DNA of 64,000 nt. Origin: Nocardioides humi (lineage in GTDB: Bacteria; Actinomycetota; Actinomycetes; Propionibacteriales; Nocardioidaceae). Both the position numbers and the translations under genes were made by a program. The stretch covers positions 1 to 64,000 of the forward strand of contig NZ_CP041146.1 in NCBI RefSeq assembly GCF_006494775.1, written 5' to 3'. Positions 1-64,000 of the stretch are shown piece after piece. The notes beneath the pieces were generated by a model. It saw nothing but the letters and a program-made list of their open reading frames with translations, did not search any database and was not told where the DNA came from. Every line of letters starts with the position of its first letter. The stretch's first letter is position 1.

Positions 1-397
1 GCAGCTGGCAGGGGTGGAAGTCGTCGGTGAGCGCGTTGACGACCGGGACGCCGGCGTACGCCGCCATCTCGTCGAGGCTGGCCTGCGCGTAGGTGCGCCA
101 CACGATCTGGGACGCCTGCCGGCCGAGCACCCGGGCGACATCGGCGACGGACTCGCGCCTGCCGATGCCGGCGAGCGTGCCGTCGACGAGCATCGGGTGG
201 CCGCCGAGCTCGGCGATGCCGGCCGCGAAGGACGCCTGGGTGCGCAGGGTCGGCTTGTCGAAGATCATCGCGACGGTCCGCGGCCCGGCGAGCGGCTGGT
301 GGTCGTAGGGCTCGGCCTTGAGCTGCGCGGCGAGGGCGAGCACCTCGGCCTGCTCGGCCGGGGTGAGGTCGTCGTCGCGGAGGAACGAGCGGCTCAT
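1..397 (-). CDS. argF: Ornithine carbamoyltransferase, N-terminal part (cut by window edge)
   Basis: Joins carbamoyl phosphate to ornithine to make citrulline in arginine synthesis. Only the first 132 residues are in the window. They carry the N-terminal carbamoyl-phosphate domain, including IVWRTYAQ and the FHPCQ region with its His-Pro-Cys. The usual S-T-R-T-R phosphate loop reads DKPTLRTQ here, a departure from the textbook motif. The ATG at 397 overlaps the argD stop as ATGA, so it is translationally coupled as the last visible gene of the arg operon. argR and argG/H would be expected further downstream, outside the window. Confidence 0.93.
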   Translation of the reverse strand, partial: MSRSFLRDDDLTPAEQAEVLALAAQLKAEPYDHQPLAGPRTVAMIFDKPTLRTQASFAAGIAELGGHPMLVDGTLAGIGRRESVADVARVLGRQASQIVWRTYAQASLDEMAAYAGVPVVNALTDDFHPCQL

Positions 398-1590
398 GCG
401 CTCACTCCCGCCCGGTCGAGGATGGCGGGCCACGCGGCGGCGAAGGCGGCCACGTCGGCCTCGGGGAGGTTGAGCGGCGGGGCCATCCGGATCCGCTCGG
501 GGGTGGGCGCGTTGAGGAGGAAGCCGGCGTCCTGGGCGGCGGCGACGACCTCGGCGGCCTTCGGCCCGCTCAGGGTGAGCCCGAGCAGCAGGCCGGCGCC
601 GCGGGTCTCGACGACGCGCGGATCGGCCGCCCCGGCGGCGAGCAGCCGCTCACCCTGGGCGGTGGCGTGGGCGAGCAGGCCCTCCTCCTCGATCACGTCG
701 AGCACGGCGAGCGCGGCGGCCGCCGCGACGGGGTTCCCGCCGAAGGTGGTGCCGTGGTTGCCGGGGTCGAAGAGCTTGCCGGAGCCGTGGGTGGCCAGGC
801 AGGCACCGATCGGGATGCCGCCGGCGAGGCCCTTGGCGAGGGTGACGATGTCGGGCACGACCGGGCCGTCGACGAGCGCGGGGCTCTGGTGTGCGAACCA
901 GGCGCCGGTCCGGCCCACACCGGTCTGGATCTCGTCGAGCCAGAGCAGCGCGCCGTTCGCGTGGGCGATCCGCTGGGCGCTGGGGAGGTAGTCGCGCGGG
1001 GGCACGACGACGCCGGCCTCGCCCTGGACCGGCTCGACCAGCACGGCGGCCGTGTCACGGTCGACGGCGGCCTCGAGGGCGGCCGCGTCGCCGTAGCGGA
1101 CGAAGACGACGTCGCCGGGCAGCGGCTCGAAGGGCTCGCGGTAGGCCTGCTTGGAGGTGAGCGCGAGCGCGCCCATGGTGCGGCCGTGGAAGGAGCCCTC
1201 GGTGGCCACGATCCGGGTGCGGCCGGTGCGCCGGGTCAGCTTGAACGCCGCCTCGTTGGCCTCCGCGCCGGAGTTGGTGAAGAACACCCGGGCCTCGGTG
1301 CCGAGCAGCGCGACCAGCCGCTCGGCGAGCGTGATCTGCGGGGCGCTGGCGAAGAAGTTGGAGATGTGGCCGAGGGTCTGCAGCTGCTCGGTGACGGCGG
1401 CGACCAGCCGGGGGTGGCCGTGGCCGAGCGCGTTGACCGCGATCCCGCCGAGCAGGTCGACGTACTCGCGGCCGTCGGCGTCCCACACGTGGGCGCCCTC
1501 GCCGCGGACCAGCACGGTCTTGGGCGGGCCGAAGGTGTTCATGAGCGAACCGGCGTAGCGCTCGGTCCACTCGGCGTTGGTCGCGCTCAC
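394..1590 (-). CDS. argD: Acetylornithine aminotransferase
   Basis: PLP-dependent class III aminotransferase that interconverts N-acetylglutamate semialdehyde and N-acetylornithine using glutamate. The 398-residue length is normal. Visible motifs are [13 protein letters not shown], the cofactor region [14 protein letters not shown], and the PLP lysine in [14 protein letters not shown]. The start is the GTG at 1590; it overlaps a TGA in another frame (1587-1589) that is probably the original argB stop. The 3' end overlaps argF by 4 bp. It could also act as succinyldiaminopimelate aminotransferase, as many ArgD proteins do. Confidence 0.95.
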
Positions 1591-2596
1591 GTGAGGGCCT
1601 GCTTTCCGGGGTCCCCGCGGAGTTGTTCGGGGAGCGAAGCGGAGGAGAAGAACTCTGTGGGGTGGTTTCCCGGGCCTTGCGGGTCTTGGTGGTGACGCCG
1701 GGCAGCACCTGGGTGCCGACGCCCTCGTCGGTGAACAGCTCGAGGAGTACGGCGTGCGCCTGGCGCCCGTCGACGACGGTCGCGCGCTTCACCCCGTCGC
1801 GCACCGCCTGCAGGCAGGCGCTCATCTTGGGGATCATGCCGCTGGCCAGGGACGGGAGGATCTCCTCCAGCGCCTCGGGGCTGATCTCGCCGATGACCTC
1901 CTCGGGGTCCGGCCAGTCGAGGTAGAGGCCCTCGACGTCGGTGAGGACGAGGAGCTTCTCGGCACCGAGCGCGGCTGCCAGCGCGGCCGCGGCGGAGTCG
2001 GCGTTGACGTTGTGGACGACACCGTCGATGTCGGGCGCGACGCTGGACACGACCGGGATCCGGCCCGCCTCGATCAGGTCGAGGACCGCCTCCGGCCGCA
2101 CCTGGGCGACCTCGCCGACCAGGCCGAGGTCGACCTCCTCGCCGTCGACGACGGTGCCGGTCTGCTCGGCGGTGAACAGGCCCGCGTCCTCGCCGGACAG
2201 GCCGACGGCGAGCGGGCCGTGCTCGTTGATCAGCCCGACCAGCTCGCGCTGGACCTGGCCGACCAGCACCATCCGCACGACGTCCATCGCCTCGGGCGTG
2301 GTGACTCGCAGGCCGCCGCGGAACTCCGACTCGATGCCGAGCCGGTCGAGCATCTGCGAGATCTGCGGGCCGCCGCCGTGGACGACGACCGGGCGGAAGC
2401 CGGCGAAGCGCAGGAAGGCGATGTCCTCGGCGAACGCGCGCTTGAGGTTCTCGTCGGTCATGGCGTTGCCGCCGTACTTAATGACGACGACCTTGCCGTG
2501 GTAGGCCTTCAGCCAGGGCAGCGCCCCGGCCAGCGTGGCCGCCTTGTGGGGGTCGGGCTTGCCGGGCTCGTGCATCTCGGTCTCGATCTGGGTCAT
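1587..2596 (-). CDS. argB: Acetylglutamate kinase, 3' end lacks an in-frame stop
   Basis: Phosphorylates N-acetylglutamate, the feedback-controlled step of arginine synthesis. The N-terminal KYGGNAM loop, [24 protein letters not shown] and VLTDVEGLY are typical of the amino-acid kinase fold. The ATG at 2596 overlaps the argJ stop (ATGA). Recognisable ArgB sequence ends near 1690 (GTQVLPG). After that the frame has no stop until 1055, well inside argD, which would give an implausible 513-residue protein. One extra base in the G/C runs at 1608-1616 would end the gene at the TGA at 1587, in a standard GTGA overlap with argD. The end given here assumes that repair. The tail also contains a short palindromic repeat (about 1621-1653). 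Confidence 0.85.
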
Positions 2597-3750
2597 GAGC
2601 TGTAGGCGCTGTTCTCGTGGACGTAGGCGTGGGTGAGGTCGTTGGTCCAGACCGTCGCCTCGGCGTCGCCGGACTTCAGGTCGATGGTGACGGTGACCTC
2701 GCGGTCGGAGAGGTCGACGAGCGACGGGTCCTCGGCGGGTGTGCTCTCGCGGCAGACCCACACCCCGTTCATCGCGACGTCGAGGTCCGCCGGGTCGAAG
2801 GCGGCGCTCGTCGTGCCGACGGAGGCGAGGACCCGCCCCCAGTTGGGGTCCTTGCCGAAGACGGCGGCCTTGAACAGGTTGCTCCGGGCGACGCTGCGCC
2901 CGACCTCGACGGCGTCGTCCTCGGTGGCGGCGTTGACGGTGGTGATCGCGATCTCGTGGTCGGCGCCCTCGGCGTCGGCGAGCAGCTGGAGGGCCAGCGA
3001 CCGGCAGGCCTCGGTGAGCGCGGCGGTGAAGTCCGCGAGGCTCGGGGTGACGCCGGAGGCACCGCTCGCCATCAGGGTGACCGTGTCGTTGGTCGACTGG
3101 CAGCCGTCGGAGTCGAGCCGGTCGAAGGAGACCCGGGTGGCGGCGCGGAGCGCGGTGTCGAGGTCGGCGGCGGGTACGACGGCATCGGTCGTGATGACGA
3201 CGAGCATCGTGGCGAGGGCCGGTGCGAGCATCCCGGCGCCCTTGGCCATCCCGCCGATCGACCAGGCGCCGCCGGCGCCCTCGACGACGACCTGCTTGCT
3301 CACCGTGTCGGTGGTCATGATCGCCTGGGCCGCGGCGTCGCCGCCGTCGGCGGCGAGCTGCGCGTGCACGGTGCGGACGCCGGCGAGCAGCGTCTGCCGG
3401 TCGTTGACGAGGCCGATCAGGCCGGTGGAGCAGACGACGACGTCGCCGGAGCCGATGTCGAGGACCTTGCCGACCTCCTCGGCCACCTGGTGGGTGGTCT
3501 GGAAGCCCTCGGGGCCGGTGTAGCAGTTGGCACCGCCGGAGTTGAGGACGACGGCGCGCACCACGCCGTCCTTGACGACCTGCTCGCTCCAGAGCACGGG
3601 GTTGGCCTTGCAGCGGTTGCCGGTGAAGACCGAGGCGGAGTCGAAGGTGGGTCCGGTGTTGACGACGAGGGCGAGGTCCGGCTTGCCGCTGGACTTCAGG
3701 CCGATGGCGGCGCCGGCGGCGACGAAGCCGGCGGGATGGGTGACGCTCAT
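2593..3750 (-). CDS. argJ: Bifunctional glutamate N-acetyltransferase / amino-acid acetyltransferase
   Basis: Transfers acetyl from N-acetylornithine to glutamate, which recycles the acetyl group. Many family members also use acetyl-CoA. It has 385 residues. The autocleavage region [14 protein letters not shown] is intact; self-processing before the Thr of the AT-M-L segment makes the alpha and beta chains. N-terminal [10 protein letters not shown] and C-terminal [16 protein letters not shown] are family hallmarks. ATG start at 3750, 22 bp after the ACT-domain gene. Its stop overlaps argB. Confidence 0.95.
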
Positions 3751-3772
3751 TCTCTTGGGTCCTTCGTGGTGG

Positions 3773-5247
<1,475 letters not shown>

Positions 5248-5323
5248 CTAAGCCGGGGTCCGTGAAACCGGCGGCGCGAGCGCTGAAACCGAAGTGAAAG
5301 CGGCCGGCGGCAGGCTCGCCGCC

Positions 5324-6322
5324 ATGAACGACATCCTCCACCCTCCCGCCGTGGAACGCGAGCTCGCGGTCGACGCCGTCGGCCTGGTGAAGGCCTTCGG
5401 CGCCTTCCGGGCCGTCGACGGCATCGACCTGCAGGTCCGCCGCGGCGAGGTCTTCGGCGTGCTGGGACCCAACGGCGCCGGCAAGACCACCACCCTGTCC
5501 ATGCTCGCGACCCTGCTGCCCATCGACGGCGGCCGGGCCTCGATCTTCGGCGTCGACGTCGTCGCCCACCCGCACCGGGTGCGGCAGCTGGTCGGCGTCA
5601 CCGGCCAGTACGCCTCGGTCGACGAGAACCTGACCGCCACCGAGAACCTCATCCTCTTCGGCCGGCTGCTCGGTCAGCGCACCCCGCAGGCGCGTCGTAC
5701 GGCGGCCGACCTGCTCGAGCGCTTCGGCCTCGCCGACGCCGCGGACCGGCAGATCCAGAAGTTCTCCGGCGGCATGCGCCGGCGCCTGGACCTGGCCGCG
5801 TCGCTGATCGCCCAGCCGCCGCTGATCTTCCTCGACGAGCCGACCACCGGCCTGGACCCGCGCACCCGCGGCCAGATGTGGGACACCATCCGCGAGCTGG
5901 TCGCCCAGGGCTCGACGATCCTGCTCACCACGCAGTACCTCGACGAGGCCGACCAGCTCGCCGACCGGATCGCGGTCATCGACCAGGGCCGCAAGGTCGC
6001 CGAGGGCACGCCGGAGCAGCTCAAGACCAGCGTCGGCAGCTCCACGCTGCACATCCGGCTCGAGGACCGCGCCGCGGGCGCCCGCGCCGCGGCCATCGTC
6101 GAGCAGGTGCTCGGCGAGCCGCCGGTGCTCACCCCGGAGGCGGGCGGTCTCAACGTCGCCCTGACCGACGCCAACCGCGCGGCCGACGTCCTCATCGCGC
6201 TCCGGCAGGCCGACCTGTCCATCAGCACCGCCGCGGTGCAGCAGCCCACGCTCGACGAGGTGTTCCTGGCGCTGACCGGACACCACACCGACGACCACGA
6301 CCAGACCGAGGAGGTCGCATGA
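5324..6322 (+). CDS. ABC transporter ATP-binding protein, DrrA family
   Basis: ATPase subunit of a daunorubicin-resistance-type (ABC-2) exporter. Walker A GPNGAGKTT, signature SGGMRRRLDLAASL, Walker B LIFLDEPTTGLDP and the H-loop region (ILLTTQYLDEADQLAD) are complete. The last ~90 residues form the DUF4162-like tail typical of DrrA. The ATG at 5324 (MNDILHPP) is preferred; an upstream GTG at 5294 is in frame. Its stop overlaps the permease ATG (ATGA). Substrate unknown; the family exports hydrophobic drugs and lipids. Confidence 0.92.
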   Translation: MNDILHPPAVERELAVDAVGLVKAFGAFRAVDGIDLQVRRGEVFGVLGPNGAGKTTTLSMLATLLPIDGGRASIFGVDVVAHPHRVRQLVGVTGQYASVDENLTATENLILFGRLLGQRTPQARRTAADLLERFGLADAADRQIQKFSGGMRRRLDLAASLIAQPPLIFLDEPTTGLDPRTRGQMWDTIRELVAQGSTILLTTQYLDEADQLADRIAVIDQGRKVAEGTPEQLKTSVGSSTLHIRLEDRAAGARAAAIVEQVLGEPPVLTPEAGGLNVALTDANRAADVLIALRQADLSISTAAVQQPTLDEVFLALTGHHTDDHDQTEEVA

Positions 6323-7149
6323 CCACCCAGACGCTTCTGCCCGACGCGCCGGCCGCTGCGGTCGACGGCCCGCTCGCCGACCGGCCGAGCCTGCAGGAGA
6401 CGCTCGCCCAGACCCTCGCGATGGCGTGGCGGTCGGTGAAGAAGATGCGCCGCAATCCCGAGCAGTTCTTCGACGTGACCCTGCAGCCGCTGCTGTTCAC
6501 CGCGATGTTCACCTACATCTTCGGCGGTGCCATCTCCGGCAGCGTCGCGAGCTACATGCCGATCATCATCCCCGGCATCCTCGCCCAGACCGCGATCACC
6601 ACCTGCATGGCGATGGGGACCCAGCTGCGCGAAGACATGGACAAGGGCGTCTTCGACCGGTTCAAGTCCCTGCCGATCGCGCGGATCGCGCCGCTCGCCG
6701 GCCCGGCGCTGGCGGACGTCATCCGCTACGTGATCGCCTCGACGCTGACGATCGTGGTGGGGCTGGCGATGGGATACCGGCCCGGCGGCGGCGTCACCGG
6801 GACCGTCGCCGGCTGGGCGCTGACCATCGTGGCGGCCTGGTCGCTGGCATGGATCTTCACCTGGTTCGGGACCATCATGCGGACCGCCCAGGCGGTCCAG
6901 GGGATCTCGATGCTCATCATGTTCCCGCTGTCGTTCCTCTCCAACGCGTTCGTCCCCGAGGACACCCTGCCCGGCTGGCTGCAGGCGTTCGTGAAGATCA
7001 ACCCGGTCTCCCACGTGGTCACCGCGGTCCGGGACCTGATGAACCACGGCACGTTCACCGCCGAGGTGGGCTGGGCGCTGCTCGGCTGCGCCGCGGTGGT
7101 CGCGATCTTCGCGCCGCTCGCTGTGCGGTCCTACTCGCGGAAGATGTGA
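6319..7149 (+). CDS. ABC transporter permease, DrrB family (ABC-2 type)
   Basis: Membrane subunit of 276 residues that partners the ATPase immediately upstream. A cytoplasmic N terminus is followed by about six hydrophobic segments. The conserved LREDMDKGVFDRFKSLPIAR coupling region and the NAFVPEDTLPGWLQAF loop are diagnostic of DrrB/NodJ-type permeases. Translationally coupled to the ATPase gene. Converges with the AfsR-like regulator gene, only 23 bp between stops. Confidence 0.92.
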   Translation: MTTQTLLPDAPAAAVDGPLADRPSLQETLAQTLAMAWRSVKKMRRNPEQFFDVTLQPLLFTAMFTYIFGGAISGSVASYMPIIIPGILAQTAITTCMAMGTQLREDMDKGVFDRFKSLPIARIAPLAGPALADVIRYVIASTLTIVVGLAMGYRPGGGVTGTVAGWALTIVAAWSLAWIFTWFGTIMRTAQAVQGISMLIMFPLSFLSNAFVPEDTLPGWLQAFVKINPVSHVVTAVRDLMNHGTFTAEVGWALLGCAAVVAIFAPLAVRSYSRKM

Positions 7150-7172
7150 GCCGTCGCCGATCAGTGGGGACA

Positions 7173-10100
7173 CTAGCCGGCGAAGAGCCGCACCACGACG
7201 TCGCGGGCCTCGTCCATGAGGGCGGGCCCGCGGCGCTCGTCGTACTCGGCGTCGATCCGGGCCAGCCCGCCGGGCAGCCGCTCCTCGGCGAGGGCGACCG
7301 CCCGCTCCCAGGACAGGGTCGGGACGAAGCGGGGGTAGGCGCACCGGTCCGCGAGCACGAGCAGGCGGACGGCGTCGGCGGCGGGCAGGGCCGCGAAGCG
7401 CAGGCCCCAGCTGCCGAGGGCGAACAGCAGCAGCCCGACGACGGGTACGTCGACGAACCGCCGGTCGCGCTGGACCACCCGGGGCGCGACGCCGGCCAGC
7501 CAGCGGTGGAGGCCGGCGCCCTCGTCCTGCCGGTCGTGGACGGCGTGGGCGACCACGGCCACCGTGGTGCCGTAGATGGTCCACGGCGCGATGTCGGCGT
7601 CGGCGCCCATCCCCGGGAACCGGACGGCGCTCATCGCCGCGGCCGCGTCGCGGGCGAGCCGGCAGCCCTCCTCGACGTCGCCGCGGGCGAGCGCGATCTC
7701 CGCGCGGGTGACCAGGACGGTGCCGCGCGCGCTGAAGGCGCCGCCGGTGGCGACCTCGGCCAGGGACTCGACCTCGTCGAGCGCGCGCTCGGCGGCGTCC
7801 GGGTCGCCACGCTCGACCAGGGCGATCGCGCCGGTCGCCATCGCCTGGAGCGCGTCCTCGCGGGCACCGAGCCGGAGCAGGACCGGCACCGCGGCGCGGG
7901 CGTGGGGCTCGGCCCGGGCGATCTCGCCGGCCTGGCTGTAGAGACCGGCGAGCTGGGTGTGCAGCACGGCGCGGCTCCACGGGCCCGACTCGTCGGTCGT
8001 GACGGAGAGGGCCTCCTCGGCCGCGGCGATGGCGGTGGGGACGTCGCCGGCGTTCTCCCGCTCGTGGCTGCGCCACTGCAGCGCGATCTCCCGCACGATC
8101 GGGTCGTCGGACTCCAGCAGGTCGTCGGTCGGGGACAGGAACGGGTTGTCGTCGGACGCGCCGAGGACCACCGTCGCCGACGCCGCGATCCGCGGGCTCG
8201 TCGTACCGGGGCCCAGGACGGCGAGCCGGGCCTGCAGGTCGGCGACCACGTCGAGCTGGGCGATCCAGGAGTTGACCAGGGTCAGGCACAGCGCGGCCCG
8301 GGTCTGGTCGTCGCGCTCGGGCGACGGCGTGGCGGCGGCGAGCGCCTCGGCCAGCGGCTCGGCCAGCATGATGACCCGGGCGTGCTCGCCGCGGACGCTC
8401 CAGAAGGAGCCGAGGGCGGCCAGCAGGGAGACGACCGCGTCGACGTCGGCCGTGGCGAGCGCCTTGCGCAGCGCGTCGGCGAGGTTGTTCTCCTCGGCCG
8501 CGATCGCATCGATCGTGGCGACCTGCTCGGCCGAGAAGATCCGCGGGCCCAGGGCGTCGGTGAGCCCGACCGCCCAGGCCCGGTGCTCGGCCTGCGCCGC
8601 GGCATCCTCCCCCGCGTCGACCAGCTGCATCCGGCCGAACTCGCGCACGGTCTCCAGCATCCGGTAGCGCGCCGGCGACCCGGTGCCGGCGTCGAGCACG
8701 GCGAGCAGGGACTGCGCGACCAGCTCCTCGACCGAGACCAGCGCGTCGGCGCCCAGCACGGCCTCGGCGCCGGGCAGGGTGAAGCCGTCGTGGAACACCG
8801 ACAGCCGCCGCAGGGCGCGGCGGTCGCGTCCGCCGAGGAGGTTCCAGGACCAGTCGATGACGGCCAGCAGGGTCTGGTGGCGGTCGGGCGCGCTGCGGTC
8901 GCCGCCGCGCAGCAGCGCGAACCGGTTCTCGAGCCGGACCGCGATGTCCTCGGCCGACATGGCGCGCACCTTCACCGCCGCCAGCTCGATCGCCAGGGGC
9001 AGGCCGTCGAGCCGCTCCACGATCTCGCGGACCGCCGCCTCCGGGAGCGCGACGCCCGGGCGGGCGGCCAGCGCCCGCTGCCGGAACAGGTCGGCCGCGT
9101 CGGCGGGCCCGAGCCGGCTGAGCTCGAAGACGTGCTCGGCGGCGATGGAGAGCGGCGCTCGGGTCGTGGTGAGCACCCGGAGCGTCGGGGTCACCGCGAC
9201 CAGGAAGGCCACCAGGTCCGCGACCGCCTCGACGAGGTGCTCGCAGTTGTCGAGCACCAGCAGGGTCGGGGCCTGGTCGAGCTGCTGGGCGATGCGCGAG
9301 CGCACGTCCCGGCGCTGCGCGGGGGTGAGCACGCCCCGGCCGGTGACGGAGTCGCGGACGCCGAGCACCGAGCCGACCTCGCCGACCAGGTCGTCGGGAT
9401 CGACGACGCCGACGAGCTCGACCACGTGGACCACCGGCTGCTCGGCCTCGGCCGCGACGAGCTGGGCCAGCCGGGTCTTGCCGAGGCCGCCCGGGCCGAG
9501 GATGGAGACGACCCGGTGGGAGCGGACCAGCGCCCGCAGCTGCTCCAGGTCGTCGTCGCGGCCGACGAGGCTGCTCGCGTAGTGGCTGAGCCCCGAGCGG
9601 ACCGGCCGGTCGCGCAGGAGCAGCTCGTGGTGCAGCGCCTGCAGCTCCGGGGCCGGGTCCACGCCGAGCCGGTCGGCCAGCCGCGCCCGGTGCTCCTCGT
9701 AGCGGGTCAGCGCGGCGGGCACCCCGCGCACGGCCGCCTCGCTGCGCAGGAGGGCGGCGAGCGCGAGGTCGTCGCCGTCGTACCCGGCGGCCTCGAGCAG
9801 TGGCAGCGCCTCGTCGTGCCTGCCGAGCGCGGCCAGGATCCGGCCGGCGAGCACGGGGTGGTCGTCGAGCTGCGGGAGGTACGCCGCCGCCTCGCTCCAC
9901 GCGCCGGCGGCGACCGCGCGGCGCGCGGCCTCCACAGCCTGGTCGCTGGCCCACACGTCGACGTCGCCGGTGTCGAGCGCGAGCCGGTAGCCGTGTCCGG
10001 CGCGCTCGACGACGCCGGGTGCGGTGGCGGCCCGGGCGCGGGAGACGACGACCTGCAGCGCCTTGGTCGGGCTCGCCGGCGGCTCGTCGCCCCAGATCGC

Positions 10101-10241
10101 CTCGATCAGGGACTCCTCGCCGACCGTCTTGCCGCGGGCCGCGGCCAGCGCCGCGAGCAGGGTGCGCGTCCGCTCTCCCGGGACGGGCGAGCCGTCCCAG
10201 GTGATCTCGTCCGCCAGCCGCAGCCGCGGGCCGGCCGTCAG
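7173..10241 (-). CDS. AfsR/SARP-type regulator with winged helix, BTAD, NTPase and TPR-like regions
   Basis: Large (about 1022 residues) putative transcription activator. The N-terminal ~85 residues resemble an OmpR-like DNA-binding domain (LIEAIWGDEPPASPTKALQV); a BTAD-like helical domain follows to about residue 250. An STAND/NB-ARC ATPase comes next, with Walker A GPGGLGKTRLA and Walker B LLVLDNCEHL. The C-terminal half is helical, TPR-like. No ATG, GTG or TTG lies in frame near the expected N terminus. A CTG at 10241 overlaps the pheT TGA (CTGA) and has AGGAG 10 nt upstream, so an unusual CTG start is the best guess. Its stop TAG lies in GGGACACTAG, a 10-mer also found at the end of the 20.3-kb repeat. 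Target genes unknown; the convergent drrAB-like exporter is a candidate. Confidence 0.85.
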   Translation of the reverse strand: MTAGPRLRLADEITWDGSPVPGERTRTLLAALAAARGKTVGEESLIEAIWGDEPPASPTKALQVVVSRARAATAPGVVERAGHGYRLALDTGDVDVWASDQAVEAARRAVAAGAWSEAAAYLPQLDDHPVLAGRILAALGRHDEALPLLEAAGYDGDDLALAALLRSEAAVRGVPAALTRYEEHRARLADRLGVDPAPELQALHHELLLRDRPVRSGLSHYASSLVGRDDDLEQLRALVRSHRVVSILGPGGLGKTRLAQLVAAEAEQPVVHVVELVGVVDPDDLVGEVGSVLGVRDSVTGRGVLTPAQRRDVRSRIAQQLDQAPTLLVLDNCEHLVEAVADLVAFLVAVTPTLRVLTTTRAPLSIAAEHVFELSRLGPADAADLFRQRALAARPGVALPEAAVREIVERLDGLPLAIELAAVKVRAMSAEDIAVRLENRFALLRGGDRSAPDRHQTLLAVIDWSWNLLGGRDRRALRRLSVFHDGFTLPGAEAVLGADALVSVEELVAQSLLAVLDAGTGSPARYRMLETVREFGRMQLVDAGEDAAAQAEHRAWAVGLTDALGPRIFSAEQVATIDAIAAEENNLADALRKALATADVDAVVSLLAALGSFWSVRGEHARVIMLAEPLAEALAAATPSPERDDQTRAALCLTLVNSWIAQLDVVADLQARLAVLGPGTTSPRIAASATVVLGASDDNPFLSPTDDLLESDDPIVREIALQWRSHERENAGDVPTAIAAAEEALSVTTDESGPWSRAVLHTQLAGLYSQAGEIARAEPHARAAVPVLLRLGAREDALQAMATGAIALVERGDPDAAERALDEVESLAEVATGGAFSARGTVLVTRAEIALARGDVEEGCRLARDAAAAMSAVRFPGMGADADIAPWTIYGTTVAVVAHAVHDRQDEGAGLHRWLAGVAPRVVQRDRRFVDVPVVGLLLFALGSWGLRFAALPAADAVRLLVLADRCAYPRFVPTLSWERAVALAEERLPGGLARIDAEYDERRGPALMDEARDVVVRLFAG

Positions 10242-12739
10242 CGTTGCACCGCTCCTGTCAGCTCCGCGGCGCGGGCCACGGCGGCGTCGCGCGCGGCGCC
10301 GGTCTCGGCCTCGGTGAGGGTGCGGTCGGGGGCCCGGAACCGCAGCGCGAAGGCGAGCGACTTGCGCCCCTCGCCGGTCTGCTCGCCGGTGTAGACGTCG
10401 AACAGCCGGATCGACTCCAGCAGCTCGCCGGCGCCCTCGCGCAGGGCGGCCTCGACCGCCGCGACGGTGACGGCGTCGTCGACGACGAGCGCGACGTCCT
10501 CCTTGGCGATCGGCATCGTCGAGAAGGCGGGGCCGGGGGTGACCTCGGTGGCCGCGGCCATCAGCGCGTCGAGGTCCAGCTCGACGGCGGCGCTGCGGGC
10601 CGGCAGGCCGTAGGCCGTGCAGACGCTCGGGTGCAGCTCGCCGGCGTGGCCGAGCTCGACGCCGGCGATGCTGACCAGCGCGCAGCGGCCGGGGTGCCAC
10701 GGCATCCGCCCGGCCGAGGCGACCTCGACGGTGACGCCGAGGTCGGCGGCGAGACGGCGGACGACGGCCAGCGCGTCGGTCCAGCCGGCCTCGGTCCCGG
10801 CGCCCCACCAGCCGGCGCGACGGCGCTCCCCGGCGAGCACGACGGCGAGGTGCTGCGGCTGCACGGGCAGGGCCTCGAACAGCTTCTCCAGCTCCGCCTC
10901 GGAGGGCCGGGCGTGGACGCCGTAGATCGGCGCCGGGCCGTTGTCGGCGGGGAAGGCGACGGTGCCGGTCTCGAACAGGGCGACGCCGGGGGCGCCGCGA
11001 CCGACATTGCGGGAGGCGGCGTCGAGCAGGCCCGGCAGCAGGGTCGTGGTGTAGGCGGGCTCCTCGCTCGAGAGCGGGTTGGCCAGGCCGACCGTGGTCC
11101 GCAGCGGGTCGTCGGCGGGCAGGCCCAGCTTGTCGAAGGTGGCCTCGCCGACGAACGGGAAGCTGACCACCTCGACCAGACCGGCGCCGGCCAGGGTCCG
11201 GCCGATCCGGCGGCGCAGCCGCTGGGTCCGGGTCAGGCCACGGCCGGTGGCCCGGCGCGGGAGCACGCTCGGCACCTGGTCGTAGCCGACGATCCGGACG
11301 ACCTCCTCGACCAGGTCGTAGGGGTCGTCGATGTCGGGGCGCCAGGTCGGCGGGACGACCTCGATCGTGTCGGCGTCCTGCTCGGTGACGCTCGCGCCGA
11401 TCGCCCGGAGGCTCTCGACGGTGGTCATGGCGGTGATGTCGATGCCGCTGAGCCGCGCCGGCAGGTCGGTCGCGATGGTGACCGCGGGCCGCTCGGGAGC
11501 GGTGCCGACGAGGGTGAAGCCGGGCTCGGCGGTCGCGCCGCCGTGCGCGACCAGGAGCTCGACGACGCGGTCGGCCGCCACGCCGGGCAGGAGCGGGTCG
11601 ACGCCGCGCTCGTTGCGCTTGCCGGCCTCGGAGGTCAGCTTGTGGCGCTTGCCGGTGCGGAACATGGAGACCGGGTCCCAGTGCGCCGCCTCGACGAGGA
11701 TCCGGGTGGTGGTCTCCGACATCTCGGTGGTCGCGCCGCCCATCACGCCGGCGAGGCCGATCGGGCCGGAGTCGTCGGTGATGACGAGGTCCTCGGGGCT
11801 GAGCTCGCGGACGGCGTCGTCGAGGGTGGTGAGCCGCTCGCCCTCCCGGGCCCGGCGGACGCCGAGGGCGCCGGCGACCTTGTCGGCGTCGTACCCGTGG
11901 ATGGGCTGGCCGAGCTCGAGCATGACGTAGTTGGTGACGTCGACGGCCAGCGAGATCGAGCGCATGCCGGCCTGCTCGACGCGGCGCTTGACGAAGTCGG
12001 GCGTCGGGGCGGCCGGGTCGAAGCCGCTGACCAGGCGAGCGGCGAAGACCGGGCAGCCGACCGGGTCGTCGACGACGACCTCCCAGGCCTTGCCGTCGGC
12101 CTCGGGGAGCTCGCGCTCGGCCGGGTCGGCGAAGGGGACGTCGCTGTACCCCATTTGTCGGAGGGCGAGCGCGGCCTCGCGGGCGATGCCGCGCAGCGAG
12201 AGGGCGTAGGCGCGGTCGGGGTTGATCTCGAACTCGATGACCTCCTCGTCGAGGCCGAGCAGGCCGAAGACGTCGTCGCCCGGCTCGCCCGCGTCGGCGG
12301 GGAGCACGATGATGCCGTCGTGGTCCTCGCCGATCCCGAGCTCGCGGGCCGAGCAGATCATGCCGGCCGAGACGTGGCCGTAGGTCTTGCGGGCGGAGAT
12401 CTCGAAGTTCCCGGGCAGCACGCCGCCGGGCAGCACGACCACGACGAGATCGCCGGGACCGAAGTTGTGGGCGCCGCAGACGATCCCCTGCGGCTCACCC
12501 GTGCCGTTCGCGTCGCCGACGTCGACGGTGCACCAGTTGATGGTCTTGCCGTTCTTCTGCGGCTCCTTGTCCTGGGTGAGGACGCGACCGACGACCAGGG
12601 GGCCCTGGATTCCGGCGCCGGCGGCGTGGATGCCCTCCAGCTTGAGCCCGAGGGCGGTCAGCCGGTCCGTCAGCACCTCGGTGGTGACCTCCGCGGGCAG
12701 GTCGACGAGCTCCCGGATCCAGGAGACAGGGGCCTTCAC
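10238..12739 (-). CDS. pheT: Phenylalanine-tRNA ligase beta subunit
   Basis: Protein of 833 residues. An EMAP/tRNA-binding domain lies near residues 40-150 (GPLVVGRVL). It is followed by B3/B4 editing and B5 domains, the catalytic-like core, and a C-terminal anticodon-binding FDX-ACB domain (FSTMPIAKEDVALVVDD). The GTG start at 12739 overlaps the pheS stop (GTGA). It works as the (alpha-beta)2 synthetase with PheS. Confidence 0.96.
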   Translation of the reverse strand: MKAPVSWIRELVDLPAEVTTEVLTDRLTALGLKLEGIHAAGAGIQGPLVVGRVLTQDKEPQKNGKTINWCTVDVGDANGTGEPQGIVCGAHNFGPGDLVVVVLPGGVLPGNFEISARKTYGHVSAGMICSARELGIGEDHDGIIVLPADAGEPGDDVFGLLGLDEEVIEFEINPDRAYALSLRGIAREAALALRQMGYSDVPFADPAERELPEADGKAWEVVVDDPVGCPVFAARLVSGFDPAAPTPDFVKRRVEQAGMRSISLAVDVTNYVMLELGQPIHGYDADKVAGALGVRRAREGERLTTLDDAVRELSPEDLVITDDSGPIGLAGVMGGATTEMSETTTRILVEAAHWDPVSMFRTGKRHKLTSEAGKRNERGVDPLLPGVAADRVVELLVAHGGATAEPGFTLVGTAPERPAVTIATDLPARLSGIDITAMTTVESLRAIGASVTEQDADTIEVVPPTWRPDIDDPYDLVEEVVRIVGYDQVPSVLPRRATGRGLTRTQRLRRRIGRTLAGAGLVEVVSFPFVGEATFDKLGLPADDPLRTTVGLANPLSSEEPAYTTTLLPGLLDAASRNVGRGAPGVALFETGTVAFPADNGPAPIYGVHARPSEAELEKLFEALPVQPQHLAVVLAGERRRAGWWGAGTEAGWTDALAVVRRLAADLGVTVEVASAGRMPWHPGRCALVSIAGVELGHAGELHPSVCTAYGLPARSAAVELDLDALMAAATEVTPGPAFSTMPIAKEDVALVVDDAVTVAAVEAALREGAGELLESIRLFDVYTGEQTGEGRKSLAFALRFRAPDRTLTEAETGAARDAAVARAAELTGAVQR

Positions 12740-13833
12740 AGTTCACTCCCGAATGCCGTGGTGAAGCGCACGTCGCCCTCGAACAGGGTGCGCAGGTCCT
12801 CCAGGCCGTGCCGGAACATCAGGGTCCGGTCGATGCCCATGCCGAAGGCGAAGCCGGAGTAGCGCTCGGAGTCGACGCCGCAGGCGGCGAGCACGCGCGG
12901 GTTGACGATGCCGCAGCCGCCCCACTCGATCCAGCCCTCGCCGCGGCAGGTGCGACAGCTCTCCGGGGTCTCGTTGCGGCAGACGAAGCAGATCAGGTCC
13001 ACCTCGGCGCTCGGCTCGGTGAACGGGAAGTACGACGGCCGGAACCGGGTGGTGATGCCCTCGCCGAACATCTGGCTCGCGAAGTGGTCGAGGGTGCCCT
13101 TGAGGTGGGCCATGGAGATGCCCTCGTCGATGGCCAGTCCCTCGACCTGGTGGAACATCGGCGAGTGGGTGGCGTCGTACTCGTCGGTGCGGAACACCCG
13201 GCCCGGGCAGACCACGTAGATCGGCGGGGTGCGCGTCAGCATGGTGCGCGCCTGCACGGGGCTGGTGTGGGTGCGCAGCACGACGTGGTTCTCGGCCGGC
13301 TCGGTCCAGAAGGTGTCCTGCATGGTCCGGGCCGGGTGGTCCGGACCGAGGTTGAGGGCGTCGAAGTTGAGCCACTCGGCCTCGATCACGGGGCCCTCCG
13401 CGACCTCCCAGCCCATCGCGACGAAGATGTCGGCGATCAGCTCCGCACCGGTGGTCAGCGGGTGCCGGCCGCCGAGCGGGACCTCGTCGGTCGGCAGCGT
13501 GACGTCCACGGCCTCCTCGACCAGGATCCGCGCCTCGTGCTCGGCCTCGAGCACCGCCTGGCGGGCGGCGAGCGCCTGGTTGACGGCCCCGCGGGCCTGG
13601 CCGACCCGCTGGCCGGCCTCCTTGCGGGCCTGGGGCGGCAGCGCGCCGATCTCCCGGTTGGCGAGGGCCAGCGGCGAGCGGTCGCCGGCGTGCTCGGTGC
13701 GCGCCGCCTTGAGCTGCTCGAGGTCGGTGGCGGCGGCGATCGCGGCGAGTGCGGCGTCGCGCGCGGCCTCCACCTCGGCAGGGCTCACGGCGGCGACCTC
13801 CACGGGGTCGTAGTCAGTGTTCGGGCCAGACAT
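12736..13833 (-). CDS. pheS: Phenylalanine-tRNA ligase alpha subunit
   Basis: Catalytic subunit that charges tRNA-Phe. The N-terminal coiled coil (about residues 15-90) is followed by class II core motifs: HPARTMQDTFW, motif 2 FRTDEYDATHSPMFHQVEGL and motif 3 GFAFGMGIDRTLMFRHG. Four cysteines in CFVCRNETPESCRTC suggest a metal site or loop seen in some actinobacterial PheS. The ATG at 13833 is preferred to a TTG at 13842. Cotranscribed with pheT. Confidence 0.96.
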   Translation of the reverse strand: MSGPNTDYDPVEVAAVSPAEVEAARDAALAAIAAATDLEQLKAARTEHAGDRSPLALANREIGALPPQARKEAGQRVGQARGAVNQALAARQAVLEAEHEARILVEEAVDVTLPTDEVPLGGRHPLTTGAELIADIFVAMGWEVAEGPVIEAEWLNFDALNLGPDHPARTMQDTFWTEPAENHVVLRTHTSPVQARTMLTRTPPIYVVCPGRVFRTDEYDATHSPMFHQVEGLAIDEGISMAHLKGTLDHFASQMFGEGITTRFRPSYFPFTEPSAEVDLICFVCRNETPESCRTCRGEGWIEWGGCGIVNPRVLAACGVDSERYSGFAFGMGIDRTLMFRHGLEDLRTLFEGDVRFTTAFGSEL

Positions 13834-13903
13834 CGTGGGCAAGTCTAGGAACCGGGAGCACGGTCCGGCGAACCGGTATTCGCCCGTGGACCGAGCAGGC
13901 CCT

Positions 13904-13931
13904 CTCAGTCCGGGAACCTCAGTCCGGGAAC
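13904..13931. repeat. 14-bp tandem duplication at the 3' end of the DinB-like gene
   Basis: CTCAGTCCGGGAAC occurs twice back to back (13904-13917 and 13918-13931). The duplication straddles the stop of the DinB-like gene, so the last codons and the stop are repeated immediately downstream. It looks like a recent slippage event with no effect on the encoded protein. Confidence 0.85.
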
Positions 13932-14518
13932 CGGTCGGCGATCGCGGTGAGCCGGGCGACGTACGCCGGCCAGTCGAAGCCGTCGGGCAGGTTGGTGGCG
14001 TCGGGGCGCAGGCCGGCGGCTCCGTCGGCCAGCTCCCGGAGGACGTCGACCTGGCCGGCGTGGCGGTGCAGGTCGGTCATCACGTGCACGGCGATCCGGT
14101 GCAGGGTGGTCGTCGCCCGGTCCTCCGGCCACCACGGGACCCGGCCCACGGTGTCGAGCGGGAGCTCGTCGAGGGCGGCGTCGGCGAAGGCGCCGACCCG
14201 CTCGTAGAAGGCGAGGAGCTCGGCCGCCGGCAGGTCGGCGGGCACGGTCCAGTCGGCCTGGGGGTCGGTGTCGTAGGCCTCCAGCGGGATCACCGCCGGG
14301 TGGTCGGGCTCGGGCCAGGACCGCCCGAAGGTCGGCCCGAAGTAGCCGATCTCGACGTTGGCGCAGTGCAGCACGGTGCCGAGCAGGCTGGTCCCGGTCG
14401 GGGTGCGGGGAAGCCGGAGGTCGCGCTCCCCGAGGCCGTCGAGCTTCCAGAGCAGGGCCTCGCGGGCCCGCACCAGGTAGCGGCGGAGCACGTCGGCCGG
14501 CGGGTCGAGTTCGGTCAT
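13919..14518 (-). CDS. DinB/DUF664 family protein
   Basis: Protein of 199 residues with the DinB-like four-helix-bundle pattern of DUF664. Candidate metal-binding histidines are in LLGTVLHCANVEIGYFG, HRIAVHVMTDLHRHAGQ and HAGQVDVLRE. Related proteins are metal- and thiol-dependent (mycothiol) transferases; the substrate cannot be read from sequence. The ATG at 14518 overlaps the stop of the kinase gene (ATGA), so it is translationally coupled to it. Confidence 0.8.
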   Translation of the reverse strand: MTELDPPADVLRRYLVRAREALLWKLDGLGERDLRLPRTPTGTSLLGTVLHCANVEIGYFGPTFGRSWPEPDHPAVIPLEAYDTDPQADWTVPADLPAAELLAFYERVGAFADAALDELPLDTVGRVPWWPEDRATTTLHRIAVHVMTDLHRHAGQVDVLRELADGAAGLRPDATNLPDGFDWPAYVARLTAIADRFPD

Positions 14519-15558
14519 GGCGCCATCGTGCCCTCGGCGGGCGCGCTCGGCCAGGTGGTGACGACCCGGGCGCCGCCGCCGGGGCGGTCGTCGACGACGA
14601 TGCTGCCGCCGTGGGCGCGGACCAGGCCGCGGACGATGTAGAGGCCCAGCCCGGAGCCGCCGCCTGTGCCCTCGGTCCAGAACTTCGTGAAGATCCGCTG
14701 CCGCAGCTCCGGGGCGATGCCGTCGCCCTCGTCGGTCACGGTGACGGCGACCTGGTCGGCGTCCTCGCCCCACCTGCCCACGCGCACCCGCACGGTGCCG
14801 CTGCCGTGGCGTACGGCGTTCTCGACGACATTGGTGAGGACCTGCATCACCTTGTCCGGGTCGGCGTCCACGAGCGGGAGGTCCGGCTCGACCTCGAGCT
14901 CGATCGGCGTGGACGTCACGACGGTCATGGAGCGGTGGACCTGCTCGGCCTTGCTGCCCAGGTCGGTGGGCCGGCGGTGCAGCTGCAGCCGGCCGGTGTC
15001 GATCCGGGCGACGTCGAGGAGCTCGGTGATCAGCCGGCTGAGCCGCTCGGCGTCGGCGCTCGCGGTGGTGAGCATCAGCCGCTTCTGCTCGTCGGTGAGC
15101 TTGTCCCAGCGGTTGAGGAGGGCCTGCACGAAGCCCTTGACGCCGGTCAGCGGCGAGCGCAGCTCGTGGGCGAGGGTGGCGACGAGGTCCGAGCGGTCGC
15201 GGTCGAGCCGGGCCCGGCCGCGGCCGGAGCGGAGGTCGACGGCGACGGCGGTGACCGGGCCGGTGCGCACGGCGCGGTGCAGCCGGGCGGTGACCAGCAC
15301 CTCGGTGCCGTCGGGCAGCAGCCATGTCTGCTCGGGAACGCCGGTGCGCGTGGACAGGCCGTCGTACGGCGTGTTGGCGTCGCACCAGCTGCGGGCGTCG
15401 TGGTCGGTCAGCGCGAGCACGTCGGTGAGGGGGTGACCGGCCGCGGTCGCCGGGGAGACCCCGAGCATGGCCGCGGCGACGGTGTTGACGGCACTCACCC
15501 GGCCCGCGGCGTCGGCGACGACGACGCCGTCGGGCAGGAGGTCGAGGGGGTCGCTCAC
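14515..15558 (-). CDS. Soluble PAS-domain sensor histidine kinase (orphan)
   Basis: Protein of 347 residues with no membrane segment. An N-terminal PAS domain (DGVVVADAAGRVSAVN) is followed by HisKA with the phospho-acceptor H-box LAHELRSPLTGVKG. HATPase_c has N-box NVVENAVRHGSG, DEGDGI and GSGLGLYIVRGL. All catalytic boxes are intact. No response regulator lies nearby. The gene is coupled by 4-bp overlaps to a TrmH-type methyltransferase upstream and the DinB-like gene downstream. Signal unknown; probably cytoplasmic. Confidence 0.88.
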   Translation of the reverse strand: MSDPLDLLPDGVVVADAAGRVSAVNTVAAAMLGVSPATAAGHPLTDVLALTDHDARSWCDANTPYDGLSTRTGVPEQTWLLPDGTEVLVTARLHRAVRTGPVTAVAVDLRSGRGRARLDRDRSDLVATLAHELRSPLTGVKGFVQALLNRWDKLTDEQKRLMLTTASADAERLSRLITELLDVARIDTGRLQLHRRPTDLGSKAEQVHRSMTVVTSTPIELEVEPDLPLVDADPDKVMQVLTNVVENAVRHGSGTVRVRVGRWGEDADQVAVTVTDEGDGIAPELRQRIFTKFWTEGTGGGSGLGLYIVRGLVRAHGGSIVVDDRPGGGARVVTTWPSAPAEGTMAP

Positions 15559-16298
15559 CCGCTCATCATGGCGCGGGCGCTGGCGTAGAGGCACACCGCG
15601 GCGGCCGTGGCGAGGTTGAGCGACTCGGCGACGCCGAGGATCGGGATCCGGACCCGGTGGTCGGCGAGCGCGGCCAGCTCGGCCGGCAGGCCCCAGGCCT
15701 CGTTGCCGAACAGCCAGGCCGTCGGCCGGGCGAGCAGCTCGTCGGCCGCGAACAGGTCGACCTCGCCCCCGCCGTCGGCGGCGAGCACGGTGAGGCCCGC
15801 CTCCCGCGCCGCGCGGACGGCGGCCGCCGGGTCCCGCTCGAGCAGGACCGGGAGGTGGAACAGGCTGCCCACGGTGGCCCGGACCGTCTTGGGGTTGTAG
15901 GGGTCGACGGAGTCGCCCGCCAGCAGGACCGCGCCGGCGCCGGCGGCGTCGCTGGTGCGGATGACGGTGCCGGCGTTGCCCGGGTCGCGCACGTCGGCGC
16001 AGATCGAGAGGAGCCGTAGCGCGGGCGGCAGCTCCCCCTCCAGGAACCGGCACACGGCCACGAGGCCGGCCGGGTGGACGCTGTCGCTCAGGCCGCTCAT
16101 CGCGCGGTCGTCGACCAGCGTCACGGGCGTGGCACCGAGCAGGCCGGCGTACTCCTCCGCGGCGACCGGCGTGGCGAACACCTCCGCGACGCAGCCGGGC
16201 ACCGACAGCGCGCCCTCGACGGCCTTCGGGCCGTCGGCAAGGAAGAGCCGCCGCTCGGTTCGCACCGAGCGGCGGCTCAACTTGCGTGCTTCCTTCAC
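15555..16298 (-). CDS. TrmH/SpoU family RNA methyltransferase
   Basis: SAM-dependent 2'-O-ribose methyltransferase of the SPOUT class, 247 residues. The three knot motifs are NAGTVIRTSDAAGA, AWLFGNEAWGLP and ESLNLATAAAVCLY. The N-terminal RRLFLADGPKAVEGAL is the substrate-binding domain of the rRNA (RlmB-like) subgroup; whether rRNA or tRNA is the target is not clear. GTG start at 16298. It lies downstream of rplT, a common actinobacterial arrangement next to infC-rpmI-rplT-pheST. Confidence 0.9.
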   Translation of the reverse strand: MKEARKLSRRSVRTERRLFLADGPKAVEGALSVPGCVAEVFATPVAAEEYAGLLGATPVTLVDDRAMSGLSDSVHPAGLVAVCRFLEGELPPALRLLSICADVRDPGNAGTVIRTSDAAGAGAVLLAGDSVDPYNPKTVRATVGSLFHLPVLLERDPAAAVRAAREAGLTVLAADGGGEVDLFAADELLARPTAWLFGNEAWGLPAELAALADHRVRIPILGVAESLNLATAAAVCLYASARAMMSG

Positions 16299-16335
16299 AC
16301 GGGCGTTGCCCGCGGTCAGGGGACGGTCATGCGGG

Positions 16336-16722
16336 TCAGGCGGAGACCTTGGGCGCGTTGACGTCCTCGGGCAGCGCGGCCTTGGCCTGCGCCACGATCG
16401 CGGAGAACGCGGCCGGGTCGTTGACCGCGAGGTCGGCGAGGATCTTGCGGTCGACCTCGATGCCGGCCAGGTTGAGGCCCTGGATGAACCGGTTGTAGGT
16501 CAGGCCCTCGGCGCGGGCGGCCGCGTTGATGCGCTGGATCCACAGGCGGCGGAAGTTGCCCTTGTTCTTGCGCCGGTCGTTGTAGCTGTAGACCAACGAG
16601 TGGGTGACCTGCTCCTTGGCCTTGCGGTACAGCCGCGACCGCTGGCCGCGGTAGCCGCTCGCCCGGTCCAGGGTGGTACGACGCTTCTTCGCCGCGTTCA
16701 CTGCGCGCTTGACGCGTGCCAT
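16336..16722 (-). CDS. rplT: Large ribosomal subunit protein bL20
   Basis: Protein of 128 residues: [18 protein letters not shown] start, basic central region, and a [19 protein letters not shown]-terminal domain. Binds 23S rRNA early in 50S assembly. The ATG at 16722 has AGGAG upstream. Third gene of infC-rpmI-rplT. Confidence 0.98.
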
Positions 16723-16767
16723 CTTCTTACTCCTTGCTGCTTCGGTTCAGGGGCGGACGACAGCCGG

Positions 16768-16962
16768 TCAGCGACCGAGCATCTTCTTCGCGCGCGGGAC
16801 GTCGTTCTTGGCGACCTCGACCGTGCCGGTCAGGCGACGGGTGACCTTGGAGGCCTTCTTCTCGAGGTTGTGGCGCTTGCCGGCCTTCTCGCGGAGGATC
16901 TTGCCGCTGCCGGTCACCTTGAACCGCTTGCTGGCGCCGGAGTGCGTCTTGTTCTTGGGCAT
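16768..16962 (-). CDS. rpmI: Large ribosomal subunit protein bL35
   Basis: Protein of 64 residues, [20 protein letters not shown] onward, very basic, normal length. Component of the 50S subunit. Lies 45 bp before rplT and 30 bp after infC, in the conserved operon order. Confidence 0.98.
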
Positions 16963-16992
16963 CTGTGTGTCCGCTCTGTCTCTACTTCGTGC

Positions 16993-17667
16993 TTACAGGT
17001 CGATGTCGGGGTCGAGCGCCTCGTTGGCGCGCTTGGCCTTCCTGGTGGTCGCGGGCTGGACCGAGGTCCGCTCCGCGCGCTCCTCCGCCTGCTCGGCGGC
17101 CCGCTCGGCGGCGGCCTCCTGCTTGGCGGCCTTCACCTCGGCCTTGGCCTCGGCCTTCTTCTTGTGCGGCCCGATGACCATGGTCATGTTGCGGCCGTCC
17201 TGCTTGGGGTTGGACTCCACGAAGCCCAGCTCCTGCACGTCCTCGGCCAGCTTCTGCAGCAGCCGGTAGCCCAGCTCGGGGCGGTGCTGCTCGCGGCCGC
17301 GGAACATGATCGTGATCTTGACCTTGTCGCCGGCCTTGAGGAAGCGAACGACGTGACCCTTCTTGGTCTCGTAGTCGTGCGCGTCGATCTTGGGCCGGAG
17401 CTTCATCTCCTTGATGATGACGTTGGTCTGGTTCCGTCGCGCCTCACGGGCCTTCTGGGCGTTCTCGTACTTGAACTTCCCGTAGTCCATGAGCTTGCAG
17501 ACGGGGGGCTTGCCCATCGGCGCGATCTCCACCAGGTCCAGGTCGGCCTCCTGCGCGAGCTTGAGTGCCTGGTCGGTGGGGACGATGCCGACGGTCTCTC
17601 CGTTGGGTCCCACGAGCCGGACCTCGGGAACCCGGATCCGCTCGTTGATGCGCAGCTCGGTGCTGAT
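16993..17667 (-). CDS. infC: Translation initiation factor IF-3, AUC start
   Basis: Binds the 30S subunit and checks the start codon. Both IF3 domains are present: [16 protein letters not shown] at the N terminus, and [21 protein letters not shown] in the C-terminal domain. A charged Lys/Ala/Glu-rich tail of about 45 residues follows. The conserved N terminus (ISTELRIN) starts at an ATC at 17667, with GGAGG 4-5 nt upstream. AUU/AUC starts are a known feature of infC that lets IF-3 repress its own translation. A GTG further upstream at 17886 is in frame but encodes no conserved sequence. Confidence 0.93.
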
Positions 17668-17721
17668 GTGTCCTCCAAATTCGTTCGGCCGGGAGTCCCT
17701 TCGGCCTCGGAAATGAGAAGA

Positions 17722-17747
17722 GGCTCCCGCTTGTCCAAGCGGAAGCC
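17722..17747 (-). promoter_or_regulatory. Strong hairpin in the infC leader
   Basis: On the minus-strand transcript the sequence forms an 11-bp stem closed by a GGAC tetraloop. The only non-Watson-Crick pair is a U-G wobble; on the plus strand the same position would be C-A. That asymmetry supports an RNA role on the infC side. The hairpin ends about 55 nt before the ATC start. A pyrimidine-rich UCUUCU stretch follows, but there is no U-tract, so a leader or attenuator structure is more likely than a simple terminator. Confidence 0.55.
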
Positions 17748-17857
17748 AGTCACGAGCCGCCTCGATCGTGGATCGACACGGCTCTCCATGGACCGGACCC
17801 GACGACCTGGCGGCCGCTGCGGGTGGGAGACGATGGTGCCGGTCCCCGCTTGTGGAT

Positions 17858-17886
17858 CTGTCATGCAGGCATGACGGATCGGTCAA
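17858..17886 (-). promoter_or_regulatory. Candidate infC promoter with internal palindrome
   Basis: On the minus strand TTGACC (17886-17881) is followed after 17 bp by TGACAG (17863-17858), a plausible -35 with a weak -10. The spacer contains the palindrome TCATGC-N2-GCATGA (17861-17874), which could be an operator. The rest of the 252-bp gap between infC and the SseB-like gene shows only the leader hairpin. Confidence 0.35.
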
Positions 17887-17919
17887 CGCTCGATGCTAAC
17901 CCGTTTGTTCCGGGCGGAC

Positions 17920-18468
17920 CTAATCGGGATCGCCGGGAGGGTTCCCGGCCGCTCCCAGCCAGCCCCAGCCCCCGTCCTCGAGCCGCACCGGCCGCCAGCC
18001 GGCGGCGACCCGGTGCAGGTCGTCGTCGGCGAGCACGAAGGGGTGCGGCCCGGCGACGTCCACGACGAGGGCGTGGGCGCCCTCCTGGACGGCGGTCGCC
18101 GCGGCCAGGTGGGCGGCGACGGGGACCGGCCGGGCCTGCGGGTCCCAGGCCGCCAGCGCGGCGAGATCGGTGAACGCCAGCAGCGCGAGCCGGCCGTCGG
18201 CGCCGGTGAGCAGCACGGCGGCCATGTCGCTGGACTTGTCGCGGGCCAGCCCGTCGGCGCCGACCTCCGCCTCGCCGAGGATCGCCACCACCGGCACCAG
18301 CAGGCGGGCGGGGACGAGGGCGGCGAGCACGTCGGGGTACGCCGCGGCGCCCGTGTCGTGCGCGGCGAGCGCCGCGGCCAGGGCGGGGTCGGCGGCGCCG
18401 GCGTCGGCGACGTACTCCGAGCCCTGGAGGCGGCGGGCGTCGGGACGCTCGTTCGGCGATGCGGTCAC
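17920..18468 (-). CDS. SseB family protein
   Basis: Protein of 182 residues. The segment VLLTGADGRLALLAFTDLAALAAWDPQ resembles the SseB N-terminal domain found in many actinobacterial proteins next to ribosomal genes. No catalytic motif is visible and the function is unknown. The GTG at 18468 is chosen because upstream residues are non-conserved and overlap the divergent gene's promoter. Divergent from the PLP-fold gene at 18503, with 34 bp between starts. Confidence 0.75.
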   Translation of the reverse strand: MTASPNERPDARRLQGSEYVADAGAADPALAAALAAHDTGAAAYPDVLAALVPARLLVPVVAILGEAEVGADGLARDKSSDMAAVLLTGADGRLALLAFTDLAALAAWDPQARPVPVAAHLAAATAVQEGAHALVVDVAGPHPFVLADDDLHRVAAGWRPVRLEDGGWGWLGAAGNPPGDPD

Positions 18469-18502
18469 GGACGGATCATCCCACCCGTGGAACGATGAGG
18501 AG

Positions 18503-19741
18503 GTGCAGCACCAGTCGTTCGTCGCGCGCAACCGGCTCGCCGCGCGCCTCCGCGAGGCCGTCGCGGCCTGGCCCGATCCCCTGTCCACCCCGGTCTTCGT
18601 CGTCGACCTCGACGCCTTCGACGCCAACGCCGCCGACCTGGCCCGTCGAGCCGCCGGGACGCCGATCCGGGTCGCGTCGAAGTCCGTGCGGATCCCGTCG
18701 CTCGTCGGCCGGGCGCTGGCCGCCGACGGCTTCGCCGGGGTGCTGGCCTACACGCTCGCCGAGGCGCTGTGGCTGGTCGAGCACGACGTGTGCGACGACA
18801 TCGTGGTCGCCTACCCGAGCGTGGACCGGGCGGCGCTCGCCGCGCTGGTCGCCTCGCCGCGGGCCGCGTCGCGGGTGACGATCATGGTCGACGACCCCGC
18901 CCACCTCGACCTCGTCGACAGCCTGCGGGCGTCGACCGCCGTGCCGGTGCGGGTGGCGCTCGACGTCGACGCCGGCCTGCGCTGGGGCGGGCAGGCGGTC
19001 GGGCCCAAGCGCTCCCCCCTGTACGACGTCGGTGCGGTCACCGCCCTCGCGCGCACCGTCGTCGACCGGCCGGGGTTCCACCTGGCCGGCGTGATGACCT
19101 ACGAGGGCCAGGTCGCCGGCGTACCGGACTCCGTGCCGAGCCGGCGGGCGAGGTCGGCGGTCGTCCGCAAGCTCAAGCAGCTCTCGGTCGCGCAGCTCGC
19201 GGTCCGTCGTACCGCCATCGGCGAGGCGCTGGACGCCCTGAAGGGGTACGGCGACTTCGCCGGGCTGGAGTTCTGGAACGCCGGCGGCTCGGGGTCGATC
19301 GAGTCCTCGGCCGCGGACCCCGTCGTCACCGAGGTGACCGCGGGCTCGGGGCTGCTGGCGCCGACCCTGTTCGACCACTACCAGGTCTTCTCCCCCACGC
19401 CGGCCGCGTTCTTCGGGCTGCCGGTGACCCGCCGCCCCTCAGCCGAGGTGGCCACCGTGCACGGCGGCGGGCTGATCGCGTCCGGCCCCGCCGGCGCGGA
19501 CCGCGCCCCCACACCGTGGGCGCCCGCCGGGCTGCACCTCACCGGGCTCGAGGGCGCCGGGGAGGTGCAGACGCCGCTGGTGGGCACCAACGCCGGCCGG
19601 CTGGCGATCGGCGACCTGGTGTGGTTCCGGCACGCGAAGTCGGGCGAGCCGTTCGAGCACGGGCGCAGCGTCCTGCTCCTCCAGGGCGAGCGCTTCGTCG
19701 AGGAGGTCCCGACCTACCGTGGCCACGGTCTCGCCTTCTGA
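18503..19741 (+). CDS. PLP-dependent alanine-racemase-fold enzyme (amino-acid deaminase/aldolase type)
   Basis: Protein of 412 residues. An N-terminal alanine racemase-like TIM barrel has the PLP lysine in IRVASKSVRIPSL. The C-terminal region (EFWNAGGSGSIE, VGTNAGRLAIGDLVWFRHAKSGEP) resembles D-threonine aldolase/D-amino-acid dehydratase. The likely chemistry is on a D-hydroxy amino acid, but the substrate is not known. GTG start at 18503. The 3' end overlaps the next gene by 23 bp, so the two are probably cotranscribed. Confidence 0.82.
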   Translation: MQHQSFVARNRLAARLREAVAAWPDPLSTPVFVVDLDAFDANAADLARRAAGTPIRVASKSVRIPSLVGRALAADGFAGVLAYTLAEALWLVEHDVCDDIVVAYPSVDRAALAALVASPRAASRVTIMVDDPAHLDLVDSLRASTAVPVRVALDVDAGLRWGGQAVGPKRSPLYDVGAVTALARTVVDRPGFHLAGVMTYEGQVAGVPDSVPSRRARSAVVRKLKQLSVAQLAVRRTAIGEALDALKGYGDFAGLEFWNAGGSGSIESSAADPVVTEVTAGSGLLAPTLFDHYQVFSPTPAAFFGLPVTRRPSAEVATVHGGGLIASGPAGADRAPTPWAPAGLHLTGLEGAGEVQTPLVGTNAGRLAIGDLVWFRHAKSGEPFEHGRSVLLLQGERFVEEVPTYRGHGLAF

Positions 19742-20261
19742 GGTCCTGGCCGCGGCGCTCTCCCGGCCACCGACGCTGGGCGGAGGCCGGCTGATCTGCG
19801 TCGACGGCCTGGCCGGCTCGGGCAAGACCACCCTGGCCCGGGCGCTGGGCGCGCTGGCGCCGGACGCCGTCGTCCTCGGCACCGACGAGATGCTGGAGGG
19901 CTGGCGCGGGCTGCCCGGCCTGGGCCGGTCGGTCGAGGCGCTGCTGCGGCCGCTGGCCGCCGGGCTGCCGGGACACTGGCGCCGCTGGGACTGGTACGCC
20001 GACGGCTGGGCCGAGACCCGGACGGTGCCGCCCGGCCCGCTGCTGGTCCTGGAGGGCGTCGGCAGCGCGGCCGCGGCGTACGACGACCTGGTGACGCTGC
20101 TGGTGTGGGTGGAGGCTCCCCGGGAGGTCCGGCTGGCGCGATGGCTGGCGCGCGACGGCGAGGACATGCGGCCGCACTGGGACGCCTGGCTGGCCGACGA
20201 GGAGGCGTTGCACGCGCAGGAGGACACCCGGGCGCGGGCGGACATCGTCATCCGCACCTGA
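19719..20261 (+). CDS. Uridine-kinase-like P-loop NTPase
   Basis: Protein of 180 residues with Walker A DGLAGSGKTTLARAL near residue 30, a TDEML acidic segment, and LLVLEGVGSA. This matches the AAA/uridine kinase-like family often named (d)CMP or uridine kinase; the substrate is unproven. GTG start at 19719 inside the end of the preceding gene. Ends 16 bp before the inverted-repeat element. Confidence 0.78.
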   Translation: MATVSPSEVLAAALSRPPTLGGGRLICVDGLAGSGKTTLARALGALAPDAVVLGTDEMLEGWRGLPGLGRSVEALLRPLAAGLPGHWRRWDWYADGWAETRTVPPGPLLVLEGVGSAAAAYDDLVTLLVWVEAPREVRLARWLARDGEDMRPHWDAWLADEEALHAQEDTRARADIVIRT

Positions 20262-20276
20262 CAGGGTCGGGGCGCT

Positions 20277-20441
20277 CTAGTGTCCCGGACGCGAAATCCG
20301 TGCCATAAGTCGTGCTCCGAGTGCGTGCATCGCAAGGCGGCGTCGCGACGGCAGACCGGGCGTCTTTCGAGCGATGCCAACGCGGCGAGGTGCGTGCTCG
20401 GGGTGCGACTTATGGTGCGGATTTCAAGTTCGGGACACTAG
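20277..20441. mobile_element. 165-bp MITE-like inverted-repeat element with CGCT target duplication
   Basis: The ends are CTAGTGTCCC and GGGACACTAG. The outer 57 nt of each side (20277-20333 and 20385-20441) are imperfect inverted repeats: 44 Watson-Crick pairs, 10 G-U wobbles and 3 mismatches if folded as plus-strand RNA or ssDNA. CGCT flanks both sides (20273-20276 and 20442-20445), like a 4-bp target-site duplication. The 51-nt centre includes the palindrome CGTCGCGACG. No coding capacity. It lies between two convergent genes and supplies the TAG stop of the PH-domain gene. Confidence 0.7.
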
Positions 20442-20899
20442 CGCTGATGGGCGGCGACGACCGCGCGCAGCTCCCGGACGGCGGTGGCGGCGCGGGCGCC
20501 GTCGGAGCTGTGGATGCCGAGCAGTGAGATCCGGTCGTCCTCGCCCTGCTCGAGATGCGGCCAGGGGGCGCCCTGGGGCATCCGGACGGTGCCGACCTCG
20601 GACCAGGCCAGGCGGCGGGTGCGGTAGCCGTTGACGACGGTGAGGCCGTCCTCGCGGGCGATCACGCGGGAGCGGGCCAGGCCGTTGAGCAACGCCAGGC
20701 CGAGCAGGATGAAGAAGATCACGGTCGCCTTCTCCAGGTCGTTGACCGCGGCCTTCGTCTCCGGGTCGAACTGGATCCACAGCCACGCGAAGGCCCCGAC
20801 GAGGACCGTCCCGAAGACGGCGGCGGCCATCCGGGGACCGAAGGGCCGCCAGGTGCGGGGCAGGGAGGGCACGACGGGCTCGCTGTCGGGGGCGGCCAC
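20438..20899 (-). CDS. PH-domain-containing membrane protein
   Basis: Protein of 153 residues. Two hydrophobic segments (AAAVFGTVLVGAFAWLWIQF and TVIFFILLGLALLNGLA) are followed by a bacterial PH-like domain (VIAREDGLTVVNGYRTRRLAWSEV). This is the common actinobacterial PH membrane protein next to hisG/rib genes; role unknown. The GTG at 20899, one base after the hisG stop, is preferred to a GTG/ATG upstream inside hisG. The stop codon TAG is formed by the end of the repeat element. Confidence 0.8.
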   Translation of the reverse strand: MAAPDSEPVVPSLPRTWRPFGPRMAAAVFGTVLVGAFAWLWIQFDPETKAAVNDLEKATVIFFILLGLALLNGLARSRVIAREDGLTVVNGYRTRRLAWSEVGTVRMPQGAPWPHLEQGEDDRISLLGIHSSDGARAATAVRELRAVVAAHQR

Positions 20900-20900
20900 G

Positions 20901-21743
20901 TCAGAGCCGGCAGGCGTGGATGTCGGTGGTGAGGATCGCACGGGCGCCCAGCGCGAACAGCTCGTCCATGACCCGTTGGGCGGTGGCCCGCTGCACCATC
21001 GAGCGGACCGCGACCCAGCCCTCCCGATGAAGCGGGCTGACGGTGGGGCTCTCGATGCCGGGGGTGAGCGCGATCGCCTTCTCGACCTTCTCGGCGCGGA
21101 TGTCGTAGTCCATCATCACGTAGGCGCGGGCGACCAGGACGCCCTGCAGGCGGCGGGTGAAGACCTCGAGCGCGCTCTCGTCGGCGCCCTGGCGGGTGAT
21201 CATCACCGCCTCGGACTCGAGGATGACGTCCCCGAACACCTCCAGGCCGGCGTTGCGCAGGGTGGAGCCGGTCTCGACGACGTCGGCGATCACGTCGGCC
21301 ACGCCGAGCTGGATGCTCGTCTCGACCGCGCCGTCGAGGCGGACCACGGTCGCCTCGACGTCCTGCTCGGTGAGGAAGCGGCGCACCACGCCGTCGTACG
21401 ACGTGGCGATCCGCTTGCCGGCGAGGTCGCCCATGCCGGTGGCGGTGCCGGGTACCGCGGCGAAGCGGAACTTCGAGCGGCCGAAGCCGAGCTGGAGCGC
21501 CTCGGTGGCGGTCGCGTGGGAGTCGAGGAGCAGGTCGCGGCCGGTGATGCCGGCGTCGAGGGTGCCCTCGCCGACGTACAGCGCGATGTCGCGCGGACGC
21601 AGGTAGAAGAACTCGACGCCGTTGTCGGGGTCGATCTTGGTGAGCTGCTTGGAGTCCGAGCGCTGGGCGTAGCCCGCCTCGCGGAGCATGGTCGAGGCGG
21701 CCTCGGACAGGGCCCCCTTGTTGGGGACGGCGATCTTGAGCAT
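20901..21743 (-). CDS. hisG: ATP phosphoribosyltransferase (long form)
   Basis: First step of histidine synthesis: ATP + PRPP. The 280-residue length and the C-terminal regulatory ACT-like domain (GIESPTVSPLHREGWVAV) identify the long, histidine-inhibited HisGL. The PRPP site is in VADVIADVVETGSTLRNAGL. Starts 10 bp after hisE, with AGAGGAACCCC upstream. Belongs to the rib-his gene string. Confidence 0.96.
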   Translation of the reverse strand: MLKIAVPNKGALSEAASTMLREAGYAQRSDSKQLTKIDPDNGVEFFYLRPRDIALYVGEGTLDAGITGRDLLLDSHATATEALQLGFGRSKFRFAAVPGTATGMGDLAGKRIATSYDGVVRRFLTEQDVEATVVRLDGAVETSIQLGVADVIADVVETGSTLRNAGLEVFGDVILESEAVMITRQGADESALEVFTRRLQGVLVARAYVMMDYDIRAEKVEKAIALTPGIESPTVSPLHREGWVAVRSMVQRATAQRVMDELFALGARAILTTDIHACRL

Positions 21744-21753
21744 GGGGTTCCTC

Positions 21754-22017
21754 TTACAGGTGTGCGTAGACGTCCTCGAGCGAGAGTCCGCTCGCGATCA
21801 TGAGGACCTGGGCGTGGTACAGCAACTGGCTGATCTCCAGGGCCGTCGCGTCCTTGCCCTCGTGCTCGGCGGCCATCCAGGACTCAGCGGCCTCCTCGAT
21901 CAGCTTCTTGCCGATCGCATGGACGCCGGCGTCGAGCGCCCGGACCGTGCCGGACCCCTCGGGCCGCGTCTGCGCCTTCTCACTGAGCTCTGCGAACAGC
22001 TCGTCGAACGTCTTCAC
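21754..22017 (-). CDS. hisE: Phosphoribosyl-ATP pyrophosphatase
   Basis: Second step of histidine synthesis. Protein of 87 residues with the all-alpha MazG-like signature [18 protein letters not shown] (metal-binding Glu residues). ATG at 22017. It overlaps the 3' end of ribH by 38 bp, an unusually long overlap that couples riboflavin and histidine genes. Confidence 0.95.
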
Positions 22018-22513
22018 GGGAGGTCAGCCTATCGGTGCTCCCCCGGCGGATCCGCTTGAGGGTCGCCGCGGTCTGCAGCGCGGCCGAGGCCGCCTCGTAC
22101 CCCTTGTCCTCGCTCGATCCCTCGATCCCGGCCCGGTCCAGCGCCTGCTCCTCGGTGTCGCAGGTGAGCACGCCGAACCCGATCGGGGTCTGGTGATCGA
22201 GCGAGACCCGGGTGAGGCCGTCGGTGGCGGCGTTGCAGACGTAGTCGAAGTGCGGGGTGCCGCCGCGGATGACCACGCCGAGGGCGATCACCGCGTCGTA
22301 CGACGGCGCGAGGGTCGCCGCCGTCACGGGCAGCTCGAAGGTGCCGGGGACGCGCACGACCACCGGCGCCTCGAGCTTGTGATCGGCGAAGGCCCGCTGC
22401 GCGCCGGCGATCAGGCCGTCCATGACCTGGGTGTGCCAGCTCGCCGCGACGACCGCGACGCGCAGGTCGTGGCAGTCGACGGGGGCGATGTCGGGGGCGC
22501 CGTGTCCGGCCAT
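21980..22513 (-). CDS. ribH: 6,7-dimethyl-8-ribityllumazine synthase
   Basis: Condenses the 4-carbon dihydroxybutanone phosphate with the pyrimidine to make lumazine, the penultimate riboflavin step. Protein of 177 residues. [11 protein letters not shown] and [19 protein letters not shown] (catalytic His) are present. A basic C-terminal extension ([17 protein letters not shown]), about 20 residues longer than a typical RibH, is what overlaps hisE. Confidence 0.96.
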
Positions 22514-22514
22514 G

Positions 22515-23774
22515 TCAGTTGACTCCTTCGAGGTCGGCCGCCGCGTCGGGCACGGGGAGGTCGGGCAGGTCGTGGCCCATCCGGTCCCGCTTGGTCAGCA
22601 GGTAGGTGAGGTTGTGCCCGTTCGGGTGCGGGGTGAGCGGGACCCGCTCGGCGACCCGGATGCCGTAGTCCTCCAGCGAGCTGACCTTGTCGGGGTTGTT
22701 GGTGAGCAGCCGCACCTCGGAGACCCCGAGGTCCTTGAGGATCTGGGTCGCGGCGCCGTAGTGGCGGGCGTCGGCCGGGAGCCCGAGGTCGAGGTTGGCG
22801 TCGACGGTGTCGCGGCCGCCGTCCTGGAGCTGGTAGGCCTGCAGCTTGGCGACCAGGCCGATCCCCCGGCCCTCGTGCCCGCGCAGGTAGACCACGACGC
22901 CGCGGCCGGCCTCGACGATGCGGTCCATCGCCTCGTCGAGCTGGGGTCCGCAGTCGCAGCGGCTGGACCCGAACACGTCGCCCGTCAGGCACTCGGAGTG
23001 CACCCGGGTGAGCACCGGGCCGCCCTCGCCGAGGGTCTCCGGGTCGCCGTACACGAGCGCGACGTGCTCACTGCCGTCGACGGTGATGGTGTACCCGATC
23101 GCGGTGAAGTCGCCGTGCGTCGTCGGCAGCCGGGTCTCGGCCTCGCGCACGACGTGGCTCTCGACGCGGCGGCGGTACCGGACCAGGTCCTCGATGGAGA
23201 TCATCGCGAGGCCGTGCTCGTCGGCGAACGCGCGCAGCTCGGGCGCCCGCTTCATGGTGCCGTCGTCGTTGACGACCTCGACCAGGACGCCGGCGGGCGT
23301 CAGGCCGGCCAGGCGGCACAGGTCGACGGCGGCCTCGGTGTGGCCGCGCCGGACGAGCACCCCGCCCTCGCGGTAGCGCAGCGGGAAGACGTGCCCGGGC
23401 CGGGTGAGCTCCCACGGCTCGGTCGCCGAGTCGGCCAGTACCCGCACGGTGTGGGCGCGGTCGGCGGCGGAGATGCCGGTGCTGACGCCGTCGCGGGCGT
23501 CGACCGAGAGCGTGTACGCCGTCCGGTAGGCGTCCTTGTTGTGGGGCGTCATGAGCGGGATCTCCAGCCGGTCGAGCATCGCACCCGGCATCGGCGCGCA
23601 GATCACGCCGCTGGAGTAGCGGATCGTGAACGCCATCAGCTCCGGCGTCGCCTTGCTGGCGGCGAAGATGATGTCGCCCTCGTTCTCGCGGTCCTCGTCG
23701 TCGACGACCACGACGGCCCTGCCGGCCGCGATGTCGGCGATGGCGCGCTCGACGGGGTCCAATCTCACGGACAT
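22515..23774 (-). CDS. ribBA: Bifunctional 3,4-dihydroxy-2-butanone-4-phosphate synthase / GTP cyclohydrolase II
   Basis: Supplies both precursors of riboflavin. The N-terminal RibB domain has [10 protein letters not shown] and the C-terminal RibA domain the zinc site [15 protein letters not shown] and GHEGRGIGL. 419 residues, normal for the fusion. ATG at 23774, 2 bp after the ribE stop, and 1 bp before ribH. Confidence 0.97.
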
Positions 23775-23776
23775 GC

Positions 23777-24391
23777 TCAGTTCTCCTTTGCCGGACGGTC
23801 GGTGTAGGCCCGCACGAGCTTCTCCACGTGCTTGGCGATGACGTCGACCTCGAGGTTGACCCGGTCGCCGACGGCCCGGAACCCGAGCGTCGTCCGGGCC
23901 AGCGTCTCGGGGATGAGGCTGACGGTGAAGCTGGTGTCGCCGGCCTCGACCACGGTCAGGGAGGTGCCGTCGACGGTGATCGAGCCCTTGTCGACCAGGT
24001 AGCGGCCGAGGTCGGCCGGCATCGCGATCTCGACCACCTCCCAGTGCTCGCTGGGGGTGCGTGCGACGACCTCGCCGACGGCGTCGACGTGCCCCTGGAC
24101 GATGTGGCCGCCGAGCCGCTTGTCCGCGGTGACGGCGCGCTCGAGGTTGACCCGGTCGCCGACGGCGAGGACCCCGATGCCGGTCTTCGCCAGCGTCTCG
24201 GCCATGACGTCCGCGGTCCAGGTCGTGTCGGTGCGCTCGGCGACGGTCAGGCAGCAGCCGTTGACGGCGATGGAGTCCCCGAGGCCGGCGTCGGACAGCG
24301 TCACGTCGGACGCGATGGTCAGCCGGACGGCGTCCCCCTGGTCCTCGACGGCGGTGACGGTGCCGAGCTCCTCGACGATGCCGGTGAACAT
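23777..24391 (-). CDS. ribE: Riboflavin synthase (alpha chain)
   Basis: Dismutates two lumazines to riboflavin. Protein of 204 residues built of two repeated barrels. [12 protein letters not shown] begins barrel 1, and NGCCLTVAE and DGTSLTVVE are the paired substrate loops. The ATG at 24391 overlaps the ribD stop by one base (TGATG). Confidence 0.97.
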
Positions 24392-25467
24392 CAGGCCCCT
24401 TCCTTCATGGGTCGGTCTCTCATGGTCGGTCCCCTCATGGTCAGGCGGACGTTGGCCTCGGTGCCCTCGCCGACGACCGTGGCGTCGACCAGCTCGAGAC
24501 GCAACGCGTCGGCGATGGTGCGGATTCCGAGCTTCCCGACGGCCGAGCGGCCGGCGCCGAGGAGCATCGGCGCGACGTACGTGATCACCTCGTCGACCAG
24601 GCCCGCCTTGAGGAAGGCCGCGGCCAGGGTGGGCCCGCCCTCCAGGAACACGTGGTGCCGGTCGTGATCGGCGTACAGCGCGCGGAGGGCCGCCTCCGCG
24701 TCGTGGGTGCGCAGGTGCACGGTGGGCGCGGCGTCGTCGAGGATCCGACGGCCGGCCGGCAGCTCGCGCTCGCCCATCACGACGCGCAGCGGCTGCACGT
24801 CGCGCGGCAGCGGCCGATCGTCGTCGTCGCGGACGGTGAGCTGCGGGTCGTCGACCTCGACGGTGTTGGTGCCGACGAGCATCGTGTCGCACAGGCCGCG
24901 GAGCAGGTGGGTGTCGCGGCGCGCGGGCGCCGAGGAGACCCAGCGGGAGGTGCCGTCGCTGGCGGCACTGCGCCCGTCGAGCGTGGCCGCGAACTTCCAG
25001 GTCACGAACGGGCGCCCGTTGCGGTGCGCGAAGGTCCACGCCCGGTTGAGCTCGACCGCCTCGTCCGCGAGCAGGCCGGCGTCGGCCTCGATGCCCGCGG
25101 CCTGCAGGGTCTCCATCCCGCCCGCCGCCTGCGGGTTGGGGTCGCGCTGGGCGATCACGACCCGGGCGACGCCGGCCCGGATGAGGGCCTGGGCGCACGG
25201 ACCGGTGCGGCCGGTGTGGCCGCACGGCTCGAGGGTGACGACCGCGGTCGCGCCACGGGCCCGCTCCCCCGCGGCCTCCAGGGCCTCGACCTCGGCGTGC
25301 GGCGTGCCGGCGCCGTGGTGGCAGCCCTCCCCGACGACCGTGCCGTCGGGCGCGAGCAGCACGCAGCCGACCCGCGGGTTCGGGTGCAGCGGCACCCCGG
25401 GGGTCGCTGCCAGGACGAGCGCGCGACGCATCGCGTCGTACTCACGGGTGAAGGTCCCTGCCGCCAT
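24391..25467 (-). CDS. ribD: Bifunctional pyrimidine deaminase / reductase
   Basis: Second and third steps of riboflavin synthesis. The N-terminal deaminase carries zinc ligands in TPHAEVEAL and [12 protein letters not shown]; the C-terminal reductase has [14 protein letters not shown] and [13 protein letters not shown]. The ATG at 25467 ([11 protein letters not shown]) is preferred because upstream residues come from the riboswitch leader. 358 residues. First gene of the rib-his string. Confidence 0.95.
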
Positions 25468-25568
25468 CGGCCACCGCCTCTCGTCGTCCTCGACGCGGAC
25501 TCCGGGGCTTGCCTGGCGTGCGGCGGGCGGGCGGCCTGGGCCTGCTCGTCCGTCGGACACTCGTGCGT

Positions 25569-25716
25569 GCACTTCCCATCCGGACTTTGACCGTCGGTCC
25601 AGGAGTTCCACCTGGTCAACCGATCACTGGCTGCGATCGGGTCGCGGACTTCCGAGCGAAGCGAGGAGGCTTCGGCTCTTTCACCGCCGGTTCGGAGTTT
25701 CACCGACCCCAGAGCA
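25569..25716 (-). promoter_or_regulatory. FMN riboswitch (RFN element) upstream of ribD
   Basis: On the minus strand the conserved RFN blocks appear in order: GGGGTCGGTGAAACTCCG, AACCGGCGGT, AAGTCCGCGACCC, GGTTGACCAGGTGGAACTCC, GACCGACGGT and AAAGTCCGGATGGGAAG. The element binds FMN and turns off the rib operon when flavin is abundant. The variable arm holds a CTCCTCGCTTCGCTC stretch that looks like a short genomic repeat. The region between the aptamer and ribD (25468-25568) probably forms the expression platform. Upstream, 25717-25808 shows no gene. Confidence 0.93.
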
Positions 25717-25808
25717 CGCGAGCTCTTGGGGCCCATGGTGGCACATCGCCGCCAGTCGTGGCGTGTGGGCCCAGTCACTGGACGTCGCGCCGCCGTAGGG
25801 TGGGCGGC

Positions 25809-26301
25809 ATGTCGTATCCCCCTCCCCTGTACGACGGCGACGGCGAGGTCTCGGCCTGGGCGCGGCCGGGGAGCGACGGCCCCGACCTCGTGTACCCGAA
25901 CGGCAATCGGGGTGCACTACCTCGCCCGCGGCGAGGCGACCGGCGGGCTGTTCGGGCTCTACCGCTGGGAGTTCTCCGAGGCCGTCAGCGGGCCCGGCCC
26001 GCACTTCCACCGCACCATCGCGGAGTCGTTCTACGTCCTCGACGGCGAGGTCCGCATCCACAGCGGCGCCGGGTGGGTGACGGCCCGGCCGGGCGACTTC
26101 CTGCACGTGCCTCCCGGCGGTATCCACGGGTTCCGCAACGAGTCCGGCGCGCCGGCGTCGATGCTGCTGCACTTCGCGCCGGGCGCGCCGCGGGAGCCGT
26201 ACTTCGAGGGCCTCGACCGGCTCGCGCGGGGTGAGGAGTGGACGCCGGAGGAGTACGACGCGTTCATGGCCGAGCACGACAACGTGTGGGTCGAGGAGTA
26301 G
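25809..26301 (+). pseudogene. Cupin-domain protein, one-base frameshift
   Basis: Starts MSYPPPLYDGDGEVSAW at 25809 and runs to YPNGN. It then continues in the next frame as VHYLARGEATGGLFGLYRWE, a cupin with metal-site residues in GPHFHRTIAESFYVLDGE and FLHVPPGGIHGF. Removing one G from the run at 25909-25912 gives a continuous protein of about 163 residues. Either a sequencing error or a recent null mutation. Small-molecule or sensory cupin; function not known. Converges on ltp2, with 3 bp between the stops. Confidence 0.8.
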
Positions 26302-26304
26302 TCC

Positions 26305-27477
26305 TCAGGCGGACAGGATCAGCCCGCTCGTCGGCACGCCGGTGCCCGCGGTGACCAGCACGTGCGCGGCATCGGCGACCGGGTTGACGGAGGTGCCGCG
26401 GACCTGGCGGACGCCCTCGGCGATGCCGTTCATGCCGTGGATGTAGGCCTCGCCGAGCTGGCCGCCGTGGGTGTTGATCGGGAGGCGGCCGCCGAGCTCG
26501 ATGGCGCCGTCGGCGATGAAGTGCCTCGCCTCGCCGCGGCCGCAGAAGCCGAGCTCCTCGAGCTGCATGAGGACGTACGGCGTGAAGTGGTCGTAGAGGA
26601 TCGCCATCGGCATGTCCGCGGGGGTGAGCCCGGACTGCTTCCACAGCTCGCGGCCCACCACGCCCATCTCGGGGATGCCGATGTCGTCGCGGTAGTAGGA
26701 CGTCATCACGAACTGGTCGCGGCCGGAGCCCTGGGCGGCGGCGGTGACGTACGCCGGCCGCTGGGCCAGGTCGCGCGCCCGCTCGGCGGAGACCACGACG
26801 AGGGCGACGGCGCCGTCGGACTCCTGGCAGCAGTCGAGCAGGTGGAGCGGGTCCGCGATCATCCGGGAGGCCTGGTGGTCCTCGAGGGTGATCGGCTTGC
26901 GGTAAAAGAACGCGGCCGGGTTGGTCGCGGCGTGGCGCCGGTCGGCGACGGCGACCCGGCCGAAGTCGGCCGAGGTGGCGCCGTACTCGTGCAGGTAGCG
27001 GCGGGCCTGCATCGCCACGGTCGCGGCCGGCGTCGACAGGCCGAGCGGGTAGGTCCAGGCGTTGTCGAGGCCGTTGGTGTTGACCTGCGCGGCCGCCCAG
27101 TTCGAGACCTGGCCGAAGCGGTCGCCGGAGCGCTCGTTGAAGCCGCGGTAGGCGACCACCACGTCGGCGACGCCGGTGGCGACGGCCATGGCGGCCTGCT
27201 GGACCGTGGCGCACGCCGCACCGCCGCCGTAGTTGATCCGGCTGAAGAAGCGCAGCTCGGGGATGCCGAGCTCGCGGGCGACGGCGATCTCGGAGGAGGT
27301 GTCCATCGTGAACGTGACCAGGCCGTCGACGTCGGCGGTTGTCAGGCCGCAGTCGGCGAGCGCGTGGCGGACCGCCTCGACGGAGAGCTGGAGCTCGGAG
27401 CGGCCGGACTCCTTGGAGAACTCGGTCGCGCCGATGCCGGCGATCGCGGCCTTGCCGGAGAGCGTGCGGCTGCTCAC
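26305..27477 (-). CDS. ltp2: Thiolase-fold aldolase Ltp2 of steroid side-chain degradation
   Basis: Thiolase-superfamily SCP2-like protein of 390 residues (AGIGATEFSKESGRSELQL, NYGGGAACATVQQA, NTHGGQLGEAYIHGMNG). In mycobacteria Ltp2 works with the DUF35 domain of ChsH2 as a retroaldolase that releases propionyl-CoA from the C17 side chain. Immediate neighbours chsH1, chsH2 and chsE1-E2 are in the same order as the M. tuberculosis igr operon, which supports the assignment over generic lipid-transfer proteins. GTG start at 27477 overlaps the chsH1 stop. Confidence 0.88.
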   Translation of the reverse strand: MSSRTLSGKAAIAGIGATEFSKESGRSELQLSVEAVRHALADCGLTTADVDGLVTFTMDTSSEIAVARELGIPELRFFSRINYGGGAACATVQQAAMAVATGVADVVVAYRGFNERSGDRFGQVSNWAAAQVNTNGLDNAWTYPLGLSTPAATVAMQARRYLHEYGATSADFGRVAVADRRHAATNPAAFFYRKPITLEDHQASRMIADPLHLLDCCQESDGAVALVVVSAERARDLAQRPAYVTAAAQGSGRDQFVMTSYYRDDIGIPEMGVVGRELWKQSGLTPADMPMAILYDHFTPYVLMQLEELGFCGRGEARHFIADGAIELGGRLPINTHGGQLGEAYIHGMNGIAEGVRQVRGTSVNPVADAAHVLVTAGTGVPTSGLILSA

Positions 27478-27863
27478 GCCGCCACCCGGACGGTGCCGAT
27501 CACGTGGTCGCCCAGCGAGACCGCGCCGACCACCTCGATCGTGGCGACGCCGTCCGCGACCGAGGTCACCTCGCCGGTGAAGGTGAAGGTGTCATAGGGG
27601 TACGCCGGCGCGCCGAGCCGGATCGCGATGCCCTTGATCTGCACGTCCGGGCCGGCCCAGTCGGTGACATAGCGCTCGCACAGCGCGGTCGAGGTCAGGA
27701 TGTTGACGAAGATGTCCTTCGAGCCGGCCGCCTGGGCGATGTCGCGGTCGTGGTGGACGTCCTGGAAGTCGCGGGTCGCGATCGCCGTCGACACCACCAG
27801 GGTGGGGGTGATGGGGAGGCTCCACTCCGGCAGCTTGTCTCCCGCCTTGAATGGGCTGGTCAT
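27474..27863 (-). CDS. chsH1: MaoC-type hydratase small subunit ChsH1
   Basis: Protein of 129 residues with a single hot-dog fold. The hydratase motif region is FQDVHHDRDIAQAAGSKDIF. With ChsH2 it hydrates the enoyl-CoA of the steroid side chain (3-oxo-4,17-pregnadiene-20-carboxyl-CoA). Overlaps neighbours by 4 bp on both sides (ATGA with the DUF35 gene, GTGA with ltp2). Confidence 0.87.
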   Translation of the reverse strand: MTSPFKAGDKLPEWSLPITPTLVVSTAIATRDFQDVHHDRDIAQAAGSKDIFVNILTSTALCERYVTDWAGPDVQIKGIAIRLGAPAYPYDTFTFTGEVTSVADGVATIEVVGAVSLGDHVIGTVRVAA

Positions 27864-28249
27864 CGGTCCACCTTCGTCCAGATCGGGAGGGTCAGCTCGT
27901 CGTCGACCACGTTCCAGCCGACGGCCACGCGATCGCCGATGTCGACGGGCCCGGTCATCTCGGCCACCATCCGCACGCCCTCGTCGAGGTCGACGAGGGC
28001 GATCACGAGCGGCAGCTCCTTGCCGGGCACCTGCGGGGCGTGGTGGACGACGTAGGAGAACACCGTCCCCTCTCCCTTCGCCACCACATGGCCGCGGTCG
28101 AAGGCGCCGCAGTCGGGGCAGGCCGGGCCGGGCGGGTGGCGGAGCACGCCGCAGGCGTTGCACCTCTGGATCCGCAGCTCGTGGGCGCGGGTGCCCTCGA
28201 AGAAGTAGGCGTTGTCCCGGTTGACGACCGGCCGCACCGGGCCGCTCAC
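27860..28249 (-). CDS. chsH2: DUF35 OB-fold protein, C-terminal half of ChsH2
   Basis: Protein of 129 residues. A rubredoxin-like zinc ribbon (IQRCNACGVLRHPPGPACPDC) plus OB fold (FSYVVHHAPQVPGKELPLV) is typical of DUF35. In M. tuberculosis this domain is fused to the MaoC domain in one 311-residue ChsH2. Here it has its own GTG at 28249 that overlaps the preceding stop (GTGA). It needs Ltp2 as partner for the aldol cleavage. One missing G near 28255-28260 would fuse the two halves, so gene fission and an indel error are both possible. Confidence 0.82.
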   Translation of the reverse strand: MSGPVRPVVNRDNAYFFEGTRAHELRIQRCNACGVLRHPPGPACPDCGAFDRGHVVAKGEGTVFSYVVHHAPQVPGKELPLVIALVDLDEGVRMVAEMTGPVDIGDRVAVGWNVVDDELTLPIWTKVDR

Positions 28250-28776
28250 GACGCCGCCCTGGGGATGAACTTGAGGACCCGGAACAGCATCGTCGCGACG
28301 CGCTCGTCGCCGACGTACCAGGTGTTGCGCGACGTCACGAAGTAGCCCACGCCCATCCCGGTGGCCTTCGGCCCGACGACGGAGTCGAGCGCGGTGGTGA
28401 CCCGCAGCTGCTCTCCCACCCGCAGGTAGCGCTCGTAGGACTGCTCGCAGTTGGTGCCGAGGACGGCGGTGAAGCCGGCGTCGGTGAGCGCGCGCATCAT
28501 CGCGTGCAGCGGGTCGTCCTGGGACGGCTTGCCGCCGAGGCCGTACATCGTCCAGACCTGGGCCATGGACGGCGGCGCCTCGCCCGCTCCCCCCTTCTCG
28601 AAGCGCGGGTTCGAGAGGCCCATCGCCTCGAGCCAGTTGTTGATCGTCGGCTGGTTGACCTCGTCGCGGGCGTGCCGCTCGGCGGCCTCCCCCCACGCCT
28701 TGATCCGCTCCGCCTCCGCCATCACCTTCTCGTGGAGGGCGGGATCCACCAGTTCCTGCTGCTCGGCGGCGCTCAT
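28246..28776 (-). CDS. chsH2: MaoC-like N-terminal half of ChsH2 hydratase
   Basis: Protein of 176 residues resembling FAS1-type dehydratase/MaoC N-terminal domains (LGTNCEQSYERYLRVGEQLRV and GYFVTSRNTWYVGDERVATM). It is the large hot-dog partner of ChsH1 in the steroid enoyl-CoA hydratase. It ends at FIPRAAS with a TGA that overlaps the DUF35 gene start; the reading frame shifts by one at that point. The ATG at 28776 overlaps the chsE1-E2 stop. Confidence 0.82.
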   Translation of the reverse strand: MSAAEQQELVDPALHEKVMAEAERIKAWGEAAERHARDEVNQPTINNWLEAMGLSNPRFEKGGAGEAPPSMAQVWTMYGLGGKPSQDDPLHAMMRALTDAGFTAVLGTNCEQSYERYLRVGEQLRVTTALDSVVGPKATGMGVGYFVTSRNTWYVGDERVATMLFRVLKFIPRAAS

Positions 28777-30932
28777 CGCGGCACCCGCGGCAGACCGAGG
28801 CCGAACATCGCGATCAGCTCGCGCTGGACCTCCTGGACGCCGCCGCCGAAGGTGAGCACGAGGTTCCGCTTGGCCTGGCTGTCGAGGTAGTCGAGCAGCT
28901 CCCGCGTCCCGTCCTCCGCGGCGTCGCCGTGCCGGTGCGCGAGCGCGATCAGGTCGGCGAGCAGGTGCTGCACCTGGTCGGCGGCGAACACCTTCGACGA
29001 CGAGGCGTCGGCCACCTCGATCTCCCCGGAGGCCGCGGCCCGCGCGACCTCCCAGTTGAGCAACTCGTTGATCCGGAAGACGGCGGTGGTCCTGCCGAGC
29101 AGGTCCCGTACGTCGGGCTCGTCGCGGACGCCGGCCGCGTCGGCCCAGCGCACGACCCGGTCACGCAGGCCCTCGATCCGGCCGGCGGGGCCGAGCATGA
29201 CCCGCTCGTGGTTGAGCTGGGTGGTGATCAGCCTCCACCCCTGGTTCTCCTCGCCGACCAGCATGTCGACGGGGACCCGGACGTCGTTGAAGTAGGTCGC
29301 GTTGACGTGGTGCGAGCCGTCCGCGGTGATGATCGGCGTCCAGCTGTAGCCGGGGTCCTCGGTGTCCACGATCAGGATCGAGATGCCCTTGTGCTTCGGA
29401 GCGTCGGGGTCGGTGCGCACCGCCAGCCACAGGTAGTCGGCGTGGTGGCCGCCGGTGGTCCACATCTTCTGGCCGTTGACGACGTAGTGGTCGCCGTCGC
29501 GCCGCGCGGTGGTGCGCAGCGAGGCGAGGTCGGTGCCGGCGTCCGGCTCGCTGTAGCCGATCGCGAAGTGCACGTCGCCCTCGAGGATCCGCTTGAGGAA
29601 GAGGTCCTTCTGCTTCTCGGTGCCGTAGCGGATCAGGGTCGGCCCGACGGTCTGCAGGGTGACCGACGGCAGGTGCACGTCGGCGTACTGCGCCTCGTTG
29701 GCGAAGATCGTCTGCTCGATCTCGCCGAGCCCGTGGCCGCCGTACTCCTTCGGCCAGCCGACGCCCATCCAGCCGTCGGTGCCGAGGCGCCGGATCAGCC
29801 GGGAGTACGTCGGGCCGTGGCGGTCCCACGCGCCCTCGACCGGATCGGGGTCGTGCCGGCCCTCGAACTCCGCCGCGACGCCGCCGAAGTAGTCGCGCAG
29901 CCGTGCCTTGAGCGCCCGCTGTTCCTCGGTCAGCTCGAGATTCTTGGCCTCGGCGCTCTCGACCGGCACCTGGGCGGCCGTGGTGTCGAGGGCGTGCGCG
30001 AGGTCGGTGCCCCACGTGGTGTAGCCGACGAGCGGATAGGTGATGTCGACGCCCATGCCGCCGTGGAGGTGGTGGCAGGTGCGGAAGGCGTAGGGCGCGA
30101 CCTGGCTCGCCCAGTAGCCCGCGACCGCGAGGTCGTCGGCGGCCGGAAGCCCCTCGGCGACCCGCCAGACGGCGTTGTCTGCGGCGAGGTCGAGGGTGCG
30201 CGAGGCGACGTACACGTCGGCCATCTGCAGGGACACGGCCTGGAACTCGGCGAGCGCGCGGCCGAACTGCTGACGGCCCTTGACGTACTGCGCCGTCAGG
30301 TCGCGGGCACCGGCGAGCACGCCGGCGGCGGTCACGGCGAGACCTGCGGTGGCCAGGTCGCGGAGCCGGGCGGCGGCGCCCTCGTCGAGCGGCTCGGCCG
30401 GGGCGCCGTCGAGGACGACGGTGTGCTGGGGGCTCGCGCTCGACGCGCTGGACGCACGCAGCTCGACGCCCTCCCCGCGCGGGTCGACGAGCACGACCAC
30501 CTCGCGCTCTCCCTCGGTCGCGACGACGAGCAGGCGGTGGGCGGTCTCGGCGTGGGTCACGGCGAGCTTGCGGCCGGTGACCCGGCCGCCGTCGTACCGC
30601 GCCTCGCCACGGAGGGCGGGCGTCACGACCACCTCGCCCGACGCGATGCCGGGGAGCAGGTCCTTGCGCTGCACCTCGGTGCCGTACGACGCCAGGGCGA
30701 GCGCGCCGCAGCACAGCGTCTCCCACGCCGGCACCTGCACCGCCCCGCGGCCCGCCTCGCGCAGCAGCACAGCGACCTCGGTCAGGCCGAGGTCCTCCCC
30801 GCCGTACTCCTCGGGGACGGGCAGCGCGGTCAGCCCCGCAGCGGCCCAGGCCGCCCAGGTCCGGGCGTCCGACTCGCGCTCGAGCACCTCGCCGACGACG
30901 GCGCGGACTGCGTTGATCGCCTCTGCATCCAC
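28773..30932 (-). CDS. chsE1-chsE2: Fused acyl-CoA dehydrogenase ChsE1-ChsE2 (FadE28-FadE29)
   Basis: Single 719-residue chain made of two acyl-CoA dehydrogenase modules. Residues ~1-340 (VPEEYGGEDLGLTEVAVLL, GRQQFGRALAEFQAVS, HHLHGGMGVDITYPLVGY) match ChsE1/FadE28; ~350-719 (GWPKEYGGHGLGEIEQTIF, YSEPDAGTDLASLRT, QKMWTTGGHHADY) match ChsE2/FadE29. In mycobacteria these are separate chains of an alpha2-beta2 enzyme that oxidises the 3-carbon steroid side chain. The GTG at 30932 is only 9 bp from a KstR box, so the message is probably leaderless. First gene of the chs-ltp2 operon. Confidence 0.9.
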   Translation of the reverse strand: MDAEAINAVRAVVGEVLERESDARTWAAWAAAGLTALPVPEEYGGEDLGLTEVAVLLREAGRGAVQVPAWETLCCGALALASYGTEVQRKDLLPGIASGEVVVTPALRGEARYDGGRVTGRKLAVTHAETAHRLLVVATEGEREVVVLVDPRGEGVELRASSASSASPQHTVVLDGAPAEPLDEGAAARLRDLATAGLAVTAAGVLAGARDLTAQYVKGRQQFGRALAEFQAVSLQMADVYVASRTLDLAADNAVWRVAEGLPAADDLAVAGYWASQVAPYAFRTCHHLHGGMGVDITYPLVGYTTWGTDLAHALDTTAAQVPVESAEAKNLELTEEQRALKARLRDYFGGVAAEFEGRHDPDPVEGAWDRHGPTYSRLIRRLGTDGWMGVGWPKEYGGHGLGEIEQTIFANEAQYADVHLPSVTLQTVGPTLIRYGTEKQKDLFLKRILEGDVHFAIGYSEPDAGTDLASLRTTARRDGDHYVVNGQKMWTTGGHHADYLWLAVRTDPDAPKHKGISILIVDTEDPGYSWTPIITADGSHHVNATYFNDVRVPVDMLVGEENQGWRLITTQLNHERVMLGPAGRIEGLRDRVVRWADAAGVRDEPDVRDLLGRTTAVFRINELLNWEVARAAASGEIEVADASSSKVFAADQVQHLLADLIALAHRHGDAAEDGTRELLDYLDSQAKRNLVLTFGGGVQEVQRELIAMFGLGLPRVPR

Positions 30933-30940
30933 GGAGAAAC

Positions 30941-30954
30941 TGTAACGTGTTCTA
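30941..30954. promoter_or_regulatory. KstR box between chsE1-E2 and the ferritin-like gene
   Basis: TGTAACGTGTTCTA fits the KstR pattern T-N2-AAC-N2-GTT-N2-A. On the minus strand it overlaps a -10 (TACAGT, 30944-30939) that lies 6 nt before the GTG at 30932, a leaderless arrangement. The same 18 bp (ACTGTAACGTGTTCTAGT) recur before the ferredoxin reductase gene. It can control both divergent genes. Confidence 0.8.
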
Positions 30955-30992
30955 GTCGATCGCAGCCAGCGGTCCGCTACGAAGGAGGAGTG

Positions 30993-31859
30993 ATGGGCAC
31001 CGAAACCGACCTCCGGCTGCGCGAGCACGTCGACCGTCTCGCCCACGAGCACCCTCCCCTGCGGATCGAGGACGTCGACTTCACCGTGCGCGACCCGCAG
31101 GCGCTCGCACAGCGCTACGGGCACGTCCTCGACTACATGGCCCGGGTCGAGCTGGAGGTGGACCGCAACGTCCTCGAGCTCACCACGATGCTGCCCGACC
31201 CGCCCCCGATCGACCGCCACTTCTACGCGGACGTGTGGCAGCCGCAGGAGATCCAGCACGGCCTGATCCTCGACCGCCTGCAGGTGGAGCTCGGCCGCCC
31301 GCCGGCCACGACCGACACCGAGACGGTGAGCCTGAAGCTGCGCCTCCTGGGCGCGCTGGCCCATCTGGACGCCTTCCAGGACGTCTGCCGGATGCTCTAC
31401 TACCTCACCGGCATGGCCACCGAGCGCTCGGCGGTGCTCGCCTACAACCTGCTCCACGACGGCGTGAGCGAGCTCGGCGAGAAGGCTGTCGCGGAGACCG
31501 TGGTCGCCCCCATCCGCCGGCAGGAGCCGGGCCACTACGCGTTCTACCGGCTCTCGGCGACCGGCCTGTGGAACCGGCTCGCCGCCTGGCAGCGGTGGCT
31601 GGTCCGCCGGATGCGCACGATCTCGTTCGGCCCGGTCGGCGTCAACAACCCCTCGCAGCTGGCTGACTTCGGCGACGTGATGACGAGCCTGGGCATCACC
31701 GCGCGGGCCACCGGGTTCGCCGAGCAGGCCGTGCGGGTCGAGCGCGACCTGCTGTGGGCCCACCGGCGGGGCATGCCGGTGCCGCCGTACGTGCTCCGGG
31801 CGTTCCGGGAGGCCGTCGACCGCGCGGCGGACCGGTCCGCAGGACAGAACGTGTTCTAG
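30993..31859 (+). CDS. Ferritin-like / acyl-ACP desaturase-like protein in the KstR regulon
   Basis: Protein of 288 residues, mostly helical. HFYADVWQPQEIQHGLIL and the DAFQDVCRMLYYLTGMATERSAVLAYNLL region look like ferritin-fold helices with an E-x2-H-type ligand. A complete second E-x2-H was not clearly found, so a di-iron centre is uncertain. GAAGGAGGAG precedes the ATG at 30993. The KstR box upstream links it to sterol metabolism; its reaction is unknown. The last codons and the TAG stop lie in the next KstR box. Confidence 0.65.
   Translation: MGTETDLRLREHVDRLAHEHPPLRIEDVDFTVRDPQALAQRYGHVLDYMARVELEVDRNVLELTTMLPDPPPIDRHFYADVWQPQEIQHGLILDRLQVELGRPPATTDTETVSLKLRLLGALAHLDAFQDVCRMLYYLTGMATERSAVLAYNLLHDGVSELGEKAVAETVVAPIRRQEPGHYAFYRLSATGLWNRLAAWQRWLVRRMRTISFGPVGVNNPSQLADFGDVMTSLGITARATGFAEQAVRVERDLLWAHRRGMPVPPYVLRAFREAVDRAADRSAGQNVF
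31845..31858. promoter_or_regulatory. KstR box at the stop codon, before the alpha/beta hydrolase gene
   Basis: CAGAACGTGTTCTA, a good KstR palindrome. It overlaps the TAG (31857-31859) of the preceding gene and ends 12 bp before the ATG at 31871, so the hydrolase gene probably has its own KstR-controlled promoter as well as read-through. Confidence 0.72.
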
Positions 31860-31870
31860 CCTCCTCCACC

Positions 31871-32788
31871 ATGGGTGCCGTCTCACTGATCGACGTCGCG
31901 CGCCAGCGTGTCCACCTGCCGCCCACGCGGATCCCGCCGGGCCGGATGGTGGAGCTGCCGGGGCGCGGCGGGTCGACGTACGTCACCGACACGCCGGGAC
32001 CGCATCCCGACTCCCCCACGATCGTGCTGCTGCACGCGCTGGGCACGACCGGGCTGCTCACCTGGTTCCCGGCGATCGAGCCGCTCGCACGGCGGTTCCG
32101 GGTGGTCACCCTCGACCAGCGCTGGCACGGTCGCGGGATCCAGAGCGAGGAGCTCAGCCTCGTCGACTGCGCCGACGACGTCGCCGCACTGGTCGACGTG
32201 CTGGACCTGCGCGACGTGATCGTGGGCGGCTACTCGATGGGCTCGATCGTCGCCCAGCGGGTCTGGCGCCAGCATCCCGGGCTCGTGCAGGGGCTGGTGC
32301 TCGCGGCGACGACCGACCGGTTCCAGCTGACCGCGGCCGAACGCGGCTTCTTCCTGGGCATGGGCAGCACGATGCTGGCCCTGCGCGGCGTGTCGCGATC
32401 GCGTACGGCGGTGCGCGCGGCGCGCGCCGCGGCCCGAGGGGTCGACCTGGAGCCGTCGGACCTCCACGCCTGGGCGCTGCGCGAGTTCCGCTCGACCAGT
32501 CCGTGGGCGGTCGGCCAGGCGCTCGCGGCCCTGGGTCGGCACCACTCGCGCCCGTGGCTGTCGCGGATCGACGTACCGACCGCCGTGGTCGCGATGATGC
32601 GCGACCGGGTGATCCCGACCTCGCGGCAGCTCGCGCTCGCCCGGGCCATCCCCGGCGCGACCGTGCACGAGGTCGACGACGGGCATGCCGGCTGCGTGCT
32701 CGGCGCCGAGCGGTTCGTGCCGCGCTTCGTCGAGGCGGCGGCGACCGTCAATGCGCGGCGGCGGGATCTTCCGCGGCGGCGCGGCTGA
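31871..32788 (+). CDS. Alpha/beta hydrolase in the KstR regulon
   Basis: Protein of 305 residues with the alpha/beta fold: oxyanion segment VLLHALGTTGLLTW, RWHGRG, nucleophile elbow GGYSMGSIVAQ (Ser), and DDGHAGCV near the catalytic His. The substrate is unknown; ring-cleavage hydrolases such as HsaD and esterases share the fold, but nothing here is specific for either. Tail-to-tail overlap of 41 bp with the WS/DGAT gene. Confidence 0.82.
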   Translation: MGAVSLIDVARQRVHLPPTRIPPGRMVELPGRGGSTYVTDTPGPHPDSPTIVLLHALGTTGLLTWFPAIEPLARRFRVVTLDQRWHGRGIQSEELSLVDCADDVAALVDVLDLRDVIVGGYSMGSIVAQRVWRQHPGLVQGLVLAATTDRFQLTAAERGFFLGMGSTMLALRGVSRSRTAVRAARAAARGVDLEPSDLHAWALREFRSTSPWAVGQALAALGRHHSRPWLSRIDVPTAVVAMMRDRVIPTSRQLALARAIPGATVHEVDDGHAGCVLGAERFVPRFVEAAATVNARRRDLPRRRG

Positions 32789-34169
32789 GACGCTCCAGCT
32801 CGGCCGGGAAGTGCCGCACCAGGGCGTCGGTGTCGGGCATCGACTCCCGGCAGGCGATCGCGCCGACGTGCATCTGCCCCGCGTTGGACATCACCGTGAT
32901 GTTGAGGCCGGCGCCGTGGAAGACCGGGCCGAGCGGGCAGAGCGCCTCGATCCGCGCTCCCATGAAGTAGAGCGGGATCGGCGGGCCGGGGACGTTGGAG
33001 ATGACCAGGTTGTGCACGACCGGGTGCCGCTCGGCGAGGCGCAGGTTGGCGTAGGCGCGCACGGCGAGCCCGAAGGTGCGCGGGGCGGCGAACTCGGCCC
33101 AGTCCTGCAGGGCGTCGGCGCTGATCGCGTTGTGGTGCTCCTTGGCGTGCCGATTGCGCTCGGCGAGCATGCGCAGCCGCTCCAGCGGGTCGTCGACGTC
33201 GGTGCCGAGCTTGGTGAACAGCGCGGAGACCTTGTTGGCGCCGGTGGCGCGCCGCGAGCTGTCGCGCACGCTGACCGGGACGGTCGCCAGCAGCGAGGAC
33301 TCCGGCAGCTCGTCGCGCTCGGCGAGGTAGGCGCGCAGCGCGCCGCCGGCGATCGCGAGCACGACGTCGTTGACCGTCGTCGCGGTCACCTTCTTGACCC
33401 GCCGGATCTCCTCGAGGTCGAGGTCGGCCACCGCGATCGAGCGGTGGGAGGTGATGGTGCCGTTGAACGAGGTCCGCGGGGCCGAGAAGGGCGCGGCCAT
33501 CGCCGTACCCTGCCGGGCGCGGCCGATGCTCCTCGTGATCAGCTGCGCCGACGGCTTGAGCACCTTGACCAGGGTGACCGGCCGGGCCGCCGTACCGACG
33601 ACGGCCCGGCCGAGGAGCTCGCCGCGGCCGGGGTCGCGCGGGTGCGGCTGCTGCTCGGCGACGATCGGCGCGGCGTCGGGCTCCAGGGAGCACAGGTGGG
33701 AGATCAGGTTCGATCCCGAGACGCCGTCGACGGTCGCGTGGTGCATCTTGGCGAACACGACCACCCGCTCCCCCTCGCCGCCCTCGGGGCGGTAGCCCTC
33801 GACGACCCACATCTCCCACAGGGGGCGCGAGCGGTCCAGCGGCAGGGAGGCCAGGTGGGCGCACAGCTCCATCAGCTCGGCGTAACCGCCGGGCGTCGGG
33901 AGCGCGAGCCGGTGGACGTGGCGCTCGATGTCGAAGGCCCGGTCGCGCACCCACACCGGGTGGTCGAGGCCGAGCGGGACCCCACGGACCTTGCGGGTGA
34001 ACGCGGGCACGTCGCGCACCCGCAGGTCGATCTCGCGCTGGAGCACGGCGAAGGAGTACGGGGCGGTCATCGTCGCGGGATCGAGCACCATCACCGCGCA
34101 CACGTGCATCAGCTGGGCGGGCGTCTCCAGATAGAGGAAGCTCGCGTCGAGCCCGGACAGCCGATCCAT
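32748..34169 (-). CDS. Wax ester synthase / diacylglycerol acyltransferase (WS/DGAT)
   Basis: Protein of 473 residues with the WS/DGAT catalytic motif HHATVDG inside MHHATVDGVSGSNL, the N-terminal MDRLSGLDASFLYLETP, and the C-terminal NLVISNVPGPPIPLYFMGA. Esterifies fatty acyl-CoA to diacylglycerol or alcohols. Located in the sterol region with a KstR-like box upstream, so it may store lipid when sterols are degraded, or esterify sterol-derived alcohols (inference). TACTAG lies 8 nt before the ATG, consistent with a leaderless message. Confidence 0.9.
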   Translation of the reverse strand: MDRLSGLDASFLYLETPAQLMHVCAVMVLDPATMTAPYSFAVLQREIDLRVRDVPAFTRKVRGVPLGLDHPVWVRDRAFDIERHVHRLALPTPGGYAELMELCAHLASLPLDRSRPLWEMWVVEGYRPEGGEGERVVVFAKMHHATVDGVSGSNLISHLCSLEPDAAPIVAEQQPHPRDPGRGELLGRAVVGTAARPVTLVKVLKPSAQLITRSIGRARQGTAMAAPFSAPRTSFNGTITSHRSIAVADLDLEEIRRVKKVTATTVNDVVLAIAGGALRAYLAERDELPESSLLATVPVSVRDSSRRATGANKVSALFTKLGTDVDDPLERLRMLAERNRHAKEHHNAISADALQDWAEFAAPRTFGLAVRAYANLRLAERHPVVHNLVISNVPGPPIPLYFMGARIEALCPLGPVFHGAGLNITVMSNAGQMHVGAIACRESMPDTDALVRHFPAELERLSRAAAEDPAAAH

Positions 34170-34181
34170 CTAACCCCCTAG

Positions 34182-34195
34182 TAGAACAGGTATCA
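34182..34195. promoter_or_regulatory. Degenerate KstR-like box between WS/DGAT and esterase genes
   Basis: TAGAACAGGTATCA keeps the left half-site (TAGAAC) and the GT, but the right half is altered. It sits between divergent genes at 34169 and 34228. Weaker than the other boxes; KstR control of this pair is less certain. Confidence 0.45.
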
Positions 34196-34227
34196 GTTTC
34201 TCACAACGATCCCGCTACGCTCGGGTC

Positions 34228-35652
34228 ATGGGATTCGTACGGCGCCAGCTCGTCGCCGCGGCGCTGACCGCCAACGCGATCCGGCCGCTGTCCGGCGCCC
34301 GCACCGGCATCCCGGCGTTCTTCGCCGGCTGGCTGACCGGTGAGCTCGCGCCGCACGTGCTGGGGCTCACCGCCGTCGACGCGGCCGCACACCTGCGCGG
34401 GTCGCGGCGCGACTGGCGCGGACTCGCGCTGGCCGGCCTCTCCTCCGCGGGCCTGGCCTACCTGATCGCGCAGAGCCGGCGGGCGGTCACCGACGCCGAG
34501 GACGCGCTGGTGGAGGGGCTCGGCGTCGACTACGTCGAGCAGTTGGACGCCAGGCCCACCCCCGCCGACCTGGCCACCCCGTGGCGGCGGCTGGCGAACC
34601 CGTTCGCCTTCGGCCGGGCGGCCCGCCGGGCGGGGGTCGAGGTGGCCCGCGACATCCCGTTCGCGCCGTACGGGCGGCGGGGGCTGCTCGACGTCTACAC
34701 CTCCGAGGTCACGCCCGCGGCCGGTGCGCCGGTGCTGCTGCAGGTGCACGGCGGCGCCTGGACGATCGGCACCAAGGACCAGCAGGGCCTGCCGCTGATG
34801 CAGCACATGGCCGCCAGGGGCTGGGTCTGCGTCGCGATCAACTACCGGCTCGCGCCCCGCGACCCGTGGCCGGCGCAGATCGTCGACGTCAAGGCCGCGA
34901 TCGCGTGGATCCGCGACAACATCGCGGAGTACGGCGGCGACCCCGACTACATCGCGATCACCGGCGGCTCCGCCGGCGGTCACCTGACCGCGCTGGCCGC
35001 GACGACGCCGAACGCGCCGGAGTTCCAGCCGGGCTTCGAGTCGGCCGACACCTCGGTCCAGGCCGCGGTCCCCTACTACGGCGTCTACGACTGGGCCGGC
35101 GCGACCGGGCTCCGCTCCGCGGAGCTGATGCGCGACAGGTTCCTCGCGCCGCGGATCGCCAAGCGCCGGTTCCGCGACGCCCCCGAGCTCTTCGAGCAGG
35201 CCTCTCCCCTGCTGCGCGTGAGCCCGGACGACCCCGACTTCTTCGTCATCCACGGCTCCCGCGACACGCTCGTGGACCCCGGACAGGCCCGTGCCTTCGT
35301 CGCGGCGCTGCGCGAGACCTCCCAGCGCACGGTCGTGTACGCCGAGCTCCCCGGCGCCCAGCACGCCTTCGACATCTTCCCGTCGATCCGGTCCCAGCAC
35401 CTCGTGCGGGCCACCGACCGGTTCCTGACCTGGCATTGGAACGGGTGGTCGCGGGAGCGCGACGCGGGGTCGTCCACGGAGTCGTCCACGGAGTCGTCCA
35501 CGGAGTCGTCCACGGAGTCGTCCACGGAGTCGTCCACGGAGTCGTCCACGGAGTCGTCCACGGAGTCGTCCACGGAGTCGTCCACGGAGTCGTCCACGGA
35601 GTCGTCCACAGGCTCCGCGCAGCCGGTGGCACAGGACTCCCGGCCGGTCTAG
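34228..35652 (+). CDS. Alpha/beta hydrolase (carboxylesterase, HSL-like) with SSTE-repeat tail
   Basis: Protein of 474 residues. An N-terminal helical membrane-proximal region is followed by an HSL-type esterase domain: oxyanion loop LLQVHGGAWTIG, nucleophile elbow TGGSAGGHLTAL, Asp in FVIHGSRDTLVDPG and His in GAQHAFDIFP, so the catalytic triad is complete. The last ~60 residues are a Ser/Thr/Glu tail made by a 12-bp repeat. Divergent from WS/DGAT, sharing a KstR-like box. The substrate is probably a lipid or sterol ester (inference). Confidence 0.88.
   Translation: MGFVRRQLVAAALTANAIRPLSGARTGIPAFFAGWLTGELAPHVLGLTAVDAAAHLRGSRRDWRGLALAGLSSAGLAYLIAQSRRAVTDAEDALVEGLGVDYVEQLDARPTPADLATPWRRLANPFAFGRAARRAGVEVARDIPFAPYGRRGLLDVYTSEVTPAAGAPVLLQVHGGAWTIGTKDQQGLPLMQHMAARGWVCVAINYRLAPRDPWPAQIVDVKAAIAWIRDNIAEYGGDPDYIAITGGSAGGHLTALAATTPNAPEFQPGFESADTSVQAAVPYYGVYDWAGATGLRSAELMRDRFLAPRIAKRRFRDAPELFEQASPLLRVSPDDPDFFVIHGSRDTLVDPGQARAFVAALRETSQRTVVYAELPGAQHAFDIFPSIRSQHLVRATDRFLTWHWNGWSRERDAGSSTESSTESSTESSTESSTESSTESSTESSTESSTESSTESSTESSTGSAQPVAQDSRPV
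35470..35613. repeat. 12-bp coding tandem repeat (TCGTCCACGGAG)
   Basis: Eleven perfect consecutive copies of TCGTCCACGGAG (35470-35601) and a twelfth degenerate one. Read in frame it encodes S-S-T-E repeats at the C terminus of the esterase. Copies are identical at the DNA level, including third positions, which points to recent slippage. The unit length keeps the frame whatever the copy number. Confidence 0.97.
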
Positions 35653-35684
35653 GGTCGTCGCCACGACCTACTCGGAGGAGAGCC

Positions 35685-36029
35685 ATGACCCCTTCCAACG
35701 CCGACGTGGAGCGCCGCGTCGAGCGCAACACCAACGACATCGCCGCCATCTACGAGTTTCTGACGAAGCACGACAGCAAGCTCGCCGACCACAGCCGCCA
35801 GCTGAAGGCCATCCGACGCACCCTCGACAGTCACGGTCGCACCCTCGACAGTCACGGTCGCACCCTCGCCGACCACAGCAGTCAGCTGTCAGCCATCCGA
35901 AGCACCCTGGCCGACCACGGTCGCACTCTCGACGACCACAGCAGCCGACTGAAGACCATCCAGAGCACCCTGGCCGACCACGGCGGCCAGTTGACCGAGA
36001 TCCTCAAGCGCCTGCCACCGGTGGCCTGA
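35685..36029 (+). CDS. Small heptad-repeat coiled-coil protein
   Basis: Protein of 114 residues with GGAGGAG upstream of the ATG. After about 35 residues the sequence is a regular seven-residue repeat of the form T-L-x-x-H-x-x / Q-L-x-x-I-x-x, predicting a long parallel coiled coil. A 21-bp unit is exactly duplicated at 35819-35860. No signal peptide and no other domain. Similar proteins exist as stand-alone hypothetical coiled coils; function unknown. The following 115 bp (36030-36144) hold nothing recognisable. Confidence 0.72.
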   Translation: MTPSNADVERRVERNTNDIAAIYEFLTKHDSKLADHSRQLKAIRRTLDSHGRTLDSHGRTLADHSSQLSAIRSTLADHGRTLDDHSSRLKTIQSTLADHGGQLTEILKRLPPVA

Positions 36030-36144
36030 GCATGACGACCTCTGTCGTCCGCTGAGGAGATCGAGCGCCGCTCGGCCGAGTTCGGCCCGCAGCTCAGCAG
36101 CCGACTCGACGTGGCACCATCTCGAAGCCGCCTCGGCCCAGACG

Positions 36145-38136
36145 TCAGCGCGGCAGCCCCAGGATCCGCTCGCCGGCGACATTGCGCAGGATCTGGGTGG
36201 TGCCGCCGGCGATGGAGAGGCAGCGGGTGTTGAGCTGCTCCCAGACGTCGGCGGCAAGGGGGTCGGCGGACTCCTTGCCGAGGGGGCCGAGGAGGGCGAG
36301 GTCGTCGCCCTGGAGGCGGACCACGAGCTCGGCGGAGTCCTGGCGGCTGCGGACGCCGAGGAGCTTGGCGACGCTCGACTCGGCACCAGGGCCGTGGCCG
36401 CCGAGGGCGCGCAGCGTCGTGCGCACGCCGAGCAGGCCGCAGACGGTGGCCAGGGCGACCTGGCGCCCCACGGCGACCCGCTCCACCGGCGACAGGTCGC
36501 GCGAGGCGGCGAGCTCGATCGCGCGCTCGACGCTCTTGGTCAGCCGGGCGCCGGCCATGGCGACCCGCTCGTTGGCGAGCGTGGTACGCGCCAGCCGCCA
36601 GCCGTCGCCGGGCTCCGCGACGACGCAGTCGTCGGGGACGAGCACGGAGTCGAGGAAGACCTCGTTGAACAGCGCCTCGCCGGTGATCTCGCGCAGCGGC
36701 CGCACCTCGATCCCGGGCGAGCGCATGTCGACGAGGAAGTAGGTGATGCCCTTGTGCTGGGGGACGTCGGTGTCGGTGCGGGCCAGGCAGATGCCCCAGT
36801 CGGCGCGCTCGGCGACCGAGGTCCACACCTTCTGCCCGGTCAGCGACCAGCCGCCGTCCACGCGCACCGCGCGGGTGCGCAGCGAGGCAAGGTCGGAGCC
36901 GGAGCCGGGCTCGGAGAACAGCTGGCACCAGGTCAGCTCGCCGAGCAGCGAGGGCCGGACGAAGCGCTCCCGCTGCTCGTCGGTGCCGTGGGCCAGGATC
37001 GTGGGCACCGCCCAGCCGGCGATCACCAGGTCCGGCCGTACGACGCCCGCCCTCCCGAGCTCCTGGTCGATGACGATCTGCGTGGTGGGATCCGCGCCGA
37101 GCCCGTAGGGCGTGGGCCAGTGCGGTGTGAGGTACCCCGCGTCCACGAGCGCCGCGCGCTGCTCACCCGGCGGCAGGGCGGCGATCCGCTCGGCGGTGGC
37201 CCGCGCCTCCGGCCGGATCGCGAGATCGCGGCCCTCGAGGTCCACGTCGACCCGGCGGCGTACTCCGTCGACGGTGGCGGCGGTCAGTCGCTCCGCCGCG
37301 GCATCCGCCGAGCCGGCGAGGGCGCGCAGGCTGAGGGCGCGGCGCAGGTAGAGGTGGGCGTCGTGCTCGTAGGTGAACCCGATGCCGCCGAGCACCTGGA
37401 TGCAGGACTTGGCGACCTCGACCGCGCCGTCGAAGCAGGTGAGGTGAGCGACGTCGACCGCGAACGACCACTGCTCGTCGTCGGAACCGTCCGCCGCGCT
37501 CGCCGCGTCCCAGGCGGCCGCGGTGACCGCCTCGGCCGTCTCGAGCATCTCGGCGCACAGGTGCTTGATCGCCTGGAAGGCACCGATCCTCTGCCCGAAC
37601 TGCTCGCGCACCTTCGCGTGGTCGACCGCCGTCTCGAGGCACCAGCGGGCCACCCCGGCCGCCTCCGCCGCGGCGAGCGTGATCGCGAGCCGCCGCGCGG
37701 CCGGGTCGGCGGAGCCACGCCCGGCGCCGGGCGCGTGTCGCGCGGACAGGTCGATGCCGAGGGCGGGCGTGCCGGCCCCCGCCGTGCCGCCGTCCCAGAC
37801 CACGCCGTCGTCGTGGGGCTGGATGCCGTGCCGTCCCGGGGACCGGGTCAGCACGCCGCCGACGGCCGCGCCGAGCAGCCCGCCGGGCAGCAGCTCGTGG
37901 GCGCACGCCTCCAGCGCCACCGCCTGGTCGAGGATCGTCCCCCCGCCGCCACCGTCCGCCTCGGGGACGGCGATCGCGTGGACGCCCATCTCCTCGACGG
38001 CGGCCCAGATCGTGGCGAAGCCGGCGCCGACGTCGCCCTCGGCGGCGCGGACGGCCTCCAGCGGCGACAGGCTCGCCGCCCACTTGCGCAGGCTGTCGGC
38101 GAGCTCGACCTGCTCGTCGGTGATACCGAGGGACAT
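36145..38136 (-). CDS. fadE34: Two-module acyl-CoA dehydrogenase FadE34 (ChsE3)
   Basis: Protein of 663 residues with two acyl-CoA dehydrogenase halves: N-terminal (VREQFGQRIGAFQAIKHLCAE, CIQVLGGIGFTYEHDAHLYL) and C-terminal (LFSEPGSGSDLASLRTRA, QKVWTSVAERADWGI, CLSIAGGTTQILRNVAGERILG). In M. tuberculosis the single-chain FadE34/ChsE3 is adjacent to kstR and oxidises the five-carbon steroid side chain. Here it is about 6 kb from kstR and has a perfect KstR palindrome before its ATG. Confidence 0.87.
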   Translation of the reverse strand: MSLGITDEQVELADSLRKWAASLSPLEAVRAAEGDVGAGFATIWAAVEEMGVHAIAVPEADGGGGGTILDQAVALEACAHELLPGGLLGAAVGGVLTRSPGRHGIQPHDDGVVWDGGTAGAGTPALGIDLSARHAPGAGRGSADPAARRLAITLAAAEAAGVARWCLETAVDHAKVREQFGQRIGAFQAIKHLCAEMLETAEAVTAAAWDAASAADGSDDEQWSFAVDVAHLTCFDGAVEVAKSCIQVLGGIGFTYEHDAHLYLRRALSLRALAGSADAAAERLTAATVDGVRRRVDVDLEGRDLAIRPEARATAERIAALPPGEQRAALVDAGYLTPHWPTPYGLGADPTTQIVIDQELGRAGVVRPDLVIAGWAVPTILAHGTDEQRERFVRPSLLGELTWCQLFSEPGSGSDLASLRTRAVRVDGGWSLTGQKVWTSVAERADWGICLARTDTDVPQHKGITYFLVDMRSPGIEVRPLREITGEALFNEVFLDSVLVPDDCVVAEPGDGWRLARTTLANERVAMAGARLTKSVERAIELAASRDLSPVERVAVGRQVALATVCGLLGVRTTLRALGGHGPGAESSVAKLLGVRSRQDSAELVVRLQGDDLALLGPLGKESADPLAADVWEQLNTRCLSIAGGTTQILRNVAGERILGLPR

Positions 38137-38155
38137 CCGGACTCCGCTCTCGAAC

Positions 38156-38169
38156 TAGAACCTGTTCTA
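38156..38169. promoter_or_regulatory. KstR box before fadE34 (and the divergent methyltransferase gene)
   Basis: TAGAACCTGTTCTA, a perfect palindrome apart from the central two bases. It lies 20 bp upstream of the fadE34 ATG and 20 bp upstream of the divergent GTG at 38189, so both can be regulated. Confidence 0.8.
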
Positions 38170-38179
38170 ACTCTACTAG

Positions 38180-39975
<1,796 letters not shown>

Positions 39976-39979
<4 letters not shown>

Positions 39980-40725
39980 GCGACGAGAGGCTTCCGGAAG
40001 TAGAGGACCATGCTCTTCCCGATCATCGGGTCGAGCACCTTGCCGGCCAGCCGCAGCGCCTTCGGCTGCTTCATGATCTCCCAGACCAGCAGCTTGTGGT
40101 ACGCCTTGGCGAGCGGGTGAGCGTCGTTCTCGACGCCGACGGCGCACTTGATCCACCAGTACGGCGCGTGGAGGCCGTGCGTGTAGGACTTGCCCTCGAA
40201 CACCATGGCGTCGCCGGGCGTGCCGTCGTTGGCGCGGCCGCCCTTGGTGACCTTGTCGACCAGCTCGTGGTCGGTGTAGATCCGGATGTGGCCGCCCTCG
40301 GCGTTGTGGTACTCGGCCGAGAGACGCCAGTTGATCACCTCGGGCAGCCAGCGGGGAACGGTCACCGCGAGGGTGCCGCCGGGCCGCAGCACGCGGATCA
40401 GCTCGCGGATCGCCGCGACGTCGTCGTGGATGTGCTCGAGCACCTCGGAGCACACGATCCGGTCGAACTCGCCGTCGCCGAAGGGCAGGGCGAGCGCGTC
40501 ACCCTGCTTGACGTCGGCCTCGGCGCCCGGGGGCACCTCGCCGGCCTCCGCCATCGCGACGAACAGGTCCTTCACGCCGGCCAGCTCGTCGGCGTCGAGA
40601 TCGAAGGCGATCACGTCGGCGCCGCGGCGGTACATCTCGAAGCTGTGCCGGCCGGCGCCGGCGCCCATGTCGAGGACGCGGTCGCCGGGACGCAGGCCCA
40701 GCCGGTCGAAGTCGACGGTCAGCAT
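39976..40725 (-). CDS. Class I SAM-dependent methyltransferase
   Basis: Protein of 249 residues with clear motif I VLDMGAGAGRHSFEMYRRG, an acidic residue after the second strand (VIAFDLDADEL), and DRIVCSEVLEHIHDD as motif II. UbiE/Methyltransf_11 type. Substrate unknown. Four bases after the glycosyltransferase gene, and coupled by GTGA to the toroid gene. Confidence 0.85.
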
Positions 40726-40729
40726 CGGA

Positions 40730-41995
40730 TCAGCTCTCCTTCTTCTCGGACGCGAAGTGCTCTTCGCGGTGGGCCTCGATGACCTTCTCGTACGCCGCGG
40801 CGACCTTCACCGCGACCGCGCGCCAGCTGAACTGCTCCTCGACCCGCCTGCGGCCGGCGGCGCCCATCCGGGCCCGGCGCTCGGGGTCGTCGAGCATCCG
40901 CTCCAGGGCGTGCAGCAGCTCGCCGACGTCGCCGGGCGTGACCAGGTCGGCGCACTCGCCGTCGTCGCCGACGACCTCGGGGATCGCGCCGGCGCGGGAG
41001 ACGATGAGCGGCGTGGCGCAGGCCATCATCTCGGCGGTCGGCAGCGAGAAGCCCTCGTAGAGCGAGGGCACGCAGGCGACCTCGGCCGAGCCCATCAGCT
41101 CGACCAGCTCGTCGTCGGTCAGGCCGTGGGCGAACCGGACGGCGTCGCCGATGCCGAGCTTCTCGATCAGCTTCTCGGTGCGGCCGCCGGGCGCCGGGCG
41201 GGTGACGAGCACCAGCTCGACGTCACGCTCGGTGCGGAGCTTGGCGAACGCCTCGAGCAGCGTGGCGATGCCCTTCATGGGCGCGTCGGCGCTGGCCATC
41301 GCCATGATCCGGCCGGGCACCCGCGGCTTGGTCGGTGGCACGAAGTTGTCGTCGACGCCGAGCAGGATGACCTGCATCCGCGCGGGATCGACGCCGAAGT
41401 CGCGGGCGATGTCGCGCTTGGACGCCTCGGACGGGGTCAGGATCCAGCGGGCCCGCCTGGCGACGTACGCCTGCATCCGCAGGAAGCCGTACCAGCGCCG
41501 CAGCGTGAGCTTCCGCCACGGGTTGCGGGTCTGCGCCAGGTCGATGCGCCGGTCGAAGGTGATCGGGTGGTGAATGGTGGTGATCAGCGGGAGGCCGGCC
41601 GCCTGCTCGATGTCGAGCATGCCGTGGCCGAGCACCTGGTTGTCGTGGGCGATGTCGAAGTCGTCGCGGCGCTCGGCGAGGACCTTCACGACCCGCCGCG
41701 CGAAGGTGCGGGGCTCGGGGAACCCGGCCAGGCACATGATCGCGAACTCCTGGACGTCGATCCGGTCGCGGAACTCCCGCAGCTTGGGCACCCGGAACGG
41801 GTCGGGCTCGCGGTAGAGGTCGAGGCTCGGCACCTTGGTGAGGGCGACGCCCTCGTCGAGCTCGGGATAGGGCTGGCCGGAGAACACCTCGACCGTGTGA
41901 CCCAGCCGGGTGAGCTCACGGCTCAGGTGACGCAGGTACACCCCCTGCCCACCGACATGGGTCTTGCTGCGGTAGGACAACATCGCGATCCGCAC
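40730..41995 (-). CDS. Glycosyltransferase family 4
   Basis: Protein of 421 residues with a GT-B fold: N-terminal acceptor domain (HVGGQGVYLRHLSRELTRLGH) and C-terminal donor domain with the E-x7-E motif in SLYEGFSLPTAEMMACATP. The donor sugar and acceptor are unknown. The ATG at 41995 has GGGAGAGG upstream. It diverges from kstR and shares the intergenic region that holds a perfect KstR box. Confidence 0.9.
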   Translation of the reverse strand: MRIAMLSYRSKTHVGGQGVYLRHLSRELTRLGHTVEVFSGQPYPELDEGVALTKVPSLDLYREPDPFRVPKLREFRDRIDVQEFAIMCLAGFPEPRTFARRVVKVLAERRDDFDIAHDNQVLGHGMLDIEQAAGLPLITTIHHPITFDRRIDLAQTRNPWRKLTLRRWYGFLRMQAYVARRARWILTPSEASKRDIARDFGVDPARMQVILLGVDDNFVPPTKPRVPGRIMAMASADAPMKGIATLLEAFAKLRTERDVELVLVTRPAPGGRTEKLIEKLGIGDAVRFAHGLTDDELVELMGSAEVACVPSLYEGFSLPTAEMMACATPLIVSRAGAIPEVVGDDGECADLVTPGDVGELLHALERMLDDPERRARMGAAGRRRVEEQFSWRAVAVKVAAAYEKVIEAHREEHFASEKKES

Positions 41996-42050
41996 AGGTA
42001 CCTCTCCCCAAGGCCTTGCTCCCGGGGAGCAGTCCGAAACAAAAACGTAG

Positions 42051-42064
42051 TGGAACGTGTTCCA
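42051..42064. promoter_or_regulatory. KstR box between GT4 and kstR
   Basis: TGGAACGTGTTCCA, a perfect palindrome (outer bases differ from the others). It lies 80 bp upstream of the kstR GTG and 55 bp from the glycosyltransferase ATG. KstR is known to repress its own gene in mycobacteria, and this site fits autorepression. Confidence 0.75.
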
Positions 42065-42144
42065 AATTATGCGCTACCTGCCAGTAGCCTATCCACTGGG
42101 TCCACAACGGCCCGACTCTTCACCGCACCGCAGGGGGACTTCCC

Positions 42145-42756
42145 GTGACCATCGCGAACCCGTCCACGTCCGACGATCTGGGATCGGCCGCACAGCGGGA
42201 GCGCCGCAAGCGAATCCTCGACGCGACCTACGACCTCGCCAAGTCCGGCGGCTTCGACGCCGTGCAGATGCGCGCGGTCGCCGAGCAGGCGGACGTGGCG
42301 CTCGGCACGCTGTACCGGTACTTCCCGTCCAAGATCCACCTGCTCGTCTCGGCGCTCGGCCGCCAGTTCGAGGACGCCGCCGCGCGGCTCAACGAGCGCG
42401 AGATCCCCGGCGACACGCAGGCCGAGCGGGTGCTGTACGTCCTCAAGCGGATGGCCCGCGGCATGCAGGGCGACCCCAAGCTCACCGAGGCGCTCACCCG
42501 CGCCTTCATGTTCGCCGACAGCAGCGTGACCAACGAGATCCACGTCGTCGGCATGGCCATGACCTCGATCGTCACCCACGCCATGCACGGCGGCGTGCCC
42601 GACGAGGGGGCGCTGACCGACGAGGACGTCGCCATCGCGCGCGTCATCGGCGACGTCTGGCTCTCGGCGCTGGTGGCCTGGGTGACCGGCCGCTCCACGG
42701 CCACGGAGACCGCGGCGCACATGGAGACCGCCGTCGGCCTCATCCTGCGCGACTGA
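42145..42756 (+). CDS. kstR: TetR-family sterol catabolism repressor KstR
   Basis: Protein of 203 residues. The HTH region RKRILDATYDLAKSGGFDAV...QMRAVAEQADVALGTLYRYF closely resembles mycobacterial KstR, and the ligand domain carries IARVIGDVWLSALVAWVTG. KstR represses cholesterol uptake and side-chain genes and is released by a sterol-CoA thioester. Seven matching palindromes in this window, and the fadE34/mce4/chs neighbourhood, support the assignment over a generic TetR. Confidence 0.9.
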   Translation: MTIANPSTSDDLGSAAQRERRKRILDATYDLAKSGGFDAVQMRAVAEQADVALGTLYRYFPSKIHLLVSALGRQFEDAAARLNEREIPGDTQAERVLYVLKRMARGMQGDPKLTEALTRAFMFADSSVTNEIHVVGMAMTSIVTHAMHGGVPDEGALTDEDVAIARVIGDVWLSALVAWVTGRSTATETAAHMETAVGLILRD

Positions 42757-42764
42757 GCTCTTCG

Positions 42765-42781
42765 GGCCGAGCGTGTCGGCC
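42765..42781. terminator. Candidate bidirectional hairpin terminator
   Basis: GGCCGA-GCGTG-TCGGCC forms a 6-bp perfect stem with a 5-nt loop between the convergent kstR and SDR stops. No T-tract follows on either side, so its strength is doubtful. Confidence 0.4.
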
Positions 42782-42794
42782 TGACCCACGCCGG

Positions 42795-43550
42795 TCACGC
42801 GCCGAAGGCATGGGTCGAGGTGACGCCGCCGTCGACCGCGATCTCGGCGCCGTTGATGTACGACGACTCGTCGCTGGCCAGGAAGACGTAGACCGGCGCG
42901 ATGTCCTCCGGGTGGCCGACCCGGCGCAGCGGCACCTTGCTGGCGCCGTACTCCATCGCGGCGTCGCCGCCGTGCACCCGGGTCATCGGGGTGTCGATCA
43001 TCCCGGGGTGCACCGAGTTGACCCGGATCCCCTTCGGGCCGAGCTCCATCGCGGCGCACTTGGTCATGCCGCGGATCGCCCACTTGGTGGCGGCGTACGC
43101 CGTGCACGACGGCATGCCCGCGAGGCCCTCGACGGACGAGGCGTTGATGATCGAGCCGCCGCCTGCCTTGCGCATGGTGCGGCTGACCGCCTGCATGCCG
43201 AGGAAGACGCCGAGCTGGTTGACCCGCCACAGCAGCTCGACCTCCTCGGCGGGCATCCGCTCGATGTCGCCGAAGCGGAGGATGCCGGCGTTGTTGGCCA
43301 GCACGTTCACCGGCCCGAAGCGGCTGGTGGCGTCCTCGACCAGCGACGCCCAGGAGGCGGCGTCGCTCACGTCGTGGTGCGCGAAGTGCGCACTCTCACC
43401 GAGCTCGTCGGCCAGCGCCTGCCCCTGCTCCTTGGCGACATCGGCGATGACGACCCGGGCTCCCTCGGCGACGTACGCGCGGGCGATCTCGGCGCCCTGG
43501 CCCATCGCGGCGCCGGTGACGATGGCGATCTTGTTGTCCAGGCGTCCCAC
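42795..43550 (-). CDS. SDR oxidoreductase, 3alpha(20beta)-hydroxysteroid dehydrogenase-like (FabG3-like)
   Basis: Protein of 251 residues with the classical SDR core: TGAAMGQGAEIARAYVAEGA for NAD(P), NNAG, catalytic Ser in SIINASSVEGLAG and Y-x3-K in YAATKWAIRG. GLAGMPSCTAYAATK and PGMIDTPMTRVHGGD are close to mycobacterial FabG3 (Rv2002), a 20beta-hydroxysteroid dehydrogenase. Steroid substrate is therefore likely, though the family is broad. GTG start at 43550. Confidence 0.8.
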   Translation of the reverse strand: MGRLDNKIAIVTGAAMGQGAEIARAYVAEGARVVIADVAKEQGQALADELGESAHFAHHDVSDAASWASLVEDATSRFGPVNVLANNAGILRFGDIERMPAEEVELLWRVNQLGVFLGMQAVSRTMRKAGGGSIINASSVEGLAGMPSCTAYAATKWAIRGMTKCAAMELGPKGIRVNSVHPGMIDTPMTRVHGGDAAMEYGASKVPLRRVGHPEDIAPVYVFLASDESSYINGAEIAVDGGVTSTHAFGA

Positions 43551-43561
43551 GCTCAGACCTC

Positions 43562-44505
43562 TCAGTTCGGGGCGGCAGCGTGGCGCGCAGCGACACGCTC
43601 GCCCAATCGAAGTTGCATGATCGAGTCGGCGGCGAAGCCGACGTTCGGGTCCCGGCCGGCGAAGAAGCCGCCGAGCTGCTTGTCGAGGTCGTCCGCGGTC
43701 CACAGGTCGCCGGCGGCGTCGAACCGCTCCTCCACGACGGGCGCGGCGACGACGGCCACCATGCCGCCGTACACGACCATCACCTGGCCGGTGATCCGCT
43801 CCGCGGCCGGCGAGGCGAGGTAGGCGACCAGCGGTGCGACATGGTCGGGCGAGTACGGGTCCACCGCCTTGCCTGAGGCGTCCTCGCCGAAGACCTGCGC
43901 GGTCATCGCGGTCCGCGCCCGGGGGCAGATCGCGTTGGCGCGCACGCCGATCCTCGCCAGCCCGCGGGCCGTCGAGAGGGTCAGGGCCGCGATGCCGGCC
44001 TTGGCGGCGGCGTAGTTGGCCTGGCCCGGCGAGCCGCCGAGGAAGGCCTCGGAGGCGGTGTTGACGATGCTGCCGTAGACGGTGCCCGACTCGCTCTCCT
44101 TGGCCTTGCCGCGCCAGTACGCCGCGGCGTTGCGCGAGAGCAGGAAGTGGCCGCGCAGGTGGACGGCGATGACCGCGTCCCACTCCTCGTCGGCCAGGTT
44201 GAAGAGCATCCGGTCCCGGGTCATGCCGGCGTTGTTGACGACGATGTCGAGGCCGCCGAGCCGCTCGACGGCCGCGGCCACCATGGCGTCGGCGGTGGCG
44301 CGCTCGCTCACGTCGCCGGGTACGACGACCGCCTCGCCCCGAGCGAGCGGATCTCCTCCGCGGCCTCGTCCCCGGCGCCCGGCAGGTCGTTGACCACGAC
44401 CCGGGCACCGGCCCGGGCCAGTGCGACCGCCTCGGCCCGGCCGAGCCCGGCTCCGGCGCCGGTGACGACGGCGACCTTCCCGTCGAGGCTGGTGGTCGTG
44501 CTCAC
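43562..44505 (-). pseudogene. hsd4A: SDR oxidoreductase, Hsd4A-like, one-base frameshift
   Basis: The N terminus (GTG 44505, [20 protein letters not shown]) runs to [16 protein letters not shown] and stops. The C terminus continues in another frame from [20 protein letters not shown] through NNAGMTRDRM to the end at 43562. Adding one G to the run at 44337-44340 restores [20 protein letters not shown]. The intact protein would have about 314 residues. In M. tuberculosis Rv3502c/hsd4A lies next to the ferredoxin gene fdxD (Rv3503c) and mce4, as here. Hsd4A-type enzymes are 17beta-hydroxysteroid/hydroxyacyl-CoA dehydrogenases. Sequencing error is likely. Confidence 0.82.
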
Positions 44506-44702
44506 GCGTCGTCCTCCACGAGGGTGATGGCCGCGCGCGGGCAGGCCGCGACGGCGCGCTTGACGTTGTCGACGTTCTCGTCGGTGGTGTGCTCGGTGTG
44601 CAGCTGGAGGAAGTCGTCGTCGTCCAGCTCGAACACCTCGGGGGCCATCGCCTCGCACAGCCCGTTGGACTCGCACAGGTCGAAGTCGACCTTGATCAAC
44701 AT
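44502..44702 (-). CDS. fdxD: Ferredoxin FdxD ([3Fe-4S] type)
   Basis: Protein of 66 residues with cysteines at 10, 16 and 54 (CESNGLC ... ACP). The missing second cysteine of the usual four suggests a [3Fe-4S] cluster, as in P450-associated ferredoxins. The gene order with an Hsd4A-like SDR matches M. tuberculosis Rv3502c-Rv3503c. Its reductase is probably the protein encoded at 45203-46204. The GTGA overlap couples it to the SDR gene. Confidence 0.9.
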
Positions 44703-44727
44703 GTCGTCGCCCTCTCAGAAAGCATGG

Positions 44728-45195
44728 TCAGGTCATCTTCCGGTGGTCCCACGACGCGACCCGGTCGGGGTGGATGATCACGCCCACCCGCTTGGTCGCC
44801 TGCTTCGCCACGGTCTGCGCGCCGATCTCCCCGAGCGCCTCGAAGGAGTCGACGCCGAACATCCGCACGGACACCGCCCTGCCGATCTCCAGGATCCGGT
44901 CGTGGTCGTGCACGATCTCGGCGCGTCCCTCGATGGAGACGCCGCGCAGCTCGAAGTAGTCGGTGCCGTCCTCGACCAGCGCGGTCACCCGCGGGTCGCG
45001 CTCGAGGTTGCGGATCTTCTGGCTGCGGCCGTACGTCCAGAAGGCGATCCGCCCGTCCTGGACGACGTAGAAGAGCGTGGTCAGGTGCGGGAAGCCGTCG
45101 CGGCCGTTGGCCGCCACCTGCACCTTGACGTTCTCCTGGAGCAGCCCCTGCACCTCCTCCTCGGTCAGTCTCACCTGGTCGCGTCCTGCGCTCAC
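44728..45195 (-). CDS. PPOX-class flavin/F420-dependent oxidoreductase family protein
   Basis: Protein of 155 residues with the split beta-barrel of pyridoxamine-phosphate-oxidase-like proteins (VQVAANGRDGFPHLTTLFYVV, WTYGRSQKIRNLERDPRVTAL). The cofactor (FMN, F420 or heme) cannot be told from sequence. GTG at 45195, 7 bp after the reductase gene. Lies in the KstR-controlled redox gene string. Confidence 0.8.
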   Translation of the reverse strand: MSAGRDQVRLTEEEVQGLLQENVKVQVAANGRDGFPHLTTLFYVVQDGRIAFWTYGRSQKIRNLERDPRVTALVEDGTDYFELRGVSIEGRAEIVHDHDRILEIGRAVSVRMFGVDSFEALGEIGAQTVAKQATKRVGVIIHPDRVASWDHRKMT

Positions 45196-45202
45196 GGGTA
45201 GC

Positions 45203-46204
45203 TCAGCTCCCTTCCGAGGAGTGTCCGGGGAACACGTGGGCGGTCGGGTCGATGACCACCGCCGCGTTGTTGACGGCGGTGGCCGCCTCGCCGAAGCCGA
45301 CGGCGATCAGCCGGACCTTGCCGGGATACTCCGTGATGTCGCCGGCGGCGAACACCCGCGGCAGGTTGGTCCGCATCGAGGAGTCGACGACGAGATGACG
45401 GCGGTGGGTCTCCAGGCCCCACTGCTGGAGCGGCCCGAGGTCGGCGACGAAGCCGAGCGCGGCGACGACCGCCTGGGCGGGCAGCACGCGCGGGGCGCCG
45501 TCGACGACCAGCTCGACCTCGGCGAGCGGGCCGGTCGTGCCGCCGCCGGCGTCGCGGAGGGCGGCGACCTCGGCCTTGGTGACGATCGCCGCCGAGGAGG
45601 CCCGGACCTGCTCGACGGTGCGCTGGTGGGCGCGGAACGCGTCGCGGCGGTGCACGAGGGTGACCGAGCGCGCGATCGGCTCGAGGTGGATCGCCCAGTC
45701 GAAAGCGCTGTCGCCGCCGCCGACGATGACGACGTCCTGGTCGCGGTAGGGCTCGAAGCCGGGGACGAAGAACTCCACGCCGCGACCGACCCAGCCGTCC
45801 GCCGCCGGCAGCCGGCGCGGGCTGAACTTGCCGATCCCGGCCGTGACGATCAGCGCCCGGGCGCGCACCGCGCTGCCGTCGTCGAGGGTCAGGGTGAGGC
45901 CGTCGTCGTCGGTCGCCAGGCCCGCGGCGGTGCGGCCGAGCAGCTGGACCGGGTCGGCGGTGAGCGCCTGGGCGACCAGGCCCTCGACCAGGTCGCGGCC
46001 CTTGACGCTCGGGAAGCCGGCGACGTCGAGGATCGCCTTCTCCGGGTACATCGCGGTGATCTGGCCGCCGAGCTCGGGCAGGGAGTCGATCAGCGCGACC
46101 CGCATCCCGCGGAAGCCCGCGTAGTAGGTAGCGAAGAGACCGGTCGGTCCGGCGCCGACCACAGCCAGGTCGCAGTCCACGATGCTCGCTCCTGGGGTGG
46201 CCAC
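45203..46204 (-). CDS. Ferredoxin-NADP reductase, thioredoxin-reductase-like
   Basis: Protein of 333 residues with an FAD dinucleotide motif (VVGAGPTGLFATYYAGFRG), a second NAD(P) motif (VVIVGGGDSAFDWAIHL), and FAAGDITEYPGKVRLIAVGFGE. No CxxC redox pair between the domains, so it is FNR type 2 rather than thioredoxin reductase. It probably reduces the ferredoxin at 44502. GTG at 46204, 6 nt after a TACAGT -10 and a KstR box. Confidence 0.88.
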   Translation of the reverse strand: MATPGASIVDCDLAVVGAGPTGLFATYYAGFRGMRVALIDSLPELGGQITAMYPEKAILDVAGFPSVKGRDLVEGLVAQALTADPVQLLGRTAAGLATDDDGLTLTLDDGSAVRARALIVTAGIGKFSPRRLPAADGWVGRGVEFFVPGFEPYRDQDVVIVGGGDSAFDWAIHLEPIARSVTLVHRRDAFRAHQRTVEQVRASSAAIVTKAEVAALRDAGGGTTGPLAEVELVVDGAPRVLPAQAVVAALGFVADLGPLQQWGLETHRRHLVVDSSMRTNLPRVFAAGDITEYPGKVRLIAVGFGEAATAVNNAAVVIDPTAHVFPGHSSEGS

Positions 46205-46212
46205 GACAGAAC

Positions 46213-46226
46213 TGTAACGTGTTCTA
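46213..46226. promoter_or_regulatory. KstR box before the ferredoxin reductase gene, overlapping the mam4B stop
   Basis: TGTAACGTGTTCTA, identical to the box at 30941, with the same flanks and the same distance to the GTG start (8 bp). Its CTA (46224-46226) is the TAG stop of the upstream Mam gene. Gives the redox/SDR genes a separate KstR-controlled promoter inside the mce4 string. Confidence 0.8.
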
Positions 46227-47075
46227 GTTCGTCTTGTCTTGCTCGGGGGCTCCCGAGGTGTCCTGCTGGGGCGCGGCGGACGGGTCGTCCGTCTCGATGC
46301 CGTCCACCAGCCAGCCGTGGTCGGTGTGGACCATGGTCATCAGCATCTTGTACGGCGTCACGACGGTCTCCGGCTTGCCGTCGCGCTCGCGCTGCACGAC
46401 CTGGTTGAGGAAGACCAGCGCCTCCAGCCGGGTCCGGTTGGCCCGCACCACGCCCTGGGCGACCACGCTGGCCTGGACCACCGTCTTCTGCGCGACGGCC
46501 TGCTCCTTGACGTCGCCGATCGTCGTGCGGAACTGCTCCTCGAACCGGTCCGTCATCAGGTCGGCCGCCTTGTCGACCTCCTCGTCGTACTTGGCGTAGT
46601 CGACGGAGACGATCTCCTGGGCGGCCTTCGCCGCCGCCTCGACACCGTCGCGGACCTGCAGCTGGGCGGCGACCACCGGCCGGCCCTTCGGGACGACGAG
46701 GGCCCCGGACCCGTCGGTCGCCCGGGCGGGCGGCTCGTCGTCGTCGCGGACGTGGTCGACGACGAGGATCGCGAACTCGGCGACCAGCGCGATCGTCACC
46801 AGCGCGAGGACGGCGATCAGCACCCGGGTCGTGCGCGGCCGGGCGAGGATGCCGGGGACACGCTCCGAGGACGGTCCGAGCTCCGACTCGGCCGGCGCAT
46901 CGACGGTCTCCTCCGTCGGCTCGCCGGAAGCCTCGCCGGGAGTCTCCTGAGGGGTCTCCTCGAGGCCCTCCTCGGCGGACGGCGGGCGCCCGGTGCCGGC
47001 CTGGCCGGCGATCCGGCGCGGCCGGGGCGTCTGTCCGCGGGAGCTGGCGGGCTTGCGGGGGGTGGGGCGGCTCAT
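46224..47075 (-). CDS. Mce-associated membrane protein Mam4B-like
   Basis: Protein of 283 residues. A disordered Pro/Glu/Thr-rich cytoplasmic N terminus is followed by one membrane helix (VLIAVLALVTIALVAEFAILVV) and an outside NTF2-like domain (LMTDRFEEQFRTTIGDVKEQ). Stabilises Mce complexes in mycobacteria. ATG at 47075. Last gene of mce4. Confidence 0.8.
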   Translation of the reverse strand: MSRPTPRKPASSRGQTPRPRRIAGQAGTGRPPSAEEGLEETPQETPGEASGEPTEETVDAPAESELGPSSERVPGILARPRTTRVLIAVLALVTIALVAEFAILVVDHVRDDDEPPARATDGSGALVVPKGRPVVAAQLQVRDGVEAAAKAAQEIVSVDYAKYDEEVDKAADLMTDRFEEQFRTTIGDVKEQAVAQKTVVQASVVAQGVVRANRTRLEALVFLNQVVQRERDGKPETVVTPYKMLMTMVHTDHGWLVDGIETDDPSAAPQQDTSGAPEQDKTN

Positions 47076-47106
47076 CTCTTCCTCGTCCTGCTTCGGTCCT
47101 GCACGC

Positions 47107-47697
47107 TCAGCCCAGCGCGACGTACTGGAGGTCCTTGGTCAGCCAGCGACCGTCCTCCAGCACCAGCTCGAGCTGGATCCGGTAGTTGCGGGCCTCCGGC
47201 TGGAAGTCGGTCGTCTTGTTCTTGACCGTGCCGCTGGTGGCGACGATGGCCGTCGCGGTGTCGTCGTCCCCGGCGACCAGGCCGGCCCAGACGACCTTGG
47301 CGACCATGTCGGACTGCGCCTCGGTGGCGAGCTTCTCGAGGTCCTTCGCGCCCTCGGTGTACTGCGAGAGGAACTCGCCGGTCGCCATCGACTTCACGGC
47401 CTCGATGGTGCGCTGCGGCTCCTGGTAGCTGAAGTTCACGAACGCGGTGACCATCTTGCTCGCGGCCTCGAGCTGGGCGGCGGTGCGCTCCTGCTCGGCG
47501 TCGCCGGCCAGCGGCACCGCCTCGACCAGCCCGCGGCCGACGTCCTGGCCGACGCCGGGCACGACGTCGGTGCCGTTGACCTCGTTGTCCGAGGTGCTGA
47601 CGTGGAGGTACAGCAGCAGGAGGGCCACGCAGCCGCACAGCACCGTGGCCGCGTAGAGGGCGATGTTGAGGCGGACCCGGCTCGTCCCGTCCGTCAC
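47107..47697 (-). CDS. Mce-associated membrane protein Mam4A-like
   Basis: Protein of 196 residues: short N terminus, one membrane helix (LYAATVLCGCVALLLLYLHV) and an NTF2-like domain (SMATGEFLSQYTEGAKDLEKL). GTG at 47697 overlaps the mce4F stop. Pairs with the next Mam gene. Confidence 0.82.
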   Translation of the reverse strand: MTDGTSRVRLNIALYAATVLCGCVALLLLYLHVSTSDNEVNGTDVVPGVGQDVGRGLVEAVPLAGDAEQERTAAQLEAASKMVTAFVNFSYQEPQRTIEAVKSMATGEFLSQYTEGAKDLEKLATEAQSDMVAKVVWAGLVAGDDDTATAIVATSGTVKNKTTDFQPEARNYRIQLELVLEDGRWLTKDLQYVALG

Positions 47698-48965
47698 TTG
47701 CTCGCCACCGGACCGACCAACAGCCACTTCCACGCATCCCCTCCCAGGACGGACAGGTTCTCCGGCTGCCGCAGCGTGACCGGGCTCCCCTCGGTGTCGA
47801 CCAGCCCGGGCACCTGGCCGGTGGACGGATCGTAGGTGCCACTGTAGACGCGTCCGGGCGAGGCCCGGTTCTTCCGGTTGCCCGGCGCGTACTTGCTCCC
47901 CCGCATCACGTACGGCGGCCCCGCCGTGCAGCTGACGTCGGCCGGCACGGCGTCGGTCAGGTCCTGCGTCGAGCGCCACTGCGAGGGGGGCACGTAGCCC
48001 TGCGTGCACGGTGGCACGCTGTAGTCGAACTGGAGGTTGACGTGGCCCCAGCCGTCGGCGGTGCTGCCGGTGGGACCGCCGGCGATCAGGGCCGGGTAGG
48101 TCACGAGCAGCTGCTCGATGCCGTCGAGCTCGCTGACGAGCACCTGGTCCACGGTGATCAGGTCGCCGAGGAGCACGGGCATCGTCGGCTCCAGCTGCTC
48201 GAGGAGCTTGGTGAGGGCCCTGGCGGCGCCCGGCGTGGCGCTGAGCACGGTGCGCAGGTCGCCGTCGCTCCCGCGCAGCGCGGTGGTGAGCGTGTTGAGG
48301 TCCGCGGCGAACCGGCGGATGTTCTCCTTCTGGCCCTTCTGGGTCCGCAGCACGGCCAGGCCGCTGTCGAGCAGGGCGATGGTCTCCTCGGTGTGGGCGC
48401 TGGCCTCGGCGATGAAGGCCGAGCCGCCGTCGAGCAGCCGCTGCAGGTCGGCGCCGGTGTCGGTGAACATCAGCCCGAGCTCCTCGACGACCTTCTCCAG
48501 GCTCTCCTTGTCGACCGAGTCGACGAACCGGCTGAGGTCGATCAGCAGGTCGCCCTCGTCGACGGGCAGGGAGCGCTCGTCGCCGGAGAAGCTCGAGCCG
48601 TCGCGGGCGTAGGGCCCCGACTCGTCGGCCGGCTGGAAGTCGAGGTACTGCTCGCCGACGGCGGAGAGGTTGTGGACGAACATCTGCGCGTCCAGCGGGA
48701 GCCGGGTGTCGTGCTCGAGGTCGAGGGTGAGGTCGACGCCCTCCTCGGTGGCGTCCATCCGCGAGACGCGGCCGATCTTCACGCCGCGGTAGGTGACCTC
48801 GCTGCCCTCGAACAGGCCGCCGGAGCCCGGGAGGCTCGCGGTGACGGTGATGCCGCGCCCGGTGGCCCGGTCGACCAGGCCGAGATAGCTCGCGGCGATG
48901 TAGGTGACGCCGACGGCGCTGAGCACCACGAACGCCATCAGCCGGATCCGCACGCCCCTGCTCAT
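47694..48965 (-). CDS. mce4F: Mce4F, Mce-family cell-envelope lipid transport subunit
   Basis: Protein of 423 residues. A membrane anchor at residues ~8-27 (LMAFVVLSAVGVTYIAASYL) is followed by an MCE domain (GGLFEGSEVTYRGVKIGRV) and a long helical region. Forms the envelope tunnel with Mce4A-E for sterol import. ATGA overlap with mce4E. Confidence 0.92.
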   Translation of the reverse strand: MSRGVRIRLMAFVVLSAVGVTYIAASYLGLVDRATGRGITVTASLPGSGGLFEGSEVTYRGVKIGRVSRMDATEEGVDLTLDLEHDTRLPLDAQMFVHNLSAVGEQYLDFQPADESGPYARDGSSFSGDERSLPVDEGDLLIDLSRFVDSVDKESLEKVVEELGLMFTDTGADLQRLLDGGSAFIAEASAHTEETIALLDSGLAVLRTQKGQKENIRRFAADLNTLTTALRGSDGDLRTVLSATPGAARALTKLLEQLEPTMPVLLGDLITVDQVLVSELDGIEQLLVTYPALIAGGPTGSTADGWGHVNLQFDYSVPPCTQGYVPPSQWRSTQDLTDAVPADVSCTAGPPYVMRGSKYAPGNRKNRASPGRVYSGTYDPSTGQVPGLVDTEGSPVTLRQPENLSVLGGDAWKWLLVGPVASK

Positions 48966-50320
48966 GCCGTGCCTCCGCCCAGGAGGTCCGCGGTGGAGGT
49001 CCGGTGGGCCGACGGCTGCGCGCCGGTCAGCCCCTTGAGGAGGCCGCCGAGCGGTCCGTTGGGGCCGAGCAGGCCGTTGCCGCCGCCGAGCAGGCCGCCG
49101 AGGTCGATATTGGGCAGCGAGGTGAGCAGCTTGCACACCGGGCTGTCCTTGATCGTCGGGTCCTGGCACTTGGTCTGCAGGTCCTGGAGCAGGTTGACGT
49201 CGGCGAGCACCTTCAGGCAGGCGGCGCTGGTGAGGCTGCCGCTCTTGAGGCACTTGCTCACCTGGTCGAGGACCTGGCCGAGGTCCGGCAGCTGGATCTC
49301 GGGGAGCCCGAGCGTCTTGTAGAGGTTCTCGAAGTTGAGGTCGGCCCGGATGATCGTGTCGGCGTAGTCGCCCTGGACGATGTTGTTGGCCGCCTGCGGG
49401 AACGGGAAGCTGACCAGCAGGTTGAGCCCGGGCGCGAGCTGCTCGTCGGCCTCGGTCAGCTTGCGCAGGATCGGGCTGAGGTCCTCGAGGATCTCGAGCA
49501 CGTCCTTCTTGCTGGCGTTGATCACCCGGGTGCCGACCTGGCCGAGCCGGTCGAGGGAGCGGAGCATCTCGATCAGCTCGTCGTGCTGGGCGGCGAGGAC
49601 CTCGACCGCCGGGCCGACGGCGTCGAGGGCGTCGCCGATCGTCTTCTTCTCCGCGTTGAGCGTCGCGGTGAGGTTGTTGAGCGACTCCAGCGCCTGGATG
49701 ATGTCGACCTTCTGCTGGTCGATCGTGCCGACGACCGAGTCCAGCGAGGACAGCAGGCTGCGCAGCCGGTCCTCGCGTCCCGACATCACCAGGTTGGCCT
49801 CGCGGGTGATGGTGCCGAGCTGGGCGACGCCGCCGCCGCTGAGGAGGAAGGAGAGCGCACCGAGCACCTCCTCGACCTCCGGGTTGCGGCCGGTCTTCGC
49901 GAGCGCGATCTCGTCGCCCGCACCCAGCCGGCCGGTGGGCGCCTCCTGCTTCGGCGCCTCGAGGGCGACGTACTTCTCGCCGAGGAGGGAGACCTGCCGG
50001 ATGTCGGCGATCGCGTTGTCGGGCAGCTTGACGTCGTCGCGCAGCCGCAGGGTGACCTTGGCGTTCCACCCGGACCGCTCGACCTCGGTGACCTCGCCGA
50101 CGACGACGTCGTCGACCATCACCGGCGAGCGCGGGACGACGTTGAGGACGTCCTTGAAGTACGCCGTCACCTCGAACGCCCGGTCGGCGTCGACCGGGTG
50201 ACCGGGCAGGGGCAGGTCGTAGGCGCCGTCGAAGTCGCTGCAGCCGGTGAGCAGCGCGGTGCCGAGGAGCAGCGCCACGAGGCCGCGCCAGCGGCGGCCG
50301 ACGGTCCGGAGTGCGCTCAC
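48962..50320 (-). CDS. mce4E: Mce4E lipoprotein (LprN-like)
   Basis: Protein of 452 residues. Signal peptide with lipobox LLTGC (Cys 27) marks it as the lipoprotein member; the MCE domain (SPVMVDDVVVGEVTEVE) and long helices follow. C terminus is Gly/Leu-rich (LGGLLGGGNGLLGPNGPLGG). GTG at 50320. Confidence 0.93.
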   Translation of the reverse strand: MSALRTVGRRWRGLVALLLGTALLTGCSDFDGAYDLPLPGHPVDADRAFEVTAYFKDVLNVVPRSPVMVDDVVVGEVTEVERSGWNAKVTLRLRDDVKLPDNAIADIRQVSLLGEKYVALEAPKQEAPTGRLGAGDEIALAKTGRNPEVEEVLGALSFLLSGGGVAQLGTITREANLVMSGREDRLRSLLSSLDSVVGTIDQQKVDIIQALESLNNLTATLNAEKKTIGDALDAVGPAVEVLAAQHDELIEMLRSLDRLGQVGTRVINASKKDVLEILEDLSPILRKLTEADEQLAPGLNLLVSFPFPQAANNIVQGDYADTIIRADLNFENLYKTLGLPEIQLPDLGQVLDQVSKCLKSGSLTSAACLKVLADVNLLQDLQTKCQDPTIKDSPVCKLLTSLPNIDLGGLLGGGNGLLGPNGPLGGLLKGLTGAQPSAHRTSTADLLGGGTA

Positions 50321-51555
50321 GAGCCACCTCCCAGCAGGGTCCGGACCGAGGCGTCCTCGCCGGTGGAGTAGGAGACGTCGGTGATCTCCGGCACCTGGAT
50401 GCCCTTCTTCGTGGCCGCCTGCTTCGGCAGGTACGTCTTGTACTCGGGCGGCAGCCAGGGCAGCTTGGTGACGATCGGCTCGATCAGCTTCTCGATCAGG
50501 TCGCAGGCGGTGTCCTTGAGCGCCGCCGGCATCGACGGGTGCTGCTGGATGAAGGCGCAGATCAGCCCGTCGACGTCCCAGACCAGTCCGCCGATGGCCA
50601 TCCGGGAGTTCTGGCTGCCGCTGACGTGGTCGAAGCCCATGTGCAGGTTGCCCATCGCGACCGGCGCGATCCGCACGGCGGTCTCGATGTTGTCCTTCTC
50701 GGAGGCGATCGTGCTCATCACGTCGGTGAGCTTGCGGACGTCGGCGACCAGCGCCTCGCGGTTGTCGCGCACGAAGCCCTTCACGCTGCCGACCGCCTTG
50801 GCGACCGCCGCGACCGCCTGCTGCAGCTCGTCGCTCTCCTCGGCGAGCATCGCGGACACGCCGGTGAGGTCCTCCATGAAGGCGCGCACCAGGGTGTCGT
50901 TCTCGGCGAGGGTCGTGGTGAACTTCGCGAGCTGGGTGACGGTCTCGAACAGCGGGCCGGCGCCGTCGCCGAAGGTCTGCGCCGCCTCGGCGAGGTCGCG
51001 GATCATCTGGTTGCCCCGGGCGCCCTGGCCCGCGAACGCCTTGTTGCCGGCCTCGAGCAGATGGTCGAGAGTGCCGTCGGCGTTGACGCCGTTGGGGCCG
51101 AGCGCCCGGGTGAGCGACTGGAGGCTGCTGTAGATGCGGTCCAGCTCGACCGGCACGGCGGTCTCGGGCAGCGCGATGTCCGCACCGCTCGCCATCACGT
51201 CGCCGCCCTGGTAGACGGGGGTCAGCTGGACGAAGCGGTCGGCGACCAGGGTCGGGGTCACGATGACGGCCTGCGCCTTCGCCGGGACCCGGTACGACGC
51301 GTCGTACTCCATCTCGACCCGCACCGAGTTGCCCTCGGGGATCACCGCGGTGACGCGGCCGACGTTGACCCCGAGGATCCGCACGTCGGTGCCCTTGTAG
51401 ACGCTGACGGCGCGCGGGAAGTGCGCGGTGACGGTCTTCATCTCCGCCGGCGAGCGGACCAGGTTGACCGCCACGGCGACCAGGAGCACCGCCCCGAGGA
51501 GGGCGAGCACCCGGCGGTCGATGCGCTTGAGGACGGCGGACACCATCGCGATCAC
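50317..51555 (-). CDS. mce4D: Mce4D, Mce-family transport subunit
   Basis: Protein of 412 residues with an N-terminal anchor (VLALLGAVLLVAVAVNLV), an MCE domain (VSVYKGTDVRILGVNVGRV) and helices. GTG at 51555 overlaps the mce4C stop; the ATG at 51546 is an alternative start. Confidence 0.92.
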   Translation of the reverse strand: MIAMVSAVLKRIDRRVLALLGAVLLVAVAVNLVRSPAEMKTVTAHFPRAVSVYKGTDVRILGVNVGRVTAVIPEGNSVRVEMEYDASYRVPAKAQAVIVTPTLVADRFVQLTPVYQGGDVMASGADIALPETAVPVELDRIYSSLQSLTRALGPNGVNADGTLDHLLEAGNKAFAGQGARGNQMIRDLAEAAQTFGDGAGPLFETVTQLAKFTTTLAENDTLVRAFMEDLTGVSAMLAEESDELQQAVAAVAKAVGSVKGFVRDNREALVADVRKLTDVMSTIASEKDNIETAVRIAPVAMGNLHMGFDHVSGSQNSRMAIGGLVWDVDGLICAFIQQHPSMPAALKDTACDLIEKLIEPIVTKLPWLPPEYKTYLPKQAATKKGIQVPEITDVSYSTGEDASVRTLLGGGS

Positions 51556-52544
51556 CCGTCGAACCCGGGAACGAACTCACCGGTGGGCAGGGCCAGCAGG
51601 TTCGCGGCGTACGCGTCGAACCAGGGGCCGGTACCGATGATGTTGCTGAGGATGGACACATAGGGGCCGAGCGCGGCCAGGGTCTCCTTGAGCCGCTGCT
51701 TCTTGGAGACGAGGAAGGAGACCAGGCCGTCGACCTCCTTCAGGGCGGGGCCGATCTGCTTCTCGTTGTCCTTGACCACGCCACGCAGCTCCTTGGCGAG
51801 CGAGCGCGCGTTGACGAGCAACGCGTGGACCGCGTCCTTGCGCTTCGTGAGCTCGGTGAAGACCAGGTCGCTGTTCTTCATCAGCTCCACGATGTCGTCG
51901 CTGCGGTCGGCGAGGACCTTGCTGACCTCCTTCGAGCTCTCGAAGAGGGTCTGGATCTCGGCGTCGCGCGAGGCGATGCTCTGCGAGAGCCGGGAGATGC
52001 CGTCGAAGGACGCCTGGATCTCCGGCGCCGACGCGTCGAGGGTCTCGGCCACGGTGTTCAGCGCCTGGGCGAGCTGGTCGGTGTCGATCTCCTCGGTCGT
52101 GGTGGTGAGGTCGCCGAAGACGCCGACGATGTCGTACGCCGCCTGGGTCCGCTCGACCGGGATGGTGCCGCCCTTCGCGAGCTGGCCCTTCCCGGCGGGC
52201 TGGAGGTCGAGGTACTTCTCCCCCAGCAGGTTGAGCACCTCGATCGACGCGCTGCTCTCCTTGCCGAAGTCGACGTCGCCCTTGATCTCGAACGTCACCT
52301 TCACCCGGTCGTCGGCGAGGGTGACGGCGGTGACCCGGCCGACCCGGATGCCGCCGACCTGGACGATATTGCCCTTGTGGATGCCGCTGGCGTCGCTGAA
52401 CTCGGCGTAGTAGGTGGTCCCGCGGAAGCCGGGGAACTTGCCGAGGTTGAAGGTGGCGGCGGAGACGACCGCCATCAGCACGAGGGTGATGACGCCGAGG
52501 CGGAGGACACGGGCGTCGCGGCGGCGGGTCGCGGGATGGGTCAT
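51552..52544 (-). CDS. mce4C: Mce4C, Mce-family transport subunit
   Basis: Protein of 330 residues. Anchor LRLGVITLVLMAVVSAATFN, MCE domain (GIHKGNIVQVGGIRVGRV), then a coiled, helical part. ATG at 52544 overlaps the mce4B stop (ATGA). Confidence 0.93.
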   Translation of the reverse strand: MTHPATRRRDARVLRLGVITLVLMAVVSAATFNLGKFPGFRGTTYYAEFSDASGIHKGNIVQVGGIRVGRVTAVTLADDRVKVTFEIKGDVDFGKESSASIEVLNLLGEKYLDLQPAGKGQLAKGGTIPVERTQAAYDIVGVFGDLTTTTEEIDTDQLAQALNTVAETLDASAPEIQASFDGISRLSQSIASRDAEIQTLFESSKEVSKVLADRSDDIVELMKNSDLVFTELTKRKDAVHALLVNARSLAKELRGVVKDNEKQIGPALKEVDGLVSFLVSKKQRLKETLAALGPYVSILSNIIGTGPWFDAYAANLLALPTGEFVPGFDG

Positions 52545-53629
52545 CGGTCCTGGCACCTCGGCGCGGTGGACTTGAAGGAGAAGTCGGTGATGTAGCTCTG
52601 GATCTCCTTGATGATCGGCAGGTCCGCGATCAGTGGCAGCCGGATGCTGGCGGCGACGCCGCAGACGTAGTACTGGTACCAGGAGCCGTAGGTGCCGGTG
52701 CGGGTCTGGTCGGTCATCGTCTCGGGCATCCGGTCGAGGAGCTCAGCGAGGTTGGCCCGGTTCTCCTTCTTGTTGAGCAGCTTGGAGAGCTCGCGCAGCG
52801 CGGCGATGTCCTCCTTGAGCAGCGGCCGGCCGCTGCGGAGCAGGTCGGCCACGGCCACGGTCAGCTCGGAGATGTTGTCGAGCGAGGAGCCGATCGTGTC
52901 GCGGTCCTTCGCGAGGTCGGTCATCCAGTCCTTCAACTCCACGATCAGCGTGCTGAGCTGCTCGTGCCGGTCGTCGACCGTCTTGAGCGTCTGGGTCAGG
53001 TTGGTGACGACGTCGCCGATCAGCTGGTCGCGGTCGGCGAGCGCGGTGGTGAGCGAGGCGGTGTGGTCGAGCAGGCTGCGGACGGTCCCGCCCTCGCCCT
53101 GCAGCACCTGGACCAGGTTCATGCTCAGCTCGTTGACCTGGTCGGGCGTGAGCGCCGCGAACAGCGGCTTGAAGCCGTCGAAGAGGACGGTCAGGTCCAG
53201 CGCCGGCTTGGTGCGGTCGACGGGGATCGTGGCGCCGTCGGCGAGCGGCTCCGACTCCTCGGCACCGGCGCCCTCGAGCAGGGCCAGGTAGCGGTCGCCG
53301 ACCAGGTTGAGGAAGCGGATCTCGGCCCGCGAGGCGGTCGTCAGCCGCACGCCGGCGTCGACCTTGAAGGTCACCCGGGCCATCGAGCGCCGGTAGTGCT
53401 CGACCTTCTTCACCTCGCCCACGTTGACGCCGGCGACCCGGACGTCGTCGCCCTTCTCCAGCATCGTCGCGTTGGTGAAGACCGCCTGGAACTCGTTGCG
53501 GTCCCCGAAGCCGACATTGCCCATGATGACGGCGAGCAGGCCGGTCACGAACACGGAGACGATCGTGAACACGCCGAGCTTGATCGCCGCGGCGGCCGTG
53601 GTGGCGTTGCGCTGGTTCCGCATGCTCAT
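52541..53629 (-). CDS. mce4B: Mce4B, Mce-family transport subunit
   Basis: Protein of 362 residues. Anchor GVFTIVSVFVTGLLAVIMGN, MCE domain (MLEKGDDVRVAGVNVGEV) and a helical tail that ends with a Cys-containing segment. The ATG at 53629 overlaps the mce4A stop. Confidence 0.93.
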   Translation of the reverse strand: MSMRNQRNATTAAAAIKLGVFTIVSVFVTGLLAVIMGNVGFGDRNEFQAVFTNATMLEKGDDVRVAGVNVGEVKKVEHYRRSMARVTFKVDAGVRLTTASRAEIRFLNLVGDRYLALLEGAGAEESEPLADGATIPVDRTKPALDLTVLFDGFKPLFAALTPDQVNELSMNLVQVLQGEGGTVRSLLDHTASLTTALADRDQLIGDVVTNLTQTLKTVDDRHEQLSTLIVELKDWMTDLAKDRDTIGSSLDNISELTVAVADLLRSGRPLLKEDIAALRELSKLLNKKENRANLAELLDRMPETMTDQTRTGTYGSWYQYYVCGVAASIRLPLIADLPIIKEIQSYITDFSFKSTAPRCQDR

Positions 53630-54939
53630 CCGGCCGCCTTCCCCTCCCGGACCACCGGCCCGTACAGCAGGGAGCCGAGGGCGCCGTACGACGCGGGGTC
53701 CTGACCGGTCTCGCCGGCCAGCATCGCGTTGACGACGCGCTGCTCGGCGGTGCTGCCGGCGTACCCGCTGTCGATGGCGGAGGGACGGCCGATGATGCCC
53801 TGCAGCGGCAGGGGCGAGAAGCCGCCCTTCTCGTCGATGTCCGAGCCCTGGTTGAGAGGGTTCTTCTTGCCGGGGACGGTGAAGTTCGGCAGGCCGGCGC
53901 ACCAGGGGCCGTGGCCGACCTCGCCGTACGTCGGCAGGTCGCGCTCGTCGAACGGGCGGAACTGCGGCTGGAAGAACTCGATGTACTGCTTGACCACGTT
54001 GCCCTCGAAGGTCTTGGACAGGATCGGCTCGTAGTTGGCCGCGCCGCGGATCAGGCAGGGGAACTCCGGGGAGTACTCGGCGAGCAGGTCGAGCACCGGC
54101 GCGGTGACCTGGCCCATCCGGATCAGGTTCTGCTCGTTGTCGCCCAGGAACCGGGTGGCGGTGTCGGCGAGACCGGTGAGGTCGGAGAAGAAGACGTCGA
54201 GCTCCTCGGCCTTCTCCGTGACGGTCTTGCTGGTGACCGTCACGTTGTCGAGCACGTCGAGCAGGTCGGGCGCGGCGAGATCGTAGGCGTCGGCGACCTC
54301 GGCGAGCGCGACCAGGTCCTTGCGCAGGGTCGGCAGGTGGTCGCTGATCGCGCCGATGTAGTCGCCGAGCTGGTCCATCGTCTCGCCGAGCTGGCTCCCG
54401 CGCCCCTCCAGCGCCGTGGCGAGGGCGTGCAGGGTCGCGTTGAGGTCGGCGGGACGCACCGCCCGCAGCAGCGGGAAGAGGTCGGCGAGCACCTGGCTCA
54501 GCTCGACATTGGTCTCCACGCGGTCGGACGGGATCACGTCGCCGTCGCGGAGCTGCCCGGTGGCGTCCTCCGGGCGGACCAGGGCGACGAACTTCTGGCC
54601 GAACAGCGTGGTCGGCAGGATCCGGACGCCGACATTGGCGGGGATCCGCTTGGCCTGCTCGGGGTCGAGGGCGAGCGTGATCTCGGCCTCCTCGCCGTCC
54701 TGGTCGATCTTGTCGACGCGGCCCACCAGCGCGCCGTGGATCCGGACGTCGCCGAACTTCGCGAGCTGGAGGCCGGCGCGGTCGGCCTTGACGGTGACCG
54801 TCGTGGTGCTCTCGAAGGTCTTGTTGTAGATCGCGATCGACAGCCAGATCAGCAGGGCGATCGCGGTCAGGAAGCCGACGCCGGCGACGAGGAGCCGGTT
54901 GTGCTCCCTGGCGCTGTCGTGATGGATGTTCACCAGCAT
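53626..54939 (-). CDS. mce4A: Mce4A, Mce-family transport subunit
   Basis: Protein of 437 residues. Anchor LLVAGVGFLTAIALLIWLSI, MCE domain (LQLAKFGDVRIHGALVGRV), then helices and a C-terminal extracellular region (YEPILSKTFEGNVVKQYIEF). First of the six Mce subunits; 7 bp after yrbE4B. Confidence 0.93.
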   Translation of the reverse strand: MLVNIHHDSAREHNRLLVAGVGFLTAIALLIWLSIAIYNKTFESTTTVTVKADRAGLQLAKFGDVRIHGALVGRVDKIDQDGEEAEITLALDPEQAKRIPANVGVRILPTTLFGQKFVALVRPEDATGQLRDGDVIPSDRVETNVELSQVLADLFPLLRAVRPADLNATLHALATALEGRGSQLGETMDQLGDYIGAISDHLPTLRKDLVALAEVADAYDLAAPDLLDVLDNVTVTSKTVTEKAEELDVFFSDLTGLADTATRFLGDNEQNLIRMGQVTAPVLDLLAEYSPEFPCLIRGAANYEPILSKTFEGNVVKQYIEFFQPQFRPFDERDLPTYGEVGHGPWCAGLPNFTVPGKKNPLNQGSDIDEKGGFSPLPLQGIIGRPSAIDSGYAGSTAEQRVVNAMLAGETGQDPASYGALGSLLYGPVVREGKAAG

Positions 54940-54946
54940 CGGCGGC

Positions 54947-55786
54947 TCACCCCGTGATCCTGACGGTGGTCGTCGAGCCCCAGATCGCGAAGCTGAGGAA
55001 GAAGTCGGCGACCACGATGGTCACGATGCTGGTCCGGATCGCCTTGCCGACCGCCCGGCCCACGCCCGCGGGCCCGCCCGACGCGGTGTAGCCGTAGTAG
55101 CAGTGGATGAGGATCACCGCGACGGCGAGGAAGAGCAGCTTGAAGAACGACCACACCATGTCGATCGGCGGCAGGAACTGCAGGAAGTAGTGGTCGTAGG
55201 TGCCACCGGACTGGCCGTAGATGTAGACCACGATCAGCCGCGGCGAGAGGTACGACGCGCACAGGGCCACGATGTAGAGCGGGATCACCGCGACGAACGC
55301 CGCCACCATCCGGGTCGTGACCAGGAACGGCAGCGACGGGATGCCCATCACCTCGAGCGCGTCGATCTCCTCCGAGATCCGCATCGCGCCCAGGCGCGCG
55401 GTGTAGCCGCAGCCCACGGTCGCGGCCAGCGCGATCGACGACACCAGCGGGGCGACCTCGCGGGTGTTGAAGTAGGCGGAGATGAAGGCGCTGAACTTGG
55501 CCACGCCGATCTGGCTCAGCGAGGCGTAGCCCTGGATGCCGACCTCAGTGCCGGCGAAGAACGCCATGAACGCGATCACGCCCACCGAGCCGGCGATCAG
55601 GCTCAGCCCGCCGGCGCCGAAGGCCACCTCGGCCAGGGTGTTGCTGATCTCGCGCGGGTAGCGGCGGATCGCGCGCGGCACCCAGGTGAGCGCCTTGACG
55701 TAGAACAGCAGCTGGTCGCCGTACCCCTCGAGGGTGCTGCGGCCGGACCGGACGCTGTCGCGGACCATCTCGTTGACGACGGCCAT
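54947..55786 (-). CDS. yrbE4B: YrbE4B, MlaE-family ABC permease
   Basis: Protein of 279 residues with five or six membrane segments and the MlaE-family ALEVMGIPSLPFLVTTRMVA core motif (E-x-MGI). Partner of YrbE4A; the ATPase (MceG) is encoded elsewhere. ATG at 55786 overlaps the yrbE4A stop by one base. Confidence 0.93.
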   Translation of the reverse strand: MAVVNEMVRDSVRSGRSTLEGYGDQLLFYVKALTWVPRAIRRYPREISNTLAEVAFGAGGLSLIAGSVGVIAFMAFFAGTEVGIQGYASLSQIGVAKFSAFISAYFNTREVAPLVSSIALAATVGCGYTARLGAMRISEEIDALEVMGIPSLPFLVTTRMVAAFVAVIPLYIVALCASYLSPRLIVVYIYGQSGGTYDHYFLQFLPPIDMVWSFFKLLFLAVAVILIHCYYGYTASGGPAGVGRAVGKAIRTSIVTIVVADFFLSFAIWGSTTTVRITG

Positions 55787-56604
55787 CACAGCCCCACCGG
55801 TGGCGCGACCTGGAAGTAGATGGCGGTGATCACGGCGTTGAGGAAGAACAGCGCCATGAAGGCGATGATCACCGACTCGTTGACCGCCCGGCCCACCCCG
55901 CTCGGGCCGCCGCCCGCGTTGAGGCCCTTGTAGGCGCCGATGATGGCCGCGAGCCAGCCGAAGATGATCGCCTTGATCATCGCGATGTAGAGGTCGGGCA
56001 GCGAGGCGAGGGCGGTGAAGGACGACAGGAAGGCGCCGGCCGAGCCGCCCTGGACGATGACGGTGAAGAAGTAGCCGCCGCCGATGCCGGTGCCGATCAC
56101 GATGCCGTTGATCATGAATGCCACGAACATGGTCGCGACGACGCGGGGCGCGACGAGGCGCTCGAGCGGGTCGATGCCGAGGACCTCCATGGCATCGATC
56201 TCCTCGCGGATCTTGCGGGCCCCGAGGTCGGAGCAGATCGCGGAGCCGGCCGCGCCGGCGATGATCATCGCCGCCGCCATCGGGGCCGCCTCGCGCACGG
56301 TCGCGAGCACCGCCGTCGCGCCCGCGAACGACTGGGCACCGAGCTGGCCGGTGAGATTGCCGACCTGCAGCGAGATGACCGCGCCGAACGGGATCGAGAC
56401 CATGATCGTCGGCACCAGCGTCACGCTGGTGACGAACCAGGCCTGCTCGAGGAACTCGCGGACCTGGAAGGGGCGGGTGAGGATCCGCTTGGTCACCTCG
56501 ATCACCATCAGCGCGATCTCGCCGGGGCCGCGCACGACCGCCATGGCATTGAACGCCACGCCCCGACTCCTCTCCCGACCTTGCCCGTCCCCGGTCCCGC
56601 TCAC
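55786..56604 (-). CDS. yrbE4A: YrbE4A, MlaE-family ABC permease
   Basis: Protein of 272 residues, MlaE family, motif EIDAMEVLGIDPLERLVAPR. First gene of the mce4 operon (yrbE4A-yrbE4B-mce4ABCDEF-mam4AB), the same order as M. tuberculosis. GTG at 56604. TAGTAT (56622-56617) is a good -10 only 12 nt upstream of the start. Confidence 0.92.
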   Translation of the reverse strand: MSGTGDGQGRERSRGVAFNAMAVVRGPGEIALMVIEVTKRILTRPFQVREFLEQAWFVTSVTLVPTIMVSIPFGAVISLQVGNLTGQLGAQSFAGATAVLATVREAAPMAAAMIIAGAAGSAICSDLGARKIREEIDAMEVLGIDPLERLVAPRVVATMFVAFMINGIVIGTGIGGGYFFTVIVQGGSAGAFLSSFTALASLPDLYIAMIKAIIFGWLAAIIGAYKGLNAGGGPSGVGRAVNESVIIAFMALFFLNAVITAIYFQVAPPVGL

Positions 56605-56620
56605 CGGGACCCGGCGATAC

Positions 56621-56634
56621 TAGAACACGTTCTC
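56621..56634. promoter_or_regulatory. KstR box of the mce4 operon
   Basis: TAGAACACGTTCTC, KstR palindrome with one imperfect end, overlapping the TAGTAT -10 of yrbE4A. Repressor bound here would block RNA polymerase at the mce4 promoter. Confidence 0.78.
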
Positions 56635-56713
56635 GTTGTGACCAAGGCGACATGACGCGCCTCGGACTGTTTTCACCCTCGTGCCGTGTTCAACGGGGTG
56701 CGTGTGGCCGGGG

Positions 56714-58012
56714 TCACGCCCGGCCGAGCAGGTCGCCGTCGCCGACCATGGAGGAGCCGGCCGCCACCTGCTCGCGCGTGGTGAGGGACCGGATCCGGCG
56801 GCGGTAGCGCACGATCTGGACGACGCCCAGCGTCCACAGGAGGTACTGGGTGGCCATCGCCCAGCGGAACGCCTCGGGGGTGTACTCCCCCGAGCCCGGC
56901 GTCAGCAGGTCGAGGACCGCGCCGACCAGGAGGACGGCCAGCAGCGCCGAGGTGAAGCCGCCGACGTTGACGATCCCGCTGGCGCTCGCGGTGCGGAGGT
57001 CCGGGTTGCTGGTGCGGGCCACGTCGAAGCCGATCATCGAGCCCGGCCCGCCGGCACCGACGACCACGATCAGCAGCACGAGCAGCGGCAGCGGGGCGTC
57101 GCCGGGCCAGAGCAGCACCAGCGCCCAGACGGTGGCGAGCGCGGTCAGGATGAGCAGCGAGGTCGTCGAGCGGTGCCACGGATGCCGGCCGACCAGCCAG
57201 CCCAGGAGCGGGCCGTAGGCCACCGAGGTCGCGACGAGCAGGGAGAGCAGGGCGCTCGCCGTACCCGGGGAGAGATGCTCGGCGGTGACCAGGAACGGGT
57301 AGCCCCACAGCAGCGCCATCAGCGAGGTGCTGAACGGCGTCGAGAAGTGCATCCACAGGCCGAGCCGGGTGCCGGGCTGCGCCCAGGACGCGGCCAGGCT
57401 GGCGGCGAGCGCCCGCGCCGTCATGGGCACACCGCGCAGGTGGGCCCGCGCCGGCGAGTCGTGGAGCAGCAGCCGCAGGGCGACGAGGGCGGCCACGCCG
57501 GCGAGCGCACCGGCGAGATAGGCGCGGGTCCAGCCGAGGTGCCCGAGCGCCCACGTCATCGGGGCCGCCGCGGCCAGCGCGCCGAGCTGTCCGAGATTGC
57601 CGGTCAGCTGGCTGATCAGCGGCACCTGGCGGCTCGGGAACCAGGACGTGACCAGTCGCAGCACGCAGATGAAGGTCATCGCGTCGCCCGCCCCGACCAG
57701 CACCCGCGCCCCGAGGGCGAGGGCGTACTGGTCGGCGAACGCGAATCCCGCCTGCCCGATGCTGACCACGGCCACCGCGACGGTGAGCACCGTCCGGGAG
57801 CCGAGCCGGTCGACCATCAGCCCGACCGGGATCTGCATCGAGGCGTACACGAGGAGCTGCAGCACGGTGAACGACGCGAGCTGGCTCGCCGAGATGTCGA
57901 AGCGCTCGGTGGCGGCGAGGCCGGCCACGGCGAGGCTGCTGCGATGGAAGACCGCGAGGGCGTAGACGAGGAGGCCGACGATCCAGACGACGTAGCGACG
58001 GTGGGTACTCAG
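56714..58012 (-). CDS. MFS transporter, start unclear
   Basis: About 432 residues and 12 predicted membrane helices; GLMVDRLGSRTVLTVAVAVV is the MFS loop 2-3 motif. Substrate unknown. The first helix (YVVWIVGLLVYALAVFHRSS) is encoded upstream of the first standard start (GTG 57928), so the true start is upstream. No ATG, GTG or TTG is in frame there; CTG at 58012 is the only candidate. A GTG at 58029 would join if one base were missing near 58015. Not part of the KstR genes. Confidence 0.8.
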   Translation of the reverse strand: MSTHRRYVVWIVGLLVYALAVFHRSSLAVAGLAATERFDISASQLASFTVLQLLVYASMQIPVGLMVDRLGSRTVLTVAVAVVSIGQAGFAFADQYALALGARVLVGAGDAMTFICVLRLVTSWFPSRQVPLISQLTGNLGQLGALAAAAPMTWALGHLGWTRAYLAGALAGVAALVALRLLLHDSPARAHLRGVPMTARALAASLAASWAQPGTRLGLWMHFSTPFSTSLMALLWGYPFLVTAEHLSPGTASALLSLLVATSVAYGPLLGWLVGRHPWHRSTTSLLILTALATVWALVLLWPGDAPLPLLVLLIVVVGAGGPGSMIGFDVARTSNPDLRTASASGIVNVGGFTSALLAVLLVGAVLDLLTPGSGEYTPEAFRWAMATQYLLWTLGVVQIVRYRRRIRSLTTREQVAAGSSMVGDGDLLGRA

Positions 58013-58111
58013 CTCCGCACGCTCACTTCGTCGCCTGCGCTCGCCTGCGCTCGCGCGCTCCCGCGCTCGTCGGGAGCACTTCGGTCTCGTTCCTCGGCCG
58101 GCGCTCCCTCC

Positions 58112-60241
58112 TCACTTGGTCGCCTCCATCATCTGCCGCAGCTCCTTCTTCAGCTCGCCGATCTCGTCGCGCAGCCGGGCGGCCAGCTCGAACTGCAGCT
58201 CGGCGGCCGCCGCCTTCATCTGGTCGGTGAGGTCCTGGATCAGCTGGGCCAGGTCGGAGCTCGGCAGGCCCGCCAGCTCGGCGGCGTGCCCGCCGACGTC
58301 GGTGGAGCGCAGCTGCGGGGTCGGCGACTTCTGCGGCTTCACGCCGCCGGCGCGGCCCTTCTGGCCGACGTCGGCCCAGGTCTGGAGCAGCTCCTGGGTC
58401 GTCTCGTCCTCGCGGGCCAGCATCTCGGTGATGTCGGCGATCTTCTTGCGCAGCGGCTGCGGGTCGATGCCGTGGGCCTCGTTGTAGGCGACCTGCTTGG
58501 CCCGGCGGCGGTTGGTCTCCTCGATGGCCGACTCCATCGAGGGGGTGATCTTGTCGGCGTACATGTGCACCTGGCCGGACACATTGCGAGCGGCGCGGCC
58601 GATGGTCTGGATCAGCGACTTGTCGGAGCGCAGGAAGCCCTCCTTGTCGGCGTCCAGGATCGAGACCAGCGAGACCTCGGGCAGGTCGAGGCCCTCGCGG
58701 AGCAGGTTGATGCCGACGAGCACGTCGTAGAGGCCCAGCCGCAGGTCGCGCAGCAGCTCGATCCGCTTGAGGGTGTCGACCTCGGAGTGGAGGTAGCGGG
58801 TGCGGACCCCGGCGTCGAGCAGGTAGTCGGTGAGGTCCTCGGACATCTTCTTGGTCAGCGTGGTGACCAGGACCCGCTCGTCCTTCTCGGCGCGCTGGCG
58901 GATCTCGTGGATCAGGTCGTCGATCTGGCCCTTGGTCGGCTTGACCACGACCTCGGGGTCGACCAGCCCGGTCGGGCGGATGATCTGCTCGACCACGTCG
59001 CCCTGCACCTTGTCGAGCTCGTAGTCGCCCGGCGTGGCCGAGAGGTAGACGGTCTGCCCGATCCGCTCGAGGAACTCCTCCCAGCGCAGCGGGCGGTTGT
59101 CCATCGCGCTCGGGAGGCGGAAGCCGTGCTCCACCAGGTTGCGCTTGCGGGACATGTCGCCCTCGTACATGCCGCCGATCTGCGGGACCGCGACATGGGA
59201 CTCGTCGACGACGAGGACGAAGTCCTCGGGGAAGTAGTCGAGCAGCGTGTTGGGCGCACTCCCCCGCGACCGGCCGTCCATGTGCATCGAGTAGTTCTCG
59301 ATGCCCGAGCAGGACCCGACCTGCCGCATCATCTCGATGTCGTACGTCGTGCGCATCCGCAGCCGCTGCGCCTCGAGCATCTTGCCCTGCCGCTCGAAGG
59401 TCGCCAGCTGCTCGGCGAGCTCGGCCTCGATGCCGTTGATCGCCCGCTCCATCCGCTCGGGGCCGGCGATGTAGTGGCTGGCAGGGAAGACGTAGAGCTC
59501 GGTGTCCTCGGTGAGCACCTCGCCGGTGACCGGGTGCAGCGTCATCAGCCGCTCGATCTCGTCGCCGAAGAACTCGATCCGGACCGCCATCTCCTCGTAG
59601 ACCGGGAAGATCTCGAGGGTGTCGCCACGGACCCGGAAGGTGCCGCGGGTGAAGGCGAGGTCGTTGCGGGTGTACTGGATCTCGACCAGGCGGCGCAGCA
59701 CCGAGTCGCGGTCGTGCTCCTCCCCCACGCGCAGCCGGACCATCCGGTCGACGTACTCCTGCGGGGTGCCGAGGCCGTAGATGCACGACACCGTCGAGAC
59801 CACGATCACGTCGCGGCGGGTGAGCAGGCTGTTGGTCGCCGAGTGGCGCAGCCGCTCCACCTCCTCGTTGATCGAGGAGTCCTTCTCGATGTAGGTGTCG
59901 GTCTGCGGGACGTAGGCCTCGGGCTGGTAGTAGTCGTAGTAGGAGACGAAGTACTCGACCGCGTTGTCGGGGAAGAGCTGGCGCAGCTCGTTGGCGAACT
60001 GCGCGGCCAGCGTCTTGTTGGGCTGCAGCACCAGCATCGGTCGCTGCACCTGCTCCGCGACCCAGGCGACGGTCGCGGTCTTGCCGGTGCCGGTCGCGCC
60101 GAGCAGGACGACGTCCGGCACGTCGTCGTTGAGGCGCTTGGTGATCTCCGCGATGGCGGCCGGCTGGTCGCCCGAGGGCTGGTAGTCGGACTGCACGTGG
60201 AAGGGCGCGACGCGACGCTCGAGATCGGTGACCGGACGCAT
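58112..60241 (-). CDS. uvrB: Excinuclease ABC subunit B
   Basis: DNA-repair helicase-like subunit that verifies damage with UvrA and recruits UvrC. Protein of 709 residues with Walker [14 protein letters not shown], the beta-hairpin [10 protein letters not shown], motif [15 protein letters not shown], helicase motif [12 protein letters not shown], and a C-terminal UVR domain ([18 protein letters not shown]). ATG at 60241. Confidence 0.98.
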
Positions 60242-60284
60242 GGTTCCAGCGTACGAGGGAGCGCCGACAGCGCCCGATTCGGCG

Positions 60285-60833
60285 TCAGCGCGGCCGGTCC
60301 GGCTGCACCCGCAGCGCGTGGAGCGCGGTGGCGAGCATGGCGTAGTGGCCGATCAGCATCAGGATCTCGATCCGCTCCCGGTCCTCGAACTGCTCCCCCA
60401 GCTCCGCCCACAGGCCGTCGGAGAGGTCCTGGTCGGCGAGCAGCTCGTCGGTGGCGCGCAGCAGCAGCCGCTCGCGGGGGCTGAAGGTGCCCTCGGCGTC
60501 CCCCGCCTCGATCGCGGCGAGCTCCGCACGGGTCAGGCCGGCGCGCCGGGCCAGGCGCCGGTGCTGGGTCAGCTCGTACGACGACCCGCGGCGTGCCGCG
60601 ACCCGGACGATGACCAGCTCCGACTCGCGGCGCGAGAGGCGCCCGCCCGGCATCAGCCGGCCGGCGAAGTGCAGCCAGCCCCAGAACAGCCGGCGGTGCC
60701 GGCCCAGGGTCAGGAAGACGGCAGGCGGCTCGGTGCCCTGGACCCGGCCGGCGATGCGGGCGAAGAGCGCGACGAGCGGGCCGACCTCGCGCCAGCCGCC
60801 CGGTGCGATCCGGGGGGCCGTGGGCTCGCTCAT
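60285..60833 (-). CDS. Carboxymuconolactone decarboxylase (AhpD-like) family protein
   Basis: Protein of 182 residues with the AhpD/CMD-type helical core ([24 protein letters not shown]). The C-x2-C of peroxidase members is absent (S-S-Y-E here), so peroxidase activity is doubtful. ATG at 60833 overlaps the SDR stop, so it is the last gene of a TetR-SDR-CMD operon. Confidence 0.8.
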
Positions 60834-61711
60834 GCCGCCCGCCGGGCCTGCTCGACGGCGGGCAGCACCCGGTTGGCGCCGTAGTTGAAGATCCGCATCG
60901 CGACGGCGTACCCGGGCGGGAAGTAGCGCTGCAGCCAGTGGGCGAGGCGGATGTCGGGCGAGGTGTAGACCCAGTACCGGTTGCGCAGCGCACCCCTCCA
61001 GATCGCCGCCGCGGCCTGCTCGGGTGAGACCGCGCGCTTCTGGAAGTGCCGGCGAGCGCGGACGAACGCCTTGCTCTGCTGGTCGATGCCGGCGATCCGG
61101 ATCGTCTCGACCAGGCCGGTGTCGACGCCGCCGGGGCAGACCAGGCTGACGCCGATCCGGTGCTTGCGCAGGTCGTAGCGCAGGACCTCCGAGACGCCGC
61201 GCAGGCCGAACTTGGTCGCGCTGTAGGCCGCGTGCCAGGGCATCGCGATGATGCCGGCGGCCGAGGAGACGTTGACCAGCTGGCCGCCGCGGCCGGCGTC
61301 GATCATCGGCGGCACGAACTCCTCGATCACGTGGATCGGACCCATCAGGTTGACGTCGACCAGCCGCTGCCAGTGCTCGGGCTCCAGGCTGCGGACGGTG
61401 CCCCAGATCGCGATCCCCGCGACGTTGAGGATCACGTCCATGGCGCCGTGGCGCTCGGTGACGAGGGCGGCGAGGCGGCGTACGTCGGCGTGGTCGGAGA
61501 CGTCGGCGGCCTCCGCGCTGCCGACCCGGCCGCCCCGGGCCCGGATCGCGGCGGCGACCTCGGCCAGCCGGTCGGCCCGGATGTCGGTCAGGTGCAGCAC
61601 GGCGCCGCGCTCGGCGGCCTGCTCGGCGACCGCGCGACCGATGCCGCTCGCGGCGCCGGTGACCAGGACCTGCTTGCCGGCCAGGTCGCGGACGGGGGCA
61701 CGGAACCACAT
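60830..61711 (-). CDS. SDR family oxidoreductase
   Basis: Protein of 293 residues. TGAASGIGRAVAEQAAERGA binds the cofactor; NVAG replaces NNAG; the catalytic Ser is in LVNVSSAAGIIAM and Y-x3-K in YSATKFGLRG. C-terminal hydrophobic extension suggests membrane association. Substrate unknown. Starts 11 bp after the TetR gene stop, so probably controlled by it. Confidence 0.86.
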   Translation of the reverse strand: MWFRAPVRDLAGKQVLVTGAASGIGRAVAEQAAERGAVLHLTDIRADRLAEVAAAIRARGGRVGSAEAADVSDHADVRRLAALVTERHGAMDVILNVAGIAIWGTVRSLEPEHWQRLVDVNLMGPIHVIEEFVPPMIDAGRGGQLVNVSSAAGIIAMPWHAAYSATKFGLRGVSEVLRYDLRKHRIGVSLVCPGGVDTGLVETIRIAGIDQQSKAFVRARRHFQKRAVSPEQAAAAIWRGALRNRYWVYTSPDIRLAHWLQRYFPPGYAVAMRIFNYGANRVLPAVEQARRAA

Positions 61712-61722
61712 GGGACTTCTCC

Positions 61723-62319
61723 TCAGCTCGGGAACAGCGACGCCGCGAGGGCGACGAGCGGCGGTCGGAGGCCGGCCAGCCGCTCCGGCTCGCCGACCAT
61801 GATGTGCGCGGTCGCCATCTGGACCGTGGCGGCCAGCAGGGCCTCGCACGCGAAGCGCTCCCGCGCGTCGCGGGCGCCGAGGGTCCGGGCGAGCTCGGTC
61901 GCCGCCTCCTGCTGGACCTCCAGCCTCCGCCGCATGACCTCGGGGCCGGCGGCGTAGACCTCGACCAGGAACAGCCGGGAGCGGTCGGGGTCCTCGGCGA
62001 GGGCCGCGAGATAGCGGTCGAGCAGGTCGGCGAGCCGCTCCAGCGGCGGCCCGGCCGCGCCCAGCCCCTCGGCGAAGCCGGCGCGCAGCGCGTCCGTCGC
62101 CCACGCGTACGCCGCGATGAAGCACTCCTGCTTGGAGCCGAAGTGCTGGTAGAAGGTCTCCCGGGAGACGCCGGCGCGCCGGACGATCTCGGCCACCGGC
62201 GTCGCGGCGTACCCCCGCTCCGCCATCGCCTCGGCCATCGCGTGGAACATCCGCTCCCGCTGGACCGCCGCCACCTCGGCGCGGCTCAGGCCGTGCCGTC
62301 CGCGGGGCAGGGTCGTCAT
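61723..62319 (-). CDS. TetR-family transcriptional regulator
   Basis: Protein of 198 residues with an HTH (TPVAEIVRRAGVSRETFYQHF) and a variable ligand domain. The ATG at 62319 (MTTLPRGRHGL) is chosen because an upstream alternative lies in the operator. Likely autoregulates and controls the SDR and CMD genes through the palindrome at 62335. Confidence 0.88.
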   Translation of the reverse strand: MTTLPRGRHGLSRAEVAAVQRERMFHAMAEAMAERGYAATPVAEIVRRAGVSRETFYQHFGSKQECFIAAYAWATDALRAGFAEGLGAAGPPLERLADLLDRYLAALAEDPDRSRLFLVEVYAAGPEVMRRRLEVQQEAATELARTLGARDARERFACEALLAATVQMATAHIMVGEPERLAGLRPPLVALAASLFPS

Positions 62320-62334
62320 GACCGTGAGCGTTCC

Positions 62335-62352
62335 ACGAACAGTGTTGTTCGT
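62335..62352. promoter_or_regulatory. Palindromic operator of the TetR-SDR-CMD operon
   Basis: ACGAACA-GTGT-TGTTCGT: perfect 7-bp inverted repeats with a 4-bp spacer, 15 bp upstream of the TetR ATG. Typical size and position for a TetR dimer site. Confidence 0.75.
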
Positions 62353-62374
62353 CAATCGGCGGCGGGCCTGCAGG

Positions 62375-63646
62375 TCAGAGCAGCGGGCGCAGCGGGGCGA
62401 GCACCAGCTCGGTGAACTTGCGGTGCACGTCGCGCGCCTCCCACTCGCCGCTGGTCAGCTCCAGGCAGTGGGACTGGTCGACCTCGAAGATCGCCTCGAG
62501 CTCGGCCGCGAAGCCCTCGTCGATGATCTCGACGTTGATCTCGAAGTTGCCCGAGAGGCTGAGCCGGTCGATGTTGGCGGTGCCGACGGTCGCCCAGGTG
62601 CCGTCGACGGTCGCCGTCTTCGCGTGCACCATCGCGTCGCGGTAGCGCAGGATCCGCACCCCGGCGTCGAGCAGCTGGGTGAAGTGGCCGCGCGAGATCC
62701 AGTCGGCCACGATGTGGTTGGACTTCAGCGGCAGCAGGAGGCGTACGTCGACGCCGCGGCGCGCGGCCGCCTTGACCGCGTCGATGAAGTCCTCGTCGGG
62801 CAGGAAGTAGGCCTGGGTCATCCACACGTTGCGGCTGGCACGGTTGATCGCCTCGATGTACATCGCCCGGATCGGGAACATCCACAGCCGCGGGACGTTG
62901 CGCTGCAGCCGCACCCGCGGCTCCCACGTCGACGCGGTCTCCAGCAGCAGCGGCCGCTCGGAGCTGCGCAGCCGGCGCCGGCGGTTGAGGTTCCAGAAGT
63001 CCGCGAACGCCCGCTTGAGGTCCCACACGGCCGGGCCGGTGATCCGGACGTGGGTGTCGCGCCACTCCGACTCGTACGCCGAGCCGATGTTGTAGCCGCC
63101 CACGAACCCCACGCTCTCGTCGACCACGAGGATCTTGCGGTGGTCGCGCCCGTAGCGGCGCAGGTCGAAGAACCGCCAGCCGGCCGCGTAGACCGGGTAG
63201 CGCAGCACCTTCACGCTCGGGGGGAACCGCTGGAAGGCCGGTGAGACCACGAGGTTCGCGAACCCGTCGTAGATGCAGTAGACGTCGACCCCGCGCTCGG
63301 CGGCGGCGATGAGGGCCTGCTTGAACCGCTCCCCCGTGGCGTCGCCCTTCCAGATGTAGGTCTCGAAGAGGATCTGCCGCTCGGCGCCCTCGATGGCCGC
63401 CAGCATGTCGTCGTACAGGTCCCGCCCGAAGGTGTACGTCGTCACCTCTCCGTCGCCGACCGTGACCGTGCGCGGCGGCGTGGTGGGGAACGCCTTGGGC
63501 CGCTTGCCGCGACGCCGGTAGGAGTCGACCAGCGACATCGCGATGGCGACCGCGAAGGGCACGCCGACCAGGGTCAGCAGGACCCGCCGCAGCACGGTCC
63601 GCAGGCCGGCCAGCGAGTCCCTGTCGTCGTGCGCCACGCGCGTCAA
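62375..63646 (-). CDS. Phospholipase D family protein (cardiolipin synthase-like)
   Basis: Protein of 423 residues with an N-terminal membrane segment (VLLTLVGVPFAVAIAMSLV) and two HKD motifs: YGRDHRKILVVDES and MVHAKTATVDGTWATVG. The two-HKD architecture fits cardiolipin synthase C/phosphatidyltransferases or PLD nucleases; substrate not fixed. Follows the Mam-like gene by 21 bp. Confidence 0.88.
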   Translation of the reverse strand: MTRVAHDDRDSLAGLRTVLRRVLLTLVGVPFAVAIAMSLVDSYRRRGKRPKAFPTTPPRTVTVGDGEVTTYTFGRDLYDDMLAAIEGAERQILFETYIWKGDATGERFKQALIAAAERGVDVYCIYDGFANLVVSPAFQRFPPSVKVLRYPVYAAGWRFFDLRRYGRDHRKILVVDESVGFVGGYNIGSAYESEWRDTHVRITGPAVWDLKRAFADFWNLNRRRRLRSSERPLLLETASTWEPRVRLQRNVPRLWMFPIRAMYIEAINRASRNVWMTQAYFLPDEDFIDAVKAAARRGVDVRLLLPLKSNHIVADWISRGHFTQLLDAGVRILRYRDAMVHAKTATVDGTWATVGTANIDRLSLSGNFEINVEIIDEGFAAELEAIFEVDQSHCLELTSGEWEARDVHRKFTELVLAPLRPLL

Positions 63647-63667
63647 TCTAGCGGTCGGACCCCCGCG

Positions 63668-64000
63668 CTACTGCGCACCCTCGCCGCTGTTGGCGCCGCT
63701 GAGGAGCTCCAGCCGGTCGACCAGCCAGGCGCCGCCCTCGAGCCGCAGGGTCATGCTGACGCGCTGCTCCTCGATCTTGACGTCGGTGTTCTCCTCGTCG
63801 GTGATCGCCTGGTCGACGAACGCGAGCACCTCGACCTGGTGGTCGTCGACGGCCCGCGCGGCGGCGTCGACGACCTGGCCCTGCGCGGTCACCTTGCCCT
63901 CGACGATGGCCTTCTGGAGGTCGCCGACGTTGGGCGCCAGCTTCTCCCGCAGCTCGGCGTTCGCGATCTTGTCGACCCACGCGAAGTCGTGCTCGCCGTC
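63668..64000 (-). CDS. Mce-associated (Mam)-like protein, 3' end only
   Basis: The last 110 residues of a protein that begins beyond the window. The sequence (AFVDQAITDEENTDVKIEEQ, MTLRLEGGAWLVDRLELLSG) resembles the outside NTF2-like domain of Mce-associated proteins. If so, another Mam/mce-related gene set may lie next to the window; the rest is needed to confirm. Confidence 0.55.
   Translation of the reverse strand, partial: DGEHDFAWVDKIANAELREKLAPNVGDLQKAIVEGKVTAQGQVVDAAARAVDDHQVEVLAFVDQAITDEENTDVKIEEQRVSMTLRLEGGAWLVDRLELLSGANSGEGAQ

Follow-up and report, generated by a model that had tools for sequence, protein, structure and literature searches.

Dispersed hairpin elements of a Nocardioides family are paired on one strand and oriented with respect to replication

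The window analyzed here, a stretch of 64,000 nt from the Nocardioides humi genome, harbors between two predicted genes a hairpin element bounded by CTAG on both sides (Table 1). Counting CTAG as part of the inverted repeat, the arms (20277-20333 and 20385-20441) measure 57 nt each and enclose a 51-nt spacer, and recounting confirmed the coordinates, arm and center lengths and 13 arm differences that the initial annotation had reported for this repeat. That annotation described all ten transitions between the arms as pointing in one direction; ten transitions do yield G-U pairs on the plus strand, but an additional one, in the opposite direction, had been overlooked, the other two differences being transversions. 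The resulting bias, for which a chance of about 1 in 1000 had been put forward, has p = 0.012 (two-sided binomial) when recomputed for the window copy. The predicted fold of the element attains -120.5 kcal/mol (z -13.3) on the plus strand versus -86.4 kcal/mol (z -8.0) on the minus strand. Its central region is the conserved core common to other copies, and a 96% full-length copy lies at another site in the same genome. Of the 38 elements compared, between 34 and 37 retain each of the four G-U or U-G pairs of the GTGCGTGC pairing. The sequence CGCT, present at both flanks and originally taken for a target duplication, probably recurs there by chance; the repeated target in other copies is CTAG or CTNAG, and CTAG had been counted as internal to the element. 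The one-strand signal is weak in the window copy alone and very strong across the family.

Table 1. Features of the hairpin element and its surroundings, in window coordinates.
Feature	Coordinates	Strand	Remark
Whole hairpin element, CTAG to CTAG	20277..20441	+	165 nt; plus is the strand folding with G-U pairs
Left CTAG	20277..20280	.	insertion target of the hairpin family
Right CTAG	20438..20441	.	contains the TAG stop codon of the minus-strand gene 20438..20941
Left arm	20281..20333	+	
Right arm	20385..20437	+	pairs with the left arm; 10 G-U differences on the plus strand
Conserved core	20312..20407	+	end-to-end match to covariance model R1
GTGCGTGC, left half of the pairing with four conserved wobble pairs	20321..20328	+	
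GTGCGTGC, right half of the pairing with four conserved wobble pairs	20390..20397	+	
Conserved internal loop region, left side	20330..20339	+	TCGCAAGGCG
Conserved internal loop region, right side	20376..20388	+	GCCAACGCGGCGA
Apical stem-loop	20353..20365	+	
Neighboring predicted gene, upstream	19719..20261	+	context, outside the element
Neighboring predicted gene ending in the right CTAG	20438..20941	-	context; gene caller start at 20899

A DNA search of the N. humi genome (G000, 6.22 Mb in one contig) lists 46 matches to the element, a figure that includes reverse self-matches and split copies. The covariance model R1, which describes a 97-nt core and was built from 49 copies, identified at least 80 matches in this genome, dispelling the concern raised at the outset that no other copies might exist, and at least 198 across 13 genomes (E-value up to 0.01); these copy counts are lower bounds, with 150 candidates scored per genome. 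By this model, 8 of the 13 genomes carry hairpins and 5 are without any match, while similarity at the DNA level was detected in 25 of 58 genomes, N. humi included. The core pattern has 91 matching stretches in named genomes, and the 80 that are listed fall mostly in Nocardioides, the other taxa among them being Frankia sp. CIT1, Marmoricola, Streptosporangiaceae, Streptomyces and a few MAGs. Two partial core matches occur on plasmids, both from Streptomyces, and the core was not found in the phage sequences searched. Six matches to the end pattern in viral contigs each lacked a partner end and were judged to be chance occurrences, and a pattern combining ends and core, in which the spacer allowed may be too short, returned no match. 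Searching the window stretch and 13 loci against Rfam gave sub-threshold matches only, with nothing above a family's gathering score. Most elements are 160-170 nt long and share the core, with highly divergent outer arms; 103 of 108 lie outside predicted genes, and near-identical copies occur at unrelated sites. The hairpins thus present the terminal inverted repeats and high copy number of a MITE at a length (165 nt) too short for a transposase, and it is virtually certain that the feature in the window belongs to a large family that has been mobile. Dispersed structured repeats and MITEs as such are already well known; among open-licence PMC papers, no description was found of this hairpin family or of any replication-oriented hairpin MITE.

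The strand preference was quantified on the outer 50 nt of both arms in 104 distinct elements, using an alignment scoring that treats both transition directions equally. Differences giving G-U pairs on the plus strand number 817, against 101 giving them on the minus strand, alongside 3,822 matches, 373 transversions and 174 gaps; the elements had been selected by length (145-172) and by plus-strand energy below -90 kcal/mol, a selection that leans toward good plus-strand folders. Taken individually, 103 of the 104 elements lean toward the plus strand, so that the symmetric substitutions once considered for other copies are not what is seen, and the lone exception (L043), in which the other strand folds better, was probably mis-oriented by the script. 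As a control, 196 regions flanking the elements give 725 plus-strand versus 751 minus-strand G-U. Under DNA parameters, and with L043 turned, the plus strand folds better in all 104 elements (mean -56.4 versus -45.0 kcal/mol). In the 75 CTAG-ended elements the left and right ends consistently differ, and an ungapped comparison shows the G-U bias starting at base 7 of the ends, with plus:minus counts of 108:11 over bases 1-14 and 169:50, accompanied by 245 transversions, over bases 15-34. Two further totals (855:555 and 444:244) lean the same way and were set aside as evidence because the alignments overran the element into its flanks.

Covariation was assessed on 38 elements less than 85% alike, with the structure derived from that same alignment. 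Paired cells amount to 94.1%, versus 74.7% after shuffling, both sides have changed in 40 of 58 pairs, and the covariation score is 0.513, compared with 0.157 for shuffled data and at most 0.090 for slid partners. Strong compensatory change of the kind sought in functional structured RNAs is hence present, in agreement with the check that the initial annotation had proposed. Changes within subfamilies were counted in eight hand-picked subfamilies, where a double change may count twice and a shared change once per copy. At private positions, Watson-Crick pairs became G-U in 33 cases, A-C in 15 and transversion mismatches in 26; G-U pairs became Watson-Crick in 20 and were broken in 7; and double changes kept the pair in 36 cases and broke it in 9. 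The corresponding figures for shared positions are 18, 2 and 22, then 22 and 9, and finally 16 kept and 13 broken. Double-stranded terminal repeats would also covary, but without a preference for G-U over A-C. Because most pairs have changed on both sides and nearly all cells still pair, we conclude with high confidence that plus-strand pairing is under selection. For palindromic repeats, this distinguishes symmetry of the DNA from pairing of one strand, the latter being what selection keeps. The suggestion already made from the window copy, that the hairpin may be mobile and is selected to pair on the plus strand in RNA or ssDNA, is thereby supported by the additional copies, the family-wide strand bias and the compensatory changes.

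Elements are inserted at CTAG or, in one class, at CTNAG with exact duplication. The joined flanks of 11 insertions in genome G056 were compared with seven relatives, and CTAG stands at the empty site in 7 of the 21 alignments shown, covering five sites (L297, L302 and L308 for L233; L317 for L231; L299 and L304 for L240; L313 for L230); the remaining alignments show a near variant, a deletion, divergence or an unspanned junction. Exact CTNAG direct repeats border 9 of 108 elements (6 CTCAG, 2 CTGAG and 1 CTAAG), so that both the empty sites and the target duplications looked for in a MITE were found. A fixed orientation relative to the asymmetric target was considered and dropped, 6 CTCAG plus 1 CTAAG versus 2 CTGAG being too few to claim it. 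CTAG itself is strongly depleted in the N. humi genome, with 68 occurrences against about 990 expected in 400 kb (20 sampled stretches, L169-L188), and 20 of these 68 are predicted stop codons. Where CTAG flanks an element on both sides (34 elements), it supplies a neighbor's stop codon in 19.

Orientation with respect to replication, which the initial annotation had not foreseen, was determined by taking dnaA as the origin and the opposite point as the terminus. The plus strand is head-on to the fork in 121 of 148 listed matches from six genomes (p = 2e-15), with head-on:co-directional counts of 52:17 in G000, 25:5 in G025, 9:2 in G032, 11:0 in G045, 19:1 in G056 and 5:2 in G001; these 148 are drawn from the 198 matches, two other listed ones (in G027 and G012) being excluded. 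The 108 elements with sequence context divide into 88 head-on and 20 co-directional, and the bias persists where the neighboring genes converge or diverge (39:8), where they are tandem and run along the fork (34:9) and where they are tandem and run against it (9:2). Coding DNA in G000 is 60% co-directional with the fork, and elements with tandem-gene neighbors are opposite to them in 36 cases and in the same sense in 18. Orientation is set by replication, regardless of the direction of neighboring genes, a conclusion we hold with high confidence. The bias is similar at every level of nearest-copy similarity (47:11 at 90% or more, 26:6 at 80-90% and 15:3 at 70-80%), hairpin energies do not differ between the two orientations, and under a loose sorting by end type the counts are 18:3 for CTAGTG, 4:1 for CTAGTA, 12:4 for other CTAG, 16:2 for CTCAG-like and 38:10 for other ends. 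It probably arises at insertion and not through later loss. Counting against orientation by replication, no bias is apparent for G000 copies in the quarter of the chromosome nearest dnaA (7:7), GC skew is weak, and the CTAGGGC subfamily has 3 head-on versus 4 co-directional copies (post hoc p = 0.02). Beyond offering a testable prediction on how a small hairpin inserts, such orientation may naturally mark which way forks travel in some high-GC actinobacteria.

Searches for a partner enzyme concentrated on element ends and transposase families. The full-length transposase with ends matching the CTAGTG type of the window, proposed at the outset as something to look for, was found neither in G056 nor in N. 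soli (G058). The end-match search in G056 returned 19 CTAGTG ends, forming 8 pairs (seven of 167-168 bp and one of 86) and no longer partner. Of the three ends left unpaired, one belongs to a known element (L235) and one precedes core sequence, neither of which accounts for the third (L285). In N. soli, all 26 convergent pairs span 43-169 bp, again with no longer partner, and no partner lies within 3 kb of 22 end sites, 3 of which match exactly and 19 with a single mismatch. Since 9 of the 26 N. soli pairs, at just 43-85 nt, are short derivatives that lack the core (e.g. L328, L340, L354), the core may be dispensable for movement. A candidate full-length partner at L036 was rejected, its matching end being part of a 42-nt CTAG-to-CTAG remnant.

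A candidate autonomous element with similar ends is found for one subfamily only. The right end of an IS5-family element (L289) is identical at 21 of 22 bases to the left end of hairpin L209, and other hairpins of this subfamily, with CTAGGGC ends, match it at 14 to 19 bases where both ends are readable; the IS5 element itself resides in G013, a genome without a hairpin match. The target is also shared, as an N. soli hairpin (in L096) is followed by two IS5-family elements and each junction has one common CTAG. IS5 elements with PF13340 occur in 2 of the 8 carriers (G045, G056) and in 3 of the 5 non-carriers, and are absent from six carriers (G000, G001, G012, G025, G027, G032), a distribution that speaks against a simple pairing of host and partner; for this group, the transposase expected in carriers of an IS5-family MITE is therefore missing from most of them. 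The N. humi genome has no match to IS630 (PF13358), IS701 (PF13546) or Y1 (PF01797) transposases, and the 13 genomes yield one partial Y1 match, in G056. On these sequence comparisons, whether an IS5-type enzyme moves the element appears evenly balanced. As a separate observation, IS5-family elements in L096 (774-2725) and L354 (from 1549) abut the CTAG end of hairpins, sharing the CTAG, and hairpin ends may serve them as insertion hot spots.

The reading we prefer, with somewhat less than even confidence, is that the element is a mobile, non-autonomous hairpin whose target and ends are IS5-like, that it is recognized through its strand-specific fold and that it enters the chromosome at replication forks. 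An IS5-type transposase using CTAG/CTNAG would move the hairpin in trans, recognizing the folded plus strand instead of two double-stranded terminal repeats, a form of recognition suggested by the start of the G-U pattern at base 7. Recognition of this kind, combined with insertion at forks, is favored because G-U pairs reach the ends, end types agree in orientation and close copies are already biased. The plus strand would be inserted with the polarity of the nascent lagging strand, Okazaki discontinuities being one conceivable site, which would result in the head-on orientation observed, and G-U would be the sole type of change able to preserve the plus hairpin while weakening the minus hairpin exposed on the lagging-strand template. 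Counting against it, pair-breaking transversions are no rarity inside subfamilies (26 private, 22 shared position counts), and the shortest N. soli pairs lack the core. The enzyme and the intermediate, ssDNA or RNA, are what we infer here: a single-stranded intermediate of either kind is possible, though it falls well short of being probable, and the more specific route, in which a non-Y1 enzyme joins the element, mobile as one folded strand, into the nascent lagging strand at CTAG, and wobble pairs weaken folding on the exposed lagging-strand template, is rather unlikely. Were that route true, it would represent a mode of transposition outside the known Y1 systems. The main rival, which we regard as a serious if somewhat unlikely possibility, combines ordinary double-stranded cut-and-paste of an IS5-type MITE with selection of the plus hairpin at the RNA level, where it could, for instance, provide read-through transcripts with a 3' end or an insulating structure, and with rapid loss of wrong-way copies, whose strong hairpins on the lagging-strand template would be cut or deleted. 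It draws on the IS5-like target and, in one subfamily, ends, on CTAG serving as a neighbor's stop codon, and on the plus strand folding better under DNA parameters too; interrupted palindromes also form lagging-strand hairpins in E. coli, according to a review (PMC12708500). Against it, the bias is no weaker among close copies than among distant ones and hairpin strength does not differ between orientations, the G-U pattern extends into the ends, and use of the RNA in the sense of genes predicts co-orientation, whereas elements beside tandem genes are mostly opposite to them.

Fork direction can also be sensed by double-stranded transposition pathways, as in Tn7 with TnsE. An enzyme of this sort that distinguishes left from right ends, with one-strand pairing as a separate RNA or stability effect, would account for the consistent difference between the ends and for an orientation bias at every copy similarity tested, but the bias is common to elements with very different end sequences and the transposase family searches, in up to 13 genomes, revealed no such enzyme, which leaves it improbable. 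Strand-biased mutation, such as deamination of one strand, might produce the G-U pattern without selection, given that most copies have a fixed orientation to the fork; we consider it very improbable, as changes of both the C>T and the A>G type are seen, C>T is not in excess where sites are unpaired (private counts of 4 C>T versus 6 G>A), and the arms covary, with private double changes preserving the pair far more often than breaking it. Least probable of all is a dispersed, non-mobile regulatory RNA, which would fit the conserved core and the location outside predicted genes but conflicts with near-identical copies at unrelated sites, CTAG at empty sites, target duplications and the five genomes without a match.

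Parts of this organization are known from other systems. Integron attC sites are likewise inverted repeats with imperfect arms that function as a single folded strand of DNA, whereas the hairpins are dispersed single copies at CTAG. With IS5-family MITEs (NCBIfam NF033580 transpos_IS5_3; PF13340 with PF01609), the hairpins share CTAG junctions, the near-identical end, short length and many copies; they differ in full-length one-strand pairing, a conserved core and replication-set orientation and, for CTAGTG ends, in having no matching autonomous copy in G056 or N. soli. REP/REPIN sequences with RAYT (Y1) transposases are also dispersed, intergenic, non-autonomous hairpins, but measure 21-65 nt according to PMC6006769, compared to 165 nt here, where CTAG is the target and 12 of 13 genomes gave no Y1 match. 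IS200/IS605 elements have strand-specific hairpins and a link to the replication fork; the same paper describes known Y1 systems, these included, as acting on the lagging-strand template (PMC6006769), while the hairpin strand here is the other one in most listed matches and their enzyme family is lacking, apart from the partial match in G056. The bcr1-type repeats, bcr1 being listed in a 2008 survey (PMC2267715), resemble the hairpins in being mobile-looking, about 150-170 nt long and conserved in fold; the survey also states that the two strands of repeats usually adopt the same fold unless G-U pairs are essential to it.

Several copies depart from the common layout. Five in G000 (L047, L048, L201, L211, L223) join the same core to a second class of ends, of the CTCAG/AGCCTGAATCC type, and CTNAG duplications accompany part of the copies of this type. 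Four others in the same genome (L020, L024, L025, L026), with arms of three different types, resemble one another in bearing an additional hairpin, about 48 nt long, in the apical loop, as if subfamilies had swapped cores. In N. soli, a short hairpin (L326, G058:C1:42787) seemingly consists of the left end of one subfamily and the right end of another. Finally, L281 (G056:C1:5931432-5931517) is an 86-nt near-perfect palindrome. Each of its arms matches the same arm of a full-length hairpin such as the one in L283, giving it the appearance of a fold-back copy, and its minus strand folds slightly better.
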